Notes under the pieces: generated by a model
Told to the model about the DNA's origin: nothing
What the model saw: only the letters and a program-made list of their open reading frames with translations
Database searches by the model: none
In this document: piece by piece, positions 1-64,000 of the stretch
Layout: each line of letters starts with the position of its first letter
Numbering within the stretch: position 1 is the stretch's first letter
Program-made: the position numbers and the translations under genes
Source: Candidatus Methanoperedens sp.
GTDB taxonomy: Archaea > Halobacteriota > Methanosarcinia > Methanosarcinales > Methanoperedenaceae
Assembly: GCA_012026835.1 (NCBI GenBank)
Contig: VEPN01000009.1
Span: 1 to 64,000 of the forward strand
DNA: 64,000 bases
Direction of reading: 5' to 3'

Positions 1-1
1 G

Positions 2-574
2 ACCGGAAAGTACAGCGTTTTAACGGGAACAGGTTATACAGATACTGGTTTTGTTGATCATTTATGGGGATTGCCTGTTTATGGGGGTGCAGTAGGGGCA
101 AACAAGAATGACAACACAATATTTAAAGAAACAGTGATTGATGGAGTAAAATCTATAAAATCGCCTGCCAAGAAACCTAATCTTATTATGAGCGATGCCG
201 GACCTGATAGTCATGACTCTAATAAACTTGTGCTTGAATATGGAATTATTCCTATAATAGCCGCACGTGAAAATAGTGTTGGTGAAATCATAAAAACAGA
301 TGAAGGTGACTGTTTTAGAGGGGAATATATACCAAGAGAATATCACAGGATTCTTGGAAGATTGTATGACCTCAGGACTATTATCGAGAGGAAGAATTCA
401 AATGAGGTCGTCGGATATAACCGCTCTGAAATGCCTAATCGTGGAATAGATTGGGCAAGATGTTTCGTTTCTATATCCAATATTACTGCTTTACTTACTG
501 CCCTGACTGCATGCAAAGTTGGCAGAAATGATTTGATCAGGGCACCAAGCGCTTTCAGGCGGTTATCTGTTTGA
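2..574 (+). CDS. DDE transposase, 3' part (IS4-like), cut by window start
   Basis: The frame is open from base 2 to the stop at 574, so this is the C-terminal ~190 residues of a transposase whose start lies outside the window. It contains an SDAGPDSHDS segment (candidate DDE aspartate) and a Y-x2-R-x3-E arrangement in LYDLRTIIER, the signature around the catalytic Glu of IS4-superfamily enzymes, although the usual downstream Lys is not at the expected spacing. The first in-frame start is TTG at 71, but coding similarity clearly extends upstream of it. Terminal inverted repeats cannot be defined because one end is missing. The neighbourhood (decayed toxin and ATPase genes) fits an accessory region. 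Confidence 0.75.
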   Translation, partial: TGKYSVLTGTGYTDTGFVDHLWGLPVYGGAVGANKNDNTIFKETVIDGVKSIKSPAKKPNLIMSDAGPDSHDSNKLVLEYGIIPIIAARENSVGEIIKTDEGDCFRGEYIPREYHRILGRLYDLRTIIERKNSNEVVGYNRSEMPNRGIDWARCFVSISNITALLTALTACKVGRNDLIRAPSAFRRLSV

Positions 575-693
575 GGGGTTTTATGAAATTTTTGGGACAA
601 TGAGGTTTTAATGGGGTTTATTTTAGGATTTCAAGCTATAGTGTCAGGTTTGCCTGAGGCTCAATTAAAACGGGTTCATCAAATCGTAGCCCA

Positions 694-776
694 ATACGGA
701 AACTCCGCAAAGTATCTGACGATACCGTAATCCCTTCTCCTCATGCGGAAGCAGATCCGCATGTTGGGATTTTCAG
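694..776 (+). repeat. Structured dispersed repeat, copy A
   Basis: An ~83-bp sequence that recurs in the same orientation at 1716-1797. It folds into three small stem-loops: CGGA/TCCG (697-707), GTATC/GATAC (712-725) and an 8-bp stem CATGCGGA/TCCGCATG (742-763, loop agcaga). Copy B keeps all three, with a paired G-C to A-T change in the third stem. Both copies end in TGGGATTTTCA after the last stem, allowing one mismatch just before it. The function is unknown. It could be a REP-like element, a transposon end with ssDNA hairpins, or a structured RNA. Confidence 0.7.
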
Positions 777-807
777 GCACAGGATTATTTTTTTTTATAA
801 CAATTTT

Positions 808-984
808 TCAAATATCCCTCAACAGCCCTGGTTTTAATTCCCTATGTTTTGGAACGGATAGCGTAACCCTAGATCCTTCTTTTCTTAGAACAACATGACT
901 ACCTACTTGCCGGTGAGGAGTCCAGCCAACTTTAGAAAACGCCTTGATGGCTTCTATCCCTGAAATTATTGGAAGTTTGGATAT
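808..984 (-). pseudogene. hicA: HicA-like mRNA interferase toxin, decayed
   Basis: Directly after the HicB stop, the minus strand encodes ~57 residues of clear HicA type: a KAFSKVGW helix, the GSHVVLRK strand carrying the catalytic His, and RELKPGLLRDI near the C-terminus. HicA toxins are small dsRBD-fold RNases neutralised by HicB. Two defects are visible. The expected initiator (Met-Ser-Lys-Leu-Pro) reads ATA at 982-984 and no ATG, GTG or TTG is in frame. A TGA at 808-810 ends the protein before the usual C-terminal helix. The toxin is therefore probably not made, leaving an orphan antitoxin. An ATA start is the alternative reading. Confidence 0.7.
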
Positions 985-1202
985 CAGGCAACCACTTCAA
1001 TTACTTGGGTTGAGGGCTTAGACAAATACGGTTTAATTTCATCTTCAGCCAGGGACTCAAGGCATGCCTGTATAGCTTCTTTGATGTTTTCGGGTGCCTC
1101 TTCAACTGTATCCCCCTGTGAATAACAGCCCGAAAGACCTGGGCAGCTAACTATATATCCTCCAACTTCTTCATCTTTTTCTAGAACAACTTTAAAACGC
1201 AT
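984..1202 (-). CDS. hicB: HicB family antitoxin
   Basis: A 72-residue protein with the HicB partial-RNaseH fold signature: MRFKVVLEKDEEVGGYIVSC, then PGLSGCYSQGDTVEEA and an amphipathic helix (ENIKEAIQACLESL). HicB proteins bind and neutralise the HicA RNase, and longer versions also repress their promoter. This one has no C-terminal HTH, so DNA binding is not apparent. An AT-rich tract (tttaaatatatact) about 25 bp upstream could be the TATA element. The partner toxin downstream (808-984) is degraded. Confidence 0.85.
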   Translation of the reverse strand: MRFKVVLEKDEEVGGYIVSCPGLSGCYSQGDTVEEAPENIKEAIQACLESLAEDEIKPYLSKPSTQVIEVVA

Positions 1203-1263
1203 GTTGTTCTTTATTAAAGTATATATTTAAATTCCTTATGCCTGTTATTCAGCCTTGAACTGG

Positions 1264-1690
1264 TCATTAAGACTCACTCTGGTAAGCCGGTTCAGTTAAA
1301 TTGGATAGCTGCGCATTTCTACCAGTTCGACCACAGTCTTTTGTTTTCTCGCAGTCCAATTCATATGCGACCTGGATTATTTCTTTGATCGCCCCCGCGT
1401 ATGACGAAATCCGCCTCAAGGCCATCCCTGCTTTTCCAGTAATGGTGCTGCTGCGGTCGTTTCAGTTCCAGAAAGACCGCGTTCTCCTGCCAGAGTCTAT
1501 CCTGCCGTTCATGGAGTACCTGCCCGGATATGCATTTCTGCATGCGGTCTTTTATCTTATGGCTGGCAAAAAAGAAAAGATACCTTTCCTGCAGGTAGTT
1601 TTCAAGATCAAGCAGACTAACTTTTCCGATCTTGTGACCCAATCCCTTAAAGAAGTTCAGGCATGTTGATGCTGAAAAATAGGGTGTTTC
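1264..1690 (-). pseudogene. AAA ATPase / DUF4143 protein, C-terminal remnant with frameshift
   Basis: Minus-strand reading to 1361 gives features of the DUF4143 C-terminal half of archaeal AAA ATPases: LENYLQERYLFFFASHKIKD followed by ENAVFLELKR and HYWKSRDGLEADFVI. After about 1390 the homologous reading continues in another frame (IKEIIQVAYELDCEKTKD), so there is at least one frameshift. The stretch between KIKD and ENAVF is shorter and more scrambled than in intact proteins, and the whole N-terminal ATPase domain is absent. Intact members are ~380-450 residues and occur in toxin-antitoxin-like or accessory contexts. This is a dead fragment. Confidence 0.7.
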
Positions 1691-1715
1691 GATTATGTAT
1701 TTTCTGTGGATACAG

Positions 1716-1797
1716 ATACGGGAACTCTGCACAGTATCTCATGATACTGCACTTTCCTTCTCTTCATGCAGAAGCAACTCTGCATGGTGGGATTTTC
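1716..1797 (+). repeat. Structured dispersed repeat, copy B
   Basis: Second copy of the element at 694-776, in direct orientation about 1.02 kb away. Stems: CAGTATC/GATACTG (1732-1749) and CATGCAGA/TCTGCATG (1765-1786, loop agcaac). The latter pairs fully although its sequence differs from copy A by a compensatory change. The copies bracket the HicB/HicA pair and the DUF4143 remnant. Confidence 0.7.
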
Positions 1798-1887
1798 ACC
1801 CCGGTGGACGTGGTACCGTTTCATTTTATTTTTTATATGTCCTATTTGTTCTTCTTTCTCTCTTGTGTTTCGAGGCACGCGTCACTA

Positions 1888-1917
1888 CCTCGGACTCCGC
1901 TTCGCTAAAGTCCGAGG
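1888..1917. repeat. 9-bp inverted repeat (hairpin)
   Basis: Perfect arms CCTCGGACT (1888-1896) and AGTCCGAGG (1909-1917) with a 12-nt spacer, lying in the non-coding stretch 1798-2080. No poly-T run follows closely. The rest of 1733-2080, beyond this and repeat copy B, shows nothing recognisable. Confidence 0.6.
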
Positions 1918-2080
1918 CATCAAAGTATGTGCATGAAGGTTTCTATCGTTTATTTGTTATTTCGGCTTTTACAATTATAAGGGGGCAGGGAACGAGCATA
2001 TCAAATGGTGCAATTTATTTATTCAAAGATTAACACACAAAACAACAAACGGCTTGGTCAATATCCTTTCTTAGAAATTC

Positions 2081-2434
2081 TTAAACAAGTCTTTTTAACT
2101 TAGGAAAATCAATACTGTATAGTTTTAGAAATTCTGCATCAGTTAATATATTTGACATCTCAGGATGATATCGTGCAATTATACTTCTATTCTCTAATAT
2201 TCTATATGAAGCAAACACCTGGCTATACAATTTTTTGGCATAATGTTTCTTTCGTTCTTCATGATTCGTGATTTTTGTTATCCCCTTTTTTGCAATATAA
2301 GCATCCCCAAAATGAAGTGCAGAATAATATAAAATAACAAATTTCCAATCTATAAATTCTGAACTATTTCCCAAAGTATTTAAAAATTGTTCGTTGTGTT
2401 CCCCTTTCAATTTATGTTGCATTTCATTTGCCAA
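2081..2434 (-). CDS. HEPN-like small protein
   Basis: A 117-residue, helix-rich protein. Residues ~28-50 (WKFVILYYSALHFGDAYIAK) resemble the first long helix of HEPN proteins, and ENRSIIARYHPE supplies an R-x6-H motif of the kind (R-x4-6-H) that forms the RNase active site in catalytic HEPN domains. HEPN proteins act as RNase toxins or scaffolds in toxin-antitoxin and defence systems. It is the last gene of a three-gene cluster (3246 to 2081, gaps of ~20 bp) in AT-rich DNA. The family assignment is by motif only. RNase activity is inferred. Confidence 0.55.
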   Translation of the reverse strand: MANEMQHKLKGEHNEQFLNTLGNSSEFIDWKFVILYYSALHFGDAYIAKKGITKITNHEERKKHYAKKLYSQVFASYRILENRSIIARYHPEMSNILTDAEFLKLYSIDFPKLKRLV

Positions 2435-2455
2435 TGCAGTATACCTCCATAAATA

Positions 2456-2911
2456 TCATACAGGCAACACAAGAAAGTCAACATTGGTCTTTAATTTTTT
2501 TAATAGATTATATTCTATTTGGAAAATTTTCTTTTCAATTTCTCTATTCATTTCAGATAATCTTATTATTACAGTAGGGGTCTCAAGTTCCTCTAACTCG
2601 ATTTCACCTACTAAAGGAATACGCTTAATTTTTGTAATTGACTCATCCAACACCTTCCTATCATTCATATTTAGTGTATTCATAAACTTTTTCAAAGGAT
2701 TTGAAGGTTCAACTCTTTGGAAAAACATATTTTTTTTACTAATATATTTTTTCAATTCGTGCGCATGTATTGGATTATGATATATGCAAAATGGATTCGC
2801 TGATTGAGAAACTGCCATAAATTCTTGAACAATGTTCTGTGGTCTAAAATATGTTTCAAAGGATGGTTCTAAAGACTCTATAGGACTTCTAAACAAATGA
2901 CGATTAACCAT
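2456..2911 (-). CDS. Unknown protein of the HEPN-associated module
   Basis: A 151-residue soluble protein I do not recognise. The C-terminal half is strongly helical and charged (EMNREIEKKIFQIEYNLLKK), suggesting a coiled coil. The N-terminal half has QNIVQEFMAVSQSANPF and HNPIHAHELKKY. There is no signal peptide or membrane segment. It sits 17 bp downstream of the 105-codon gene and 21 bp upstream of the HEPN-like gene, so the three are almost certainly co-transcribed. Low GC compared with the housekeeping genes to the right suggests acquisition. It might be an antidote or adaptor for the HEPN-like protein, but nothing in the sequence proves this. Confidence 0.6.
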   Translation of the reverse strand: MVNRHLFRSPIESLEPSFETYFRPQNIVQEFMAVSQSANPFCIYHNPIHAHELKKYISKKNMFFQRVEPSNPLKKFMNTLNMNDRKVLDESITKIKRIPLVGEIELEELETPTVIIRLSEMNREIEKKIFQIEYNLLKKLKTNVDFLVLPV

Positions 2912-2928
2912 ATCTCTTACCTTGTTAC

Positions 2929-3246
2929 TTAATCTTTAACTTCTACAGACGTTTTTTTCTTAATTGTTCTCTTTTCATTATCTTTAACAACTTCAGACAA
3001 TGCAGTTACTATTTCAGTTAATGCAGCATTAGGCACTATTATGTCTGCTTTTATAACTTTCTCTGTATTCACAGAGTCATTAATTCCAGTAATATTTAGG
3101 CAATGATTGATACATAAGAGTCTTGTAACGTATTTGTCTGTTATTAGACTTACTTCGTCTATATATACCTCTTTCCAATCTGGACTTCTCACCGTTTTGA
3201 TTTCTGATGCCTCTTTTGAGATGGTTTTTTTATCCACCTTAGCCAT
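2929..3246 (-). CDS. Small DUF3467-like protein, first gene of module
   Basis: A 105-residue protein with charged lysine-rich ends. Its centre, RSPDWKEVYIDEVSLITDKY, followed by a hydrophobic strand and IIVPNAALTEIVTALSEVVK, resembles the small DUF3467 family, which ends in a similar helix after a strand. The match is by eye and moderate. A strong ribosome site (AAGGAGG, complement of 3254-3260) lies 7 bases before the ATG, and an archaeal TATA element lies ~30 bases further up, marking it as promoter-proximal in a three-gene operon with the 151-residue and HEPN-like genes. Confidence 0.6.
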   Translation of the reverse strand: MAKVDKKTISKEASEIKTVRSPDWKEVYIDEVSLITDKYVTRLLCINHCLNITGINDSVNTEKVIKADIIVPNAALTEIVTALSEVVKDNEKRTIKKKTSVEVKD

Positions 3247-3253
3247 CGCATAT

Positions 3254-3290
3254 CCTCCTTGAAAAAAACTAAACCTATATTTATATAGAG
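3254..3290 (-). promoter_or_regulatory. TATA promoter and strong RBS of the HEPN-like module
   Basis: On the minus strand, a TATA-like element (ctctatataaatata, about 3276-3290) is followed ~20 bases downstream by AAGGAGG (3254-3260) and the ATG at 3246. The spacing allows a short 5' leader. Confidence 0.55.
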
Positions 3291-3300
3291 AACCTAATTT

Positions 3301-3835
3301 CTATAAATAGGTTTCCAATTTTGTTAAGATTGATGATTCCTATAGAAATACTTTTGTTTTTAGACAGTTATGTTCTGCTCTACTACGACTACCGAACGGT
3401 ATCTTTATATTACCTTACATCTAAAGTGTCATTCGCCTGCACATAAAGTCACTCAAAATCAGGGATTTAAGTGCAAAGTCTATCATTTTCAGCCCCCTTT
3501 TTTAGCATCACTATTATTATTACTTTTCAAGATATTCTTATGAATGCACACAACTCCCATAGTCCGCAGTCACTCCGGTATACCCCGTACAAATGTCACG
3601 AGGCCTGTAGCTATCGTTTTTGTTATTGTTCTCTCTGGTTCATATGTACGTTGCTCAGAAATATATTTTTCGAAAACGTTCCAACCGATTATGGAAGCAA
3701 CCTGGGGCCTGGAAATGCTCACGCACCTCAAATGGAGGAATTCTTTTCTGAATTTGTACTTCCTTTTCTTCTTGCAATGCAAGTCAGGGAATACTTCAGA
3801 GAGTATCTAAAAAAATATACTAAACCTCCCACATT
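3301..3835. other. 535-bp intergenic stretch without a recognised gene
   Basis: Between the HEPN-like module and carB. Open frames exist on both strands (for example 3471-3854 plus, 3570-3782 minus), but none has recognisable motifs, a good ribosome site or sensible composition. No tRNA-like cloverleaf or terminator was seen. It could hold decayed sequence. Confidence 0.5.
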
Positions 3836-6800
3836 TCACTCAATCCCCTCATGATACTCCTGCAGTGACTTCACCTCTATCCTGTTCTCCCTTGCAGCCC
3901 TGATACCCCTTGCAGCCGCCCGCCCCGCATCCGTTGTCGTGAAGTACGGGATCTTGAATTTGATTGCGGATTTTCGTATGTAGCTGTCATCGTAGGCGCT
4001 CTGCTTGCCCACAGGGGTGTTGAGAACGAACTGGATATCCCCGTTCTTCATAAGATCCACGATATTGGGCCTGCCCTCGTGCAGTTTCTTTATGTACTGG
4101 CAATCAGTACCATTCTCCTTCAGGAAATCTGCCGTCCCTTCGGTGGCAATTATTTTGAATCCCATATCCGCAAGCTCTTTTGCGACCTGGAGAGCGCGCT
4201 GCCTGTCCCCCTTTGCCACGGTGATGAGTGCAGTCCCGCCAAGCGGAGGCGCAAAGCCGGCACCCACCTGTGATTTAAAGAACGCCAGCGCAAATGAATC
4301 CGCAAGCCCCAGCACTTCGCCTGTCGAGCGCATCTCAGGCCCGAGCACGGGGTCCACCTCAGGGAACATGTTGAACGGGAAAACCGCTTCCTTGACCCCG
4401 AAATGCGGGTATTTTCGTGCGTGCGTGTCTATGTCCTTCAATTTCTTACCAAGCATGACCTGCGTTGCGATGTGCGCCATTGATACACCTGTGACCTTGG
4501 ACACCAGGGGTACGGTGCGCGAGGCGCGGGGGTTGGCTTCAAGAATATAGACCTTGCCTTTCTGGATAGCGTACTGGACGTTTATCAGCCCGATAACTTT
4601 CAGCTCTATCGCAATGCGTCTTGTGTATTCCTCAAGTGTTTTGAGCTCTGCGGCTTTTATCCCTATCGGGGGCAGCACGCATGCGCTGTCGCCCGAATGG
4701 ATGCCTGCAAGTTCAACATGCTCCATGATGGAAGGGAGGAATACTTCCTCGCCATCTGATATAGCATCCACTTCGCATTCAAGCGCATCATCAAGGAACT
4801 TATCGATAAGCATGGGTTTCTCAGGTGTTATCTCGATTGCGCCTTCCACGTATCTCTTAAGCATCCCCTCGTCATACACTATCTCCATACCCCGCCCGCC
4901 CAGCACATAGGAAGGCCGTACCACAAGCGGATAGCCTATACGTGCTGCGACTTTTAGCGCCTGGTCAAGCGACGTGGCCGTGCCGTGGTCTGGCGCAGGT
5001 ATTCCCAGTTCCTTAATGACTTCTTCAAACCTCTCCCTGTCCTCCGCAAGATCGATGCTATCAACAGAAGTCCCAAGGATTTTCACCCCGGCCTCTTCAA
5101 GTTCAGCCGCGATATTAAGAGGCGTCTGGCCGCCAAACTGCACGATAACCCCCTGCGGTTTTTCTTTTTCGTAAATGCTCAGCACGTCCTCAACTGTTAC
5201 TGGCTCAAAATAGAGCTTGTCCGATGTGTCGTAGTCCGTGGAGACCGTCTCAGGGTTGCAGTTGACCATTATGGACTCATAACCCATGTCGCGAAGCGTG
5301 AATGCTGCATGCACGCAGGTGTAGTCAAACTCGATGCCCTGTCCAATCCTGTTGGGCCCGCCGCCAAGTATCATTATCTTTTTCCTGTTAGATACAGGCA
5401 CCTCATCAGGCGCATTATATGTGGAATAATAATACGCCGCATTCTCAGCCCCGCTGACAGGTACGATGTTCCATGCCTGCCTTAAGCCCAGAGAGAGCCG
5501 TTGCCTGCGGATTTCTTTTTCCGGTATACCGAGTATCTTGCCAAGGTACTTATCTGAAAAACCGTCTTTTTTTGCCCTGATAATAAGGTCATCCGGCAGC
5601 GACCTGTCCTTATATTTGAGGATATGATTCTCAAGTTCCACGAGCTCTTTCATCTGCGCAACGAACCAGGGCTTGATATAGGTTAATTTGTACAATTCCT
5701 CTACCGGCATACCCTTTCTCAGCGCCTCGTACATTATGAACTGGCGCTCGGAAGAGGGTTCCTTCAAAAGCTGGCGCAATTCATCAAGTGAGAGCTTATT
5801 AAAATTTTTAGCGAACCCGAGCCCATAACGCCCGGTTTCAAGTGAGCGGATGGCTTTCAGGAATGCTTCCTTGTAATTTTTCCCGATGCTCATCGCCTCG
5901 CCCACGGCGCGCATCTGGGTGCCAAGCTTATCTATCGACCCCGGGAACTTCTCAAATGCCCACCGTGCGAACTTTACGACAACATAATCACCTGACGGTG
6001 TGTATTTATCAAGTGTCCCGTCCCGCCAGTATGGAATATCGGAAAGTAAAAGGCCTCCGGCAAGTTTTGCAGATACAAGCGCGATAGGGAAACCCGTGGC
6101 CTTTGAAGCAAGCGCCGAAGAGCGTGATGTGCGTGGATTTATCTCGATCACCACAACGCGGTCGGTCACAGGGTCGTGGGCGAACTGGATATTCGTTCCG
6201 CCGATTACGCCGATAGCCTCGACTATGCGGTGGGAGTATTCCTGTAGTCGTTCCTGCAATCCTTTATCTATCGTGAGCATTGGCGCTGTGCAGAAACTGT
6301 CGCCCGTGTGCACACCCATTGCATCCACGTTCTCTATGAAACAAACCGTTATCTTATTGTTCTCCGCATCCCTCACGGCTTCAAGTTCGAGTTCCTCCCA
6401 GCCCAGCACCGACTCCTCGATAAGCACCTGGCCGATGAGACTTGCCGCAATGCCGCGGGCAGCGATTGTCCTGAGTTCATCCACGTTATATACTATCCCG
6501 CCGCCTGTTCCCCCCATCGTGTAGGCCGGACGGACAACTACAGGGTATCCCAGTTCCTTTGCAATCTTTTCAGCGCCTTCAACAGTATAGGTTGCTTCAC
6601 TGTGCGGCACTTCAAGACCGAGTTTTGTCATCGTTTCCTTGAACGCGATTCTATCTTCCCCGCGCTCGATTGCATCTGCCTGGACACCGATTATCCTTAC
6701 ACCGTATTTCTCAAGTATCCCCTTTTTATGAAGCTCGGATGTCAGATTAAGCCCGTTCTGGCCACCAAGGTTTGGCAAAACAGCATCAGGTCGCTCTTTT

Positions 6801-7036
6801 GCTATTATTTTTTCAAGCATCCCGGAATTCAGGGGCTCTATATATGTCCTATCTGCCATTCCCGGATCTGTCATTATGGTTGCGGGGTTGGAATTAACAA
6901 GGATAATCTTATAACCCATCTGCCGCAGTGCCTTGCATGCCTGCGTGCCTGAATAATCAAATTCTGCGGCCTGGCCGATAACTATTGGGCCTGACCCGAT
7001 GATCAGTACCTTGTGGATATCGTCTCTTTTTGGCAA
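3836..7036 (-). CDS. carB: Carbamoyl-phosphate synthase, large subunit
   Basis: A full-length 1066-residue CarB that makes carbamoyl phosphate for arginine and pyrimidine synthesis from bicarbonate, ATP and ammonia (the ammonia delivered by CarA). Two homologous ATP-grasp halves are visible: KVLIIGSGPIVIGQAAEFDY at the N-terminus and KKIMILGGGPNRIGQGIEFD near residue 550. Each is followed by a glycine-rich ATP loop (AYTMGGTGGG; SYVLGGRGME) and by INPRTSRSSAL / ANPRASRTVPL. The C-terminal ~140 residues form the MGS-like allosteric domain. The start is TTG at 7036 with GGTGA 5 bases before it and a TATA-like tract further upstream. carA is not adjacent. Confidence 0.97.
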   Translation of the reverse strand: MPKRDDIHKVLIIGSGPIVIGQAAEFDYSGTQACKALRQMGYKIILVNSNPATIMTDPGMADRTYIEPLNSGMLEKIIAKERPDAVLPNLGGQNGLNLTSELHKKGILEKYGVRIIGVQADAIERGEDRIAFKETMTKLGLEVPHSEATYTVEGAEKIAKELGYPVVVRPAYTMGGTGGGIVYNVDELRTIAARGIAASLIGQVLIEESVLGWEELELEAVRDAENNKITVCFIENVDAMGVHTGDSFCTAPMLTIDKGLQERLQEYSHRIVEAIGVIGGTNIQFAHDPVTDRVVVIEINPRTSRSSALASKATGFPIALVSAKLAGGLLLSDIPYWRDGTLDKYTPSGDYVVVKFARWAFEKFPGSIDKLGTQMRAVGEAMSIGKNYKEAFLKAIRSLETGRYGLGFAKNFNKLSLDELRQLLKEPSSERQFIMYEALRKGMPVEELYKLTYIKPWFVAQMKELVELENHILKYKDRSLPDDLIIRAKKDGFSDKYLGKILGIPEKEIRRQRLSLGLRQAWNIVPVSGAENAAYYYSTYNAPDEVPVSNRKKIMILGGGPNRIGQGIEFDYTCVHAAFTLRDMGYESIMVNCNPETVSTDYDTSDKLYFEPVTVEDVLSIYEKEKPQGVIVQFGGQTPLNIAAELEEAGVKILGTSVDSIDLAEDRERFEEVIKELGIPAPDHGTATSLDQALKVAARIGYPLVVRPSYVLGGRGMEIVYDEGMLKRYVEGAIEITPEKPMLIDKFLDDALECEVDAISDGEEVFLPSIMEHVELAGIHSGDSACVLPPIGIKAAELKTLEEYTRRIAIELKVIGLINVQYAIQKGKVYILEANPRASRTVPLVSKVTGVSMAHIATQVMLGKKLKDIDTHARKYPHFGVKEAVFPFNMFPEVDPVLGPEMRSTGEVLGLADSFALAFFKSQVGAGFAPPLGGTALITVAKGDRQRALQVAKELADMGFKIIATEGTADFLKENGTDCQYIKKLHEGRPNIVDLMKNGDIQFVLNTPVGKQSAYDDSYIRKSAIKFKIPYFTTTDAGRAAARGIRAARENRIEVKSLQEYHEGIE

Positions 7037-7113
7037 TTTTTCACCTGCTCCTCAAGAGAGATATATATTTATTAGACTTTTGATGCAAATACCAAAAAGC
7101 AAATATTTCCCGG

Positions 7114-7749
7114 ATGATTAAAGCAACGTCTCATACAACAATGAAACAAAATGAACTTTCCCGCCTGGAAAAGACTCTTAGAGAAGCCATCCTGATAGAC
7201 GAGAACAAACTTGCTGATGAGATAAAATACATCGGCTTCAAATGCCGCAGGTGTTCCCGGTGTTGCAGGGAAGAATTTGGCGATAATACGGTCGCAATTT
7301 TTCCCTTCGAGATAAAAAAAATATGCCGGATACATGGACTCAAATGGAGAGAGATTGTATTACCTGCTCCATCGCAGGATGTGGACCCAGAAGGAAATAT
7401 CCATACTTTTGAATGGGTCCTGAGAAAAAAAGAAGACTGCATTTTCCTTGAAAATGGCCTGTGCAAAATCTACGGATGCAGGCCGTATATCTGCAGGACC
7501 TATCCCTTTTACCTGCTGGATGGAAAATTGATGGTCTCGGAATGTGGGGGGATAGGGTGTCCTATCAGCAGCAAAGATAGCATAAAGATAGCCCTGCTAT
7601 TAAAAGAACGATACATTGCCGAGATTAAAGAATCGATATCACTCCTTGGGAAGTTCAGGGGATTCAAACCCGGCGGAAAGGGAAATGTTTGTGTCCACGA
7701 TAGCGAAGGAGAACACTGGATGGCCAATGACGCAGACAGGAATAGGTAA
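7114..7749 (+). CDS. YkgJ-family cysteine-cluster protein
   Basis: About 210 residues with the YkgJ/CxxCxxCC cluster (UPF0153): FKCRRCSRCCREEFGDNT near residue 48, then CIFLENGLCKIYGCRPYICR and a later Cys pair (SECGGIGC). These cysteines are proposed to bind Zn or Fe-S. The biochemical role is unsettled. It is divergent from carB, sharing the 77-bp spacer. ATG at 7114 or 7141 could be the start, since neither has a clear ribosome site. The acidic/basic C-terminal tail after FKPGGKG is probably disordered. Confidence 0.8.
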   Translation: MIKATSHTTMKQNELSRLEKTLREAILIDENKLADEIKYIGFKCRRCSRCCREEFGDNTVAIFPFEIKKICRIHGLKWREIVLPAPSQDVDPEGNIHTFEWVLRKKEDCIFLENGLCKIYGCRPYICRTYPFYLLDGKLMVSECGGIGCPISSKDSIKIALLLKERYIAEIKESISLLGKFRGFKPGGKGNVCVHDSEGEHWMANDADRNR

Positions 7750-7813
7750 ACCTCGGTAAGTACCTTACAAAAAAACTTAATATAGAATAAATGAATTAAG
7801 CATGGGTGATACT

Positions 7814-8059
7814 ATGTCTTCTGCAAATAATATCTTGAAGATCCTGGTTGGAATAGTTATACTGGCCATTGGTGTTGTATGGTACACCGGAATACCCGGA
7901 GTTTTTGGAGGCTTCTTAAGAGAACTTCTCATTTTAATAGAAGCTTCGGTAGGTCTTTTCCTTCTGTTTGTCGGATTGATCATCGCATGGATGGGCTATG
8001 ACGATTACAAGATGGACATAGAGATGGCAAAAGAAGAGAAAAAAGAAGAGAAAAAATAA
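7814..8059 (+). CDS. Small two-helix membrane protein
   Basis: An 81-residue protein with two hydrophobic segments (residues ~8-30, ILVGIVILAIGVVWYTGI; and ~42-62, ASVGLFLLFVGLIIAWMGY) and a charged C-terminal tail rich in Glu/Lys (EMAKEEKKEEKK). An in-frame ATG exists at 7802, but GGTGAT sits just before the ATG at 7814, which is the better start. Function unknown. It stands alone between the YkgJ gene and rnhB, which converges on it. Confidence 0.65.
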   Translation: MSSANNILKILVGIVILAIGVVWYTGIPGVFGGFLRELLILIEASVGLFLLFVGLIIAWMGYDDYKMDIEMAKEEKKEEKK

Positions 8060-8072
8060 AAACCTATAATCG

Positions 8073-8729
8073 TCAATACTCTGAAAAAGTCTTCTGGATT
8101 TTTTTATTTTTTTCAACTAATCTTTTTGCAGTTTCCCATGAACTCCGGGCAAAATCCGGGAGCGACCCCTTCTCCCGTATCCATTCTTCAAGAAAATGGA
8201 TGGTCTTTGGATCAGAAGGATAGCCGCTTCCGATATCAGACCCGATAGTCTTACCTATCTGTTTTACCAGTGCATCCCTTTGCACTTTTGCAAGGATAGA
8301 AGCTGCCGATACGACAGGGTATTTTTTATCAGCCTCATGTTCTGAAGTTATGTTTATTTTACCCGAATACCTTTTCGTTATATTCTCCCCGAAACGCGCT
8401 GCAATCACATCAGCAGCATCCACGTAAGCATGATCGGGCCTTAGTTCTTCAAGCACTTTCACATAACAGGCTACCATAATTTCGTTCATGGTCATTACTT
8501 TCCTGAGCCCGTCTATCTGTGCGGGGCTTACTTCAAGAACATAGTATTTATCTGAAATATTTTTTATCTGGCCTGCAAGAACTTCCCGCCTTCTTGCAGA
8601 AAGCAGTTTTGAATCACGGACTCCTATCCTGGCCAGCGCATCAAGTTTTTTCTCATCAAGCAGTAATCCTGCCACGCACATGGGGCCAAGCACAGGCCCT
8701 TTTCCAGCCTCATCTATTCCTGCTATCAT
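8073..8729 (-). CDS. rnhB: Ribonuclease HII
   Basis: A 218-residue RNase HII, the usual archaeal length, which removes ribonucleotides and RNA primers from RNA-DNA hybrids. Active-site acidic residues are visible: Asp6-Glu7 in IAGIDEAGKGPVLGPM, the Asp in HAYVDAAD, and downstream KYPVVSAASILAKVQRD. The C-terminal helices contain GSGYPSDPKTIHFLEEW, typical of the archaeal protein. It is downstream of the isochorismatase-family gene (11-bp gap), so the two are probably co-transcribed. Confidence 0.96.
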   Translation of the reverse strand: MIAGIDEAGKGPVLGPMCVAGLLLDEKKLDALARIGVRDSKLLSARRREVLAGQIKNISDKYYVLEVSPAQIDGLRKVMTMNEIMVACYVKVLEELRPDHAYVDAADVIAARFGENITKRYSGKINITSEHEADKKYPVVSAASILAKVQRDALVKQIGKTIGSDIGSGYPSDPKTIHFLEEWIREKGSLPDFARSSWETAKRLVEKNKKIQKTFSEY

Positions 8730-8739
8730 TGGTATCTAT

Positions 8740-9267
8740 CTATAATACGCTGTCAGATTTCATTATTTCCGTTCCGTAGATATTTTTCATGTATTTGAGC
8801 GACTGCTCATAGGATTCTTCATCTATTGAAGCCGTGCAGTCATCAGGAACAATGGTCTTATATCCCGAAAAATAAGCATGTGCAACGTTATTCTGCACGC
8901 AGATATCAGTGCTTACACCAACGAGAACGAGCGTATCTGCACCTGTCTTTTTAAGAGTCTCAGGAAGCTTTGTATCAACGAACCCGCTGTACCATCTCTT
9001 TTCTATAACAACGTCTGTTTTTTCAGGCTTTAACTCAGGTATTATCTCCGAACCCTGTGTGCCTTTCATTGCATGTTCCCCCCATATGCCCATCTCTTTA
9101 TCAGATGGGGTATGGGAATCACGTAAATAAATTACCGGTATCCCCAGTTTTCTTCCCTTTTTCAATAAAGCCGCAACATTTGGCACGATTTTTTGGGCAC
9201 GGGGACCTCCCAGCTTCCCTGTGACAAAATCGTTTATCATATCTACAACTACGATGGCTTTCTTCAT
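8740..9267 (-). CDS. Isochorismatase-family cysteine hydrolase (nicotinamidase-like)
   Basis: A 175-residue member of the isochorismatase/nicotinamidase superfamily. The catalytic triad is intact: Asp9 (VVDMINDF), Lys90 (IEKRWYSGF) and Cys123 (VGVSTDICV), with the usual cis-peptide context before the Cys. Members hydrolyse nicotinamide, carbamoyl groups or related amides. The substrate cannot be fixed here, but GVSTDICVQNNVAHAYFSGY is close to archaeal nicotinamidase-like enzymes, and a role in NAD salvage is plausible. It lies between clpB and rnhB on the same strand. Confidence 0.88.
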   Translation of the reverse strand: MKKAIVVVDMINDFVTGKLGGPRAQKIVPNVAALLKKGRKLGIPVIYLRDSHTPSDKEMGIWGEHAMKGTQGSEIIPELKPEKTDVVIEKRWYSGFVDTKLPETLKKTGADTLVLVGVSTDICVQNNVAHAYFSGYKTIVPDDCTASIDEESYEQSLKYMKNIYGTEIMKSDSVL

Positions 9268-9296
9268 CCTGACACCTGAATTAAGTTTATCTGCGA

Positions 9297-11906
9297 TTAC
9301 TTAATACTTTTGGGCTTTAATTTTGAGAACACGATCTCATCCTTTTTCACATCCACTTCCACAGAATCTCCTTCCGCGAACTCCTTATCAAGTATCTTCA
9401 TCGCAAGAGGGTCAAGTATCCTGTGCTGTATCGTTCTCTTGATGGGGCGTGCGCCATATAAGGGATCATAACCCGCCTTGGCTATGAGGTCCCTGGCTTT
9501 TTCGGAAAGTGAAAGGTTTATCTTCCTTTCAGAAAGCCGCTTGCTCAATATCCTGAACTGTATATCTACTATCCTCCTGATTTCCGGCAGTTTCAGCGAA
9601 TGGAAGATTATTATCTCATCAAGGCGGTTCAAAAATTCGGGCTTGAAGCTCTTGTGCACGATCTCCATTACCTTAAGCCTCATTTCATCTTCCTTGTCAC
9701 CAAGCTCGAATATCCACTGGCTCCCGATATTTGAAGTCATTATAATGACTGTGTTCTTGAAATCCACTGTTCGCCCGTGGCCGTCAGTGAGCCTTCCGTC
9801 GTCTAATATCTGGAGCAGGACATTGAAAACATCAGGATGCGCCTTTTCGATCTCATCGAATAATACGACAGCGTAGGGCCGGCGCCTCACTGCCTCTGTG
9901 AGCTGGCCCCCTTCCTCGTATCCCACATAGCCCGGAGGCGCGCCGATAAGCCTGGCTACAGTATGCTTCTCCATGTACTCGCTCATATCGAGACGGATCA
10001 TGGCCGCTTCATCATCGAAAAGGAATTCTGCAAGCGCCCGCCCAAGTTCAGTCTTACCCACACCCGTGGGGCCAAGGAACATGAATGAGCCAATGGGCCG
10101 CTTCGGGTCAGAGATACCGGCGCGCGCTCTCCTTACGGAGTTTGCAACTGCCGTTACTGCCTCATCCTGCCCCACGACCCGCTGGCGGAGCCGCTCCTCC
10201 ATATGCACGAGTTTTTGCATCTCTCCCTCAAGCATCCTGCTTACAGGGATGTGCGTCCATTTTGACACGACCTCAGCGATGTCCTCTTCGTCCACTTCTT
10301 CCTTGAGCATCTTCTGGTCTTTCTGGAGTTCAACCAGCTTTTTATTTTCTTCTTCCAGTTGTTTCTGGAGATTTATCAACACCCCGTACCTGAGTTCTGA
10401 AGCCCTTTCAAGATTACCTTCATATTCCGCCTTCTCCGAGTCCATCCGTGTTTTTTCGATCTCTTCTTTTATCTTCCTGATTTTCTGGATTGAATCCTTT
10501 TCAAGCTGCCAGTGTGCTTTCATCTGGCTGCTCTTTTCTTTAAGGTCAGAGAGTTCTTTCTCAATTTTTTCCAGTCGCTCCTTTGAATAAGCGTCCTTCT
10601 CCTTTTTCATTGCCTGGCGCTCGATCTCAAGCTGCCGGATCTTCCTTTCGATGTCATCAAGTTCCGCAGGCATGCTATCTATCTCAATACGCAGCTTTGA
10701 TGCGGCCTCATCAACCAAGTCAATGGCCTTGTCAGGAAGGAACCTGTCGGTGATATAGCGGTGTGACAGCATTGCAGCGGCCACAAGAGCAGAGTCCTGG
10801 ATACGTACCCCGTGGTGGACTTCATATTTCTCTTTAAGGCCGCGGAGTATGGATATGGTCTCTTCGACTGTGGGTTCCCCGATCATGACGGGCTGGAACC
10901 GCCTCTCAAGGGCTGCGTCCTTTTCAATGTATTTCCTGTACTCATTCAGGGTTGTGGCCCCGATGCACCGCAGGTCTCCCCTTGCAAGCGCGGGCTTAAG
11001 GAGATTCGAAGCATCGATAGCGCCCTCCGCAGCCCCTGCACCTACGACCGTATGAAGTTCGTCAATGAAAAGGATAACTTCTCCCTGTGAATCCTGTACC
11101 TCTTTTATGACCGCCTTCAGGCGTTCTTCGAATTCCCCCCTGAACTTTGTCCCTGCCACAAGTGCGCCCATATCAAGAGCAACAACTTTTTTACCTTTGA
11201 TGGGCTCGGGCACATCGCCAGCGAATATCCGAAGTGCCAGCCCTTCTGCTATTGCAGTTTTACCCACACCAGGCTCGCCTATCAACACAGGATTGTTCTT
11301 TGTCCTTCTTGAGAGAACCTGGAGAACCCTTCGGATTTCATTATCCCTTCCTATGACAGGGTCAAGCTTTCCGCGCGCAGCAAGCTCGGTGAGATCACGG
11401 CCGTATTTTTTGAGAGCCTGGTACTTATCCTCCGGGTTCTGGTCTGTGACACGCGCCGAGCCCCTGACTTCCCTGAGAGCTTTCATCAGGCTGTCTTTTG
11501 ATACCCCGTTATTTTTCAGGATACGTGCCGAGACGCCGTTTTTCTCATCCATTATCGCAAGCAGTAAATGTTCTGTGCTCAGGTATTCATCCTTCAGGTT
11601 CCTCATCTCCCCGAAGGCGGCCTCAACAACGCTATTCAATCTTGTTGAGATGTATATTTGCCCTGCCCCTGCCCCTTCCACGCGCGGCAGTTTTTCGACC
11701 TCATCTTCAAGCCCTGCAATTATCCCGGAAATATTAGCGCCAAGCTTCTGGAATAGCTGGAGTGTCAGGCCTTCTTTCTGGTTTACAAGTGCAAGAAGCA
11801 GGTGTTCTACTTCAAGCTGCTGCTGGTTTCTTTCAAGTGCTATACCCTGTGCGTCAGAGAACGCTTCCTGGGCTTTTATTGTGAACCTGTCAAATCTTAC
11901 TGGCAT
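9297..11906 (-). CDS. clpB: ATP-dependent disaggregase ClpB
   Basis: An 869-residue Hsp100 chaperone. The N-terminal Clp-N repeats (~1-150) are followed by AAA-1 with Walker A GEPGVGKT (~residue 209), a middle coiled-coil domain (~410-530) that distinguishes ClpB from ClpA, AAA-2 with GPTGVGKT (~611), and a C-terminal D2-small domain. ClpB works with DnaK to dissolve heat-induced aggregates. ClpB is patchy in archaea and is usually regarded as acquired from bacteria. It is divergent from purC. No obvious CIRCE-like or other repressor palindrome was seen in the ~100-bp spacer. Confidence 0.97.
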
Positions 11907-12010
11907 TTTAATCTCCCTATGGTAAATTGGTGGTTTTGGGATTAAAAGGTTGCTTTTGACCTGTAACCCGGAGCATCTCCTTTATATCCAGAAAAATACC
12001 TATAAAGCCC

Positions 12011-12730
12011 ATGGAAAAGCTGGAAGAACTATACTCGGGCAAGGCAAAAACGGTCTTCAGGACAGACAATCCGGAAAAGCTTATCATTGAATTCAGGGAC
12101 AGCCTGACAGCCTTTGATGGCAAGAAGAAAAGCTCGGCCCCGAAAAAAGGTTATTACAACGCCCAGATATCTGCAAAGCTGTTCGGGCTGCTTGAGGATA
12201 ACGGCATCAAGACGCATTTTGACAGCATGTTATCAGGCAACGAGATGGTCGTTGATACTGTTGAGATCATAAAGATTGAGGTAATAGTAAGGAATATCGC
12301 GGCAGGTTCTATCACAAAGAAATACCCTTTCAGGGCAGGAGAAAAGCTTGACCCGCCGGTATTGCTTTTTGATTATAAGAGCGATGAATACGGCGACCCC
12401 ATGATCAACGAGGACATAGCGCTTGCCCTGGGGCTTGCGACAAAGGAGGAACTCTCCATGATCAGGGAACTTGCCCTGAGGATCAATTCGATACTTATTG
12501 ATTACACGGATGAGAGAGGCCTCCTGCTTCCTGATTTCAAGCTTGAGTTCGGAAGGCACAAAGGGAGGATAGTCCTTGCTGATGAAATCTCCTGCGACAC
12601 ATGCAGGTTCTGGGACAAGGCAACCGGGGAATCGCTTGATAAGGACGTGTTCAGGTTCGATAAGGGAGACCTTGTGGCCGCCTACAGGGAAGTGGCTAAA
12701 AGGATAGTGCCAGAAATAATAAATTCATAA
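12011..12730 (+). CDS. purC: SAICAR synthase (phosphoribosylaminoimidazole-succinocarboxamide synthase)
   Basis: A 239-residue enzyme of purine synthesis joining CAIR and aspartate. It begins with the hallmark [20 protein letters not shown], then [10 protein letters not shown], and carries [16 protein letters not shown] and [13 protein letters not shown] with [12 protein letters not shown], all standard PurC motifs. The length is typical for the short bacterial/archaeal form. A TATA-like element (tttatatc) lies ~30 bases before the ATG. The 3' end overlaps the convergent flippase-like gene by 6 bp. Confidence 0.97.
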
Positions 12731-13684
12731 ATCCCGAAGGGACGAAAGTATCGTTTTCAGGCCTAAGAGATCAACAAGTATAATACTGGCTCTCATTAAA
12801 ATCGAGAATGCTACGGCTGTCGCCTGGGGAACTCCGAATAACGCCAGAACAATGGTTACAGCAGTTTCCATTATTCCAAACCCGGCCGGAGTTAAAGGTA
12901 CGAACATCAATATGGTCAATAGCGGGTGGAGAAGGAAAAAAACAAAATAAGGAAGCTCAATACCAAGGGCTTTGCCAAGGTAAAACCAGTGAAGTGCAGC
13001 AAAGACCCAGCCGATCATGGTCATTAATAAAATCGCTTTAATACTTCCTTTTATCCCGACACTTCTTTCCTTGAAAGGTAAAATATTATCTACAAATTTC
13101 CTGAAAAATGGGATTTTACCTAAAAAATTCAAACTGACATTTTCATCCTTCCATGAAATAATTAGCATTAAAATCCCGACAATAAGCAAAATAGCCGCAC
13201 CAATCGCAGCCGAAATAAGTAAATCCTTACTAATGCCCGATAGTGTGGATATATATATTATGGCTAAGAACGCACCGCTGACTTTAAGGATGAATTCGAT
13301 GGCCTGGGGTGCAAAAATGCAGGCCATCCCATCAGTTATAGGGATGCCGGTATTTTTCTTCAGGATAGGAGGGGTTAAGAAATAACCACTTCGTCCAGGA
13401 GTGAGATCGCCAATCATCATTCCTCCCATATGTGAGAGAAATACTGTCTGGAATTTCACTGCATGACCCTGTCTTGCCAGCAGGTAACGCAGGCGGGTGG
13501 CAAGAATAATGTTGAGTATGATATAAGAGAGACAGGCCAGAATAAAATACAACGGGATAGTTTTTTTTAATGCTGAAATTACGTCATAAATCCCGATTCT
13601 ATATAGCAGCAAAGCAATAATTGCTATCCCGATAACCACCTGGAGAAATATCCTGTTCTTTTTCATCTGACGGCATAATATCAT
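12725..13684 (-). CDS. Lysylphosphatidylglycerol synthase TM / UPF0104 family membrane protein
   Basis: A 319-residue protein with about eight hydrophobic segments in the pattern of the UPF0104/LPG_synthase_TM (flippase-like) family, including [23 protein letters not shown] and [14 protein letters not shown] near residue 110, where the family has its conserved PGRxGE-type loop, and a C-terminal [15 protein letters not shown]. In bacteria this domain flips lysyl-PG. Archaeal stand-alone versions have no proven substrate but are thought to act on lipids. ATG at 13684 or, better matching relatives, MKKNRIF at 13666 is the start. Confidence 0.8.
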
Positions 13685-13771
13685 TTTTCATGGTTTAATG
13701 TTTCGCATCACTTTCAGGAATTAAATTTTTACCCGGGCATTTTTTCATTTCTTAAACCAGAACGACCATAA

Positions 13772-13780
13772 TTATATAAA
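13772..13780 (+). promoter_or_regulatory. TATA box for copper ATPase operon
   Basis: ttatataaa, about 37 bases before the TTG start of the copper ATPase, with GGAG at 13805-13808 serving as its ribosome site. No clear palindromic copper-regulator operator was seen. Confidence 0.5.
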
Positions 13781-13816
13781 ACATAGTAGCATTAAAATAA
13801 CTCTGGAGAAATTTTC

Positions 13817-16675
13817 TTGGAAGATGTCATAATAAAAATAAAAGGCATGATGTGCGGCCACTGTGAAAAAACAGTACAGGATGCTGCATTAGGTGTTAAA
13901 GGCGTCACTGGAGCCTCTGCGGATTTTAAAAAAAGCGAAATGAAAGTCTCGTTCGATACATCGGCCACTGACCTTGAAACCATAAGGAAGGCAATTGCGG
14001 ATTCAGGCTATGAAGTAGTCAATGATGATGAAGCCTGCCCTGTCCCGGTCAGGAAGGAAGTAACCATCATCGGCGCAAAAGAGGCACCAAAAGAAAGCGG
14101 AATGAAGAAGACAAGCCTGAAAATCACGGGGATGACATGTGCCTCATGCGCGCAGAATATTGAAAAGGCGCTTAATAAAGTCGATGGGGTGAATAAAGCG
14201 ACGGTCAATTTCTCACTTGAAAAAGCCACTGTAGAATATGATTCTTCAAAGGTTGGCCAGAAAGATTTTGAGAATGCAATAACTGGCCTTGGATACGGAG
14301 TGGCTAAGAGCGATATCACCTTAAAAATAGGGGGTATGCATTGCGCCTCATGTGCGCTCAATATCGAGACAGCACTTAAGAAAACAGCCGGGGTATCATC
14401 TGCAAACGTAAGTTTCCCGCTTGAGCAGGCAAGGATTTCCTATGACCCGGCGACAATCTCAGTACAGGACTTGATAAAAGTTATAGAAGGCGTGGGATAT
14501 ACGGCCTCGGAAAAACTGGAAAAGACTGAGGCCGACAGGGAGCAGAGGGCTAGGGAAAGTGAAATAAAGCGGCAGAGGACAAATTTCATAATCGCTCTTG
14601 TCCTTGCGATCCCTATATCTCTGGGCGATATGGGCAGGAATATTGATTGGATAGCTCCCTATTCTCCCCAAATATTGCAGAACGACATACTGCTTTTCGT
14701 CCTTGCCACCATAGTAATGCTGTTCCCCGGACGCCAGTTCTTCGAAGGTACATATAAAGGACTGAAACACGGCGTCACGGACATGAATCTCCTGATAGCC
14801 ACAGGAACCGGAGCCGCTTACATTATCAGCGTGGCAGCGACGTTCCTTGACCTTGGCGAAGCCTATAAACATACATATTATGACACAGCGGCGCTTCTTA
14901 TCATGTTCATCGTGCTCGGGCGGTATCTTGAAGCCCTCACGAAAGGGAGAACTTCAGAAGCCATCAGGAAACTCATGGGATTGCAGGCAAAGACTGCCCG
15001 CATCATTGTGGACGGTGAAGAGAAAGAAATACCTGTCGAGAGCGTCAAGGTGGATGACCTTGTGGTTGTGAGGCCGGGTGAGAAAATACCGGTTGACGGA
15101 AAAGTAACAGAAGGTCTTACGGCAGTGGATGAATCCATGATAACAGGTGAGAGCATACCTGTTGAAAAGACAGCGGGGTCACAGGTCATCGGGGCTACAA
15201 TGAACAAGACAGGCATGATAAAATTCACAGCGACAAAAGTCGGCTCCGATACGGCGCTTGCCCAGATAATCAAACTTGTGGAAGATGCCCAGACCCAGAA
15301 AGCGCCCATACAGAAACTTGCGGATGTCGTGGCAGGCCATTTCATCCTTGCGGTGCATGTGCTTGCGCTGCTTACGTTCTTCTTCTGGTTCTTTATAGGT
15401 TTTGATTATTTCAATGTACCCGCAACTTTCGGGATGGGAATGTCATCCCCGTTCCTGTTCTCACTTCTTATCTCCATCACGGTATTGATTATCTCATGCC
15501 CGTGCGCTGTCGGGCTTGCAACCCCCACAGCGATCATGGTGGGAACAGGCAAAGGCGCTGAGAACGGCATCCTTATAAAGGGCGGCGAGGCCCTTGAGAG
15601 GGCACAGAAGCTTGATACCATAGTATTTGATAAGACAGGCACGCTGACAAAAGGCGAACCCTCGCTTACAGACGTTATAGCGATCAGAGCTCCAGAGAGC
15701 CAAGTGCTCAAGCTTGATACCATAGTGTTTGATAAGGCAGGCACGCTGACAAAAGGCGACCCACCAACAGAAGTTATAGCAATCAAAGATCCAGAGAGTG
15801 AGGTGCTCAAGCTTGCGGCAATTGCTGAGAAAGGGTCTGAGCATCCTCTTGGTGAAGCCATACTAAAAGGGGCGAAAGACAGGGGTATCCAGGTACCGGA
15901 CGCAGAGGCGTTCAAGGCAATACCCGGCCGCGGTATTGAGGTAAAATATGACGGGAAGAGAGTTCTTATAGGCACGCGGAAGCTGATGGCCGAGAACGGG
16001 ATGGATATCACACCCCTTAATAGCAGGATGGAAGAGCTCGAACACCAGGGCAAGACTGCCATGTTCGTTTCCTCGGATAATGCGATTGTGGGTATCATTG
16101 CTGTTGCAGATACGCTAAAAGAGCATTCCAGGGACGCAATAAGCCAGCTTCATAACATGGGATTTACGGTCGCCATGATAACAGGAGATAACAGGAGGAC
16201 TGCGGATGCGATTGCAAAACAGGTCGGTATCGACAGGGTGTTATCCGAAGTGCTTCCAGAGGATAAGGCAGCAGAGATCAAAAAGCTCCAGGCAGAGGGC
16301 AGGAAAGTAGCGATGGTCGGCGATGGTATAAACGATGCCCCGGCCCTTATGCAATCGGATGTTGGCATTGCCATAGGGAGCGGAACCGATGTAGCCATCG
16401 AGTCGGCCCAGATAGTACTGATAAAGAACGATGTGCGGGACGTGGCTTCAGCCATCCAGTTGAGCAAACTTACACTGAGAAAGATAAAGCAGAACCTTTT
16501 CTGGGCATTCTTCTATAATACTGTGGGAATACCCATCGCAGCAGGAATCCTGTATCCTTTCACAAACCCGCCCTTCCTGCTTAACCCCGCACTTGCGGCG
16601 GCAGCAATGGCGACAAGCTCTGTTTCAGTGACCATGAACACGCTTTTGATGAAGCGGGTAAAGCTTAAGAGGTGA
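13817..16675 (+). CDS. copA: Copper-translocating P1B-type ATPase with duplicated phosphorylation motif
   Basis: A 952-residue Cu+ exporter. It has three N-terminal HMA metal-binding domains with Cys pairs at 13/16, 108/111 and 176/179, then TM helices, TGES actuator motif, the CPC membrane motif (561-563), HP in GSEHPLGEA, and [10 protein letters not shown] near the C-terminus, all of Cu+-ATPase type. The oddity is an in-frame tandem duplication. [10 protein letters not shown] with Asp605 is followed 34 residues later by [10 protein letters not shown] with Asp639, in which the motif Thr is Ala. The start is TTG with GGAG 8 bases upstream. Family length without the insertion would be ~918. 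The small membrane gene downstream overlaps or abuts the stop. Confidence 0.95.
15608..15808 (+). repeat. In-frame tandem duplication inside copA
   Basis: Unit 1 is 15608-15709 (102 bp, 34 codons) and unit 2 is 15710-15808 (33 codons), each starting aagcttgataccatagt. The first ~50 bases of the two units differ at only two or three positions, while the later parts have diverged and one codon is lost. The duplicated block contains the P-type ATPase phosphorylation motif. The divergence implies the duplication is not an assembly artefact of identical reads. Confidence 0.9.
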
Positions 16676-16677
16676 AT

Positions 16678-16899
16678 ATGGCAAGCAAACTCGGAATTTA
16701 CAGCCTTGTAGCAAGCACGGTTACTTCGATCCTGATAGTTGTGCTGTTTTATGTCCTGGCCATCCAGAAAGTCGGCTCATCCTCGCAATACAGTTATACT
16801 GATGTTTATGGGGGGATGGTGTATGTATTCATCCTCTCCATGATAGTGTCGGCATCGATATGGCCCGGGGTTATTGAGAAAAGGTTAATGAAGATGTAA
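16678..16899 (+). CDS. Small two-TM protein downstream of CopA
   Basis: A 73-residue membrane protein with hydrophobic spans at ~9-30 (LVASTVTSILIVVLFYVLAI) and ~46-64 (MVYVFILSMIVSASIWPGV) separated by a polar Ser/Tyr-rich loop, ending in basic residues. A GTG at 16672 overlaps the copA stop, but ATG at 16678 behind GAGGTGA is the likely start. Its position implies co-expression with the copper pump. No metal-binding Cys or Met cluster is seen, so a function in copper handling is contextual only. Confidence 0.7.
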   Translation: MASKLGIYSLVASTVTSILIVVLFYVLAIQKVGSSSQYSYTDVYGGMVYVFILSMIVSASIWPGVIEKRLMKM

Positions 16900-16914
16900 C
16901 TTAAGCTTATCAGC

Positions 16915-17466
16915 TTAATTCAACCTGAACATCGCTAACCGAAAACCTCCGGCAGATTCATATGTGTATTCAAATCTGAGCTTTAAATCATTTGATTTTT
17001 CAGGTACCTGGAACGCCAGTTCTCCTATTCTTCTTTCTCCTGGAACTATGTGAGTCCCGTTGAACTGGTTCGCCAAAAGTTTTGATGCGGATTCATCTTC
17101 TCCGTATATCTGTCCATCTGCCAGTATATAGAACTGATAACCGGGGTAGGAGAAATCTTTATCAGGATTTATATTCTCTATTGTGACATTAAGTATCAGG
17201 AAATTGCCAAATAATTCAGGCCTGGCTCCATCAGTTCCGTCATTTTTCTCATCTATTACGCGGGCATACCTTATCCCATTCACTGTTATGCTTGTATTTC
17301 CATCGTTTGTGCTATCACCGATACCATATATCGGCCATGTTGTTTGCGCCGCCGAAGGAGTTTGCGGGTTCCTATCTATGCATCCGGTTATTGAAATTAT
17401 CAGGATCAATGTAAAAATACATAATTTTGTAATACTGCTATTTGCACTCATTTTATTCATCACCAT
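16915..17466 (-). CDS. Exported lipoprotein with DUF4352-like domain
   Basis: A 183-residue protein with an N-terminal hydrophobic segment ending in a lipobox (SITGC, Cys ~29) and a ~130-residue beta-rich region: FLILNVTIENINPDKDFSYP, FYILADGQIYGED and GELAFQVPEKSNDLKLRFEY. This is the pattern of DUF4352 immunoglobulin-like domains found in secreted archaeal and Gram-positive proteins. Such domains are generally surface-exposed. The role is unknown. Its ATG immediately follows the stop of the DUF1786 gene, implying one transcript. Confidence 0.75.
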   Translation of the reverse strand: MVMNKMSANSSITKLCIFTLILIISITGCIDRNPQTPSAAQTTWPIYGIGDSTNDGNTSITVNGIRYARVIDEKNDGTDGARPELFGNFLILNVTIENINPDKDFSYPGYQFYILADGQIYGEDESASKLLANQFNGTHIVPGERRIGELAFQVPEKSNDLKLRFEYTYESAGGFRLAMFRLN

Positions 17467-18498
17467 TTAGTCTCTCTCATAATTAAGGTAAGCATCCATC
17501 AGCCCGAAGCAGCCTGTAAGCATCATATCCCCGAATGGCGCTGCAAAGTTAACTTCCAGTTTTGAGTTTTTCATAATGTATCTGTTAGGCCCTGTCACGA
17601 GTATTGAGCCGATATTATCAAAACCGATGACTTCGCCGATATAGCATCCGTGTCCCCCGTTATCAAAAACCTCATTAAAACCAAGTGTGCCATTGCATAA
17701 TCGTTTCAGGTAATCATCAAGACTATCGGTTGTCAGCATGTGAGTATGATGCTCAAATAATGCAAGCGGTTTATCATCCTTCACAACACAGGCAAGCGTA
17801 TGGCCATTGCCAAAATTTACCACAAGACAAGGCCCTGCTGTATGTTCATCAAGAAGGGCGCCTCTTATTGCCGCCATACCTGTATCCATAAGAAGCGCAC
17901 CTGGCAGCGTTCTTTCAACAGCTTTCATCCTTGAAAAGCGCTCAGGGATATTACCTTTATAGACAAAAGAATCAAGCGTACCTCCTTTTTCCAGTGTTTG
18001 CCTGAAATATCCAAAACGGAATACCCTGTTGCTAACATTGGGTGAAAATCCGTGATCCTGCACTGCGACTGCGAAATTGGCAGGCAGTTTTATCCCGAAA
18101 AGGTCAAGTGCCTTTTCCAGGGCTTCTTTATCCACATCCTGCATTCTTATTGATTCTGCTTTTAATTCCAGGGCTTCCTCTTCGTTCACAACCACTATCC
18201 CCATACCTTTTACTTTAAGGAGGTCATCATTGATGGTCAGAGCAGCTTTTTCAGTCGCAAATACTCTGAGTCCGGCATCCAGATGCTTTTTTACTGCTCC
18301 AGTACACGGTCCTCCGCCCATGGTCTCACCTGTCAGGACTATATCTTTTTTCAACCTCGTGGCAGTGGAAATACGTCTGGCGACTATCTGCGTCTGCGAG
18401 GGCATGACCAGCTTAATGCAGTTCTCGATATTCTTTTCACTGTCATAGAGGAGTATATCCTGCGTTCCCATTCCAACATCAATAGCAAGCAATTGCAT
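17467..18498 (-). CDS. DUF1786 protein (ASKHA-like)
   Basis: About 343 residues of the DUF1786 family, often annotated as a putative pyruvate formate-lyase-activating enzyme without proof. The start AIDVGMGTQDILLY is a phosphate-binding loop typical of actin/HSP70-like folds. Later motifs are GETMGGGPC, VAVQDHGFSPN, LLMDTGMAAIRGAL and VVNFGNGHTLA. The initiator is taken as the Met of MQLLAIDVG (18498) rather than the in-frame ATG at 18516. The family is common in methanogens, and its function is not established. Confidence 0.8.
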   Translation of the reverse strand: MQLLAIDVGMGTQDILLYDSEKNIENCIKLVMPSQTQIVARRISTATRLKKDIVLTGETMGGGPCTGAVKKHLDAGLRVFATEKAALTINDDLLKVKGMGIVVVNEEEALELKAESIRMQDVDKEALEKALDLFGIKLPANFAVAVQDHGFSPNVSNRVFRFGYFRQTLEKGGTLDSFVYKGNIPERFSRMKAVERTLPGALLMDTGMAAIRGALLDEHTAGPCLVVNFGNGHTLACVVKDDKPLALFEHHTHMLTTDSLDDYLKRLCNGTLGFNEVFDNGGHGCYIGEVIGFDNIGSILVTGPNRYIMKNSKLEVNFAAPFGDMMLTGCFGLMDAYLNYERD

Positions 18499-18561
18499 AA
18501 TAAGCCTAAATGTCAAGGCAAAGCTAAAAATTTATTGCAGGCGGAAACAGATAGGCACAAT

Positions 18562-18696
18562 ATGCATACCAGAATAATATGGCAATGCCAGAAATGTGGT
18601 TTTAAAATAGACCACGACATGGAATTAATTATGAAATATGGTGAACCTGTTTGTATATGCGGTGAATCAATGTCGATAGAAGTGGAACTGGATTGA
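18562..18696 (+). CDS. 44-residue zinc-ribbon protein
   Basis: ATG at 18562 opens a short protein with CQKCGF and CICG pairs separated by ~23 residues, forming a likely Zn ribbon, followed by an acidic end (MSIEVELD). A longer in-frame reading from 18283 overlaps the opposite-strand DUF1786 gene and is spurious. Function unknown. It could be a metal-dependent adaptor or nucleic-acid-binding peptide. Confidence 0.6.
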   Translation: MHTRIIWQCQKCGFKIDHDMELIMKYGEPVCICGESMSIEVELD

Positions 18697-18771
18697 GGTT
18701 AATTTTATAAGGTATCAGAGGTATTTAATTTTATGCAAGAATGGAAGATTTGAATTTATTAGAGAACATCT

Positions 18772-19035
18772 ATGAACCAGGAAGAAAATCAGGAAGCTCC
18801 GCCCGGACTTGCTTCAAGAGTCGTGGTATCCATAATCGTTTTCTTTGGACTGCTGATCTTTGCGATAATTTACGTGGCGTTTTTCGGTTCATCTTTCAGC
18901 CTTTTTCAGCAGATTGCCATAATTCTGGTGGCCCTACTCGTGGTGACAGCGATCCTCGCAGTGATGTGGGCTTCATGGGGAATTAAATACGGCAAAGAAT
19001 GGAAAGATAAAGGCTGCAATAATGTGAAGCGTTAA
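18772..19035 (+). CDS. Small two-TM membrane protein
   Basis: An 87-residue protein. After a polar N-terminus (NQEENQEAPPG) it has hydrophobic helices at ~18-38 (VVSIIVFFGLLIFAIIYVAF) and ~46-68 (QIAIILVALLVVTAILAVMW), then a basic tail. It is the first of a run of small same-strand genes (18772, 19038) that precede the flavodoxin cluster. Not recognised by family. Confidence 0.65.
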   Translation: MNQEENQEAPPGLASRVVVSIIVFFGLLIFAIIYVAFFGSSFSLFQQIAIILVALLVVTAILAVMWASWGIKYGKEWKDKGCNNVKR

Positions 19036-19037
19036 AA

Positions 19038-19217
19038 ATGGCTGAGAGTAAAAAATTAGAATGCCCGCTTTGTAAAGGAACACAGTTTAAGAAAGAGGAA
19101 GGTAAAATAGATAGTAAATGGGGATTTTCTGCTCATAGAGTTGATTTGGTTATTTGTGAGCAATGTGGCTTCGTTATGACGTTCTTTAAAGGAAGGACTA
19201 TATGGGATTTTGATTAA
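19038..19217 (+). CDS. 59-residue zinc-ribbon protein
   Basis: ATG at 19038, only two bases after the previous stop, encodes 59 residues with CPLCKG (Cys 9/12) and ICEQCGFV (Cys 40/43), an ordinary four-Cys Zn ribbon with ~27 residues between knuckles. The linker is aromatic and charged (DSKWGFSAHRVDL), and the end FKGRTIWDFD resembles small archaeal Zn-ribbon proteins of unknown function. Translational coupling to the membrane protein upstream is likely. Confidence 0.7.
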   Translation: MAESKKLECPLCKGTQFKKEEGKIDSKWGFSAHRVDLVICEQCGFVMTFFKGRTIWDFD

Positions 19218-19308
19218 TGTTGTATATTCAGGCCTGCCGTGGTAAATCTTGATTTGTTTCGACTGATAAGTAGAAATACCATAAACAATAATTATAGATT
19301 GTGGGAGC

Positions 19309-19755
19309 ATGCCAAAACTTGTAATTATCTATGGCACAGGTTCGCACAACACCGAAATGATGGCCAGGGCGATACAGGAAGGTGCAAGAACCGAAGGTAT
19401 TGAAGTTGTGCTTAAGAATGTGAACGATGCAAGCAAGAATGACATCAAGGACGCTGATGCAATAGCAGTCGGTTCACCGAATTATAACCATGCTATGATG
19501 CCAACGGTCAGGAAATTCCTGGGTGAGCTTGCAGATACCGATTTATCCGGAAAGACAGGCCTTGCGTTCGGGTCATACGGCTGGAGCTTTGAAGCCACTA
19601 AGGGGATTAACGAAATGCTGGCATCCCGGGGCTTGAAGATGCTGGCGGACCTGTGCATAAAAAGAATGCCTGGCGAGGATGAGCTCAAAGAGTGCCGGAA
19701 GGCAGGACTGTTGCTTGCACAAAATTCAAAAAGAAAGGAGGTGTTATATGTGTAG
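19309..19755 (+). CDS. Flavodoxin
   Basis: A 148-residue FMN protein. The phosphate loop is IIYGTGSHNTEMMAR (residues ~5-19), with NYNHAMMP around 62 and GLAFGSYGWS near 85, all typical of the flavodoxin module of flavodiiron proteins. It carries electrons one or two at a time. Immediate neighbours are a rubredoxin-like protein (8-bp overlap) and a flavodiiron protein, so it is probably part of an O2/NO-scavenging chain. The last residues (RKEVLYV) overlap the next gene's ribosome site. Confidence 0.9.
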   Translation: MPKLVIIYGTGSHNTEMMARAIQEGARTEGIEVVLKNVNDASKNDIKDADAIAVGSPNYNHAMMPTVRKFLGELADTDLSGKTGLAFGSYGWSFEATKGINEMLASRGLKMLADLCIKRMPGEDELKECRKAGLLLAQNSKRKEVLYV

Positions 19756-19903
19756 TGTAGGAGATTCCTTTGGTGTAGAACTTGAAGGCGGCATGGAAGT
19801 GCACGAATACGTATGCAATAATTGCGGAAAAAGCTTCAAGGGAATCGGAAGCAATGTTGGCTGCCCGAAATGCCGCTCTAAAGATGTAAAATGCATAGAC
19901 TGA
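19748..19903 (+). CDS. Rubredoxin/FmdB-like zinc-ribbon protein
   Basis: A 51-residue protein started at ATG 19748 behind AGGAGGTG (19736-19743), overlapping the flavodoxin stop by 8 bp. The knuckles YVCNNCGKSF and GCPKCRSKDVK (two CxxC pairs, 17 residues apart) match rubredoxin-like/FmdB-type ribbons. Iron binding (electron transfer) or zinc binding is not decidable by sequence. Its placement between flavodoxin and flavodiiron genes favours a redox role. Confidence 0.75.
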   Translation: MCSVGDSFGVELEGGMEVHEYVCNNCGKSFKGIGSNVGCPKCRSKDVKCID

Positions 19904-19927
19904 GAATTAAAATCGGAGTGAAATAAA

Positions 19928-21121
19928 ATGGTTGTTGAATTGAAAGAAAAAGTATACTGGGTCGGGGTAGTGGACTGGAACATCAAGCATTTCCATGGCC
20001 ATGAATATTCGACCCACAGGGGAACGACATATAACTCATACCTTATTATTGATGAAAAAGTAGCTCTGGTGGATACCGTATGGGGGCCTTATTCGCAGGA
20101 GTTGATAGATAACATAGAGACTGTCATTGACATAAAGAAAATAGATTATGTTGTGGCAAACCATGCTGAGACCGACCACTCAGGAGGTCTTCCTGAATTG
20201 ATGAAATACATCCCTGATGCAACTGTGATTGTCTCGGAAAAAGGACATGAGAGCGTTTTTAAGCATTACCATGAGCGCTGGAATTTCAAGGTCGTAAAAA
20301 CCGGCGACACTGTCAGTCTCGGGAAAAACAGCCTTGTTTTCGTGACAGCACCCATGCTTCACTGGCCTGATAGCATGTTCACGTATCTTACAGGCAAAAA
20401 TATCCTGATGCCCAATGATGCCTTTGGCCAGCATTATGCATCATCAGGGCGCTTTAATGATGAAGTGGATGAGATAGAGGTCTACCAGGAGGCCATAAAA
20501 TATTATGCCAATATCCTGACGCCGTTTAGCGACCTTGTGACACGGAAAATAGATGAGTTCAAGAAATTGAACATACCTGTCGATATCATTGCCCCGAGCC
20601 ATGGGATAATCTGGAGAAATAATCCGTTGCAGATTGTAGAGAAGTATTATGAATGGGCATCCGGGGAAAACGAAGGCTCTGTTGTTATAATCTATGATAC
20701 CATGTGGAATGCCACCGAGAAAATGGCGATTGCCATTGCAGAGGGACTTGAGAAGGAAGGTGTGAAGTTCAAGCTGTTCAATATGGCTGTATGCGACCGA
20801 AATGACGTGCTGACAGAAGTATTCAAGGCCGGAGGCATCCTGGTCGGTTCTCCCGCCCTGAACAATGGCCTTTTGCCCACGATCAAACCGATACTTGAGG
20901 ACTTGAAGGGTTTGAAGTTCAAGAATAAAGTAGGCGCTGCGTTCGGGTCATATGGATGGAGCGGTGAAAACGTGAAGCTCATCGAGGAAAACCTTGAAAA
21001 GGCAAAGATTAAGATATTGCAGGAAGGCATCAAGTTTAAATGGCAGCCAGTGAAAGAAGAGCTTGAGAGATGCGTGGAGTTTGGCAGGAATTTTGCGAAA
21101 GGCTTAAAAGGCCATGGATGA
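19928..21121 (+). CDS. fprA: A-type flavodiiron protein (F420H2 oxidase / NO reductase family)
   Basis: 397 residues: an N-terminal metallo-beta-lactamase-like di-iron domain with HAETDHSG (His79, Glu81, Asp83, His84) and a C-terminal flavodoxin domain (IIYDTMWNATEKMAIA at ~255, GAAFGSYGWSG at ~336). Flavodiiron proteins reduce O2 to water or NO to N2O. Methanogen versions use F420H2. The cluster with flavodoxin, rubredoxin-like and YHS proteins suggests an oxidative or nitrosative stress operon. Whether O2 or NO is the main substrate is not decidable from sequence. Confidence 0.94.
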   Translation: MVVELKEKVYWVGVVDWNIKHFHGHEYSTHRGTTYNSYLIIDEKVALVDTVWGPYSQELIDNIETVIDIKKIDYVVANHAETDHSGGLPELMKYIPDATVIVSEKGHESVFKHYHERWNFKVVKTGDTVSLGKNSLVFVTAPMLHWPDSMFTYLTGKNILMPNDAFGQHYASSGRFNDEVDEIEVYQEAIKYYANILTPFSDLVTRKIDEFKKLNIPVDIIAPSHGIIWRNNPLQIVEKYYEWASGENEGSVVIIYDTMWNATEKMAIAIAEGLEKEGVKFKLFNMAVCDRNDVLTEVFKAGGILVGSPALNNGLLPTIKPILEDLKGLKFKNKVGAAFGSYGWSGENVKLIEENLEKAKIKILQEGIKFKWQPVKEELERCVEFGRNFAKGLKGHG

Positions 21122-21159
21122 GTATTAATATTGCTCTTTATTGAGTGGAGGAAAATAAT

Positions 21160-21351
21160 ATGGCTATAGACCCGGTTTGTGGAATGAGTGTTGATGAGAA
21201 GACCGCGCAATTCAAGACTGATTATAAAGGCAATGCCTACTATTTCTGCTCGCCAGGATGTAAGAAATCGTTTGAGTCTGAACCAGAGAAATACTTAAAA
21301 GGCGGGCAAAAAGGAATGTCTGAAAAGAAACCCTGGTGGAAGTTCTGGTAA
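21160..21351 (+). CDS. YHS-domain protein
   Basis: A 63-residue YHS domain: AIDPVCGMSVDEKTA then YYFCSPGCKKSFESEPEKYL, with the Cys pair plus single Cys that bind metal in this family (also fused to copper ATPases). The in-frame GTG at 21145 is part of the ribosome site GGAGGA, so ATG 21160 is the start. The tail ends in KPWWKFW. It lies 38 bp after fprA, probably in the same transcript. A role in metal or oxidative stress is contextual. Confidence 0.85.
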   Translation: MAIDPVCGMSVDEKTAQFKTDYKGNAYYFCSPGCKKSFESEPEKYLKGGQKGMSEKKPWWKFW

Positions 21352-21367
21352 TACAGGGAAAAAATAC

Positions 21368-21982
21368 TCAGCGCTTGTTAATTAAAACACGCAGCAGCTT
21401 TCCGATCACCGAAAAGGGACCTGACTTCATCATCTTTTTAATTGCACCTGGCTCACCTGCACTATTGAAAGTTTCGTGGTGAACAATCGCGGATAGCGGC
21501 AGTCTCGGAGGTACTGAAGCCTTCCCTATCTCGTATCCAAGGGCAATGAGTGCTATGAGCGTGAGATTTGGGGGTATGTACAGGATGTTTCTCACTGCCT
21601 GTTCTTCAAACGCACCTATCCAGCATGAGCCGATGCCGAGAGAGGTTGCCATAAGGGTCATATTGGTCCCGGCTATCGCAGCATCAATGATATACGCTCT
21701 GCTGCCGGCCCCGGGGTCGGCACATACGACCACAACCGCACCTGCTTCCCCTACATGACGCGATTTGAATGCTTTATAGTAACATTTTTCGGCCAAAGAT
21801 GCAAGTGTATCCTTTCCTGTAACCACTATGAACCGCCAGGGCTGGGCATTTACGCCTGAGGGGGCCCACCTGCCTGCCTCCAGGATTTGCTGCATGAAGT
21901 CATCAGGGATTTTCCTGCCGTCAAAATGCCTGATACTTCGGCGTTTTTTGATTATTTCAAGAAGGATATTGCTCTCGTTCAT
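21368..21982 (-). CDS. Nitroreductase-family FMN oxidoreductase
   Basis: 204 residues with the family hallmarks: KKRRSIRHFDGRKIP at the N-terminus (FMN phosphate contacts), AGRWAPSGVNAQPWRFIVV, and GIGSCWIGAF, followed by IALIALGYEIGK. These enzymes are dimeric and reduce nitro compounds, quinones or flavins with NAD(P)H. The substrate is unknown. It converges on the YHS gene with a 16-bp gap. The C-terminal region after ~160 is extended and basic. Confidence 0.88.
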   Translation of the reverse strand: MNESNILLEIIKKRRSIRHFDGRKIPDDFMQQILEAGRWAPSGVNAQPWRFIVVTGKDTLASLAEKCYYKAFKSRHVGEAGAVVVVCADPGAGSRAYIIDAAIAGTNMTLMATSLGIGSCWIGAFEEQAVRNILYIPPNLTLIALIALGYEIGKASVPPRLPLSAIVHHETFNSAGEPGAIKKMMKSGPFSVIGKLLRVLINKR

Positions 21983-22129
21983 TTTTTTATTCTTCAGCTA
22001 TAGTAAATATGATTTGAGTTTGCTAATCAATGGAGATTCATGAATTTGCCTCTTTCCTGCCCTCCCGGTATTTTTCAATCGAGAAAAATGACCGCAAGTA
22101 TTTCAGCAGTTCCTATTGACACCATTTAA

Positions 22130-22231
22130 TTACTCCGATGCCTTTTCAAGTATATTATCTATTTTGTCAAGCTTTTTCTCAATTCTATCCATAGATCCAT
22201 TTAACAAGGCAATTTTGGCAATACTATCTTT
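22130..22231 (-). pseudogene. In-frame coiled-coil tail beyond the TGA of the winged-helix gene
   Basis: After TGA at 22232-22234 the frame runs on to TAA at 22130-22132 and encodes GSMDRIEKKLDKIDNILEK-type sequence, an amphipathic heptad pattern unlikely by chance. Either the stop is a nonsense mutation in a formerly ~205-residue regulator, or the tail is a separate tiny gene from the TTG or ATG inside it. Confidence 0.5.
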
Positions 22232-22744
22232 TCATTTCAACAAAACAATATTACCCATCCCTCTTCTTCTTCTCTCGACCAGGCCTTTGCTCTCCAGCAA
22301 ATCCAGGGCCCTGCTGATATTCGATTTCGATAGTTCTGTCTTTTCTGTAAGTTCACTCTGGTTTACAAGGCCATCAGAATCAATAATTGCTTTGTATATC
22401 TTTTGCTCGTCGTCTTTCAGTGTCCTGGATACATCTTCCCATTCAGCTTTTCTTTCTTCAAGTACCACTGCCCCGGCGGCAGGTTTTTCAACATGGTTAT
22501 TTTCAACCCTGTCAATAAACAGTAAGTACATCCCGCTTGAGCAGAGGGCAAAAGATGCAATAATAAGAATAATAACATCTGTAAGTGTGAAGAATCCCGG
22601 GATCTGGCTGATTGCGGCATTACTGCCCTCGACGAAAATCTGGATCGTTGTCGGGTTTAACAGTTTTATTCCAAGAATAAATACGGATGAAACAAACAAT
22701 GCGGCCATGAATACTGTCCTTCCATGTATCCCCTTGATTTCCAT
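22232..22744 (-). CDS. Membrane-anchored winged-helix regulator, possibly truncated
   Basis: 170 residues with two TM segments (~10-28 and ~50-74) followed by a cytoplasmic winged helix at ~105-170 (DEQKIYKAIIDSDG, NQSELTEKTELSKSNISRAL, SKGLVERRRRGMGN). Membrane-bound MarR/ArsR-like regulators of this layout are common in Methanosarcinales. The stop is TGA at 22232-22234, but the same frame continues for 33 residues with coiled-coil character (see the next entry). It sits upstream of and on the same strand as nothing obvious, with the exported protein gene (22778-23359) 33 bp upstream. Confidence 0.8.
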   Translation of the reverse strand: MEIKGIHGRTVFMAALFVSSVFILGIKLLNPTTIQIFVEGSNAAISQIPGFFTLTDVIILIIASFALCSSGMYLLFIDRVENNHVEKPAAGAVVLEERKAEWEDVSRTLKDDEQKIYKAIIDSDGLVNQSELTEKTELSKSNISRALDLLESKGLVERRRRGMGNIVLLK

Positions 22745-22777
22745 TTTTTCACTTCCTTAAATAAAAGAAAGGGTGCA

Positions 22778-23359
22778 TTATTTATTGCACCCCGGCCCGA
22801 AGCAGCCTGTTGCCTCACCCTGGCTTTGTTCTTCTACTGACGTTACAGTTTCATTTTTCATGTCTATCATCACCCTGTAGTACTTGTCCTCCACTTTAAA
22901 GGTCAGAGTGCTCATTTTATTCCCTGTTTCCTGGCCTGTTCCTGTCAACGCACTTCCTTCACCTGCGCCAACTATAGCGCCAACTATACGGTATCCTTTT
23001 CCTGCAATGATTTCCTGCACCCTGCTATCCTTCATGGCAACCTCAAGCGATTCATTGAACTCTGCTTCGTGCCCTGCCTGTTTTTTTTCAATTTCTTCTT
23101 TCGTCATCCTGCCTATGTATATTCCGCCATTTGAGGTATTCCATGTGTATTCCTGTCCTTCTTGCAAAGTGAAATTCTGCACCACCTTATCACCTTTGTA
23201 TATTGTTACCTGGTCACCCGTAGCTATTGCCCTTATTCCCTCTTCTATTCCCTGGAAAGCTGTTCCTGCGCCGAGAGCATTCCCGATACCTGCCAGAGTC
23301 AATCCTATTACAAACAGGCCGCCCAGCAGTGCCACCCTGTTTCTGATTCTTTTTTCCAT
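22778..23359 (-). CDS. Exported protein of unknown function
   Basis: 193 residues. A basic N-terminus and hydrophobic segment (RNRVALLGGLFVIGLTLAGI, then GNALGAG) form a signal peptide or anchor. The mature part contains two small domains: ATGDQVTIYKGDKVVQNFTL...IYIGRMTKEE, and from ~95 a PepSY-like region (SRVQEIIAGKGYRIVGAIVG...YYRVMIDMKNETVTSVEE). It ends with CFGPGC, a Cys pair that could be a disulfide or metal site. Not a recognised family. It shares an orientation and short gap with the membrane winged-helix gene. Confidence 0.65.
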   Translation of the reverse strand: MEKRIRNRVALLGGLFVIGLTLAGIGNALGAGTAFQGIEEGIRAIATGDQVTIYKGDKVVQNFTLQEGQEYTWNTSNGGIYIGRMTKEEIEKKQAGHEAEFNESLEVAMKDSRVQEIIAGKGYRIVGAIVGAGEGSALTGTGQETGNKMSTLTFKVEDKYYRVMIDMKNETVTSVEEQSQGEATGCFGPGCNK

Positions 23360-23383
23360 TTTATTTCACCTCTGTTTATTGCA

Positions 23384-23398
23384 GCCACTTTTAGTGGC
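23384..23398. repeat. Perfect small palindrome upstream of exported-protein gene
   Basis: GCCACT-ttt-AGTGGC (23384-23398), about 25 bp before the ATG at 23359 on the minus strand. It could be an operator or just an RNA hairpin. The remaining spacer to 23566 shows no gene. Confidence 0.4.
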
Positions 23399-23566
23399 CT
23401 CACTTGCTATAGGCTGGAACACCAGAACTACCATGTATGTGAAACCAGTATCCAACTGGTTGCTGTATAACATATTCGTGAAATTTTTGTGCGTTAAAAC
23501 CTGAGTAACGATAACCGAAGTTTTTTTAATAACCTGTAGCCTTTTATGACGTTAGGTGGCATTTAA

Positions 23567-25120
23567 ATGGAGAAAATACACAATATAATTATCTTTGTTA
23601 AATCTCACCGGACAGGTCCAATTGCCATCGCCGTTTACTTCGCTCTCATCAAACTATTGATTCACTTATTTACAAATGGTCAATATGGCTATTTCCGTGA
23701 TGAACTTTATTTTCTTGAAAGCAGTGAACATCTCAATTGGGGCTACGTCGATTTTCCACCCCTGGTCGCACTAATTACAAAGTTCACCACGACACTTCTG
23801 GGCACTTCGCTCCCAGCCATACGTTTTTTGCCCGCTGTTGCCGGAGCTTTAAAGGTATTGTCGACAGGGTTAATCGTGAAGGAGTTTGGAGGCGGTCGTT
23901 TTGCGGTGGCTCTTGCCTGTCTGAGTGTCCTGATCGCTCCAATCTATCTCGGCATGGACACTGTGCTAACGACGAACGCCTTCGAACCGGTTTTCTGGAT
24001 CGGCACTGTATATTTCATTATTCTTGCTGTCAACCACAGCGAGCCACGGTTCTGGCTTGGAGCCGGAGTGCTTGCCGGGCTGGGTATTATAAATAAGTAC
24101 CTCACGCTGCTTTTCATACTTGGAATCTTTATAGGATTTCTACTGACAAAGGAACGCCGCTTTTTATCTGACAGGCGGTTCATGGCTGCAGGGTTAATCG
24201 CTTTTCTCATTGCCCTTCCAAATATAATATGGCAGTATCAGCATAATTGGCCGATGATAGAAGTTATGCAAAATGTGGCAGCCACTGGCAAGAATGTAAT
24301 GCTTTCACCGCTTGATTTTGTTATCTCCCAGATTATGATCCTCCATCCTTTTACGGCTCCTGTCTGGGTCGCAGGGCTATGGTTTTTTTTCTTTCATGAA
24401 CAAGGCAAACGTTATCGTATGTTTGGGATTGCATATATGGTGATTCTGGGGGTGATGCTTGTGACAAACAGCAAGGTTTATTACATCCAGGCCTATTACC
24501 CGATGCTTTTTGCGGGCGGCGCTGTTTTTTGGGATAAATTGTGGCAGGGCAAGCACTACACCAAATGGTTGAAATCCACTTATCTGGCAATCCTGGTTAT
24601 AGGAGGTGCGGCTCTTGCGCCAATGATGTTGCCTGTATTATCTGTTGATGATTTTCTTTCATACCAGCATGCACTTGGTATTGAAACCCCTAAAACTGAG
24701 GTCGGACACGTTGGGCCCTTGCCGCAATGGTATGGCGATATGTTCGGATGGTCGGAGATGGTTGAAACGGTTGCAAAAGTCTACAATAACCTGCCGCCGC
24801 AAGAGCGGGCCAAAGCTGCAATTGCAGCCGTTAATTACGGTGAGGCAGGAGCCATTGACTTTTTCGGCCCAGGTTACGGAATCCCTAAAGCCATCAGCGG
24901 GCATCAAAACTACTATCTCTGGGGTCCACGCAATTATACAGGCGATGTGATAATATTGTTGGGCTTTCCTTTCGAACTTGCTAATCAGAAATGTGGCGGC
25001 GTAGAAGAAGCCGGGAAAGTGGGTCATCCTTATGCAATGGCAGAGGAGCATTACACTATTTTCATTTGCCGGGATTATGCACTGCAGGAGAACTGGCCTG
25101 AGTGGAAACACTGGAATTAA
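23567..25120 (+). CDS. GT39/PMT-type membrane glycosyltransferase
   Basis: A 517-residue integral membrane protein of the dolichyl-phosphate-mannose mannosyltransferase (PMT_2/ArnT) superfamily. The first extracytoplasmic loop has YGYFRDELYFLESSEHLNWG, carrying the D-E acidic pair that these enzymes use in catalysis, then YVDFPPLVALI. About ten TM helices follow, with a soluble C-terminal domain (~350-517). It transfers sugar from a lipid carrier to a surface lipid, protein or glycan. The acceptor is unknown. It is monocistronic. Confidence 0.87.
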   Translation: MEKIHNIIIFVKSHRTGPIAIAVYFALIKLLIHLFTNGQYGYFRDELYFLESSEHLNWGYVDFPPLVALITKFTTTLLGTSLPAIRFLPAVAGALKVLSTGLIVKEFGGGRFAVALACLSVLIAPIYLGMDTVLTTNAFEPVFWIGTVYFIILAVNHSEPRFWLGAGVLAGLGIINKYLTLLFILGIFIGFLLTKERRFLSDRRFMAAGLIAFLIALPNIIWQYQHNWPMIEVMQNVAATGKNVMLSPLDFVISQIMILHPFTAPVWVAGLWFFFFHEQGKRYRMFGIAYMVILGVMLVTNSKVYYIQAYYPMLFAGGAVFWDKLWQGKHYTKWLKSTYLAILVIGGAALAPMMLPVLSVDDFLSYQHALGIETPKTEVGHVGPLPQWYGDMFGWSEMVETVAKVYNNLPPQERAKAAIAAVNYGEAGAIDFFGPGYGIPKAISGHQNYYLWGPRNYTGDVIILLGFPFELANQKCGGVEEAGKVGHPYAMAEEHYTIFICRDYALQENWPEWKHWN

Positions 25121-25147
25121 TCCATGCGTCATCGGTTAAGAAAAGAG

Positions 25148-25226
25148 AACACGGATTTCACGGATGACACGGATATTCACGGATTTCATATCCGTGCAAA
25201 TCCGTTTGATCCGTGAAATCCGTGTT
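25148..25226. repeat. CACGGATTT-type palindromic intergenic repeat
   Basis: Arms of 18 bp match perfectly: AACACGGATTTCACGGAT (25148-25165) and ATCCGTGAAATCCGTGTT (25209-25226), with internal cacggat/atccgtg iterations. This iterated sequence type is known from intergenic DNA of many genomes. It lies between the converging GT39 gene and the ABC operon end and could act as a bidirectional terminator. Nothing else is seen in 25121-25354. Confidence 0.75.
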
Positions 25227-25354
25227 TGATTTAGAATTAAACCTGTAAACATGAAAAATTAACAACTCTTTGAATAGCGTACAGAGCAAGCATGTCAAAA
25301 ACCTTAACCGATGACCAAAGGGAACTAATCTCTGTTGTTGAAAAATATATCCTT

Positions 25355-26563
25355 TCACTCAGCCCGCAGCGCCTCAACAGGGTCAAGCCTTGAAGCCTTG
25401 TTCGCAGGGTAAACACCTGCGATGGTCGTTGTGATCACGCCAAAAGCAAGGCCTATCGCAAGCGATGTCCATGTAACAGCAATCGGAAAATCGCCAAGTG
25501 TTGATATCAGGGTCGCTAAACCTGCACCGATTGTAATACCTATCAGGCCGCTCACAAACCCCATAAGTCCTGATTCGAGCATAAAAAGCAGCTGGATGTT
25601 TCCGCGTGTTGCGCCTACTGCTTTCATCACGCCTATCTCTTTTATCCTCTCGGTCACTGTAAGCATCATCACGTTTACTATCCCGATGCCTCCCACTACA
25701 AGCGATATGGCGCCGATACCGCCGAGAGCGTACTTTATCATCGTAAGCACCTGGCCAATCTGCTCAAGGACGGATTTCATCAGGAAAACGGTGTATGCTT
25801 CATCCTTGTGAAGCCTTCTTAACGGGTCATCAAGTCTTTTTGCGATGGTTTCTACCTGGTTCTGGTCTTCCACAGTCACGAGAATATACGAATATGAATA
25901 GTTATTTACATCAAGCAGGTCTTTCATTGCCTGGTGAGTTGTGTATACCTCCATGTTCGAATTTCCCCCGAAGGCGCTGGTCTGGTTTTTTTCTTTAAGT
26001 ATTCCCACGATCGTAAATTCCCTGCTCACGTTATCATTTTTATTTTTTATGCCCATGCGCATGCCAGGATTGAGCGGCATTTTAAACATCTTATTTGCGA
26101 TGTCGCTTCCTATCACAATTGCACCCCTGTCTGAATCCACCAGGAAGCGTCCTTTATCCACTGATTCGGCCAGATCGACTGCTTTTGTAGGTATTACTGC
26201 CGATATCGATACAGAACGCTCTTCGTCCCTGAATTTTACTGACATGTAACCATCTGTTCTTGGTGAAACTGTCTTTACGCCAATAACATTTTCAAGTGCA
26301 TGAACATCTTTATCATCAAATTCGGCAGGCTTCTGGTAGAACTTTCCCTGCTCAAAACCTGACCCCCCGGGAAATACGGTGATAACATCCAGGTCCATGT
26401 CGCTGAATGCCCTGCCCACACCTGCCTGGAGCCCCTCGCCGACTGAAAGCATGACAACTATTGCGATAACGCCGATTATTATCCCGAGGCTTGACATCAG
26501 GGTCTTGAACTTATTGCTGCTGAAACTTAAGAACACAGCCTCAAGGGCATCAATGAGTTTCAT
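25355..26563 (-). CDS. MacB/FtsX-type ABC transporter permease
   Basis: 402 residues: one N-terminal TM (LMSSLGIIIGVIAIVVMLSV), a large extracytoplasmic MacB_PCD-like domain (~45-270), then three TM helices with VGGIGIVNVMMLTVTERIKE and GVMKAVGATRGNIQLLF, the conserved FtsX signature. Type VII ABC proteins use mechanotransmission rather than classic transport. Its ATPase partner is probably the MacB/LolD-like ATPase encoded at 29807-30487 in the same operon. The start overlaps the upstream COG1361-type gene by 4 bp (ATGA). Confidence 0.92.
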   Translation of the reverse strand: MKLIDALEAVFLSFSSNKFKTLMSSLGIIIGVIAIVVMLSVGEGLQAGVGRAFSDMDLDVITVFPGGSGFEQGKFYQKPAEFDDKDVHALENVIGVKTVSPRTDGYMSVKFRDEERSVSISAVIPTKAVDLAESVDKGRFLVDSDRGAIVIGSDIANKMFKMPLNPGMRMGIKNKNDNVSREFTIVGILKEKNQTSAFGGNSNMEVYTTHQAMKDLLDVNNYSYSYILVTVEDQNQVETIAKRLDDPLRRLHKDEAYTVFLMKSVLEQIGQVLTMIKYALGGIGAISLVVGGIGIVNVMMLTVTERIKEIGVMKAVGATRGNIQLLFMLESGLMGFVSGLIGITIGAGLATLISTLGDFPIAVTWTSLAIGLAFGVITTTIAGVYPANKASRLDPVEALRAE

Positions 26564-27771
26564 TCCGACTTAGCTCTCCTGCGTCTCATAAACACAAAGA
26601 ACGCGGCAATTATGATAACTGCTGCCGCAAGGACTGCCATCACAGGTAAGAGGGACAGCTTGTTTGCATTTTCTTTTTGTGGGGCCTTTGAACTATTGAA
26701 CATAACGCCCAGCACCTCAGACTCATGCCAGTTGTTCCCGTTCTTGAATTTCAGCTTGAAACCGATATTCTCCGGATTGACTGCTTTCATGCCGAACTTG
26801 ACCGTGAAAAGCTCATCAGGCTCCATAGTACCTATGAAATACTCGGCAGGCTCGAACGTTGCATTCCCGACAGGGATAACAGTTGCAGCCTGGACAGTAT
26901 TCGGCCTGTTGTTCGCTACGTTGAGTATAATCTGGCCAGAAATCAATTCTGGTGTCTCAGAGAACGTGGTTCCTATAGAGGAAGAATCTACTTTTACCGG
27001 AATCTTGAGATTCAGGCTGTAAAGCCTTGCTGCCCCTTTGAGGTCAAAGTCAAGGAAGTACGTGCCGTCGGGAGTATCATTCTTCACCTTTATCGTATAT
27101 GAAAGCTCAACAGAATCGCCGGGTCCCACGATACCTGCATTGTAATATGGTTCGCTGGTCACGTCCACAGCCTCATTCCCGAGAAGCTCTGCCGACTGTA
27201 TCTGGGAATTCATACTGTAATCCTTGCCGTCAATTTTGATCGTGTATGCTGAAGCGCTGTTTTTCAGCGTGAGGGTCACAGTGGCCGTATCGCCTGCCAT
27301 GAGTACCTCTGGTGAAACCATATATTTTTCAAGCCTCACAGTCCCTCTTGCGTTAACAACCTCACTTCCTACCTCGATATCGAATTCCTTTTTGGTGAAA
27401 TCGCCATCTATCCTGTAGCCGATCTCTATTGTATTTGTACCCACAAAGGCGTTCTTATCTGCATGAACAGAATATTTGTACACTATTTCATCCTTTTTCC
27501 GTATTGTTCCGGGGTATTTTATCATGCTCTCCCCTGATTTTACCGAGAAAGGATATTTCGGGACAAATTCAACAGCTACGCCGCTTACGTCGTAATCCCC
27601 GATATTTTTGATCCTGACCCATATGCTGAAATCCGAGTCCGGGCTGACAGGATAAGGGTCATATTTAATAAGGCTTATTTCAAGCTGGCTCTCTGCAACA
27701 CCTGCGCTCACTGCACCTGTAAAAGATAATATGATGCAAAGCGCGATTAATATTTTAATTCTTTTGTACAT
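26560..27771 (-). CDS. Exported COG1361-like (CARDB/NEW3-type) surface protein
   Basis: 403 residues with a signal peptide (IKILIALCIILSFTGAVSAG), three or more beta-sandwich repeats (SPDSDFSIWVRIKNIGDYDV; LMAGDTATVTLTLKNSASAY; VGPGDSVELSYTIKVKNDTP) and a C-terminal TM helix followed by RRRRAKSE. This is the archaeal COG1361 S-layer-like layout often encoded with MacB-type ABC proteins. It probably plays an adaptor role for the permease it overlaps. The 5' end overlaps the ABC-2 permease stop by 17 bp. Confidence 0.83.
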   Translation of the reverse strand: MYKRIKILIALCIILSFTGAVSAGVAESQLEISLIKYDPYPVSPDSDFSIWVRIKNIGDYDVSGVAVEFVPKYPFSVKSGESMIKYPGTIRKKDEIVYKYSVHADKNAFVGTNTIEIGYRIDGDFTKKEFDIEVGSEVVNARGTVRLEKYMVSPEVLMAGDTATVTLTLKNSASAYTIKIDGKDYSMNSQIQSAELLGNEAVDVTSEPYYNAGIVGPGDSVELSYTIKVKNDTPDGTYFLDFDLKGAARLYSLNLKIPVKVDSSSIGTTFSETPELISGQIILNVANNRPNTVQAATVIPVGNATFEPAEYFIGTMEPDELFTVKFGMKAVNPENIGFKLKFKNGNNWHESEVLGVMFNSSKAPQKENANKLSLLPVMAVLAAAVIIIAAFFVFMRRRRAKSE

Positions 27772-28939
27772 ATTTTATCACCTCACCGATAGTTGGCTTT
27801 TTCCCGTACATCAAAAGACTTGCCCTGAATATCCTGACAGAAAGTTCAATGATAAGGTAAGTCGATGCGACCAGTATCAGGATACTGATTATTATTTCAT
27901 ATAACGGCACCTCTGTTATGGAAAGCCGAAGGATCATTGAAATTGGAGATGTCAGGGGTAAAAAGCTCAGGGCTTTTGAAAGAAGTGCATTGGGGTTTGC
28001 GATTATGTATTCGGAAACGATTAACGGCATCGCCCCTGTTATCGTAAAAATCCCCGCCATCTGCTGTCCTTCCCTTGAAGTTGTTGCGATTGCCCCAACA
28101 CCAGCCATTATGCTTGCAAAGACAAAGTAACCTGATATGAAATACATGGATGCCAGCACAAGTATAGGGATAGAGATATTGACCTTATCCAGTACGATTG
28201 CAGCTACTATCGGGTTCGATAATAACAGCGTTATCCCGATAGTTTTCCAGATAAGTACCTGCGTCAGGCCAACTGCTCCAAGCCCGATCACTTTGCCTGT
28301 GAGCAGATCTTTGTACGAGACAGAAGACAGGAGTATCTCCATGACCCTGTTCTCTTTTTCTTCCACGACCCCCTGCAATAGGAAATTTGATGACGTGAAT
28401 ATTGACATCATGAAGATCATCGCAAATGCGATGGGTACTAAAATCGTGAATATTCCTTCCCTGCTTATCTCTCCTTTCTCGTCCATTGTGAAAAATTCGC
28501 TGTTCATCGGTTTTTTTGCCCGTTCTATGATCTCTCCTTTTTCACCTTTTAGCAGGTTGCCCAGCAGGAAGTCCCGTATCTGGTCTTCAATTGTTCTTGA
28601 CCCTTCAAAGTCCCTTTTTGCTGAAAATATATTGATCCTTCCTGTGACAGTATAATTATCAGGTATGACAAAGAAATGGGTTATCTTCTTGTCGAGAAGG
28701 TCTTTTTTTGCAAATTCTACATCTGCATATTCCGTGAAATTCAAAGGCTCAAATAAGCCTGTTTTATCCACGAAGCCAATACTATATTCCTCCTGGGTCA
28801 TGGTACTGCCCATTAAGAGAATCGGAAGACCGCCTACAGCAAGAATAAATAGCGGAACCCCGAAAGTCACGAAAAGGAATTCTTTCCTGCGTATGTTATA
28901 CAGGTATTCATGTTTTGCAATTATACCCCACTTTTTCAT
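27755..28939 (-). CDS. ABC-2 type permease (NatB-like)
   Basis: 394 residues: an N-terminal TM after KHEYLYNIRRKEFLFVTFG, a ~150-residue extracytoplasmic region, and six or so TM helices with VVEEKENRVMEILLSSVSYKD between the first two, the standard signature of NatB/YhaP-type ABC-2 permeases that export Na+ or other substrates with a NatA ATPase. The ATPase gene is directly upstream with a 4-bp ATGA overlap. The substrate is unknown. Confidence 0.9.
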   Translation of the reverse strand: MKKWGIIAKHEYLYNIRRKEFLFVTFGVPLFILAVGGLPILLMGSTMTQEEYSIGFVDKTGLFEPLNFTEYADVEFAKKDLLDKKITHFFVIPDNYTVTGRINIFSAKRDFEGSRTIEDQIRDFLLGNLLKGEKGEIIERAKKPMNSEFFTMDEKGEISREGIFTILVPIAFAMIFMMSIFTSSNFLLQGVVEEKENRVMEILLSSVSYKDLLTGKVIGLGAVGLTQVLIWKTIGITLLLSNPIVAAIVLDKVNISIPILVLASMYFISGYFVFASIMAGVGAIATTSREGQQMAGIFTITGAMPLIVSEYIIANPNALLSKALSFLPLTSPISMILRLSITEVPLYEIIISILILVASTYLIIELSVRIFRASLLMYGKKPTIGEVIKYVQKN

Positions 28940-29817
28940 GTGCCCTCCACAACCTGGATGAATATTTCGTTAAGAGAGGGGGTGGATAACTCGAACCTGT
29001 TGACCCTCACCTTTTCAACTACAGATTTCAACACGTCCTGCGGATCTGTACCTGCTTCAAGAGCCAATTCTGCATAATTGCCTGAAAGATTTGTTTTCCT
29101 TACCCCCGCAATATTTTTTAGCTCCCCTTCGAACTCAAGGAAAATCGTGTTTTTCCCGTACCTGGATTTAATTTCACTGACGCTGCCGTACAGTACGCCG
29201 CTTCCCCTGTTTATCATAAATATCCTGTCGCACATGCGCTCGACCTGGTCCATCATATGCGTGCTGATGAGTATTGTTTTCCCTTCTTTGCCAAGTTCAA
29301 TTATCAGGTCTTTGACAAGCTTCGTATTAACAGGATCAAGCCCTGAGAAAGGTTCATCAAGGATTATGATTTCCGGGTCATGGATAATCGCTGCAATTAT
29401 CTGTACCTTCTGCTGCATGCCCTTGCTGAGTTCTCCGATTTTTTTGTCCCTATGTGAAGAGAGGCCCATCTTCTCAAGCAGTTCCAGCGCCCTCTCTTTA
29501 TTTGGTTTATTCTTGAGCGCCCCAAGATAATTGAGGGTGTCCATCACACTCAGCCTTCGGTAAAGCCCGCGTTCTTCCGGCAGGTAACCGATACTGTCTT
29601 TTATCCCGTCAGAAAGCGAGCTCCCCAGGATTCTTATCACGCCCGAATCCGCCCTGATCATATCAAGAAGCATGCGGATGATGGTGGTTTTTCCAGCCCC
29701 GTTAGGCCCTATAAGGCCGAATATCTCGCCGGATGCTATGTTAAAAGATATATCGCTGACAACCGCCTGGCCGCTGAAGGACTTTGAGGCATGCAGGATT
29801 TCCACTTTATGTTCCAT
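28936..29817 (-). CDS. ABC transporter ATPase (NatA-like)
   Basis: A 293-residue ATP-binding subunit: Walker A GPNGAGKT (~residue 39), signature LSKGMQQKVQ, Walker B IIILDEPFSGLD, H-loop STHMM, then a ~75-residue C-terminal DUF4162-like extension typical of the DRA/NatA class. It pairs with the ABC-2 permease that follows. Its start overlaps the end of the upstream MacB-like ATPase gene by 11 bp. Confidence 0.93.
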   Translation of the reverse strand: MEHKVEILHASKSFSGQAVVSDISFNIASGEIFGLIGPNGAGKTTIIRMLLDMIRADSGVIRILGSSLSDGIKDSIGYLPEERGLYRRLSVMDTLNYLGALKNKPNKERALELLEKMGLSSHRDKKIGELSKGMQQKVQIIAAIIHDPEIIILDEPFSGLDPVNTKLVKDLIIELGKEGKTILISTHMMDQVERMCDRIFMINRGSGVLYGSVSEIKSRYGKNTIFLEFEGELKNIAGVRKTNLSGNYAELALEAGTDPQDVLKSVVEKVRVNRFELSTPSLNEIFIQVVEGT

Positions 29818-30487
29818 TTTCTATCCTCCCGTCCCTCAGCCTGATAATCCTGTCACAGTTTTCCCGGGAAAGAACCTGGTCATGGGTCACCATGAGAATG
29901 GTTCGCCCTTCGCCATGCAATTGATTGAATATCTGCATAATCTCCTGGCCTGTTTTTGAGTCAAGGTTTCCGGTCGGTTCATCTGCAAGCAGTATCTCGG
30001 GTTCGTTGGCAAGCGCCCGGGCGATAGCAACCCTCTGGCGCTGCCCGCCTGAAAGCTCGGAAGGCCTGTGGTTCACCCTGTCACCAAGACCGAGCATTTC
30101 AAGTAACTTTGAGGCTCTTTTCGTTCTTTGCACGCGGGAAATATCCTGGTAGACCATCGGCATTTCCACGTTTTTCAGGGCTGTCAGGCGCGATATCAGG
30201 TTAAAGGTCTGGAACACGAAGCCGATCTTCTTTCCCCTGATTCGTGCAAGCTCAATATCGGAAAGAAGCGATGTATCCCTGTCGCCTATGATGATTTTCC
30301 CGGATGTAGGCCTATCAAGGCAGCCGATAAGGTTCATCAGCGTGCTTTTTCCGCTGCCGGATGGGCCCATGATTGCTGCGAATTCGCCTTCGTTCACAGA
30401 AAGGTTGATTTCGTGAAGTATGGGTACTTCGAGCTTGCCAAGCTGGTAGGATTTGGAGACGTCCTCGATATTCAGCACGATTCTCAT
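29807..30487 (-). CDS. ABC transporter ATPase (MacB/LolD-like)
   Basis: 226 residues of the MacB/LolD/FtsE class: VSKSYQLGKLEVPILHEINL, Walker A GPSGSGKST, the class-typical FVFQTFNLISRLTALKNVEM, signature LSGGQRQRVAIARAL and Walker B ILLADEPTGNLDS. The start is ATG at 30487, which overlaps the YIP1 gene stop as ATGA. An in-frame ATG at 30514 is less likely. The permease partner would be the FtsX-type gene at the far end of the operon (25355-26563). Confidence 0.92.
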   Translation of the reverse strand: MRIVLNIEDVSKSYQLGKLEVPILHEINLSVNEGEFAAIMGPSGSGKSTLMNLIGCLDRPTSGKIIIGDRDTSLLSDIELARIRGKKIGFVFQTFNLISRLTALKNVEMPMVYQDISRVQRTKRASKLLEMLGLGDRVNHRPSELSGGQRQRVAIARALANEPEILLADEPTGNLDSKTGQEIMQIFNQLHGEGRTILMVTHDQVLSRENCDRIIRLRDGRIENGT

Positions 30488-31131
30488 AGGATGCCCATGC
30501 TCCGGAATGTCCACAACAGGGATATAACGACAAATACAAGCGGTATCCCTGCCACGATTGCGGATTTAGCGGCCGAGAGCCTGTGCGCTTCCTGTATTCC
30601 AAAGAACAGGATTATTGATGCCCATATCTGCATGATTATCGCGATTATATTTAAATTTATGAAGTAAGAACTCTCATAAAATTCTCTCATTGCAGTTGGG
30701 TCAGTCGGTGAGATAGTTATTGTTATAGGATCGATGATCAAAAGCATTGCAATACTGATGAGATTTGCAAAAATCATGGGAATAAAGCTGTAGCCCGCAA
30801 TTGTCATCATCTGGGGATGGAATTTGCCCTCACCGCCTAAAGCCATAGAAACAAGATGAACTATCCCTGCGATAATGAACCAACCGATGAAAGAGCCTAT
30901 CAGGGCGACCAGGATTCCGAAAATTGCCATCATTGTTGATGCTGGCATTTCCGGAAAGCCCTCAAAAACATAAGTCACTTTGTATGATTGTATATAAGCA
31001 GCAAGTGCTCCAAGGACTGCGGATATCCCCACGATCGTCACAGCCTCCTCTATCATGGGCTGCTCAGATATGCTTTTCATGGCGTTTTTCGGGTTTTTTA
31101 TTGTTTCAATTATTTTTTCTGTGAAATTCAT
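30484..31131 (-). CDS. YIP1-family membrane protein
   Basis: 215 residues with an N-terminal amphipathic stretch (NFTEKIIETIKNPKNAMKSI) and five TM helices, containing ALGGEGKFHPQMMTIAGYSF, the conserved core of the YIP1 domain. Prokaryotic YIP1 proteins often sit beside ABC or lipid-related genes, with no defined role. It is the first gene of the six-gene ABC operon (31131 to 25355). A CCTCC-complement ribosome site (ggagg) precedes the ATG. Confidence 0.82.
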   Translation of the reverse strand: MNFTEKIIETIKNPKNAMKSISEQPMIEEAVTIVGISAVLGALAAYIQSYKVTYVFEGFPEMPASTMMAIFGILVALIGSFIGWFIIAGIVHLVSMALGGEGKFHPQMMTIAGYSFIPMIFANLISIAMLLIIDPITITISPTDPTAMREFYESSYFINLNIIAIIMQIWASIILFFGIQEAHRLSAAKSAIVAGIPLVFVVISLLWTFRSMGIL

Positions 31132-31263
31132 AATTTCCCTCCTGTGCTTCAGTTTGTGCCTGCTTCAACCCTCAATATTGGATTTTCAAGTCTGTCTATT
31201 AATGGACAAACCTGATTTTAAATAACAGTATTCTATTTAACCTTTACCCTCGGATAAAGAAAA

Positions 31264-31458
31264 TTATTCCTCGAAGATAAAGACCTCCTCTATCCTGGAT
31301 TTTAAGACCTTTGCAACATCATACGCAAGTTTTAATGACGGATTGTATTTTCCTTTTTCCAGGAAAACAATAGTTTCCCTCCTGACGCCTACTTTATCGG
31401 CGAGTTCTTCCTGCGTTAAGTCGTATCTTGCCCGAAGCTCCTTGATTCTGGTTTTCAT
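31264..31458 (-). CDS. HTH transcriptional regulator (Xre/YgzD type)
   Basis: A 64-residue single-domain [23 protein letters not shown] then [20 protein letters not shown], the classic five-helix Cro/C1 fold without extra domains. Such mini-regulators commonly accompany DUF2178-like membrane proteins and repress their own operon. It is encoded last, with the start overlapping the stop of the 144-residue membrane protein by 1 bp. The candidate operator is upstream of 32711. Confidence 0.92.
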
Positions 31459-31892
31459 TATACTTCGCCTTTTTTGTCAAGATAATAGTAAACAATTATC
31501 CAAAGAAACACGCAGGCAACCAGAATTACATTTACGGTGCTTGTATATTCAAGCTTTAAATTAAAGGCGCTGTTAGCCAGGCCCGAAACAGTGAGGCTTC
31601 CAAGAAGCAGGAAAAATGCAAAAAACCCGGCTTTCTCGACTGTCCGCCTGGACCGTTCATCACCTATTGTTTTTCCTTCTGATTCTGCTTTGATTCTTTT
31701 GATATTCAAACATGCATATCCTATAAGGGTCAACCCTGTAAGAAACCCGCCAAGTGCGCCTTTTTCATAATACAGCCTCCCTTCATGAATGTTCTGGAAC
31801 ATATTAAAAGAACTAAATAAGAATAAAACTACACTTAGTGACAGTAAAATCTTATTTATCAATAGCGTTTTTTTGTTTTCATTAATATTCAT
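31458..31892 (-). CDS. DUF2178-like four-TM membrane protein
   Basis: 144 residues with four hydrophobic segments: two before and two after a cytosolic loop containing [20 protein letters not shown]. The DER(S/R)...KA motif between TM2 and TM3 is characteristic of the DUF2178/DUF3796-like group that pairs with YgzD-type HTH proteins. It is probably a membrane partner in a small regulatory module. Its biochemical role is unknown. Confidence 0.75.
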
Positions 31893-31912
31893 ATCGTATC
31901 ACCGTATTATTA

Positions 31913-32302
31913 CTAAAATCCGATATTTCTCTTGATTTTTCCATAATAGTACACGCCAAAGAACATCGCGCCTACTGCTGCCACCATTACGATGCCCAGT
32001 GCCATATAAGTCTCAATGAAGTCAGGTCTGTAAAGATCAATCGCCAGTAACAGGACTATGGTTGACCATGTTGCCCAGAACGCCAGCACTGCTGACTTGC
32101 CTTCTACCCACTCTGTCAGTTCATCCGAGACAATTTCTTTCTTTCTTGCCTGAAGGGATAATGCCAGTATCGCACCTCCAACGGATAGAAGAATTATCCC
32201 GATATAGCTGTATGTTTTAAGGCCCACTAATAAGATACCGACAGCAGTTGCTATGGCTGAACCAATGAGTTTTGCCTTATTGTATTTCCCTGCTTTTTCC
32301 AT
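31913..32302 (-). CDS. DUF2178-like four-TM membrane protein (paralogue 2)
   Basis: 129 residues with four TM helices and the loop ARKKEIVSDELTEWVEGKSA between TM2 and TM3. A SDEL..W..GK pattern replaces the DERS motif of its neighbour, but the layout is the same. It ends in basic residues (YYGKIKRNIGF). It is flanked by two similar genes, so three divergent paralogues lie in a row upstream of the HTH gene. Confidence 0.7.
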   Translation of the reverse strand: MEKAGKYNKAKLIGSAIATAVGILLVGLKTYSYIGIILLSVGGAILALSLQARKKEIVSDELTEWVEGKSAVLAFWATWSTIVLLLAIDLYRPDFIETYMALGIVMVAAVGAMFFGVYYYGKIKRNIGF

Positions 32303-32324
32303 TTCAATAACCTCCTTGAATTCA

Positions 32325-32711
32325 CTAAAACTCGATTTCTCTTTTTATCTTTTTATAATACCAGTGGCACGCAATTTTGGATAAAATCATAACGGCAATC
32401 AAAATTGCCATAACTTCAAATGCATCAAAAAGCGACGGGTAAAAATGCAATGTAATTGTCAGTACCCCGATTGTTGAAATCACCATGAATAGCGCAAATT
32501 CCGAACTCATGGCGGATATTCTTTTTGACATTTCATCTTTTTTTATATTATTTTTAGATATCAGTTTTCCTAAAAAATAATTTGAGAATATCGCTATTCC
32601 GGCTGCTGCCATCATACTCACCCCGGCGGTATCACCGTAAAAAGACAATATAATGGCAGCTATCCCAAAGATCGAACCTATTACCAGTTTTACCAGGTCT
32701 GCTTTTTCCAT
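32325..32711 (-). CDS. DUF2178-like four-TM membrane protein (paralogue 3)
   Basis: 128 residues from ATG 32711, which follows GGAG at the right distance. An in-frame ATG at 32741 lacks a site. Four TM helices surround the loop SKNNIKKDEMSKRISAMSSE, with a DEMS..I motif at the equivalent of DERS. The C-terminus (WYYKKIKREIEF) matches paralogue 2 (YYGKIKRNIGF), indicating gene duplication. First gene of the four-gene operon. Confidence 0.72.
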   Translation of the reverse strand: MEKADLVKLVIGSIFGIAAIILSFYGDTAGVSMMAAAGIAIFSNYFLGKLISKNNIKKDEMSKRISAMSSEFALFMVISTIGVLTITLHFYPSLFDAFEVMAILIAVMILSKIACHWYYKKIKREIEF

Positions 32712-32724
32712 CTGTATTCTCCTA

Positions 32725-32784
32725 TGTTGTATATTTAACACATAAAGTTAGATATTTACAATATTATGTTATATATTTCTAACA
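32725..32784 (-). promoter_or_regulatory. Promoter with two TGTT...AACA dyads, candidate HTH operator
   Basis: Upstream of the membrane-protein/HTH operon are two similar dyads: TGTT-N8-AACA (32725-32740) and TGTTA-N8-TAACA (32767-32784), both AT-rich and overlapping TATA-like sequence. Spacing and symmetry suit the dimeric Cro-like regulator encoded in the operon (autorepression is inferred). Confidence 0.4.
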
Positions 32785-32893
32785 CGTACTTAAAGCTTAT
32801 GGTCAAGAAAAAACAGCATTTGTTAATGTTCATGCAAAGTTCGCAAAGATAATGCTGTTGGATTTTATTTTCAGTAATTAGCGAAATTGTAAT

Positions 32894-34141
32894 TCAAACC
32901 TCTGCAAACACTGCTGCCTTCCCCAGCTCCTCCTCTATCCTTAGTAACTGGTTATACTTCGCATTCCTCTCGCTCCTTGCCGGAGCCCCTGTCTTTATAA
33001 GCTCGGCGCCGATAGCCACCGAAATATCCGCTATCGTAGTATCCTCGGTCTCGGCAGACCTGTGGCTCACGACGACCTTGAACCTGTTCTTCTGGGCAAG
33101 CCTTGCGGCATCAAAAGCCTCAGACAGCGTGCCAATCTGGTTGACCTTCAGCAGCAAGGCATTTCCTGCGTTCATCTTTATGCCTTTCTCAAGCCGTTTC
33201 ACGTTTGTCACAAAAAGATCATCGCCGATGATTATGGTATCCTTCAGTTTTCCTGTCAGGGCGGCAAAATCATCAAATGCCTCTTCATGGAACGGGTCTT
33301 CGATTGAGAGGATTGGATAGGTCCGAACGAGATCGGAATAATAATCTGCCAGGTCATCAGGAGAAAAAGAACTTCCATCGATACTGTATATGCCATTCTT
33401 GTAAAACTCCGAGGCTGCGGCATCAAGACCAATGCTTATCTCTTGTCCGTATCCCGCCTCCTCAATGGCAGAGGTCACGGCATCAAGCGCATCCCTTGTA
33501 TTCGAAAGCGGTGGGGCGTAACCGCCTTCGTAACCCACATTGACGGCCGATGCGCCATATTTTTTAACAAGTATGGAACCCAGCGTATGATACGTCTCAG
33601 CGCCCATACGCAGAGATTCGGAATATGTCTTTGCGCCTCTTGGCTGTATCATGAATTCCTGGATAGCAAGCCGGTTGCCTGCGTGTTTTCCCCCGTTTAT
33701 TATGTTCATGGTCGGGCAGGGAAGAGTAAACGAGTTCGCGCCTCCAAGATAGCGGTAAAGGGAAAGCCCGAGAGAATCGGCAGCCGAATGGACAACAGCC
33801 AGTGAAACACCGAGTATAGCGTTTGCCCCGAGCCTTGATTTGTTCGGGGTGCCGTCAAGTTCTATCATTGTCATGTCAATTTCGCGCTGGTCCCGCACAT
33901 CCATGCCGACGAGTGTATCCTTAATTTCTGTATTGACATTATTTACGGCTTTAGTGACGCCTTTTCCGAGATAACGTTTTTCTTTATCCCTCAATTCAAG
34001 CGCCTCATTTGTCCCGGTGGAAGCGCCAGATGGGACGCTTGCGCGGCCGAATCCGCTTTCTGTCAGAACATCGACTTCTACAGTTGGATTTCCCCTTGAA
34101 TCAAGTATTTCACGTGCATGAATGTGCTCAATTGTAAACAA
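32894..34141 (-). CDS. eno: Enolase (phosphopyruvate hydratase)
   Basis: A 415-residue enolase converting 2-phosphoglycerate to PEP. It has [17 protein letters not shown] and PSGASTG at the N-terminus, [20 protein letters not shown], Mg2+ ligand region [13 protein letters not shown] and [24 protein letters not shown] with catalytic Lys, and [11 protein letters not shown] near the C-terminus. All key residues are present and the length is typical. It is followed at its 5' side by small genes, and no classic archaeal rpoK-eno-rpsB cluster is seen here. Confidence 0.98.
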
Positions 34142-34191
34142 TATCTCACCTTTTGACCTGAATAGGCACGAATGTACTTAATTTTAAGTAT

Positions 34192-34338
34192 TCATCCCAA
34201 CAGAGCTTCCTCGATCGTAAAAGCATTCCTGCCGCAGTCCGCGCATGATACCATAGCGATCCCTTTGATGAAATCTGCGCTGGTTACCGTTATCATATGC
34301 TTGCAATTGGGGCATTTGTATTGTCCGGTTGAAGTCAT
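34192..34338 (-). CDS. 48-residue zinc-ribbon protein
   Basis: ATG at 34338 opens a 48-codon gene with KCPNCKHMI and SCADCGRNAF, two CxxC knuckles 20 residues apart, then FTIEEALLG. A GGTGGT ribosome site lies 5 bases upstream and the start overlaps the TGA of the upstream broken ORF (ATGA), so they were once a coupled pair. It lies ~50 bp upstream of eno on the same strand. Confidence 0.7.
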   Translation of the reverse strand: MTSTGQYKCPNCKHMITVTSADFIKGIAMVSCADCGRNAFTIEEALLG

Positions 34339-34544
34339 ATCAACCACCAGACATAATCAAGCAGTCTGGGATCGCCAGGACTTTTGAACAGTATAATACC
34401 CTGTTCGATTTTTATATTGTTATCATAGCCTGTACTCTTACTGTGTCCTTTCTCTGGGGCAAAGTAAATTCCTTCTTTTTTCTTGTAGTGTCATTTTAGA
34501 TCATCTAATGCCTCTATAACCCCGCAGGTATTCAAATGGTTAAT
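34335..34544 (-). pseudogene. Small unknown gene interrupted by TGA
   Basis: In one frame the minus strand reads NTCGVIEALDDLK, then TGA (34491-34493), then HYKKKEGIYFAPEKGHSKST followed by NIKIEQGIILFKSPGDPR and LLDYVWWLI, ending at TGA 34335-34337. The protein-like character on both sides of the stop and the ATGA coupling to the downstream zinc-ribbon gene indicate a real ~65-70 residue gene with an internal nonsense codon. No ATG, GTG or TTG follows the internal stop until the last codons. Confidence 0.55.
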
Positions 34545-34593
34545 TCATAAGGCAATTATTGTCACGACAGTTCAGGTTTTGTTTAAGTAGTGA

Positions 34594-34887
34594 CAAAAAT
34601 ATATCGAACCAAAAAGAGGAGGTTTTTATCCGCAAAACCGCCAATTACCGAATATGAGTTATGAATATAAGAACAGCTCAAAAATGGTACCTGAATGGAG
34701 AAGATATTATGACCCGCTGGCTGTGGATGATGTTGGAAAGGCCCTTGAATCAGGCGATAAGAACCAGGTACTTGCCAGTATGGACACTGTTTTCCAGACA
34801 TGCGCCAAATGCCATGTGGCAACCAAAACCAAAGTGTTCGCAAAATATAACTGGAAGGATTTGAGAGATGTAAAAATGAAGAAATAA
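34594..34887 (+). pseudogene. c-type cytochrome remnant (single CxxCH)
   Basis: From the TGA at 34591 the frame encodes YIEPKRGGFYPQNRQLPNMS, then PEWRRYYDPLAVDDVGKALE, VLASMDTVFQTCAKCHVATK and a short basic tail. TCAKCH is one heme-c site, with a mono-heme cytochrome-like surround. ATG at 34654 could start a 77-residue protein, but homologous-looking sequence begins upstream of it, behind two stops, and there is no signal peptide, which heme c attachment requires. It is therefore probably the 3' end of a broken exported cytochrome. Confidence 0.65.
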
Positions 34888-34892
34888 ATTAT

Positions 34893-35207
34893 TCATTTCC
34901 TTTTTTTCATATAATCCGCAAAACCGGAATTTAGCACGACCATGACCCCGGTTGTGAAAACCAGCAGGCCCAGCAATCTTGGATTTGAAGTTCTTTCGAT
35001 AATCAGTAAAACTCCCGAGTGAAGTATCAGAAGACCTAAAACCAGCGACATTATCTCTTTATGGTTCCTGAAAAGCGTATAGTATAAAAGACCCGCAAAC
35101 AGGGTTCCGAAGCCGAAGTATTGAAAAGATGAATTATTATAATAGAATCCTATTAATAAAAACACTGCTCCCAAAAATCCCAGGAATACTATTTTTCGTT
35201 TGTTCAT
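34893..35207 (-). CDS. Small four-TM membrane protein
   Basis: About 104 residues from ATG 35207 (MNKRKIVFLG), or 113 from ATG 35234. Four hydrophobic helices (IVFLGFLGAVFLLIGFYY; FGFGTLFAGLLYYTLF; SLVLGLLILHSGVLLIIE; LLGLLVFTTGVMVVLNS) and a basic tail (YMKKRK). Not recognised. The upstream boundary touches the direct repeat at 35236-35273, so its original promoter or upstream partner was separated from it by the kinase/methylase cassette. Confidence 0.65.
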   Translation of the reverse strand: MNKRKIVFLGFLGAVFLLIGFYYNNSSFQYFGFGTLFAGLLYYTLFRNHKEIMSLVLGLLILHSGVLLIIERTSNPRLLGLLVFTTGVMVVLNSGFADYMKKRK

Positions 35208-35235
35208 ATAGATCGGTTTCTTAAATACCTGCATA

Positions 35236-35273
35236 TCTATGTTATATTTCTTAATCCCTTCGCCTTCTCCGGA
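35236..35273. repeat. 38-bp direct repeat, left copy (att-like)
   Basis: Matches 40135-40172 at 35 of 38 positions in the same orientation. Read on the minus strand it is a copy of the end of the 105-codon gene (LRNIT-stop against LRSIT-stop). It starts right after the stop of the last cassette gene (35274-35276). The pair brackets the three-gene island exactly. Confidence 0.85.
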
Positions 35274-36398
35274 TTAATTCTCAGTGTTTCCACAATAAAT
35301 CTCATCTTGCTCACGTAAAACATTTTCTAATTGTTTTAATCCAATTTTTCTAAAATTTCCAAGTTTTTTCATAAATTCAGAAAAATTCTTAAATTCAATA
35401 TACCAAATATCTTTATATCCTTGAGTATATTCTTTTGAAAATGTTGCAGTTACAGGGTATACCAGTTGTATTTCAGGGTATATTTGTTTAAAAAATAAGA
35501 CACCCAATGTTTGAAGCTTACTACCTGTTGGAGCAATAATGCATTTATGTGTATATTTATAATCAACGTAAATATCATTTAAAACTTCGATTGTTTGTAT
35601 ATAGTCGAAAGTACTAGATTCTTTCTCATCTATACGAATTTTTGGAACAAAATCCCTGTATATTTTTCCATTTATCAAGCGTATAGCCCCCAGTCTCCAT
35701 TGATTATGTTTTTCTCTTGGGATGCCATCAATTTTAACTAAATATTGAGGAGTTATTTCATTCAATAATGCATACATCTCTTTATAATTAAAAGTAGGAA
35801 AAGCAATTATCAATAGTGGATACCCTTGCATAGAGATGCTAGATAATTCAGTTGTAGTAACAATTTTATAAACATTAGTAGTGAGAAATGAAGGTGTTTC
35901 TTCTGGAGATTTTTCTTTTATAGATGCACAGTCCTCTGGTTTAGGAAAATAGATTTTTGCTTCACAATATATGATATAAATATTGCCAGGATAATCTCTA
36001 AGTCCATAAAGCAATGTAACTATTAAGAATTTCGACATACCAGAGATATCAATGACTGTATTATCAGTTATACTGATTAGTTTTTTCAATTTCTCAATGT
36101 GTTTAGAAAACTCTTCAGGATTATGACGATTATAAGATACCCATTCTAGTTTGTTTTTATTGGATAACTTGATTGCTATTTTTTCAAATTCATCGACTTT
36201 ATTCTTTTCATCAAATGGTTCATATTTTATGCCAACTACTTTATGGAATTTCAAATCGTTTTTGCTGCATTCTTTAAGAAATGCAAAACATCGATCCTCG
36301 AACCCAGCAGTTCCTATAAAGATAGAATCTTTTGGGATTATAGATATATCAAATGGTTCAATTTTTGGAAAGAAATCCGAAATAGGTGATTCATTCAT
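35274..36398 (-). CDS. Unknown cassette protein with two Rossmann-like motifs (CARF-like?)
   Basis: A 374-residue soluble protein, third gene of the cassette. [16 protein letters not shown] at ~27 and [20 protein letters not shown] at ~113 form one half. [19 protein letters not shown] at ~292 followed by a VYPVTATF strand forms another. Strand-then-small-residue loop-then-helix motifs with D/S-G-x-S-K or P-T-G-S-K recall CARF-type and related ligand-sensing Rossmann domains, but I could not match a named family. There is no membrane segment or obvious nuclease motif. The start overlaps the kinase-ATPase stop by 8 bp (ATGAATGA). Confidence 0.65.
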
Positions 36399-38958
36399 CA
36401 GTAATCCTCATTTGCTTATCATCAAGCAAAAATTTTGCTTTTGTTGCCTGCTTTTTCAAAGTAGGCATATCTTTGCATATTTCGGGTTTATTTAATAACA
36501 ATAAGAATTCACTCTCCTCTAAGCGTATTGAATCTCTTTTATTCGGAGTCAACTTAAATGTCGGTACCAAAATCCTACGAAGGTAAAGCCTATCTACGAC
36601 ATTGCCTCTCTGACTCTTACCTCTTATATCTCTTAGGAATATTCCATATTTGATGAGGTTTTCATATATCTTTTTTGAAACATCATCCAATTCTGGTGCT
36701 TTTTGCATTTCTATTCTGAATGCCTGATGAGGGGGATTTCCCTCTAAATTCTTAGAATTTTTATTTAATAGATACCAATGAGCTATGCGACCAAATGCTT
36801 CAACAATTTTCTTAAGTTTTGGACCATATTGATCTTCTGGAATTGCCCCTATTTTCTGAAGAAACTCATTTCCTGCTTCTCTTATGGCTTTATCCTGTAA
36901 ATGAGTGGCTTTAAGTGTATCATCTTCTCGATAGCTCAAAGGAATTTTTACTCCATTCGGGTCTGAAAAATTATCTGGGCCTACCATTTCAAACATTTTT
37001 TTTATTAATTCTAAAATGTTTGCTATATCTCCTGAACATAAATCAACAACTGTTGGCCACCCATAATACAAAACTCTTCTTTTTTTGCCTCTTGGTTTCT
37101 CATTTCGAACTTGGCGGGCAAGTTCATTATACGACTCGTATGGATTAGCTCCTAAAATCAATCGGATATCATGATATTTAGTATCTATTTTTTCTGAATT
37201 TTTCAGTCTGTTATTGATGACTTCTGAGATAAAGTTTTCAATTATTGAGTAATCTTCTTTAAGGAAATAATCGCCTAAATCAACTACAACATATTCTCTA
37301 TTTTCAATCATCATTTTATTTTTGGAATTGAATGGGTAAAATGTGACAATGCTTTCAGTCGATATCTTAAAAAAATGTTCTGAACCTTCACTGGGGAATA
37401 AAATAAAATCATTCAAAGTTTCTTGTAATTGCTGTGATACTGTGGGCAGCGAATAATCATCTAATAGATAATATATTGGCTTATCTTTGAAAAGCCTCAG
37501 GTTTTTCTGCAAATAAGAAGTCATTTCCTTAATAAAATCTAATGATATGAAATCTGGTTTAATAGCACCCTTTTTTCTATCAAACCAATCCCTCAAAGCT
37601 TTTTTTTCGCCTATTATGAAAGACATTAAATTCCTAAGAATATTTGACCCCTGTGGAGGATATGTATACGTATTGAAATATTTTTTAATATGAAATTGAA
37701 ACTCTTTCACTTCATTGTCACTAATCATATTTCCAAATTTTTCAGAATCAGAAGCAATGAACAATAGATCTAATATCTCATATAAAATTGATAAATTGAA
37801 ATAATGTATTATTGCCCTTCTTTCATCATCTTTTAAAGATTTTAGATAAGGAAATGCAAAATATAGGTCATAGGAATGATAATAAATCCCTATAAAATTC
37901 CCTGAAACACCTCTTTTATTTCCCGCCAATAGTTGGGTTTTTAGACTTAAGTTTCTAAAAATTGTTGTTTTCCCACAACCTCTTGGTCCAGTCAAAATAG
38001 TATTGTTTCTTCTAAGGAGGTCGTCATAACCTGGAAAATTCTGAGAATATAATAATTGAAGTAATTCAAATGAATTTCCTATTTGTTCACATCTAAGATA
38101 ATCAAAAGGATGACTTAATTTATTAGATTTAATTACCGCAATTGAGTTGTATTCATTTGGAATCTTTGATAAAATATCTATTAATTCTTGAGGATTTTGG
38201 ACGAAAGTTCCCACAGTAGGATTTCTTTCTAAGAGTTTTTTTCGAATGAATTCAAGGAACTTATCATAAAGAAAAAGAGCCTTACCGTCGCTCAAATCAG
38301 ATGGGTCTATTAATTCTAATAGGTTATGTAATATACGCGCCAATTCTCTGTAGTCATCTTTGGGCTTTAATTCATCATGCGAACCTCCGATTCCAAAATC
38401 TGTTATCTTGATTCTTGGAATTTCAGGATTACTCATTCGTTTATCAAAGTAAATCAGAATGTTCCCTTCATGCAGGTCATTATGTGAAATACCTTCTTCT
38501 TTCATTGCACGAAATGCTTGAAGTAATTGATCAGTAATGTTCAATATAACCTCAAGTGTCATTGCTTTCGGTTTTTTCCGTATAAAATCTCTCAGATTAT
38601 CTCCGTTTATATACTCCCATAAAATACAAGCAAAAGACTCACCATCAAACATTTCGTAAGGTTCATTATCATGGGGTTTATGATCATGGTATTGAGCAAC
38701 TTGAGCTATTCCTTCTAATTTTGCAACCTTAATGAATTCAATCTGCCAGTTCTGCCTTAATTTTTTCTTAGGAATAATTTTTACTGCCCTATAATGATTA
38801 ATATCTTTATTATAAGCCTTATAAACAACTCCAACTTTTCCATTTCCGATCTCTTCAATTAATTCGTAGTTGAAAATTTTTCTCCCTTTTAACTGATTAA
38901 ACGGCGGAAGATTTGAATTTCTCAATTCTATCCCACCTTCCTCAACACAATGATCCAT
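36391..38958 (-). CDS. Ser/Thr protein kinase fused to P-loop ATPase
   Basis: 855 residues. Residues ~27-270 are a eukaryotic-type kinase: glycine loop [20 protein letters not shown]-type Lys in RAVKIIPKK, catalytic loop [12 protein letters not shown] (HND in place of HRD) and DFGIGG. Residues ~300-640 form a P-loop NTPase: [20 protein letters not shown] (Walker A) and [12 protein letters not shown] (Walker B), resembling the ORC/STAND-like AAA group. The C-terminal ~200 residues look helical or winged-helix-like. ATG 38958 overlaps the methylase by 31 bp. A TTG at 38925 behind GGAAGGTGGG is an alternative start. It is likely a signalling and effector-control hub of a conflict system. Confidence 0.85.
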
Positions 38959-40082
38959 TCATTTTTTGTACAAGCCCCTTCTTTTCTTGCCCTTCTAAAA
39001 GTGGGGACTTCATCTCGAATGAACTCCTCACAATCAAAGGAACCCATGCTATTTGCGATCTCAATAACTGCTAATGCTGTATTAATTGATTTCTTGGATT
39101 TATTCACATCTCCAAGAACAAAAACACAATATGAATTTATCTTCAATGCTGGATATAAATTTTTCATTACATTTTTCATTAAAATTTTAAAATCTTCAAT
39201 ATTACGTGGACTTTTTGTGTCATATTTTTCATAATCTTTTTCCCCTAAAAACCATAATCTCAACCTGTTATCTCTTGCATAGTCTAAAGCATTCATGTAT
39301 GGAGGGCTTGATATTATAGCATCAATACTATTTTCTGGGAGGACTAGTTTCTCTGCGTCTTTTTGAAAACATATCCTATTCAGAGAGCCATCAAATATTG
39401 GAATTCGTCTATATACCCTTTGTATTTTTTTTAATAATCTGGGTTCCACATCTCTATATGAATACATCTCAGGATATTCCTCAGGAGGATATTTTTTAGT
39501 TCTTAGATAAGGTACTAAATGGCTTGCAGGATAAGACAAAAAGCCAGGGCGTTGATGATGCAAAATTCCCAATAGACATGCCATTAGAAAATCTTCATTA
39601 TTTTCCCGCAGTAATTGACTCAGGGAATTTATCTCCTTCAGCGTATCTTGGTGATAGAACTTCTTTATCCAATCTGGTACTTCCTCAAAATCAATCTCTC
39701 CACGTTGTTTTTTACTCAAAGAAATATAATCTTTAGCGCTTTTAATTGCTTCTTCAAGCGAATTAGGAGGAAACATCTTTGCTTTGATTAAGGTGATTGC
39801 GTAAGGATTAATATCATTTGCAATTACCTGTCTTCCGGCAATCAATGATTCAAGAGCAACGGTTCCTGAACCTGCAAATGGGTCAAGGATTGTGTCTCTT
39901 GGTTTTGTGTATGTTGTAATTAATTTTTCAGCAAAAGTGGACTTGATTTTTCCGATATATGGGGAAATCTGGTGGAGTGTACTTTCCATGGCAAGACAAC
40001 TCCCTGACCAATCGACAGGACGAAGCTTTAAACTTGTATAATTTATTGTGGTTCCAGCTTCACCTTTTATTTCCATCATCAT
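38928..40082 (-). CDS. DNA methyltransferase (N4-cytosine/N6-adenine type)
   Basis: 384 residues. The SAM motif I is ILDPFAGSGTVALESLIAGR (residues ~67-86) followed by VIANDINPYAITLIKAK, and the catalytic motif IV is IISSPPYMNALDYAR (~270). FxGxG precedes SPPY. S/DPPY motifs define amino-methylases of DNA (N4-C or N6-A). The target specificity is unknown and no restriction endonuclease is adjacent. The start is ATG 40082 (TTG 40088 possible) ~20 bases after a TTTAAACTATAAA promoter-like tract, perhaps leaderless. It is the first gene of the cassette. Confidence 0.87.
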   Translation of the reverse strand: MMMEIKGEAGTTINYTSLKLRPVDWSGSCLAMESTLHQISPYIGKIKSTFAEKLITTYTKPRDTILDPFAGSGTVALESLIAGRQVIANDINPYAITLIKAKMFPPNSLEEAIKSAKDYISLSKKQRGEIDFEEVPDWIKKFYHQDTLKEINSLSQLLRENNEDFLMACLLGILHHQRPGFLSYPASHLVPYLRTKKYPPEEYPEMYSYRDVEPRLLKKIQRVYRRIPIFDGSLNRICFQKDAEKLVLPENSIDAIISSPPYMNALDYARDNRLRLWFLGEKDYEKYDTKSPRNIEDFKILMKNVMKNLYPALKINSYCVFVLGDVNKSKKSINTALAVIEIANSMGSFDCEEFIRDEVPTFRRARKEGACTKNEWIIVLRKVG

Positions 40083-40134
40083 CGTCAACTATTGCGCTTT
40101 TATAGTTTAAATATATTATTGAAAATTTTTATAT

Positions 40135-40172
40135 TCTATGTTATACTTCTTAATTCCTTCGCCTTCTCAGGA
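40135..40172. repeat. 38-bp direct repeat, right copy (3' end of the 105-codon gene)
   Basis: Partner of 35236-35273. It covers the stop codon and last ~11 codons of the resident gene, so on integration the gene's end was duplicated rather than destroyed. Confidence 0.85.
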
Positions 40173-40453
40173 AGCCTTTTCTCCATCACTTCCACCATTG
40201 CACCAAAATCCCCTTCTGCCAGTGAACGGGTGTCCTCTTCCCCGCGCGTAATAAGCCCGACAAGGTAATCCAGTTCCTCATCAGTCAATTTATCAATCCT
40301 TGCTGCAAAATCCTCGGGTGATTCCGAGAAACGGTGGGAAACAGGCAGCAGGATGAACTTAAAATCATGCCCGGGTGCGGGTCCGGTTGCACCTTCAAGT
40401 TCAGGCGCAAGCTTTGCGAGGATTTTCTTATCAAGTTCTGTTAATTGTCTCAT
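40136..40453 (-). CDS. Conserved-looking 105-residue hypothetical protein
   Basis: Soluble, mostly helical: LTELDKKILAKLAPELEGAT, FKFILLPVSHRFSESPEDFA, RIDKLTDEELDYLVGLITRG and a final helix EVMEKRLPEKAKELRSIT. It has an AAGGA ribosome site before the ATG. No known family. It is the host gene whose 3' end is duplicated by the cassette insertion. It shares strand with the SPFH/zinc-ribbon operon upstream (24-bp gap) and may be that operon's last gene. Confidence 0.75.
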   Translation of the reverse strand: MRQLTELDKKILAKLAPELEGATGPAPGHDFKFILLPVSHRFSESPEDFAARIDKLTDEELDYLVGLITRGEEDTRSLAEGDFGAMVEVMEKRLPEKAKELRSIT

Positions 40454-40477
40454 ATTTCCTTTTGGGTTTTCGATCCT

Positions 40478-41104
40478 TTATATTTTTATCCCGAAAATCC
40501 CGTCAATAAAACCTGTTCCGTCCCTGTAAAACGGTATTCCTACCACTTTTGGGGATGAAAGACCAAGGTCATAGGAAATACCCTTAAGCATATCAGGTTT
40601 TTCCGCTTCCATACTCAGGAATATGAAATCTGCGATTTTCTCAGCATCCCTGCTTGAATATATGCAGCCTTTAAGCTTATCCTTCTTCAAAGTATCAAAT
40701 TCCGGCTGGCTCCTTGTGAATTCAAGTCCGAGCTTTTTGATATTTTCCATCGGAGTTTCAAATGCAGGGATATAGAACTTCTCTATGGGCCTTGGGCCGC
40801 CTGTTATCTTTCCTTTTATGAAATCCACAACACTGCCCAGTGTTCCGCCGGCATCCCTCTCGTTTATTTTGATATTTGTATTAAACACCCAGAAAGGATT
40901 GTATACGACCTCTGCATCCAGCGCTTTCTTCGGGAGTGCAAAGTCTATTTCCAGTGCCACAAGCTCGTCTTTCTCATTGATAAGCTCATAAGCTGTACCG
41001 CAATTGCTACAATAATATACCACATCTTTCGGATCAGCATCAAGCAGTGAACCGCATTTTCTGCATTTCAATGCCACAAGGTGTAGCCCCGAAGCCTGCG
41101 TCAT
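40478..41104 (-). CDS. Zinc-ribbon protein of the SPFH operon
   Basis: 208 residues with an N-terminal Zn ribbon (LKCRKCGSLLDAD, VVYYCSNCGTAYEL) followed by a beta-rich domain: FALPKKALDAEVVYNPFWVF, KFYIPAFETPMENIKKLGLE and VVGIPFYRDGTGFIDGIFG. The PFWVF and IPAFE motifs echo the other two zinc-ribbon membrane genes upstream, which have similar PFWR/YIPVWY-type strands, so they may share an ancestral domain. No TM helix is obvious. ATG overlaps the upstream stop by 4 bp. Confidence 0.75.
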   Translation of the reverse strand: MTQASGLHLVALKCRKCGSLLDADPKDVVYYCSNCGTAYELINEKDELVALEIDFALPKKALDAEVVYNPFWVFNTNIKINERDAGGTLGSVVDFIKGKITGGPRPIEKFYIPAFETPMENIKKLGLEFTRSQPEFDTLKKDKLKGCIYSSRDAEKIADFIFLSMEAEKPDMLKGISYDLGLSSPKVVGIPFYRDGTGFIDGIFGIKI

Positions 41105-42159
41105 TGTCTCACCCCTAAGATTTTACTAAAATCGCCGTTCTTTAAAGAGTTCATGGTCTCCTGGATGTCCTCTCCCCTGATCTTTGATTTTCTGCCCTCC
41201 ACCACTTCGCCGCCGTACCTGAACTTGATGAATCCGAACACTATCAATGCCAGGCCGGCAAGTGCGCCGATGGCAAATATGCCCTCTGAACCCGCACTAA
41301 AATACTGCTTCGCCGACGTTGTAAGTAACAGGTTCCCGATAAGAAGGCTCCCTATGAACATGCCCACACGATACAAGGTGCTGCCAGGAGCCCTGCCGTA
41401 GAGCAGTTTGTTATGAATACCGTCAACCACCACCTGGTAATTCCGTTCTTTGAACCTGTACCTGAGAATCCACAAAGGATAATAGACCACAGACAACCTT
41501 GTACCTATGGTCTGCAATTTCTGGAAGATCACTTCATCCACATCCACGCTCCTTCTGGCTTTCTGCAGCATCCATTGCTCGGATTCCCTGGCTGCATCGG
41601 TTCTTGAATGGGTGGGCTCAAATATCATTCCCTGTTTTTCCACCTTCTGGAAATCAAAAGGTTCAAGGTTCCCCGTGATACCTGAATTATCCAGTTCCTC
41701 GACCCCGAATTCTGATACGTCGCATGCAGCCCTGTTCCATAGATAATCCTGCAAAACCATGCGTTCAACAGGTTCCTTGCGTGTTGTTGTGGTGACATTT
41801 CCCCTGCTGTCCCGGTGAGTTTCATGATGTATCTTGTTGCCGAACACCCAGCCGCACACTTTTCCGGTTGACCGCCAGAAAGGCAAATGTACAAGGAAAA
41901 TTTCCGTGAACTCGGCTCCTGCTTTTAATTTCCTGTCCTTATCAAACCCGCCAAGCCATTTTAGTGCTGCTGCTCTTGCTTCTTCGCGTTTTATTTTACT
42001 GCTGACATGATACTGCAACACCCCTTCATCTCCCATTACAAGCAGCGAAGTTCCGCAATAGGGGCATTTCAATACATTAATTCCTTCTCCAAGTTCAACT
42101 GCGCCGCCGCAGCCAGGGCACATGAGCCCCTTGATTATTTCAGGTTGTTCCTGGGCCAT
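41101..42159 (-). CDS. Zinc-ribbon membrane protein
   Basis: About 352 residues from ATG 42159 behind GGTG (GTG 42165 is the alternative). N-terminal ribbon GLMCPGCGGAVELG / LKCPYCGTSLLV, then a soluble domain with FLVHLPFWRSTGKVCGWVFG and VVYYPLWILRYRFKERNYQV, then two TM helices at ~275-320 (VGMFIGSLLIGNLLL; IGALAGLALIVFGFI). Function unknown. Together with neighbours at 40478 and 42162 it forms a set of related zinc-ribbon proteins co-expressed with an SPFH protein. Confidence 0.78.
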   Translation of the reverse strand: MAQEQPEIIKGLMCPGCGGAVELGEGINVLKCPYCGTSLLVMGDEGVLQYHVSSKIKREEARAAALKWLGGFDKDRKLKAGAEFTEIFLVHLPFWRSTGKVCGWVFGNKIHHETHRDSRGNVTTTTRKEPVERMVLQDYLWNRAACDVSEFGVEELDNSGITGNLEPFDFQKVEKQGMIFEPTHSRTDAARESEQWMLQKARRSVDVDEVIFQKLQTIGTRLSVVYYPLWILRYRFKERNYQVVVDGIHNKLLYGRAPGSTLYRVGMFIGSLLIGNLLLTTSAKQYFSAGSEGIFAIGALAGLALIVFGFIKFRYGGEVVEGRKSKIRGEDIQETMNSLKNGDFSKILGVRQ

Positions 42160-42161
42160 TT

Positions 42162-42911
42162 TCACACCTTCTCGGCGACAAATACAGCCGCTATTGTCAC
42201 TATTATTGCAGTTATCACATATACGCCCAATACTCCGGGGAAGTCAAGTGACATGCCCTCAAAGAAGAACAGAATCGTCGCCCCTGTGCCAACTATCAAA
42301 TATGGCATTTCAGCTTTTGAGGGAAATTCAGCGGTCATCACCTTGCTTGATGAACCATCCACAACCGCATTGTAAGTACTGCTCTTGTATTCGTAATTGA
42401 AAATATACAGCGGGATATGCACAAGCGCGCTATGGGTAATCGTTGATACATCCACTCCCTCGCTCTTGAGCCATTCAAGCGCAGATGTGTAGAGGATATG
42501 CGGCTCCTTTATTGCAGGATTTCCGGCATCTGCCTGGTTAAAGAACCGCAGGTCCCCGGCAGGGATTGGCAGTTTCTTTAATTCAGGTATAGGAGACGGG
42601 GATGCGGGCTGAATCCTGACTGCTTCGTTCCCGCCCTGTTTGACCTTGAAATACCACACCGGAAAGTAGATGAATTCTGTTTTTGTTATCCTGGCTTCCT
42701 TATCAAGGCCTTTTACAGTTGTGCTTCCTGCCATCCAGCGACGAAGCGACGCACCCGCACCCGCCTGGTCAAGAGTGGGATTCAGCATATAATGGAATAC
42801 GACCTTGCTTTTATCCACGTAGATAGCAGAAGAGCAGTATTCGCATGTCAGGAACGTCTGTCCTTCTATTGCCTTTACTCCTGCGCCGCATTGTGGGCAT
42901 TTTATATCCAT
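42162..42911 (-). CDS. Zinc-ribbon membrane protein
   Basis: 249 residues: Zn ribbon IKCPQCGAGVKAIEG / LTCEYCSSAIYVD at the N-terminus, a soluble domain with FIYFPVWYFKVKQGGNEAVR and ALVHIPLYIFNYEYKSSTYN, and two C-terminal TM helices (MPYLIVGTGATILFFFEGM; LGVYVITAIIVTIAAVFVA). The V/IPLYIF and FPVWYF strand motifs recur in the neighbour at 41101, indicating paralogy. The role is unknown. The SPFH gene lies 10 bp upstream on the same strand. Confidence 0.78.
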   Translation of the reverse strand: MDIKCPQCGAGVKAIEGQTFLTCEYCSSAIYVDKSKVVFHYMLNPTLDQAGAGASLRRWMAGSTTVKGLDKEARITKTEFIYFPVWYFKVKQGGNEAVRIQPASPSPIPELKKLPIPAGDLRFFNQADAGNPAIKEPHILYTSALEWLKSEGVDVSTITHSALVHIPLYIFNYEYKSSTYNAVVDGSSSKVMTAEFPSKAEMPYLIVGTGATILFFFEGMSLDFPGVLGVYVITAIIVTIAAVFVAEKV

Positions 42912-42921
42912 GCAAAAACCC

Positions 42922-44103
42922 CTATTCTATTTTCTGGCCGCAGGCCGGGCAGAACTTTGCCCCGGGCTGGAGTTCTGCATTGCACTTGGGACAGTTCGTG
43001 GCGATCTTTGCGCCGCATGAGGGACAGAACTTTGAGCCTGAAGGAACATCGGCTTTGCATTTCGGGCACGGTGCGCCTCCTCCGATTTTTCCGCCGCAGT
43101 TGGTGCAGAATTTCGAGCCTGAAGGGATATCTGCGCCGCATGAGGGACATTTGATTCCGGGAGTGCGCGCAGCCTGCTGGGGCTGTTGTTGCATGGTCTG
43201 GCCTAACTGGGAAGCCATCATCATCCCAAGACCCATCCCCGCGCCTATCCCAACTCCTGCCCCGGCTCCGGCCCCGGCAGCACCGCCTTCCTGTTTGGCT
43301 GCATCCCGCATGGCATTTCCGGCCTGGAACGCCATAAAAGCTTCCTTTTGCCTCTGGTCTGCAAGGCCGAGGGCGCCGATGCCAGAGCGTGTATCTATTG
43401 CTTTTTGCACATCTTCCGGGAAGTTGATGTTAAGACCGGCAATACGCATGACCTTGAGGCCGTATTCTGCCACCTTGGGCTCTGTTTTTGAGAGAAGTAT
43501 CTCACCGAGCTCATCCAGGTATGCAGGCAGATCAAGGGCTGAAACCTGGTTTTTGACCTTGAGTTCACCAAGGGCATCGTTAAGCTGCATTATGACCGCT
43601 TCTTTTAACCAGCTTACGACCTGGTCGCTTTCGCTAAAGCCACTTGTGCCTACAAACTGCGTTATGAACTGTACGGGATTGACAACTTTGTATGAAAACT
43701 GTCCAAAAATGCGTAGTCTTATCATCCCGAAATCCTGGTCTCTGAATGCCAGTGGCTCGGAAGTGCCGAACTTGCCCTGGAGTTCCCTGCGCTGGAGGTA
43801 ATAGACCTCAGCCACAGGCTGCGTACCCGTGATTTTTCTTTGCAGTTCTGTAAGGACGGGTATGTTAAGGGATGATAACCCATGCCTTCCTGCCCTGTCA
43901 AGTACGGTAAGCACTTTCCCATCCCTGAAAAAGACCGCATACTCATCTTCCCTGACCACCACGTTGTCGTTCCAGATGATGTTCCTGGGAATCCTGTACA
44001 TCACTTTTTCACCCTTTGCGGCATCGTCCCACATGAAAGTGGTGGCCCCAGACAGGCTTCCTCCTGAACCCTGTGTTGTTGGTGTTTTTTTGTCAAATAT
44101 CAT
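42922..44103 (-). CDS. SPFH/Band-7 protein with C-terminal zinc ribbons
   Basis: 393 residues of the bacterial/archaeal 'virion core protein' (YdjI-like) SPFH group. An N-terminal SPFH domain (~15-230) contains IIWNDNVVVREDEYAVFFRD and ALDLPAYLDELGEILLSKTE. A Gly/Ala-rich linker (GGAAGAGAGAGVGIGAGMGL) precedes three or four tandem Zn ribbons, each CPSCGA/CTNCGG-like (~320-393). SPFH proteins oligomerise on membranes. Zinc-ribbon tails probably mediate partner binding. It leads a five- or six-gene operon with other zinc-ribbon proteins, suggestive of a membrane-stress complex. Confidence 0.9.
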   Translation of the reverse strand: MIFDKKTPTTQGSGGSLSGATTFMWDDAAKGEKVMYRIPRNIIWNDNVVVREDEYAVFFRDGKVLTVLDRAGRHGLSSLNIPVLTELQRKITGTQPVAEVYYLQRRELQGKFGTSEPLAFRDQDFGMIRLRIFGQFSYKVVNPVQFITQFVGTSGFSESDQVVSWLKEAVIMQLNDALGELKVKNQVSALDLPAYLDELGEILLSKTEPKVAEYGLKVMRIAGLNINFPEDVQKAIDTRSGIGALGLADQRQKEAFMAFQAGNAMRDAAKQEGGAAGAGAGAGVGIGAGMGLGMMMASQLGQTMQQQPQQAARTPGIKCPSCGADIPSGSKFCTNCGGKIGGGAPCPKCKADVPSGSKFCPSCGAKIATNCPKCNAELQPGAKFCPACGQKIE

Positions 44104-44633
44104 CAGTTTACCTCCAGGCCTGAAATTATGGTGATCCTTTTATCAAATGTCGAATTAAAATCACTGAGCGCTTTCCTGATGTTCCTGATTTTCTGGGCGG
44201 ATGTGCCGTCTTTCCCTGTGATCGAAACGCTAAGTTCGTCTGCCAGCCTCCCGAGGGATTCTATTGTTTGAAGAAGCGCAAGGTCCCATTCATATATTTT
44301 ATTAAGTTCCTCTTCTTCTATCCTGATGTCTGCTGAAATCCCGGAATAGCCCTGTTCAGCGTGGCGTATCTTATTTTCAATATTTCTTCCGGATTTCAGT
44401 ATATCGCCTGCATCTGAAATGAGTGAGAGTTCCATAGCCCGTGAGAGTTCTTCCCTGCAATTTTCAAATTTTTTGTTTACTTCCCCAAGCCTGTTTGCAA
44501 GCTGCTGTCTCAGCAGGCTATCTGCTGCCCTTATATCCTCACGCCTGCGGTATCCCTTAAAACCCGGGATGAACAGTTCGATCTTTTTTAATAATCCCCT
44601 GTCTTCTTCTGCCCTGGATCTAAGGTCTGTCAT
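44103..44633 (-). CDS. Helical coiled-coil protein (PspA-like in character)
   Basis: About 176 residues, almost entirely helical and charged: RRREDIRAADSLLRQQLANR, NRLGEVNKKFENCREELSRA and ENKIRHAEQGYSGISADIRI. There is no TM segment. The character recalls PspA/ESCRT-III-like membrane remodelling proteins, but I see no specific family motif. ATG 44633 follows GGTG and is preferred to ATG 44648. The stop shares a base with the SPFH start, so the two are translationally coupled. Confidence 0.65.
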   Translation of the reverse strand: MTDLRSRAEEDRGLLKKIELFIPGFKGYRRREDIRAADSLLRQQLANRLGEVNKKFENCREELSRAMELSLISDAGDILKSGRNIENKIRHAEQGYSGISADIRIEEEELNKIYEWDLALLQTIESLGRLADELSVSITGKDGTSAQKIRNIRKALSDFNSTFDKRITIISGLEVN

Positions 44634-44774
44634 TTTTTTCACCTGCATAAAAGATTATTTTTTGAATTTTTACCACCAGGTACAGAAAAACTATTCCATA
44701 GTTATTAAATCTTTTTATGAGATAACCGGGATGTTTGCATGTTTATATATTTATATATTTACATATTTATATCT

Positions 44775-45148
44775 TTACTCATACCTCAATGCATCAACAG
44801 GCTTCAATTTCGACGCCTGGTATGCGGGAATTATTCCTGCAAGTATTCCCACTGCAACAGATACGGATAATGCCATAATTATTGAGTTCAATGACACTAT
44901 TGTACCTCCTCTTGCCAGGGGAAGATTCCCCATAAGTGATGGCAGGAAGCCTGAAAAAATCGCTCCGATTACTATGCCTATAATCCCTCCAACGAGCCCG
45001 ATAAATGCTGCATTGAAAAGGAATATGAGCAAAATATCATTATTCCGTGCCCCGATAGCTTTCATAATCCCGATCTCCTTGGTCTTTTCAAGGACAGAAG
45101 TGAACGTGGTATTGGCTATACCGACAGAACCAACGATCAACGATAGAG
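44775..45148 (-). pseudogene. FtsX-type ABC permease, C-terminal fragment
   Basis: About 120 residues with the permease end: VGSVGIANTTFTSVLEKTKE, EIGIMKAIGARNNDILLIFL and final AYQASKLKPVDALRYE, covering the last three TM helices of a MacB/FtsX protein (compare the intact gene at 25355-26563). Similarity stops abruptly near 45150, next to a palindromic structure. The N-terminal TM and extracytoplasmic domain (~270 residues) are missing, and no ATPase gene is adjacent. The ATG at 45140 is internal to the family alignment. Confidence 0.85.
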
Positions 45149-45154
45149 GGTGGT

Positions 45155-45220
45155 GTGCCGTCCATAATAACTAAGTTGGGATAGGGGCGGAGGACGGCAC
45201 TTATACACTGTGTATCAGTG
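45155..45220. repeat. Palindromic element at permease breakpoint (possible IS end)
   Basis: Perfect 9-bp arms GTGCCGTCC (45155-45163) and GGACGGCAC (45192-45200), directly followed by ATACAC-T-GTGTAT (45203-45215) and the overlapping CACTG-tgtat-CAGTG (45206-45220). It begins where the permease homology ends. Subterminal hairpins like these occur at ends of single-strand transposons (IS200/IS605 class), but no transposase is present. The remainder, 45221-45486, is AT-rich and without a gene. Confidence 0.6.
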
Positions 45221-45486
45221 CCCACATTCCTCTCAGGGAAGTCGTAAAAAATAAGTATAACGATAATTTATCCAGTTATTTTGAGTTTTTAAGGATTTTT
45301 TATACCCTGTTTTAGTTTTCTATAGTTTCTAATCAGTTTTACTAAGAAAATACCCTCTTTATTACCACGTATTACTGCAAATGATCTCTACGAACAAAGA
45401 TATTATTGCTACGCTTTGCGAACTTTTCGAACTTTGCAGTGTCTATGTTCAGCTTTTTTCCCCAGATAGGTAACCGGAAATTAAGC

Positions 45487-46236
45487 TTAACCAATATACC
45501 CCAGGTCTTCTTCCTTTCTCTTATTTTCCTGGATATCTTTCAGGTACTTCTTGAAACCCTCATCAAACTTATTAGCTTCAATCTCGATTCTGCCCAGATC
45601 AACGGCAATACCAAGAAGCTCGGAAACTTTTTTTATCCCTGAGTGACACGCTTTTATATCTACAGCTTCAGGAAAGGCAGTCTCGCTGAGCAGGGCTATC
45701 CCATTTATTCCTTTTCGCAATGCATATTCGATAACAAGCCCGTTGACCCCGCTGATTTGAAGGCTACCTTCTGCGATCCTCACCCCCTGGCTCTGTAAAA
45801 ATTGCAGAAGTCCAGGCGAGGTCGCAACCCCGAATACCTCCGGTTTCTCAACATATTTTTGTATATGTGTTGCAATTACAGTATATATAATTTCAACCCC
45901 GCAGAGCTTTGCAGCTTCAACTATTTTCTCGGCGAGCTCATTATCCTTCGCAGAATAGCCAAACTGTATATCACCCAGGAATAATATGATATTCTCTTTT
46001 TGCGAGTAGTAGAATTTAAAGGGGCTTATTTCCCTGTCAAATGGCACAACCAGGCCTTTTTCAAAGAAAACCATAGAAGGTGAAAGATAAGGCATCGGGA
46101 TATCCGCGAACAAATCGGGCTTCAGGGATTCCATGAAATAGTTAACAGTATTCTTGGCGACCATGCCCATCCCAGGAAGACCTACTAACATCCGGGGTTT
46201 TATCATTTCAGGTTTTTTCAAAAATCTTAGTTCCAT
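45487..46236 (-). CDS. PAC2-family protein (proteasome assembly chaperone-like)
   Basis: 249 residues of the PAC2/COG1938-COG2047 superfamily: MLVGLPGMGMVAKNTVNYFM at the N-terminus, IILFLGDIQFGYSAKDNELA, IIYTVIATHIQKYVEKPEVF, and GVNGLVIEYALRKGINGIAL. It ends in a helical, Lys/Glu-rich tail. Eukaryotic PAC2 helps build the proteasome. Archaeal homologues probably have related chaperone roles, and some bind the proteasome through an HbYX motif: this one ends in GYIG, without clear HbYX. It is 18 bp downstream of the next gene. Confidence 0.85.
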   Translation of the reverse strand: MELRFLKKPEMIKPRMLVGLPGMGMVAKNTVNYFMESLKPDLFADIPMPYLSPSMVFFEKGLVVPFDREISPFKFYYSQKENIILFLGDIQFGYSAKDNELAEKIVEAAKLCGVEIIYTVIATHIQKYVEKPEVFGVATSPGLLQFLQSQGVRIAEGSLQISGVNGLVIEYALRKGINGIALLSETAFPEAVDIKACHSGIKKVSELLGIAVDLGRIEIEANKFDEGFKKYLKDIQENKRKEEDLGYIG

Positions 46237-46254
46237 ATTTTTTCCTCCTCAAAA

Positions 46255-46971
46255 TTATCCCTGAACATCACATAAGGAATATGTTATCATTTTCCTGTCC
46301 ATGCTCAAATCCTGCGGTTCATCATCCACGTCAATATGCGGGATACCGTATTCCTCGTTCATTTTCGAGACAATCGTTTCAAAGTCCGATCCTTTCATCA
46401 GTTCACAGATAAGCACTATCACAGGTCCTATTATCTGGTAATCGCAGAACCATTTATGAAGTATGAGATCAGTGTCATCGCCCACGAAACTTCGCAAAAC
46501 CTCCTTATAATATATCTCACTCTTGCAGCAATCAAGATAGAACAGGCGGTATGGTTTTTTACGCGGATGGCCAGGCCTCTTCCTCATAGCTTCTGTAAAA
46601 TAGCTAACATTATCACTCAAACTAAGATGCCTGCCATATCCGGCATGGGTTTTCAAATAAATAAAATCTTCATGCATCAGGCTCTCGTGCCATAATTTCC
46701 GCAAGTCGCCCTGATAATTTCTTCCCATAACAAGCCGTATCCGTGTATTTATGGTGTTCCCGTTGAAACTGAATATCCTCTGGTATTCCTCAAGGCCACG
46801 CTCACCGCCAGTCATCCGGAGGCCAATCAATCTCATTTTTCTTCGTGCCTCAAGGAAAACCTGGTAATCAAAATTCCCACCTAACGGGTCAGGCCCTATA
46901 AGAAGTGTTCCTTTGAAAGTGCCTTCGTTGAACAGTATATCGTATCGTGGAGCAGTACGGATAAGGGACAT
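46255..46971 (-). CDS. Unknown protein, possible caspase-like cysteine peptidase
   Basis: 238 residues without signal or TM segment. FIYLKTHAGYGRHLSLSDNV (~100-119) and YRLFYLDCCKSEIYYKEVLR (~143-162) supply a strand-His-x-G and strand-Asp-Cys-Cys in the order and spacing (~50 residues) used by caspase-fold peptidases (His-Gly, then D-x-C). The remaining sequence (RKMRLIGLRMTGGERGLEEY; SDFETIVSKMNEEYG) is not recognised. Operon partner is the PAC2 protein. The peptidase reading is inferred from two motifs only. Confidence 0.55.
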   Translation of the reverse strand: MSLIRTAPRYDILFNEGTFKGTLLIGPDPLGGNFDYQVFLEARRKMRLIGLRMTGGERGLEEYQRIFSFNGNTINTRIRLVMGRNYQGDLRKLWHESLMHEDFIYLKTHAGYGRHLSLSDNVSYFTEAMRKRPGHPRKKPYRLFYLDCCKSEIYYKEVLRSFVGDDTDLILHKWFCDYQIIGPVIVLICELMKGSDFETIVSKMNEEYGIPHIDVDDEPQDLSMDRKMITYSLCDVQG

Positions 46972-47110
46972 TGGCTATTTTGATAAATGTCAAAACGTCT
47001 ATAAATACTTCAAGTAAGACCAATAATAAATTCACACATTCTTCACAACTATAATTAAGAAGGTGGGGTTCAACTCTTTAGTATACCAATTAAATAAAGG
47101 AGATTAAATA

Positions 47111-47635
47111 ATGAAGGGTGCTATAGTGCAATGTCTTGGAGACCTGGCAAAAGGTAGCTTTGGAAACGACAAATGGGAAGAGTCACTTGAAAAAGCCGGA
47201 ATGAGCAGAAAATCTTTCTTTATGCCACTTCAGAATGTAGAAGATGAAAAGGTATTAAAGCTCATAGACTCACTTTGCAAGGTAGCTAATATTACGCCTG
47301 CCCAGGCCGCTGACGCTTTTGGAGATTACTGGGTTAATATTTATGCCCCGAAGATATACGGAATGTATTTTAAAGGTCCGACCTCTGCAAGAGAGCTGAT
47401 CAAGAAAATGGATAGCGTTCATGCGACCGTGACGGCAAATATGGAGAATGCCCATCCGCCGAGATTTGAATATGACTGGAAAGACGATAAAACCCTTATC
47501 ATGAAATATAAATCCCAGAGGGGCCTGATAGATATCCTTGTAGGGCTTATCAAAGGTGTTGGTAAATATTATAAGGAAGAAATTAAGGTATCAAAGATCG
47601 GAAGTGATAAGGTTCAGATCATTTTCTCCAAATAG
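47111..47635 (+). CDS. H-NOX (heme NO/O2-binding) protein
   Basis: A 174-residue stand-alone H-NOX domain. The proximal heme ligand is His104 in MDSVHATVTANM, followed by PPRFEYDW. The heme-propionate-binding YxSxR motif is intact (Tyr133, Ser135, Arg137 in YKSQR). The N-terminal helices (MKGAIVQCLGDLAKGSFGND; EESLEKAGM) also fit. H-NOX senses NO or O2 and usually signals to a cyclase, diguanylate enzyme or kinase, none of which is adjacent. AAAGGAG before the ATG is a clear ribosome site. A hairpin follows the stop. Confidence 0.9.
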   Translation: MKGAIVQCLGDLAKGSFGNDKWEESLEKAGMSRKSFFMPLQNVEDEKVLKLIDSLCKVANITPAQAADAFGDYWVNIYAPKIYGMYFKGPTSARELIKKMDSVHATVTANMENAHPPRFEYDWKDDKTLIMKYKSQRGLIDILVGLIKGVGKYYKEEIKVSKIGSDKVQIIFSK

Positions 47636-47639
47636 ATCC

Positions 47640-47670
47640 GGGTTATTGCGGGTATAACCCACTCTTTTTT
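47640..47670 (+). terminator. Hairpin and T-run after H-NOX gene
   Basis: GGGTTAT (47640-47646) pairs with ATAACCC (47654-47660) across a 7-base loop, followed by a run of T at ~47665-47670. It lies 5 bp after the stop. The rest of the 274-bp gap to cdc48 contains its AT-rich upstream region and no gene. Confidence 0.6.
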
Positions 47671-47909
47671 GGCCAAATGAATCCCGGACATGGATATTAT
47701 CCCCTAAATCTTTTTATCATGGGATTCCAGTCAGGATTTCATCTATGCTGAATGGTTGAATGTATATATTTTGAGTTCCCCCACCAATCTCAGTGCTATT
47801 GTACAGGATAAAAACCTGACTCAAACCGTTAATCTTTTCTTCATTGAGGAGTTTATTAATTATTAGTATCACCAAACAAGACTCTAACTAAAGGACTAAA
47901 GGAAGAATT

Positions 47910-50171
47910 ATGGAAGAAAGCGTTAGACTGAAAGTGGCCGAAGCTGACCAGCGAGATGTCGGAAAAGGAATAGTCAGGATAGATGAAAAATACAGGAATG
48001 CTATCGGAGTCAACATATTTGATATTGTTGAGATAATCGGGGAACGATCAGCTTCTGCCATGGTGGGAAGGTCATATCCCCAGGATGAGGGATTTGATGT
48101 CATAAGAATGGACGGCCTCCTCCGCATGAATGCAAAAACAAGCATCGGTGAGTCAGTAGAAGTCAAAAAGGCGGAATGGAAAGAGGCAAAAAAGGTCACC
48201 CTTGCACCTGTGATAGCCAATATCCATATCTATGCGCCCAGCGAAAGCCTGCGTGCGATTTTCCATAACAGGACAGTCTCGAAAGGAGATATAATATCAA
48301 CCACGAGCGTCCGCAAGCCAAGGGAATCAATGGGTTCTGACGTTATGTTCGAACACGTATTCGAAGGAATGTTCCCGTCCTTTGGTCTTGGGGAGATAAA
48401 GCTCCAGGTCGTCTCAACTTCACCCGCGGGAATAGTCAAGATAACTGATATAACTGAAATGGAACTCCTTCCCGAAGCAGTAGCTATGGAGCAGGAAATA
48501 CCGGAAGTCATGTATGAAGACCTTGGAGGTATAAAGCCAGCTATAACCAAGATCAGGGAGATAATAGAGCTGCCTTTAAAGCATCCTGAACTTTTCAACC
48601 GCCTTGGTATCGATGCTCCGAAAGGAGTACTCCTTCATGGGGCTCCGGGGACTGGGAAGACAATGCTTGCAAAGGCTGTTGCCAATGAAAGCGATGCATA
48701 TTTTATTACTATTAACGGCCCCGAGATCATGTCAAAATACTACGGTGAAAGCGAACACAAGCTGCGGGAAGCCTTTGATGAGGCCGAGAAAAATACCCCG
48801 GCTATAATATTCATTGATGAGATAGATAGCATTGCCCCGAAAAGGGCTGAGGTTACAGGTGAAGTGGAGCGGCGGGTGGTGGCTCAGCTTCTTTCCCTCA
48901 TGGACGGGCTGAAATCCAGGAAGAACGTGATAGTTATAGGGGCGACGAACAGGCCTGAGGCCCTTGATATGGCGCTTCGCAGGCCAGGCAGGTTCGACCG
49001 TGAGATCGAGCTTCGGGTGCCTGACCGCGACGGCAGGAGGGAGATATTCCAGATCCATACCCGCGGGATGCCGCTTGCCGAGGACGTGAGCCTGGATGCC
49101 CTGGCAGACCGCACATACGGATTCGTGGGCGCTGATATCGCAGCCATGTGCCGCGAGGCTGCAATGACATCGCTTCGCCGGATTCTCCCTGAGATAGATC
49201 TTGAACAAAAAGTGATACCGAAGGAGACGCTGGATAAACTCGTTATCAAGGGTTCAGACTTTGAAGAGGTCATGAAAGAAGTTCAGCCATCAGCTCTTCG
49301 GGAAATACTGTTTGAAGTGCCGAACGTGACATGGGAAGATATCGGAGGGCTTGATGAGGTAAAATCCCTGTTATCTGAGGCCGTGGAATGGCCGTTAAGA
49401 TACGCCGAATCTTTCAAGAGGATAGGCGTTGAAGCCCCCAAAGGCGTACTCCTGTATGGCCCTCCAGGCACAGGCAAGACCCTTCTTGCAAAGGCCATTG
49501 CCAATGAGAGCGAGGCCAATTTCATAACCGTCAAGGGCAGCGATGTTTTATCAAAATGGTATGGCGAATCTGAAAAGCACATAGCAGAAGTCTTCAAAAA
49601 GGCACGCCAGGTGGCACCTACCATCATTTTCCTTGATGAGCTTGATGCACTTGCCCCTGTCAGGGGGTCTGCCGAGGGTGAGCCCCGCGTGACAGAACGG
49701 ATCGTCAATCAACTGCTCTCAGAGCTTGATGGCCTTGAGGAACTGCGCGGTGTCATTGTAATAGGGGCCACCAACAGGCCAGATATTATCGATGCTGCAC
49801 TCCTGCGCCCCGGCAGGTTTGATGAAATGATACTTGTACCTGTCCCTGATGAGAAGACAAGGCTTGAGGTATTCAGGGTACATACAAAAAAAATGGCACT
49901 TGCCAGCGACGTTGATATTAATAAACTTGTTGAGATCACAGAAGATTTCACAGGAGCGGATATCGCCGCAGTTTGCAAGAAAGCGGGACGCTTTGCCATG
50001 AGGGAGAACATTAATGCAGAAAAGGTCAGGCAGGCGCATTTCCTGGCCGCTGTGGAAGAAACAGGCCCCTCTGTCACTTCAGATATCATGGGGTATTACG
50101 AAAAAATAAAGGATGAATTGCGAAAGAAACGCTCAAAACAGATAGAGACAAGACCCGGAATATATGTATGA
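47910..50171 (+). CDS. cdc48: CDC48/p97-type AAA+ ATPase
   Basis: 753 residues with CDC48 N-domain (~1-190) and two AAA modules. D1 has Walker A GAPGTGKT at ~243 and [13 protein letters not shown]2 has GPPGTGKT at ~517 and [13 protein letters not shown], each with an SRH arginine-finger region ([36 protein letters not shown]). Archaeal CDC48 unfolds substrates, probably for the proteasome. The end is RPGIYV, a hydrophobic-Tyr-x C-terminus like HbYX proteasome-docking tails. The stop overlaps the next ATG by 4 bp (ATGA). Confidence 0.98.
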
Positions 50172-51175
50172 TCAAAGAAGGTGTTCTCTTTGAGCAGCTT
50201 GCTGACAGGAAGGCCAGGTGCCATGTGTGTTCCCACAGGTGTACCATAAGGGAAGGCAATATCGGGATATGCGGCACCAGGAAGAACATCGGCGGGAAAA
50301 TCCATACACTCATATACAATGCAGTATCAAGCGAAGCGGTTGACCATATCGAGAAAAAACCACTGTATCATTTCCTGCCCGGCACCCTTTCTTATTCACT
50401 TGGCACTATCGGATGCAACTTCAGGTGCATGCACTGCCAGAACTGGAATATTTCACAGGTAGCTCTTGAGGAGGCATATACAATAGAGATAACACCGCAG
50501 GAGGCGGTAAATCGCGCCCTTGCAGCAGGGTGTAAATCTATTTCCTGGACTTATAACGAACCTGCAATATGGCATGAATATACTTACGACAGCGCCGTGC
50601 TTGCAAAAAAAGCGGGACTTAAGACAGTATATGTGACAAACGGCTACATTACACCTGAGGCGCTGCGGCGCATCGCGCCATACCTTGATGCTTACCGCGT
50701 GGATATAAAATCTTTTTCAGATGATTTCTATAAAAAAACATGCGGGGCAAGACTTGCGCCAGTGCTTGAATCCACAAAGCTTGCAAAAGAACTGGGTATG
50801 CATGTTGAGACTGTTACGCTTATCATTCCCACGCAGAACGATTCTAAAGAAGAGATCACACAGATTGCGGCATGGGTGCGTGACAATCTCGGTGTGGACA
50901 CGCCTATGCACTTCACGGCATTCCATCCCATGTATAAGACAAGCGATATCGGCACTACGCCGGCAGGGACACTTGAGATGGCGCATGATATTGCGATGAA
51001 GGAAGGGATAAGATTTGTTTATACAGGCAATGTCCCTGGCCACAGGTATGAAAATACCTATTGCCCGAAATGTAATACTTTATTGATCGACCGCATGGGA
51101 TTCAGGGTGAATGCTATCTGGATAAAGGACGGGAAGTGCCCGGAATGCGATGAAAAGATACCTGTGGTGAACTAA
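50168..51175 (+). CDS. amrS: AmmeMemoRadiSam-system radical SAM protein (AmrS-like)
   Basis: 335 residues. The radical SAM cluster is CNFRCMHCQNW (Cys-x3-Cys-x2-Cys, ~85-92), preceded by HFLPGTLSYSLGTIGCNFRC, and by a Cys-rich N-terminal motif CHVCSHRCTIREGNIGICG. The C-terminal Zn-like region has CPKCNTLLIDR and CPECDEKIP. This matches AmrS (COG1180-like), part of the AmmeMemoRadiSam system whose chemistry is only partly known. Other system members (MEMO, AMMECR1) are not in view. It is coupled to cdc48 by a 4-bp overlap. Confidence 0.88.
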   Translation: MIKEGVLFEQLADRKARCHVCSHRCTIREGNIGICGTRKNIGGKIHTLIYNAVSSEAVDHIEKKPLYHFLPGTLSYSLGTIGCNFRCMHCQNWNISQVALEEAYTIEITPQEAVNRALAAGCKSISWTYNEPAIWHEYTYDSAVLAKKAGLKTVYVTNGYITPEALRRIAPYLDAYRVDIKSFSDDFYKKTCGARLAPVLESTKLAKELGMHVETVTLIIPTQNDSKEEITQIAAWVRDNLGVDTPMHFTAFHPMYKTSDIGTTPAGTLEMAHDIAMKEGIRFVYTGNVPGHRYENTYCPKCNTLLIDRMGFRVNAIWIKDGKCPECDEKIPVVN

Positions 51176-51219
51176 AAATTATATTGTAGCACTTACAAAA
51201 TATTATAACAAAAACCAGA

Positions 51220-52146
51220 ATGACGAACTCAATCAGGGAATCTACAAAAAAAATACTGGATAAGCACGGTTACCATCTTGCAGGTACGCATGGCGCAGTA
51301 AAAACATGCCTCTGGCTCAACAAAAGCATGCGGAATAATGGAGCATGTTACAAATCACAATTCTACGGTATGGCCTCGCACCGCTGCATCCAGATGACGC
51401 CTACCCTTGCATGTAACCACAGGTGTCTTCACTGCTGGCGCGCTGTTGAGCTTGAGACTGATATCCCGCAGGTATGGGACTCGCCGGGAACAATAGTTGA
51501 TAGTTGCCTTATTGAACACCGCCGCCTGGTCTCAGGTTTTGGCGGCTCGGAAAACATGGATAAAACAAAGTGGAAAGAAGCCTTCGCGCCAAGACACGTT
51601 GCGATCTCACTTGCGGGTGAACCCATGTTATATCCTTACCTGCCTGAACTTATCGATGAATTCCATAAGAAAGGAATGACAACTTTTGTAGTTACAAACG
51701 GGACAAACCCGGAGATGATTTCAAAGATCAATCCGACGCAGTTATATATAAGCCTGAATGCGCCTGATAAGGAAACCTATGAAAAGGCATGCGCTCCGGT
51801 GGGGGATACCTGGGAAAACATAAAAATGTCGCTTGGACTATTGAAAAATTCAAAAACCCGGACTGCTATAAGGATAACTCTCACAAAAGGTGTTAACATG
51901 AAGGCTGCCGGGGGTTATTCAGACCTTATCAGGATCGCAGAACCGGATTATGTCGAATTAAAAGCCTATATGCATCTTGGTTTTTCAAGAAAACGGCTTT
52001 CAAGGGAATGCATGCCTTCATACGGGGAAGTGCTGGATTTCTCCGAAAAAGTTGCAAAATCCCTGGGTTATTGCATAGCAGATTCATCAGAAACAAGCCG
52101 TGTGGTTCTACTTTCAAAAAACGGGGCAAAAAGCAACATATTATAA
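51220..52146 (+). CDS. taw1: 4-demethylwyosine synthase (archaeal TYW1)
   Basis: 308 residues. The radical SAM motif ACNHRCLHCWRAVELE is preceded by a second Cys cluster supplying the auxiliary Fe-S cluster (KTCLWLNKSM; GACYKSQFYG; HRCIQMTPTLAC). Taw1 condenses m1G37 of tRNA-Phe with pyruvate to give imG-14, the first tricyclic step toward wyosine. Length and order are as in Methanocaldococcus/Pyrococcus proteins, without the eukaryotic flavodoxin domain. It lies 44 bp after amrS on the same strand. Confidence 0.95.
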   Translation: MTNSIRESTKKILDKHGYHLAGTHGAVKTCLWLNKSMRNNGACYKSQFYGMASHRCIQMTPTLACNHRCLHCWRAVELETDIPQVWDSPGTIVDSCLIEHRRLVSGFGGSENMDKTKWKEAFAPRHVAISLAGEPMLYPYLPELIDEFHKKGMTTFVVTNGTNPEMISKINPTQLYISLNAPDKETYEKACAPVGDTWENIKMSLGLLKNSKTRTAIRITLTKGVNMKAAGGYSDLIRIAEPDYVELKAYMHLGFSRKRLSRECMPSYGEVLDFSEKVAKSLGYCIADSSETSRVVLLSKNGAKSNIL

Positions 52147-52187
52147 CAAAACCCTTATGTGCTTATATATACTTATATAAATAGAAT

Positions 52188-52883
52188 ATGAAAGAAGGTG
52201 CTGAAGGAGAGACAGAGGCGATAACTGTACTGGAAGAGCCAATAGAAATCCTAGTGAACCTTGCAAAGAACAGCGAGATAGATCCGTGGAACATCGATAT
52301 AGTCGAAATCACGGATAAGTTCCTGCGCCAGGTTGAAGAAATGGAGAAAATGGACCTGCGGGTCTCGGGGAGAACGTTGTTATATGCTGCCATACTCCTT
52401 CGCATGAAATCCAACGCACTTGTGGAAGTGGAAGAGCCGGAAGAACCGGTAGAAGATGATTTTTCTGATTTTGAGATAACTGATTATCCCGTGCCCGCGC
52501 TCCCGCTTCGCCGCTCCTCCAGGCGTCCCGTGACGCTTGAGGAATTATTATCCGAACTGAAGAAGGCTGAACTGGTAGAAAAACGAAGAATCTTGCGTGT
52601 TGAGAACAGGATTGATGAGATACGCACGACAGTAGAAGAAGTTCTTTCTATCGCACATGATGAAGACATTGAAAGCAGGGTCGGGAAGATGAGAGACTTG
52701 TTGAACGATTTGTTCGGTAAACAGGAAAACATTAAGTTCTCGCAGATCACTTATCCCCTGGACAGGTCGGGAATCGTAATGGCTTATCTTGCCCTTCTCT
52801 TTCTCGCAACGAAAAAGGAAATATGGCTTGAGCAGGAAGAACTATTTGGTGAGCTGTTCATCAGGAGGCAGGAGGCTAAATGA
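52188..52883 (+). CDS. scpA: Segregation and condensation protein ScpA
   Basis: 231 residues. The start LEEPIEILVNLAKNSEIDPW followed by NIDIVEITDKFLRQVEEM is the ScpA kleisin N-terminal domain binding the SMC neck. A linker rich in Glu (EVEEPEEPVEDD) precedes a C-terminal winged helix (LDRSGIVMAYLALLFLATKK, EIWLEQEELFGELFIR). ScpA with ScpB and SMC forms the chromosome-organising ring. Its stop overlaps the scpB ATG by 4 bp. SMC is not in the window. Confidence 0.95.
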   Translation: MKEGAEGETEAITVLEEPIEILVNLAKNSEIDPWNIDIVEITDKFLRQVEEMEKMDLRVSGRTLLYAAILLRMKSNALVEVEEPEEPVEDDFSDFEITDYPVPALPLRRSSRRPVTLEELLSELKKAELVEKRRILRVENRIDEIRTTVEEVLSIAHDEDIESRVGKMRDLLNDLFGKQENIKFSQITYPLDRSGIVMAYLALLFLATKKEIWLEQEELFGELFIRRQEAK

Positions 52884-53995
52884 GCACTGATAAAGATATT
52901 CTGGAAGCAGCCCTGTTCGTATCAGGTGAACCTCTGGATATCGGCCAGCTTGGAAGTATCCTGAAAGGCAGGGATGTACGGGAATTGCTCCAGCAGCTTA
53001 TAGAGGAATATGCCGTGCGCAGTTCGGGACTTGAGATAAAAGAGATAGAAGGAAGGTATGTGATGCAGGTCAAGCCCGAATACGCGGAAAAAGTAAGAAG
53101 AATGGCACCAAAAGAACTTCGCTCCCCTGTTCTTCGAACCCTGTCTATGATAGCTTATCACCAGCCCATCATCCAGTCAGAGCTTGTTGACAGGCGAGGT
53201 GCTGCCGCATATGACCATGTCAGGGAGCTTGAGGAACGTGACCTTATATCGGCAGTTCCGCAGGGAAGGACAAGACTTCTTAAGACCACGACGCGTTTTG
53301 CGGAGTATTTCAATCTTGATTCTGCTGACCCGGAAGCGATAAAACGTAAAATAATCGAGCTTGCCAGGGAACAGAATATGGGGCTTGACAAGTGGCTGGG
53401 CAAGCAGGGAATAGGCGTGACGCCCATGTATGAATCACTAATGGCGCTTTGCGGGATACAGGAATATCAAGTCGTAAGCCCATATAATCCCTCTGATGAA
53501 GAGCGCGACCGTGTGCAGGACCTGGGGGTGCTTGTGATATCCAGGGGATATGCTGACAGGGTGGGTAGCTTCTTTGACGGCAGGATAATCGAAGTCACTG
53601 CCGTGACGTTTGATGACCTGGTGAATTCTATAAATCTGCTTGCCGAATACGGAAGTAAAACCAGGGTCAAAGAGAGTATTGAAAAAATCAACGGGTTAAA
53701 GGATGAGTACATCGAGAAAACATTCTCAATAACAGTAAAGGTTGCGCCGCAGACAGAAATGGTATCCCGCATGGTCAATGAACTACGGCTTGGAATATCA
53801 TCAGACGGCGTGAAGATAGCGCCCGATTACGGCACGTCAGGTGAAGGAAAAGAGGTAGGAGGCGGCGCTGATATTCTTATTCCCACGCATAAGAATGCAG
53901 AGCTGGATGTTATCAGGAGGATATGCCAGAGGTACGACGCGCTGATAGAAGGTTTAAACAGGCGTTCAGCAAAAATCAATTCCAGAGAAATCTGA
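52880..53995 (+). CDS. scpB: ScpB with an extra C-terminal domain
   Basis: 371 residues. Residues 1-175 are ordinary ScpB: two winged helices with DILEAALFVSGEPLDIGQL, RTLSMIAYHQPIIQSELVDR, RGAAAYDHVRELEERDLISA and RTRLLKTTTRFAEYF. Bacterial ScpB stops about there. The remaining ~195 residues include AREQNMGLDKWLGKQGIG, an alpha/beta segment (GVLVISRGYADRVGSFFDGR) and an acidic, glycine-rich patch (GTSGEGKEVGGGADI) of unknown role, perhaps an archaeal-specific extension. Translation is coupled to scpA. Confidence 0.93.
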   Translation: MSTDKDILEAALFVSGEPLDIGQLGSILKGRDVRELLQQLIEEYAVRSSGLEIKEIEGRYVMQVKPEYAEKVRRMAPKELRSPVLRTLSMIAYHQPIIQSELVDRRGAAAYDHVRELEERDLISAVPQGRTRLLKTTTRFAEYFNLDSADPEAIKRKIIELAREQNMGLDKWLGKQGIGVTPMYESLMALCGIQEYQVVSPYNPSDEERDRVQDLGVLVISRGYADRVGSFFDGRIIEVTAVTFDDLVNSINLLAEYGSKTRVKESIEKINGLKDEYIEKTFSITVKVAPQTEMVSRMVNELRLGISSDGVKIAPDYGTSGEGKEVGGGADILIPTHKNAELDVIRRICQRYDALIEGLNRRSAKINSREI

Positions 53996-54011
53996 GATTA
54001 CAAATATAAAT

Positions 54012-55304
54012 CTATTTCAACGAAAACTCAAGTGCAAGCACAAGACTTGAACCCAGTATCGCTATAGGGGTAACGAACAGCCCGATCTTCAGGAAGTCCG
54101 TCATTTTTGTGCTCCAGCCGTATCTTCGTGCGCTCTCAAGCCAGAGAATCCCGGCAAGGGCTCCGAATGTGGTAAAATTGGCTCCGAGGTTTGAACCAAT
54201 GACCAGCGAATACGCCATTGCGGTATTCATATCCCCGCCAAGCGATGCATGCTGGATTATCGGTAACATCATAGCTGTCATGGGTATGTTGTTCACAAGG
54301 TTGCACATTAAAGCAGATAAAAGCGAGACCGAGACCGTTGCTGCAATAACGTTATCCCCGAAACCTGAGAACAGGACATTTCCTGCATGGCCTGCGATAT
54401 CGCTTACTTCAAGGCCTTTTACCACTATAAACAACCCGATAACGAAGAGAACGACGTTCCATGATATCCTTTTGAGCCTGTGGATGATACGGCGCTCGAA
54501 AAACATCAGTATTATCGCGCCACCAAGGGTCACGGCTGAAAGGGGGATTTTGAAATAGTTTGCAACACCTCCGAGCACGATTACAGAGATGAGAACAATG
54601 AGCCCCAGGGCCACGAGAAATTTATTATTGATTCTAATGACAGTATTTTCCGGCATATCCACGTGGTCCGGTATCTGCTTTCGGAAAATGTATTTAATCA
54701 GATGATAATTTAAAAAAGCAGCCACAAGAGTGGGAAGGAGCATGTATCCTGTGAAACCGAAATAATCAAGGCCGAAGCTGTCGCCAATGAGGATATTTGT
54801 GAGATTTCCGATATACAGCGGCATAGAAAAAGTATTGGCAGCAAAAAAAGACACGTACATATAGGGTTTCGGATTAATTTTCGCCTTATTGCAGAAAATA
54901 AGTATTACAGGAGTGGTCGTCAGGATAACCACGTCGTTCCCGGCAAAAAGCGATATGCCTGATACCACAAGAAAAGTATATAAGAAAAGAAGCTTCCCGC
55001 TGTTTTTTGATGCATAAAGCGCGCGTGATGCGCAGTACTCAAAGAACCCGTAATCCTCAAGAAGGCTTGATATTATCATCAAAGTCGCAAGAATAATAAC
55101 GACATTCCATGTGGTCACAAGAGGTACAGGCATCTCAGGCGTCGAAATGCCCAGAGCCTCTGCTACATGATGCGGTTTGAGCAGGAAAAAGATAGTAAGG
55201 AACGCACTGATTAAAGCTGCATGGGCTTCATTTATCCCTTTCGGCTTTGCTACTATGAGTACATAAGTAAATACAAAAACAGCAACAGCCAGAATCAGGG
55301 TCAA
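54012..55304 (-). CDS. ArsB/NhaD-type anion or arsenite permease
   Basis: A 430-residue transporter of the ion transporter superfamily with ~11 TM helices. FLTIFFLLKPHHVAEALGIS, SLFAGNDVVILTTTPVILIF and the paired re-entrant motif NLVNNIPMTAMMLPIIQHA / GSNLGANFTTFGALAGILWL are the family's inverted-repeat substrate hairpins. ArsB, NhaD and SLC13 cannot be told apart by eye. The start is TTG at 55304. The 48-residue zinc protein gene (55311-55457) ends 6 bp upstream on the same strand. Confidence 0.85.
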   Translation of the reverse strand: MTLILAVAVFVFTYVLIVAKPKGINEAHAALISAFLTIFFLLKPHHVAEALGISTPEMPVPLVTTWNVVIILATLMIISSLLEDYGFFEYCASRALYASKNSGKLLFLYTFLVVSGISLFAGNDVVILTTTPVILIFCNKAKINPKPYMYVSFFAANTFSMPLYIGNLTNILIGDSFGLDYFGFTGYMLLPTLVAAFLNYHLIKYIFRKQIPDHVDMPENTVIRINNKFLVALGLIVLISVIVLGGVANYFKIPLSAVTLGGAIILMFFERRIIHRLKRISWNVVLFVIGLFIVVKGLEVSDIAGHAGNVLFSGFGDNVIAATVSVSLLSALMCNLVNNIPMTAMMLPIIQHASLGGDMNTAMAYSLVIGSNLGANFTTFGALAGILWLESARRYGWSTKMTDFLKIGLFVTPIAILGSSLVLALEFSLK

Positions 55305-55310
55305 TTCTGC

Positions 55311-55457
55311 CTATAAGCGTTCTTCCCTGAATTCTTTACATCCTCGGTTGGTCTCATACACATTTTTCTTGATCAATGTACATGAACCGTCATATTGTTC
55401 CCTATTGCTTCCTCTTATTTTTGTTGAGAAGTATCTGCAATCTACACAATACTTCAA
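55311..55457 (-). CDS. 48-residue four-cysteine protein
   Basis: TTG at 55457 preceded by GGAGG at 7 bases spacing encodes a small protein with YCVDCRYF, SCTLIKKNV and RGCKEF (Cys at 4, 7, 26, 40), a compact pattern like a Zn or Fe-S micro-domain (C-x2-C-x18-C-x13-C). Gene order suggests co-transcription with the permease downstream. Too short to place in a family. The strong ribosome site and coherent coding content support it. Confidence 0.65.
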   Translation of the reverse strand: MKYCVDCRYFSTKIRGSNREQYDGSCTLIKKNVYETNRGCKEFREERL

Positions 55458-55586
55458 GTTTTATCCTCCAAAAGTAGTTTATTCATTATAAGCCTGAATC
55501 CCCTGAAAATGCTTTAATTAAAATGAACAAGTATTTCACTAAAAACCAATATAAACAAACTCATTAATAAAGCTTACCCATAGCAT

Positions 55587-55676
55587 ATGACTATTAGAAA
55601 TATCTTTATATACTAAAGTATATATGATAAATATGACTATTAGAAATACCTATATATACTAAAGTATATATGATAA
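55587..55676 (+). promoter_or_regulatory. Tandemly duplicated 46-bp promoter/palindrome before fae-hps
   Basis: Two near-identical units start at 55587 and 55633 (period 46 bp), each beginning atgactattagaaatac/t and containing TATATACT-AA-AGTATATA, a perfect 8-bp-arm palindrome that also holds TATA-box sequence, followed by atatgataa. The second unit ends ~17 bp before the TTG start. A duplicated operator or tandem promoter is the simplest reading. The rest of 55458-55586 is AT-rich with no gene. Confidence 0.7.
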
Positions 55677-55692
55677 GCCCAGAGGTATCACA

Positions 55693-56874
55693 TTGTTTCT
55701 AGTAGGCGAAGCGTTAATTGGTGAGGAACCTGAACTGGCTCATATTGATTTGATCATCGGAGAAAAAACAGGACCCGTAGGGCAGGCTTTTGCGAATGGC
55801 TTTACGCAGTTGTCCATGGGGCATACACCCCTTCTTTCAGTCATAAGGCCAAACCTTCTTGCAAAACCTGCGACTCTCATAGTACCCAAAGTCACTGTAA
55901 AAAATATGTCCCAGGCCGCACAAATATTCGGACCCGCCCAGACCGCTGTCGCAAGGGCAGTAGCCGATTCTGTGCAGGAAGGGATAATCCCCGAAAACCA
56001 GCTTGAAGACCTCACAATCATTGTAAGCGTTTTTATTCATCCTGAGGCCAAAGACTACAATAAAATATATCGATATAATTACGGCGCCACAAAACTTGCC
56101 ATTGAGAGGGCAATGCAGGGATTCCCAGACAGCAAGACCCTCATGTACGAGAAAGACCGCACCATGCACCCCATAATGGGATTCAAGGTCGTCAGGTTAT
56201 GGAACCCGCCTTATCTCCAGGTTGCCGTTGATATACCGGACATAGACGCTGTCAGGAATATCATAAAACAGGTACCCCAGAGCGATCACCTTATTATCGA
56301 AGCAGGAACGCCGCTCATCAAGAGATATGGCGTGAATGTCGTCCAGTCCATAAGAGAAGTCCGCCCGAACGCTTTTGTCGTGGCTGACCTGAAGACGCTG
56401 GATACAGGCAACCTTGAAGCGCGCATGGTAGCAGATGCAACTGCTGATGCAGTTGTAATATCCGGACTTGCGCCAGTTTCAACGATCGAGAAAGCGATAA
56501 AAGAGGCGAAGAAAACAGGTATTTACGCAGTCATAGATATGCTGAATGTTGATAAACCAATGTCAGTATTAAAGCAGCTTTCAGTCAAGCCTGATGTTGT
56601 GGAACTCCACAGAGCGATTGATACTGAAGGTAAAGCTGAACATGCATGGGGAGACATCCCGGCCATGAAAAAATTATCAGAGAGATTGCTGGTTGCAGTA
56701 GCAGGAGGCATCAGGGTGGATACTGTCAAAGAGGCCCTCAAATCCGGCGCTGATATAATCGTTGTCGGAAGAGCGATCACAAAAGCCAAGGACGTGCGGT
56801 CAATGACAGAGCAGTTCCTTGAAGAACTCAAGCAGCCTGAAATAGACCAGTACAGGATAATGACCGACTTCTAA
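55693..56874 (+). CDS. fae-hps: Bifunctional formaldehyde-activating enzyme / hexulose-6-phosphate synthase (Fae-Hps)
   Basis: 393 residues. Residues 1-160 are Fae (tetrahydromethanopterin hydro-lyase): [40 protein letters not shown] and [19 protein letters not shown]. Residues ~170-393 are the Hps (OMP-decarboxylase superfamily) barrel: [60 protein letters not shown] (catalytic DxKxxD) and [20 protein letters not shown]. It links formaldehyde, tetrahydromethanopterin and ribulose phosphate, providing pentose phosphates in methanogens and relatives. The start is TTG behind GAGGT. Confidence 0.97.
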
Positions 56875-56918
56875 TCAAAAGATAAGCTCCAAAGAGCATC
56901 AAGGAGGCAACAGACCGG

Positions 56919-57434
56919 ATGAATATGAAGCTCATCGTTGTCATGATACTTCTTGTCGTCCTGGCAGCCGCTGGTTTCAGCGTCCTGAATTATGCCATAC
57001 AGGGTTCTGGTGAAAAGGACTATGGTGAAAAAACGTTCAATGACATCATTTCAGGCGCAAAAACCGTTTTGGACGGGCCGGTCGGCTCAAAGCATATCGT
57101 GCTTGCAAAACTTCCCGTGAATTCAAAGATCATTTTATCCAATGATATTAAAAATGGCGCTCCTGCGGGGCGGGTAGATATTGAACTATCGAACGGGAAT
57201 AAACTGGAGCAAGAGCTTGCACTTCCCATTAATTTCCTGTCGAGGGATAGAAAAGAGACAGGAAAAATGAGGCTGGATCTGGATAACCAGTTAAGTATAG
57301 ACACCTCGGTCAGTCCGCAAATGGAAATATTTTTCCCGGAAGGCGAGTACAAGTTCATACTCATTCACAGGAAGGCTGAATATACAAGCTGGTCTGCAAA
57401 AGGAACAGACTATCTTGAGGTAAACCAGGAATGA
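56919..57434 (+). CDS. Membrane-anchored exported protein
   Basis: 171 residues. One N-terminal TM (LIVVMILLVVLAAAGFSVLN) anchors a ~140-residue extracytoplasmic beta-rich domain: IVLAKLPVNSKIILSNDIKN, GRVDIELSNGNKLEQELALP and VSPQMEIFFPEGEYKFILIH. No Cys or known motif. It is the second gene of a run 55693-58844 whose members are unrelated, and probably shares a transcript with fae-hps. Confidence 0.65.
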   Translation: MNMKLIVVMILLVVLAAAGFSVLNYAIQGSGEKDYGEKTFNDIISGAKTVLDGPVGSKHIVLAKLPVNSKIILSNDIKNGAPAGRVDIELSNGNKLEQELALPINFLSRDRKETGKMRLDLDNQLSIDTSVSPQMEIFFPEGEYKFILIHRKAEYTSWSAKGTDYLEVNQE

Positions 57435-57490
57435 TCCTGTAAAGCTCATTACAACAACCTTTACATATCTTTGCCAGTATTATAAGCTGG

Positions 57491-57778
57491 ATGAACAAGC
57501 CCGCAGTCCTTGATGAGAAAGTAAAGAGGTATGAAAGCCTGCTGCGCAAAGCGCTATCAGCTTTTGAGGTAGCACCTCAGGAGAACTCTCATTTAAAAAA
57601 AGTCTCCGATGATTTCTCCTTAATGGCAAGGTCTTATTATGAGGACGGCCTGATATTCATGAGGGGAGGAGACCCTGTGAACGCCCTCGCCTGTTTCAGT
57701 TACGGGCATGCATGGCTGGATGCGGGAGTGAGACTCGGCGTGTTCAAGGCAACTGATGGAAATCTGTTTACTATTTAA
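57491..57778 (+). CDS. DUF357 protein
   Basis: A 95-residue all-helical protein of the archaeal DUF357 family: [40 protein letters not shown] and [20 protein letters not shown]. The [16 protein letters not shown]-like end is the family hallmark. TPR-like. The function is unknown but the family is widely conserved in euryarchaea. It lies 14 bp upstream of the UPF0212 gene. Confidence 0.9.
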
Positions 57779-57792
57779 AAGAGGAACAACTT

Positions 57793-58167
57793 ATGGCAAA
57801 CTATCTGGTCACACTTGAAGCCGCCTGGCTTGTGAAAAGTGTAGAAAGCGTTGAAGATGCAATGAATATTGCGATATCCGAGGTCGGCAAACAGCTCAAC
57901 CCGGATTTGAATTTCGTTGAGATTGAAGTCGGAGCTACAAGCTGTCCCGCATGCGGCGAGGCTTTTGATAGCGTTTTCATGGCCGCCGGCACTGCCCTTG
58001 TAGGCATCATGCTCGAAATGAAAGTCTATGACGCAGAAAGTGAAGAGCATGCTGCAAGGATTGCTAAATCCACTATAGGCAAGGCTTTGAAAAATGTCCC
58101 GCTTGATGTTGTTGATATTGAAGAATTCGAAGGCGGGAAAGAGAAGAAAAAACAAAAAGAAAAATGA
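57793..58167 (+). CDS. UPF0212 / DUF555 protein
   Basis: A 124-residue UPF0212-family protein. [20 protein letters not shown] at the N-terminus, [20 protein letters not shown] with a CxxC pair, and [20 protein letters not shown] with [20 protein letters not shown] are the family's conserved blocks. It is almost restricted to euryarchaea and has no known function. The C-terminal Lys-rich tail ([11 protein letters not shown]) overlaps the Dph6 start by 4 bp. Confidence 0.93.
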
Positions 58168-58844
58168 AGCTGGCCGCTCTTGTCTCGGGAGGGAAGGATT
58201 CGTCTTTCGCATTATTCCTGGCCCTGGAGGAAGGTCACGAAGTCACCGACCTTGTTACGATAATCCCGAAAAATGAAAATTCATACATGTTCCATTCCGC
58301 AAACATCCATATTACGGGACTTATCTCCGATGCATGCGGGATTCCGCTGACTTCCGTGGTTTCTTCGGGGGAAAAGGAAACGGAACTTCATGACCTGAAA
58401 ACTGCCCTGAGCCTTGTGAAAGTGGATGGTGTTGTTGTCGGGGCTATTGAATCCGAATACCAGGCTTCGCGCGTGCGACGCATATGCGATGAACTCGATC
58501 TCATGATGTATGCCCCCTTGTGGCATAAAGAGCCGGAATCGCTGCTTCGGGAAATGGTAGATTGCATGGACAATTGCATGGACATCAGGATGGTCAAGGT
58601 AGCAGCAGCAGGACTTGATGAATCATGGCTGGGGCGGCGCTTTGATGGGAAACTGGTAGAAGACCTGAAAATACTTCACAGGAAGTACAGGATCCATATC
58701 ATGGGCGAGGGCGGAGAGTACGAGACCCTGGTGCTTGATGCGCCTTATTATAAGAAAAGAATTAACCTGATTGAGACAAGGAACTGCTGGATGGGAGACC
58801 ACGGTATGATGAAGGTAATCAGGGCCGAACTTGGGGAGAAATAA
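58164..58844 (+). CDS. dph6: Diphthine-ammonia ligase (Dph6 family)
   Basis: 226 residues of the PP-loop ATPase family. The N-terminus [20 protein letters not shown] is the adenylate-binding SGGKDS motif. [20 protein letters not shown] and [17 protein letters not shown] (here MGEGGEYE) are Dph6 hallmarks. The enzyme amidates diphthine on elongation factor 2 with ammonia and ATP, the last step of diphthamide synthesis. Archaeal members lack the eukaryotic C-terminal UK114-like domains. It is coupled to UPF0212 by a 4-bp overlap. Confidence 0.94.
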
Positions 58845-58899
58845 TTTATAAGGCCGCCTGAACAAAACCTATAAGCTGTTTTTCCTCATTCAGGACATT

Positions 58900-60126
58900 G
58901 TGTTGTACAATTTGCCCTATGGTAAAACGCAAATCCTGGTAGATATTCAAGGCCGGCATCAGGTAAAAGTCATAAAACCAATGGATACGGCAGAGGTCCC
59001 GGATGAAAAAAAAGAGATCGAAAAGGCGCTTAAAAACCCCATAAAGAGCATGCGCCTGTCAGAGATAGCAGGCAGCGGCAAAAAAGCAGTGATAATAGTC
59101 AATGATATTACCCGTCCCACGCCCACTGCTAAACTGCTTCCTCCCCTCATTTCCGAATTAAAATCCGGCGGCCTTGAAGATGTTACGATTATATTCGGCC
59201 TCGGTATACACAGGAAACAGACCGAAGAGGAAAAACGCTTCATATTGGGAGACCTGTATGGTAAAGTAATAAGCGTCGAGCACAATATCGATGATTGCGT
59301 GAATCTTGGCACAACCTCAAGAGGCACGCCTGTTGAGGTATTAAAACACGTTGCAGAAGCCGATATCGTGATATGCACCGGGACTGTCGAATTCCATTAT
59401 TATGCAGGTTATTCAGGCGGGGCCAAGTCGATACTTCCCGCTGTTTCATCAAAAAAGAGCATTTATGCAAACCATGCCTTCATGTTAGACCCTAAATCCG
59501 CGGCAGGAAGGCTCGATGGTCCTGTAAGGGGGGATATTGAAGAGGCTGGCACGATACTTGGCATCGATTTTATCCTGAATGTGGTCTTAAACGAAAGAAA
59601 AGAGATAATCTTTGCCGCAGCAGGTGATTACATAGAGGCGCACAGGAAATGCGCGGCTTTCCTTGATAAGATGTCAAAGATCGAGGTCGAGCCTGCCGAT
59701 ATCATAATAGTCTCACCCGGCGGGTGGCCAAAAGATATCGACATATTCCAGTCGCATAAGGCGCTTGAACATGCCAGGAACGCGGTGAAAGAAGGAGGTT
59801 CGATCCTTCTTGTGGCAGAGTGCAAGGAAGGTTACGGCAACCGCGTGTTTGAAGAGTGGCTAAAATCAGGTCGTGATGAAGTTATAAGCCGTTTTAAGGC
59901 CGGGTTCGTAATGGGCGGCCACAAGGCAGCTCTGATCGCGGCATTAACAAAGAAAGTTGACCTGTACCTTATCTCATCCCTGCCCGATGAAATCTCAAAG
60001 AGGGCGTATTTTATCCCGTCATCACTGGAAAATGCACTGAACATGGCAATCGGAAAATGCCCGGGGCCTGCAAAAATAATCGTGATGCCTTACGGAGGTT
60101 CAACCCTTGTTGCCAGCCGTCAGTAA
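58900..60126 (+). CDS. larA: LarA-like nickel-pincer racemase
   Basis: 408 residues of the lactate racemase (LarA) family. By alignment to the L. plantarum enzyme, the pincer-cofactor-attaching Lys (AGYSGGAKSIL, Lys176) and Ni ligand His (SIYANHAF, His192) keep the exact 16-residue spacing, and catalytic His residues are present at 104 (GLGIHRKQT) and 166 (EFHYYAG). The substrate may be lactate or another 2-hydroxy acid, since this superfamily is diverse. The pincer cofactor needs LarB/C/E, none seen here. The start is GTG/TTG (58900). Confidence 0.85.
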   Translation: MLYNLPYGKTQILVDIQGRHQVKVIKPMDTAEVPDEKKEIEKALKNPIKSMRLSEIAGSGKKAVIIVNDITRPTPTAKLLPPLISELKSGGLEDVTIIFGLGIHRKQTEEEKRFILGDLYGKVISVEHNIDDCVNLGTTSRGTPVEVLKHVAEADIVICTGTVEFHYYAGYSGGAKSILPAVSSKKSIYANHAFMLDPKSAAGRLDGPVRGDIEEAGTILGIDFILNVVLNERKEIIFAAAGDYIEAHRKCAAFLDKMSKIEVEPADIIIVSPGGWPKDIDIFQSHKALEHARNAVKEGGSILLVAECKEGYGNRVFEEWLKSGRDEVISRFKAGFVMGGHKAALIAALTKKVDLYLISSLPDEISKRAYFIPSSLENALNMAIGKCPGPAKIIVMPYGGSTLVASRQ

Positions 60127-60186
60127 AGCATTATAATAACTGATAATTAAACTGAAGTGTTTTATGGTATTTTATTGATGCTTAAA

Positions 60187-60272
60187 AACCGCAAAGTCAG
60201 CCATGAACTGCGGTTCATAGATGACGATGAAATGTCTTTCATACCAGGGCGCAAAGCCACAATATCTTTGCG
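60187..60272. repeat. Two short hairpins in the larA-queA spacer
   Basis: AACCGCA/TGCGGTT (60187-60215) and CGCAAAG/CTTTGCG (60250-60272). The second contains the CGCAAAG core that recurs in intergenic DNA at 32833-32848 and 45412-45440. No gene or terminator T-run is evident in 60127-60327. Confidence 0.55.
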
Positions 60273-60327
60273 TTCTCGCAATGTTCCTTTTTTTATTATC
60301 CACCTAACATAAATTACTTAAGCCAGT

Positions 60328-62495
<2,168 letters not shown>

Positions 62496-62526
62496 GGAAT
62501 ATTATGATGGTGCAGGAGGTAAAAGT

Positions 62527-63792
62527 ATCGAAACCAGAAAGATATGCCTTGTGAGCGACTGGTATTACCCGGGCATAGGAGGTATCGAGAATCATATAGA
62601 ATACCTGGCCGGGCAGCTTGTTGAACTCGGAAATGAAGTCCACATCCTGACCTGCGGGAACAAGGAGTTACAGGACAAAATCGGGGAGCATGATGCCCTC
62701 AAGAGAGAAATGGGCATAACAGTACACAGGATAAAGGGTTACACAATAAAAAAATGGGGGGCTGTGGTCGATCCGAGGATTTCATGGATTGTAAATGATG
62801 TTATCAAAAAAGAGAATTTCGACCTGATACATGCCCATAGCATTTATTCACCCACTGCCATGGTTACCGCTTATGTAGGCAAGACCCTTCGGAACATACC
62901 CACTCTTGCCACAAACCATTCCATATGGGGAGAGTGGAGACTGGGAAGCCTGTTCCAGCGCACGATACGCGAAGAGTTTACAAGGCTTGATGCAATAATT
63001 GCTGTAAGCAGTGCAGTTAAAAAAGACATGGAACGTTTTTGTATCGACAATCCGGTGTTCATTATCCCGGGCGGCGTGGATTGCGACAGGTTTTATCCTG
63101 ATGCTAAATGCAGGGAGGAAACACGAAAATTACTGGGATATGGGGATAATGCTATTGTAATTGTGACTGTAGGCAGGCTTGTCCCGAGGAAAAGAATGCA
63201 CGAGTTGATTCAGATAATGCCGTATCTTACAAACCAACATAATGTTAAATTGTTAATCGTGGGCGACGGTCCTGAAAAAAAGAAGCTAATAAACCTGTCG
63301 AAATCGTTAAAGGTAAACCAGCATGTAAAGTTTGTCGGTTTTTCACATGACCCGCGAAATTACCTGAATGCATCGGACATATTTGCCTTATGTTCTGTAG
63401 AAGAAGCGCTCGGTTTGTCGATACTTGAAGCAATGGCATGCGAACTTCCTGTAGCTGTGAAAAACGTGAATGGTATAAGCGATATACTGGATGGCAATGG
63501 TATCCTCCCGTATGCCCTGGATGCTGATGGTATAAAGAATAACGTCGAGTTCCTGATAAATAACGTCGAAATTCGCTCAAAGCTGGGGAAAAATAACAGG
63601 AAACATGTCCTTGCTAATTTCGCCTGGGATGGCATCTGCGAAAAGACTATCGGAGTTTACGATTTTATCGAGCAGACGGCTGAGATGGATTCAAATAAAT
63701 ACTACAATATGAAGCTTGCGAAAATAGGAAGAATTGCCAAGCGATTGATGCGGTTCCATGAGAAAAACAGTAAGCTTAACGATAGATATTGA
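62527..63792 (+). CDS. GT4-family glycosyltransferase, non-standard start
   Basis: About 421 residues of GT-B fold: ICLVSDWYYPGIGGIENHIE at the N-terminus, NFDLIHAHSIYSPTA, VSSAVKKDMERF, VGRLVPRKRMHELI and the C-terminal EALGLSILEAMACELPVAV nucleotide-sugar site. The only standard in-frame start, GTG at 62551, would delete the first beta strand (RKICLV). A GGAGGT site (62515-62520) sits 6 bases before an ATC at 62527 in the proper frame, implying ATC initiation or a changed start codon. It overlaps the deacetylase gene, pointing to glycan or surface polysaccharide synthesis. Confidence 0.85.
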   Translation: METRKICLVSDWYYPGIGGIENHIEYLAGQLVELGNEVHILTCGNKELQDKIGEHDALKREMGITVHRIKGYTIKKWGAVVDPRISWIVNDVIKKENFDLIHAHSIYSPTAMVTAYVGKTLRNIPTLATNHSIWGEWRLGSLFQRTIREEFTRLDAIIAVSSAVKKDMERFCIDNPVFIIPGGVDCDRFYPDAKCREETRKLLGYGDNAIVIVTVGRLVPRKRMHELIQIMPYLTNQHNVKLLIVGDGPEKKKLINLSKSLKVNQHVKFVGFSHDPRNYLNASDIFALCSVEEALGLSILEAMACELPVAVKNVNGISDILDGNGILPYALDADGIKNNVEFLINNVEIRSKLGKNNRKHVLANFAWDGICEKTIGVYDFIEQTAEMDSNKYYNMKLAKIGRIAKRLMRFHEKNSKLNDRY

Positions 63793-64000
63793 ACATGATT
63801 GCCCTCCCTACTTGAAGACATACAGGGGGATAGAAAAAGGGCTTCCAGGATTATGTTCTGTTCTTGATGGATTTGGTGTGAAAGCGACGTTCTTTGTGAC
63901 AGGGGATGTGGCATCAAAATACCCAGAGGAGATAAAAAAGATAGCGCAGCACCATGAAATCGGAAGTCATGGCTATTCCCATAAGCGTTTTGACAGGATG
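63758..64000 (+). CDS. Polysaccharide deacetylase (NodB/CE4), 5' part
   Basis: ATG at 63758 begins a CE4 NodB domain running off the window: VSLTIDIEHDCPPYLK holds the catalytic/metal aspartates (T-x-D-x-E/D-x-D), GVKATFFVTGDVASKYP and HEIGSHGYSHKRFDRM carry the metal-binding His-x3-His (SHGYSH). Only 81 codons are in view. It overlaps the glycosyltransferase by 35 bp. The family removes N-acetyl groups from amino-sugar polymers. With the glycosyltransferase it likely belongs to a surface-glycan cluster. Confidence 0.9.
   Translation, partial: MRKTVSLTIDIEHDCPPYLKTYRGIEKGLPGLCSVLDGFGVKATFFVTGDVASKYPEEIKKIAQHHEIGSHGYSHKRFDRM

Follow-up and report, generated by a model that had tools for sequence, protein, structure and literature searches.

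A diverged tandem copy of the phosphorylation segment in a predicted CopA-type copper ATPase of Candidatus Methanoperedens

How can a copper ATPase carry its phosphorylation segment twice in one reading frame, and what has become of the second copy? This question is raised by a gene of the methane-oxidising archaeon Candidatus Methanoperedens sp. (assembly GCA_012026835.1), located in the first 64,000 nucleotides of contig VEPN01000009.1, which were analysed as a whole and are referred to here as the window.

The pump gene and its internal repeat

The gene was identified from its open reading frame, Pfam and TIGR models and sequence motifs:

13817–16675, + strand: CopA-type (P1B-1) Cu(+) exporting ATPase, 952 amino acids, with three N-terminal heavy-metal-associated domains.

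Pfam assigned three HMA domains, E1-E2_ATPase and Hydrolase, and the scores for TIGR01511 (633 bits, cut-off 397) and TIGR01525 (675 bits, cut-off 346) were both above the cut-offs. All catalytic motifs were found (TGES at residue 443, DKTGT at 605, SEHP at 674, GDGxND at 835), together with the transport motifs CPC (561), YN (900) and MATSS (931, of the MxxSS type), which we take from the helix numbering of the family to lie in TM6, TM7 and TM8, respectively. Judged by its sequence, the reading frame encodes a P1B-1 Cu(+)-transporting ATPase (CopA), with the Cu(+) activity being predicted. The nearest named protein matches were from Candidatus Methanoperedens and uncultured archaeal assemblies; Rfam matches near the gene were not obtained. 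In domain order, catalytic motifs and P/N fold the pump resembles the CopA proteins of Archaeoglobus fulgidus (2B8E/3A1C/3J09) and Legionella pneumophila (3RFU); unlike these, it contains about 33 extra residues with a second, altered DKTGT segment. That each polypeptide has a single DKTGT segment is an observed regularity and no formal criterion of the P1B-1 family, and the pump departs from it by the extra DKAGT at residue 639.

The two units were delimited by comparison of the repeats and, for copy 1, of the sister orthologue:

15608–15709, + strand: copy 1, 34 codons, with Asp605; the first 26 residues are those of the sister orthologue.
15710–15808, + strand: copy 2, 33 codons, with Asp639; Thr changed to Ala, one codon deleted.

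Copy 1 (102 nt, ending in VL) is followed head to tail and in frame by the diverged copy 2 (99 nt). The sequence-only reading had described an in-frame tandem repeat with the phosphorylation motif, and this was borne out; its block of 34 residues holds for copy 1, but not for copy 2, where SL is replaced by P and 33 residues are left. Its residue numbers were correct: DKTGT is kept from D605 in copy 1, and D639 is followed by KAGT in copy 2, whereas KLDTIVFDK and GTLTKG are unaltered there. The catalytic Thr was invariant in all 50 aligned sequences, and apart from this its importance is general knowledge; open-access papers on SERCA Thr353 mutants were not found in the literature searches. 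Among tandem 90-nt matches within the gene, the best reached 70% identity without gaps; in 20 codon-shuffled versions the value did not exceed 49%, and a chance repeat was thus ruled out. In ungapped comparison the copies share 94% identity in their 53-nt 5' blocks and 86% in their 49-nt 3' blocks, in agreement with the earlier statement that the copies had diverged and are no artefact of identical copies. The duplication would appear to be a fixed feature of the genome, as had also been proposed.

Placement of the extra residues

With MAFFT, the relatives aligned to the start of copy 1 and to the end of copy 2, with a gap of 33 residues in between. An AlphaFold prediction, evaluated together with the alignment, suggested the following division:

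15572–15682, + strand: predicted P-domain strand 1 with the catalytic loop, then N-domain strand 1 (amino acids 586–622), from copy 1; pLDDT 83–96.
15683–15790, + strand: predicted surplus loop linking strand 1 of the N-domain to helix 1 (approximately amino acids 623–658), comprising the end of copy 1 and most of copy 2 including D639; low pLDDT, gap in relatives.

The model was confident for the P/N fold (pLDDT 87, pTM 0.78), but is not an independent test, since its input alignment already matched the relatives to the first half of copy 1; a single-sequence run without alignment gave a pLDDT of 38. The end of copy 2 was modelled as the start of N-domain helix 1, and values below 50 were obtained for amino acids 628–639 and 644–656 of the insert. 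The best PDB matches of the predicted fold were P/N domains of CopB and CopA and whole Cu pumps. Most simply, the model would place the extra residues outside the P-domain, in the loop connecting strand 1 and helix 1 of the N-domain.

The same loop carries insertions in other copper ATPases. In Arabidopsis HMA6 (PAA1), the N-domain structure (5LBD) has extra residues at the equivalent position, namely an insertion in L1, the loop joining strand 1 to helix 1, which was disordered in the crystal; unlike the Methanoperedens insert, it does not seem to be presented as a duplicate of the phosphorylation segment in that report (PMC5089723). Haloarchaeal plasmid-borne CopA proteins of Haladaptatus salinisoli (WP_227356051.1) and Halocatena salina (WP_247995021.1) likewise possess a long insertion after strand 1 of the N-domain, ahead of helix 1. 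The haloarchaeal insert (loci L118 and L119) differs from that of Methanoperedens in being polar, of unrelated sequence and without duplication. In two bacterial CopA-like pumps (L085 and L113) the linker from DKTGTLT to SEHP measured 47 and 44 residues, respectively, the usual length being 28–29, and this lengthening apparently occurred at the same loop. Compared to these, the Methanoperedens pump is a CopA-type Cu(+) ATPase with an unusual insertion, made of a duplicated DKTGT segment, at a loop where other Cu ATPases have insertions.

The sequence-only reading had expected that the insertion should disturb the fold of the P-domain or make a decoy, and had proposed an AlphaFold model of that domain. 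This expectation found no support: the model, although biased by its alignment, showed a confident P/N fold with the insert outside the P-domain core, in a loop that carries insertions elsewhere, and strong purifying selection acts on the remainder of the gene (see below).

Origin, age and distribution

A short sequence recurs at the ends of the units:

15608–15614, + strand: AAGCTTG, left end of the duplicated unit (7-bp microhomology).
15710–15716, + strand: AAGCTTG, junction of copy 1 and copy 2.
15809–15815, + strand: AAGCTTG, right end of the duplicated unit, just after copy 2.

A sister species has one unit, with AAGCTTG at both its ends, 102 bp apart, matching the unit boundaries in the window. 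Its gene bears the labels L038 and L009, which denote one assembly region. The locus is 90.5% identical in DNA to the window and collinear with it between positions 8825 and 16903 of the window; in blastn, the alignment of the pair was interrupted only at, and exactly at, the duplication. Collinearity stops at position 16903 of the window (7987 of L038), past the pump gene and a small downstream reading frame; the L038 contig runs on beyond 7987, but without a match to the window. Since AAGCTTG is present at both ends of the sister's single unit, a duplication by recombination or slippage at short repeats is likely. Two AAGCTTG repeats would have flanked a single ancestral unit, and recombination or replication slippage between them could have produced the in-frame tandem duplication; this is the simplest origin and probably the correct one. 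Loss of one unit in the sister species was rejected, because the other members of the genus that were compared hold one unit.

At synonymous sites, the copies differ in 6 of about 24 (95% interval 0.10–0.47), and the pump gene differs from that of the sister in 188 of 616; the divergence of the copies is similar to that of the sister species. A very recent duplication is therefore improbable, and its age may come close to that of the species split, with the caveat of so short a repeat. For the gene outside the repeat, dN/dS against the sister was 0.078, which indicates strong purifying selection, with 24 amino acid changes on the branch of the source species and 18 on that of the sister. Considering both the divergence of the copies and this selection, the pump has very probably kept working.

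Constraint appears to be divided between the units. Residues 1–26 of copy 1 show no nonsynonymous difference from the sister; the equivalent part of copy 2 has four amino acid changes (including that of the catalytic Thr to Ala) and the codon deletion. The last eight residues have drifted in copy 1 and are close to those of relatives in copy 2. Taken together, 7 of 34 positions changed in the inner halves and 1 of 34 in the outer halves (Fisher p = 0.027), a test based on eight changes only and on halves defined after the data had been seen.

The comparison with homologues in related genomes, which had been suggested, showed a single unit in all 28 genus reading frames compared (a few of them more distant copies). 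A second DKTGT-like motif was absent from all 117 other P-type ATPase reading frames scanned, which came from fetched loci that overlap in part and are not all independent. A DNA pattern of two motifs at about the spacing of the repeat matched no other genome among 393 of the phylum; the single-motif pattern was detected in 30 of 41 sampled phylum genomes, often in several copies. A search for the duplication among plasmid-borne P-type ATPases gave long matches, and the two of these that were inspected had other insertions at the same loop and no duplication. Further P-type ATPases of the source genome are encoded on contigs C46, C12, C81, C31, C75 and C35, with protein identities to the pump of about 53–62% at best; those on the first four contigs, in which the motif was checked, have one DKTGT each. 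A paper describing a duplicated DKTGT segment was not found in searches of mainly open literature. Within the sets searched, these sequence comparisons suggest that the duplication is most likely lineage-specific.

Fate of the second copy

Overall, we consider it probable that this is a lineage-specific, tolerated tandem duplication in an otherwise ordinary CopA, in which Asp605 works and the DKAGT copy is a surplus N-domain loop. From the first 26 residues of copy 1, strand 1 of the P-domain, the loop with the phosphorylated Asp605 and strand 1 of the N-domain would still be built, and helix 1 of the N-domain would still begin with the end of copy 2. The approximately 33 residues between them, including DKAGT, would be a redundant insertion in the loop from strand 1 to helix 1, which has drifted. 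Normal cycling of the pump should proceed through Asp605, and phosphorylation of Asp639 would not be expected.

An assembly artefact, in which two strains or paralogues were fused into a chimera at AAGCTTG when a metagenome-type assembly was built, is unlikely. Such a join could fit the 116 contigs of the genome (3.32 Mb), the short repeat at the junction, and a divergence between the copies that is roughly that of strains or species. However, copy 2 carries DKAGT, with a Thr that is otherwise invariant, and a deleted codon, and is thus unlike a piece of an intact orthologue. Moreover, the genome is without a close second copy of the gene, the full-length or near full-length paralogues being only about 37–62% identical in protein, and seven bases are a small overlap for a join made by k-mer assembly.

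It also seems very unlikely that the loop of copy 2 is a selected regulatory element, i.e., a decoy or autoinhibitory pseudo-phosphorylation loop acting on the P or N domain and tuning the pump. Both copies have persisted despite about 0.3 synonymous changes per site, the two blocks around the altered Thr are intact in copy 2, and the nonsynonymous changes of the inner part (7) are below a rough neutral expectation (11); this difference is not significant (P = 0.13), though. Most of the insert was predicted with very low confidence, as for a flexible loop, copy 2 has lost the catalytic Thr and a codon and has further substitutions where the matching stretch of copy 1 is unchanged, and such an element is absent from every other lineage examined. 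An internal regulatory pseudosubstrate docking on the pump's own P or N domain appears extremely improbable.

A broken pump in a decaying gene, or displacement of copy 1 by the DKAGT copy in the P-domain, is hardly to be expected either: the best stretch of the Pfam Hydrolase model does run from copy 2 onward, because this copy leads without a break into the remainder of the domain, but the reading frame is intact with all other motifs, the low dN/dS is accompanied by no marked excess of changes on the branch of the source species, and the catalytic stretch of copy 1 is unchanged.

Thus, the decayed second copy is most likely a harmless extra loop in the ATP-binding (N) domain. If the assembly is right, this would be a natural insertion experiment: the segment copied is the best-conserved catalytic one that P-type ATPases have, and the duplication was apparently tolerated because its breakpoints allow the surplus residues to move out of the P-domain and form a loop of the N-domain. 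Counts of DKTGT motifs can therefore mislead, and the locus would provide a modest example of how constraint can switch from one half of a duplicate to the other; a new mechanism would be at hand only if the insert should prove functional.
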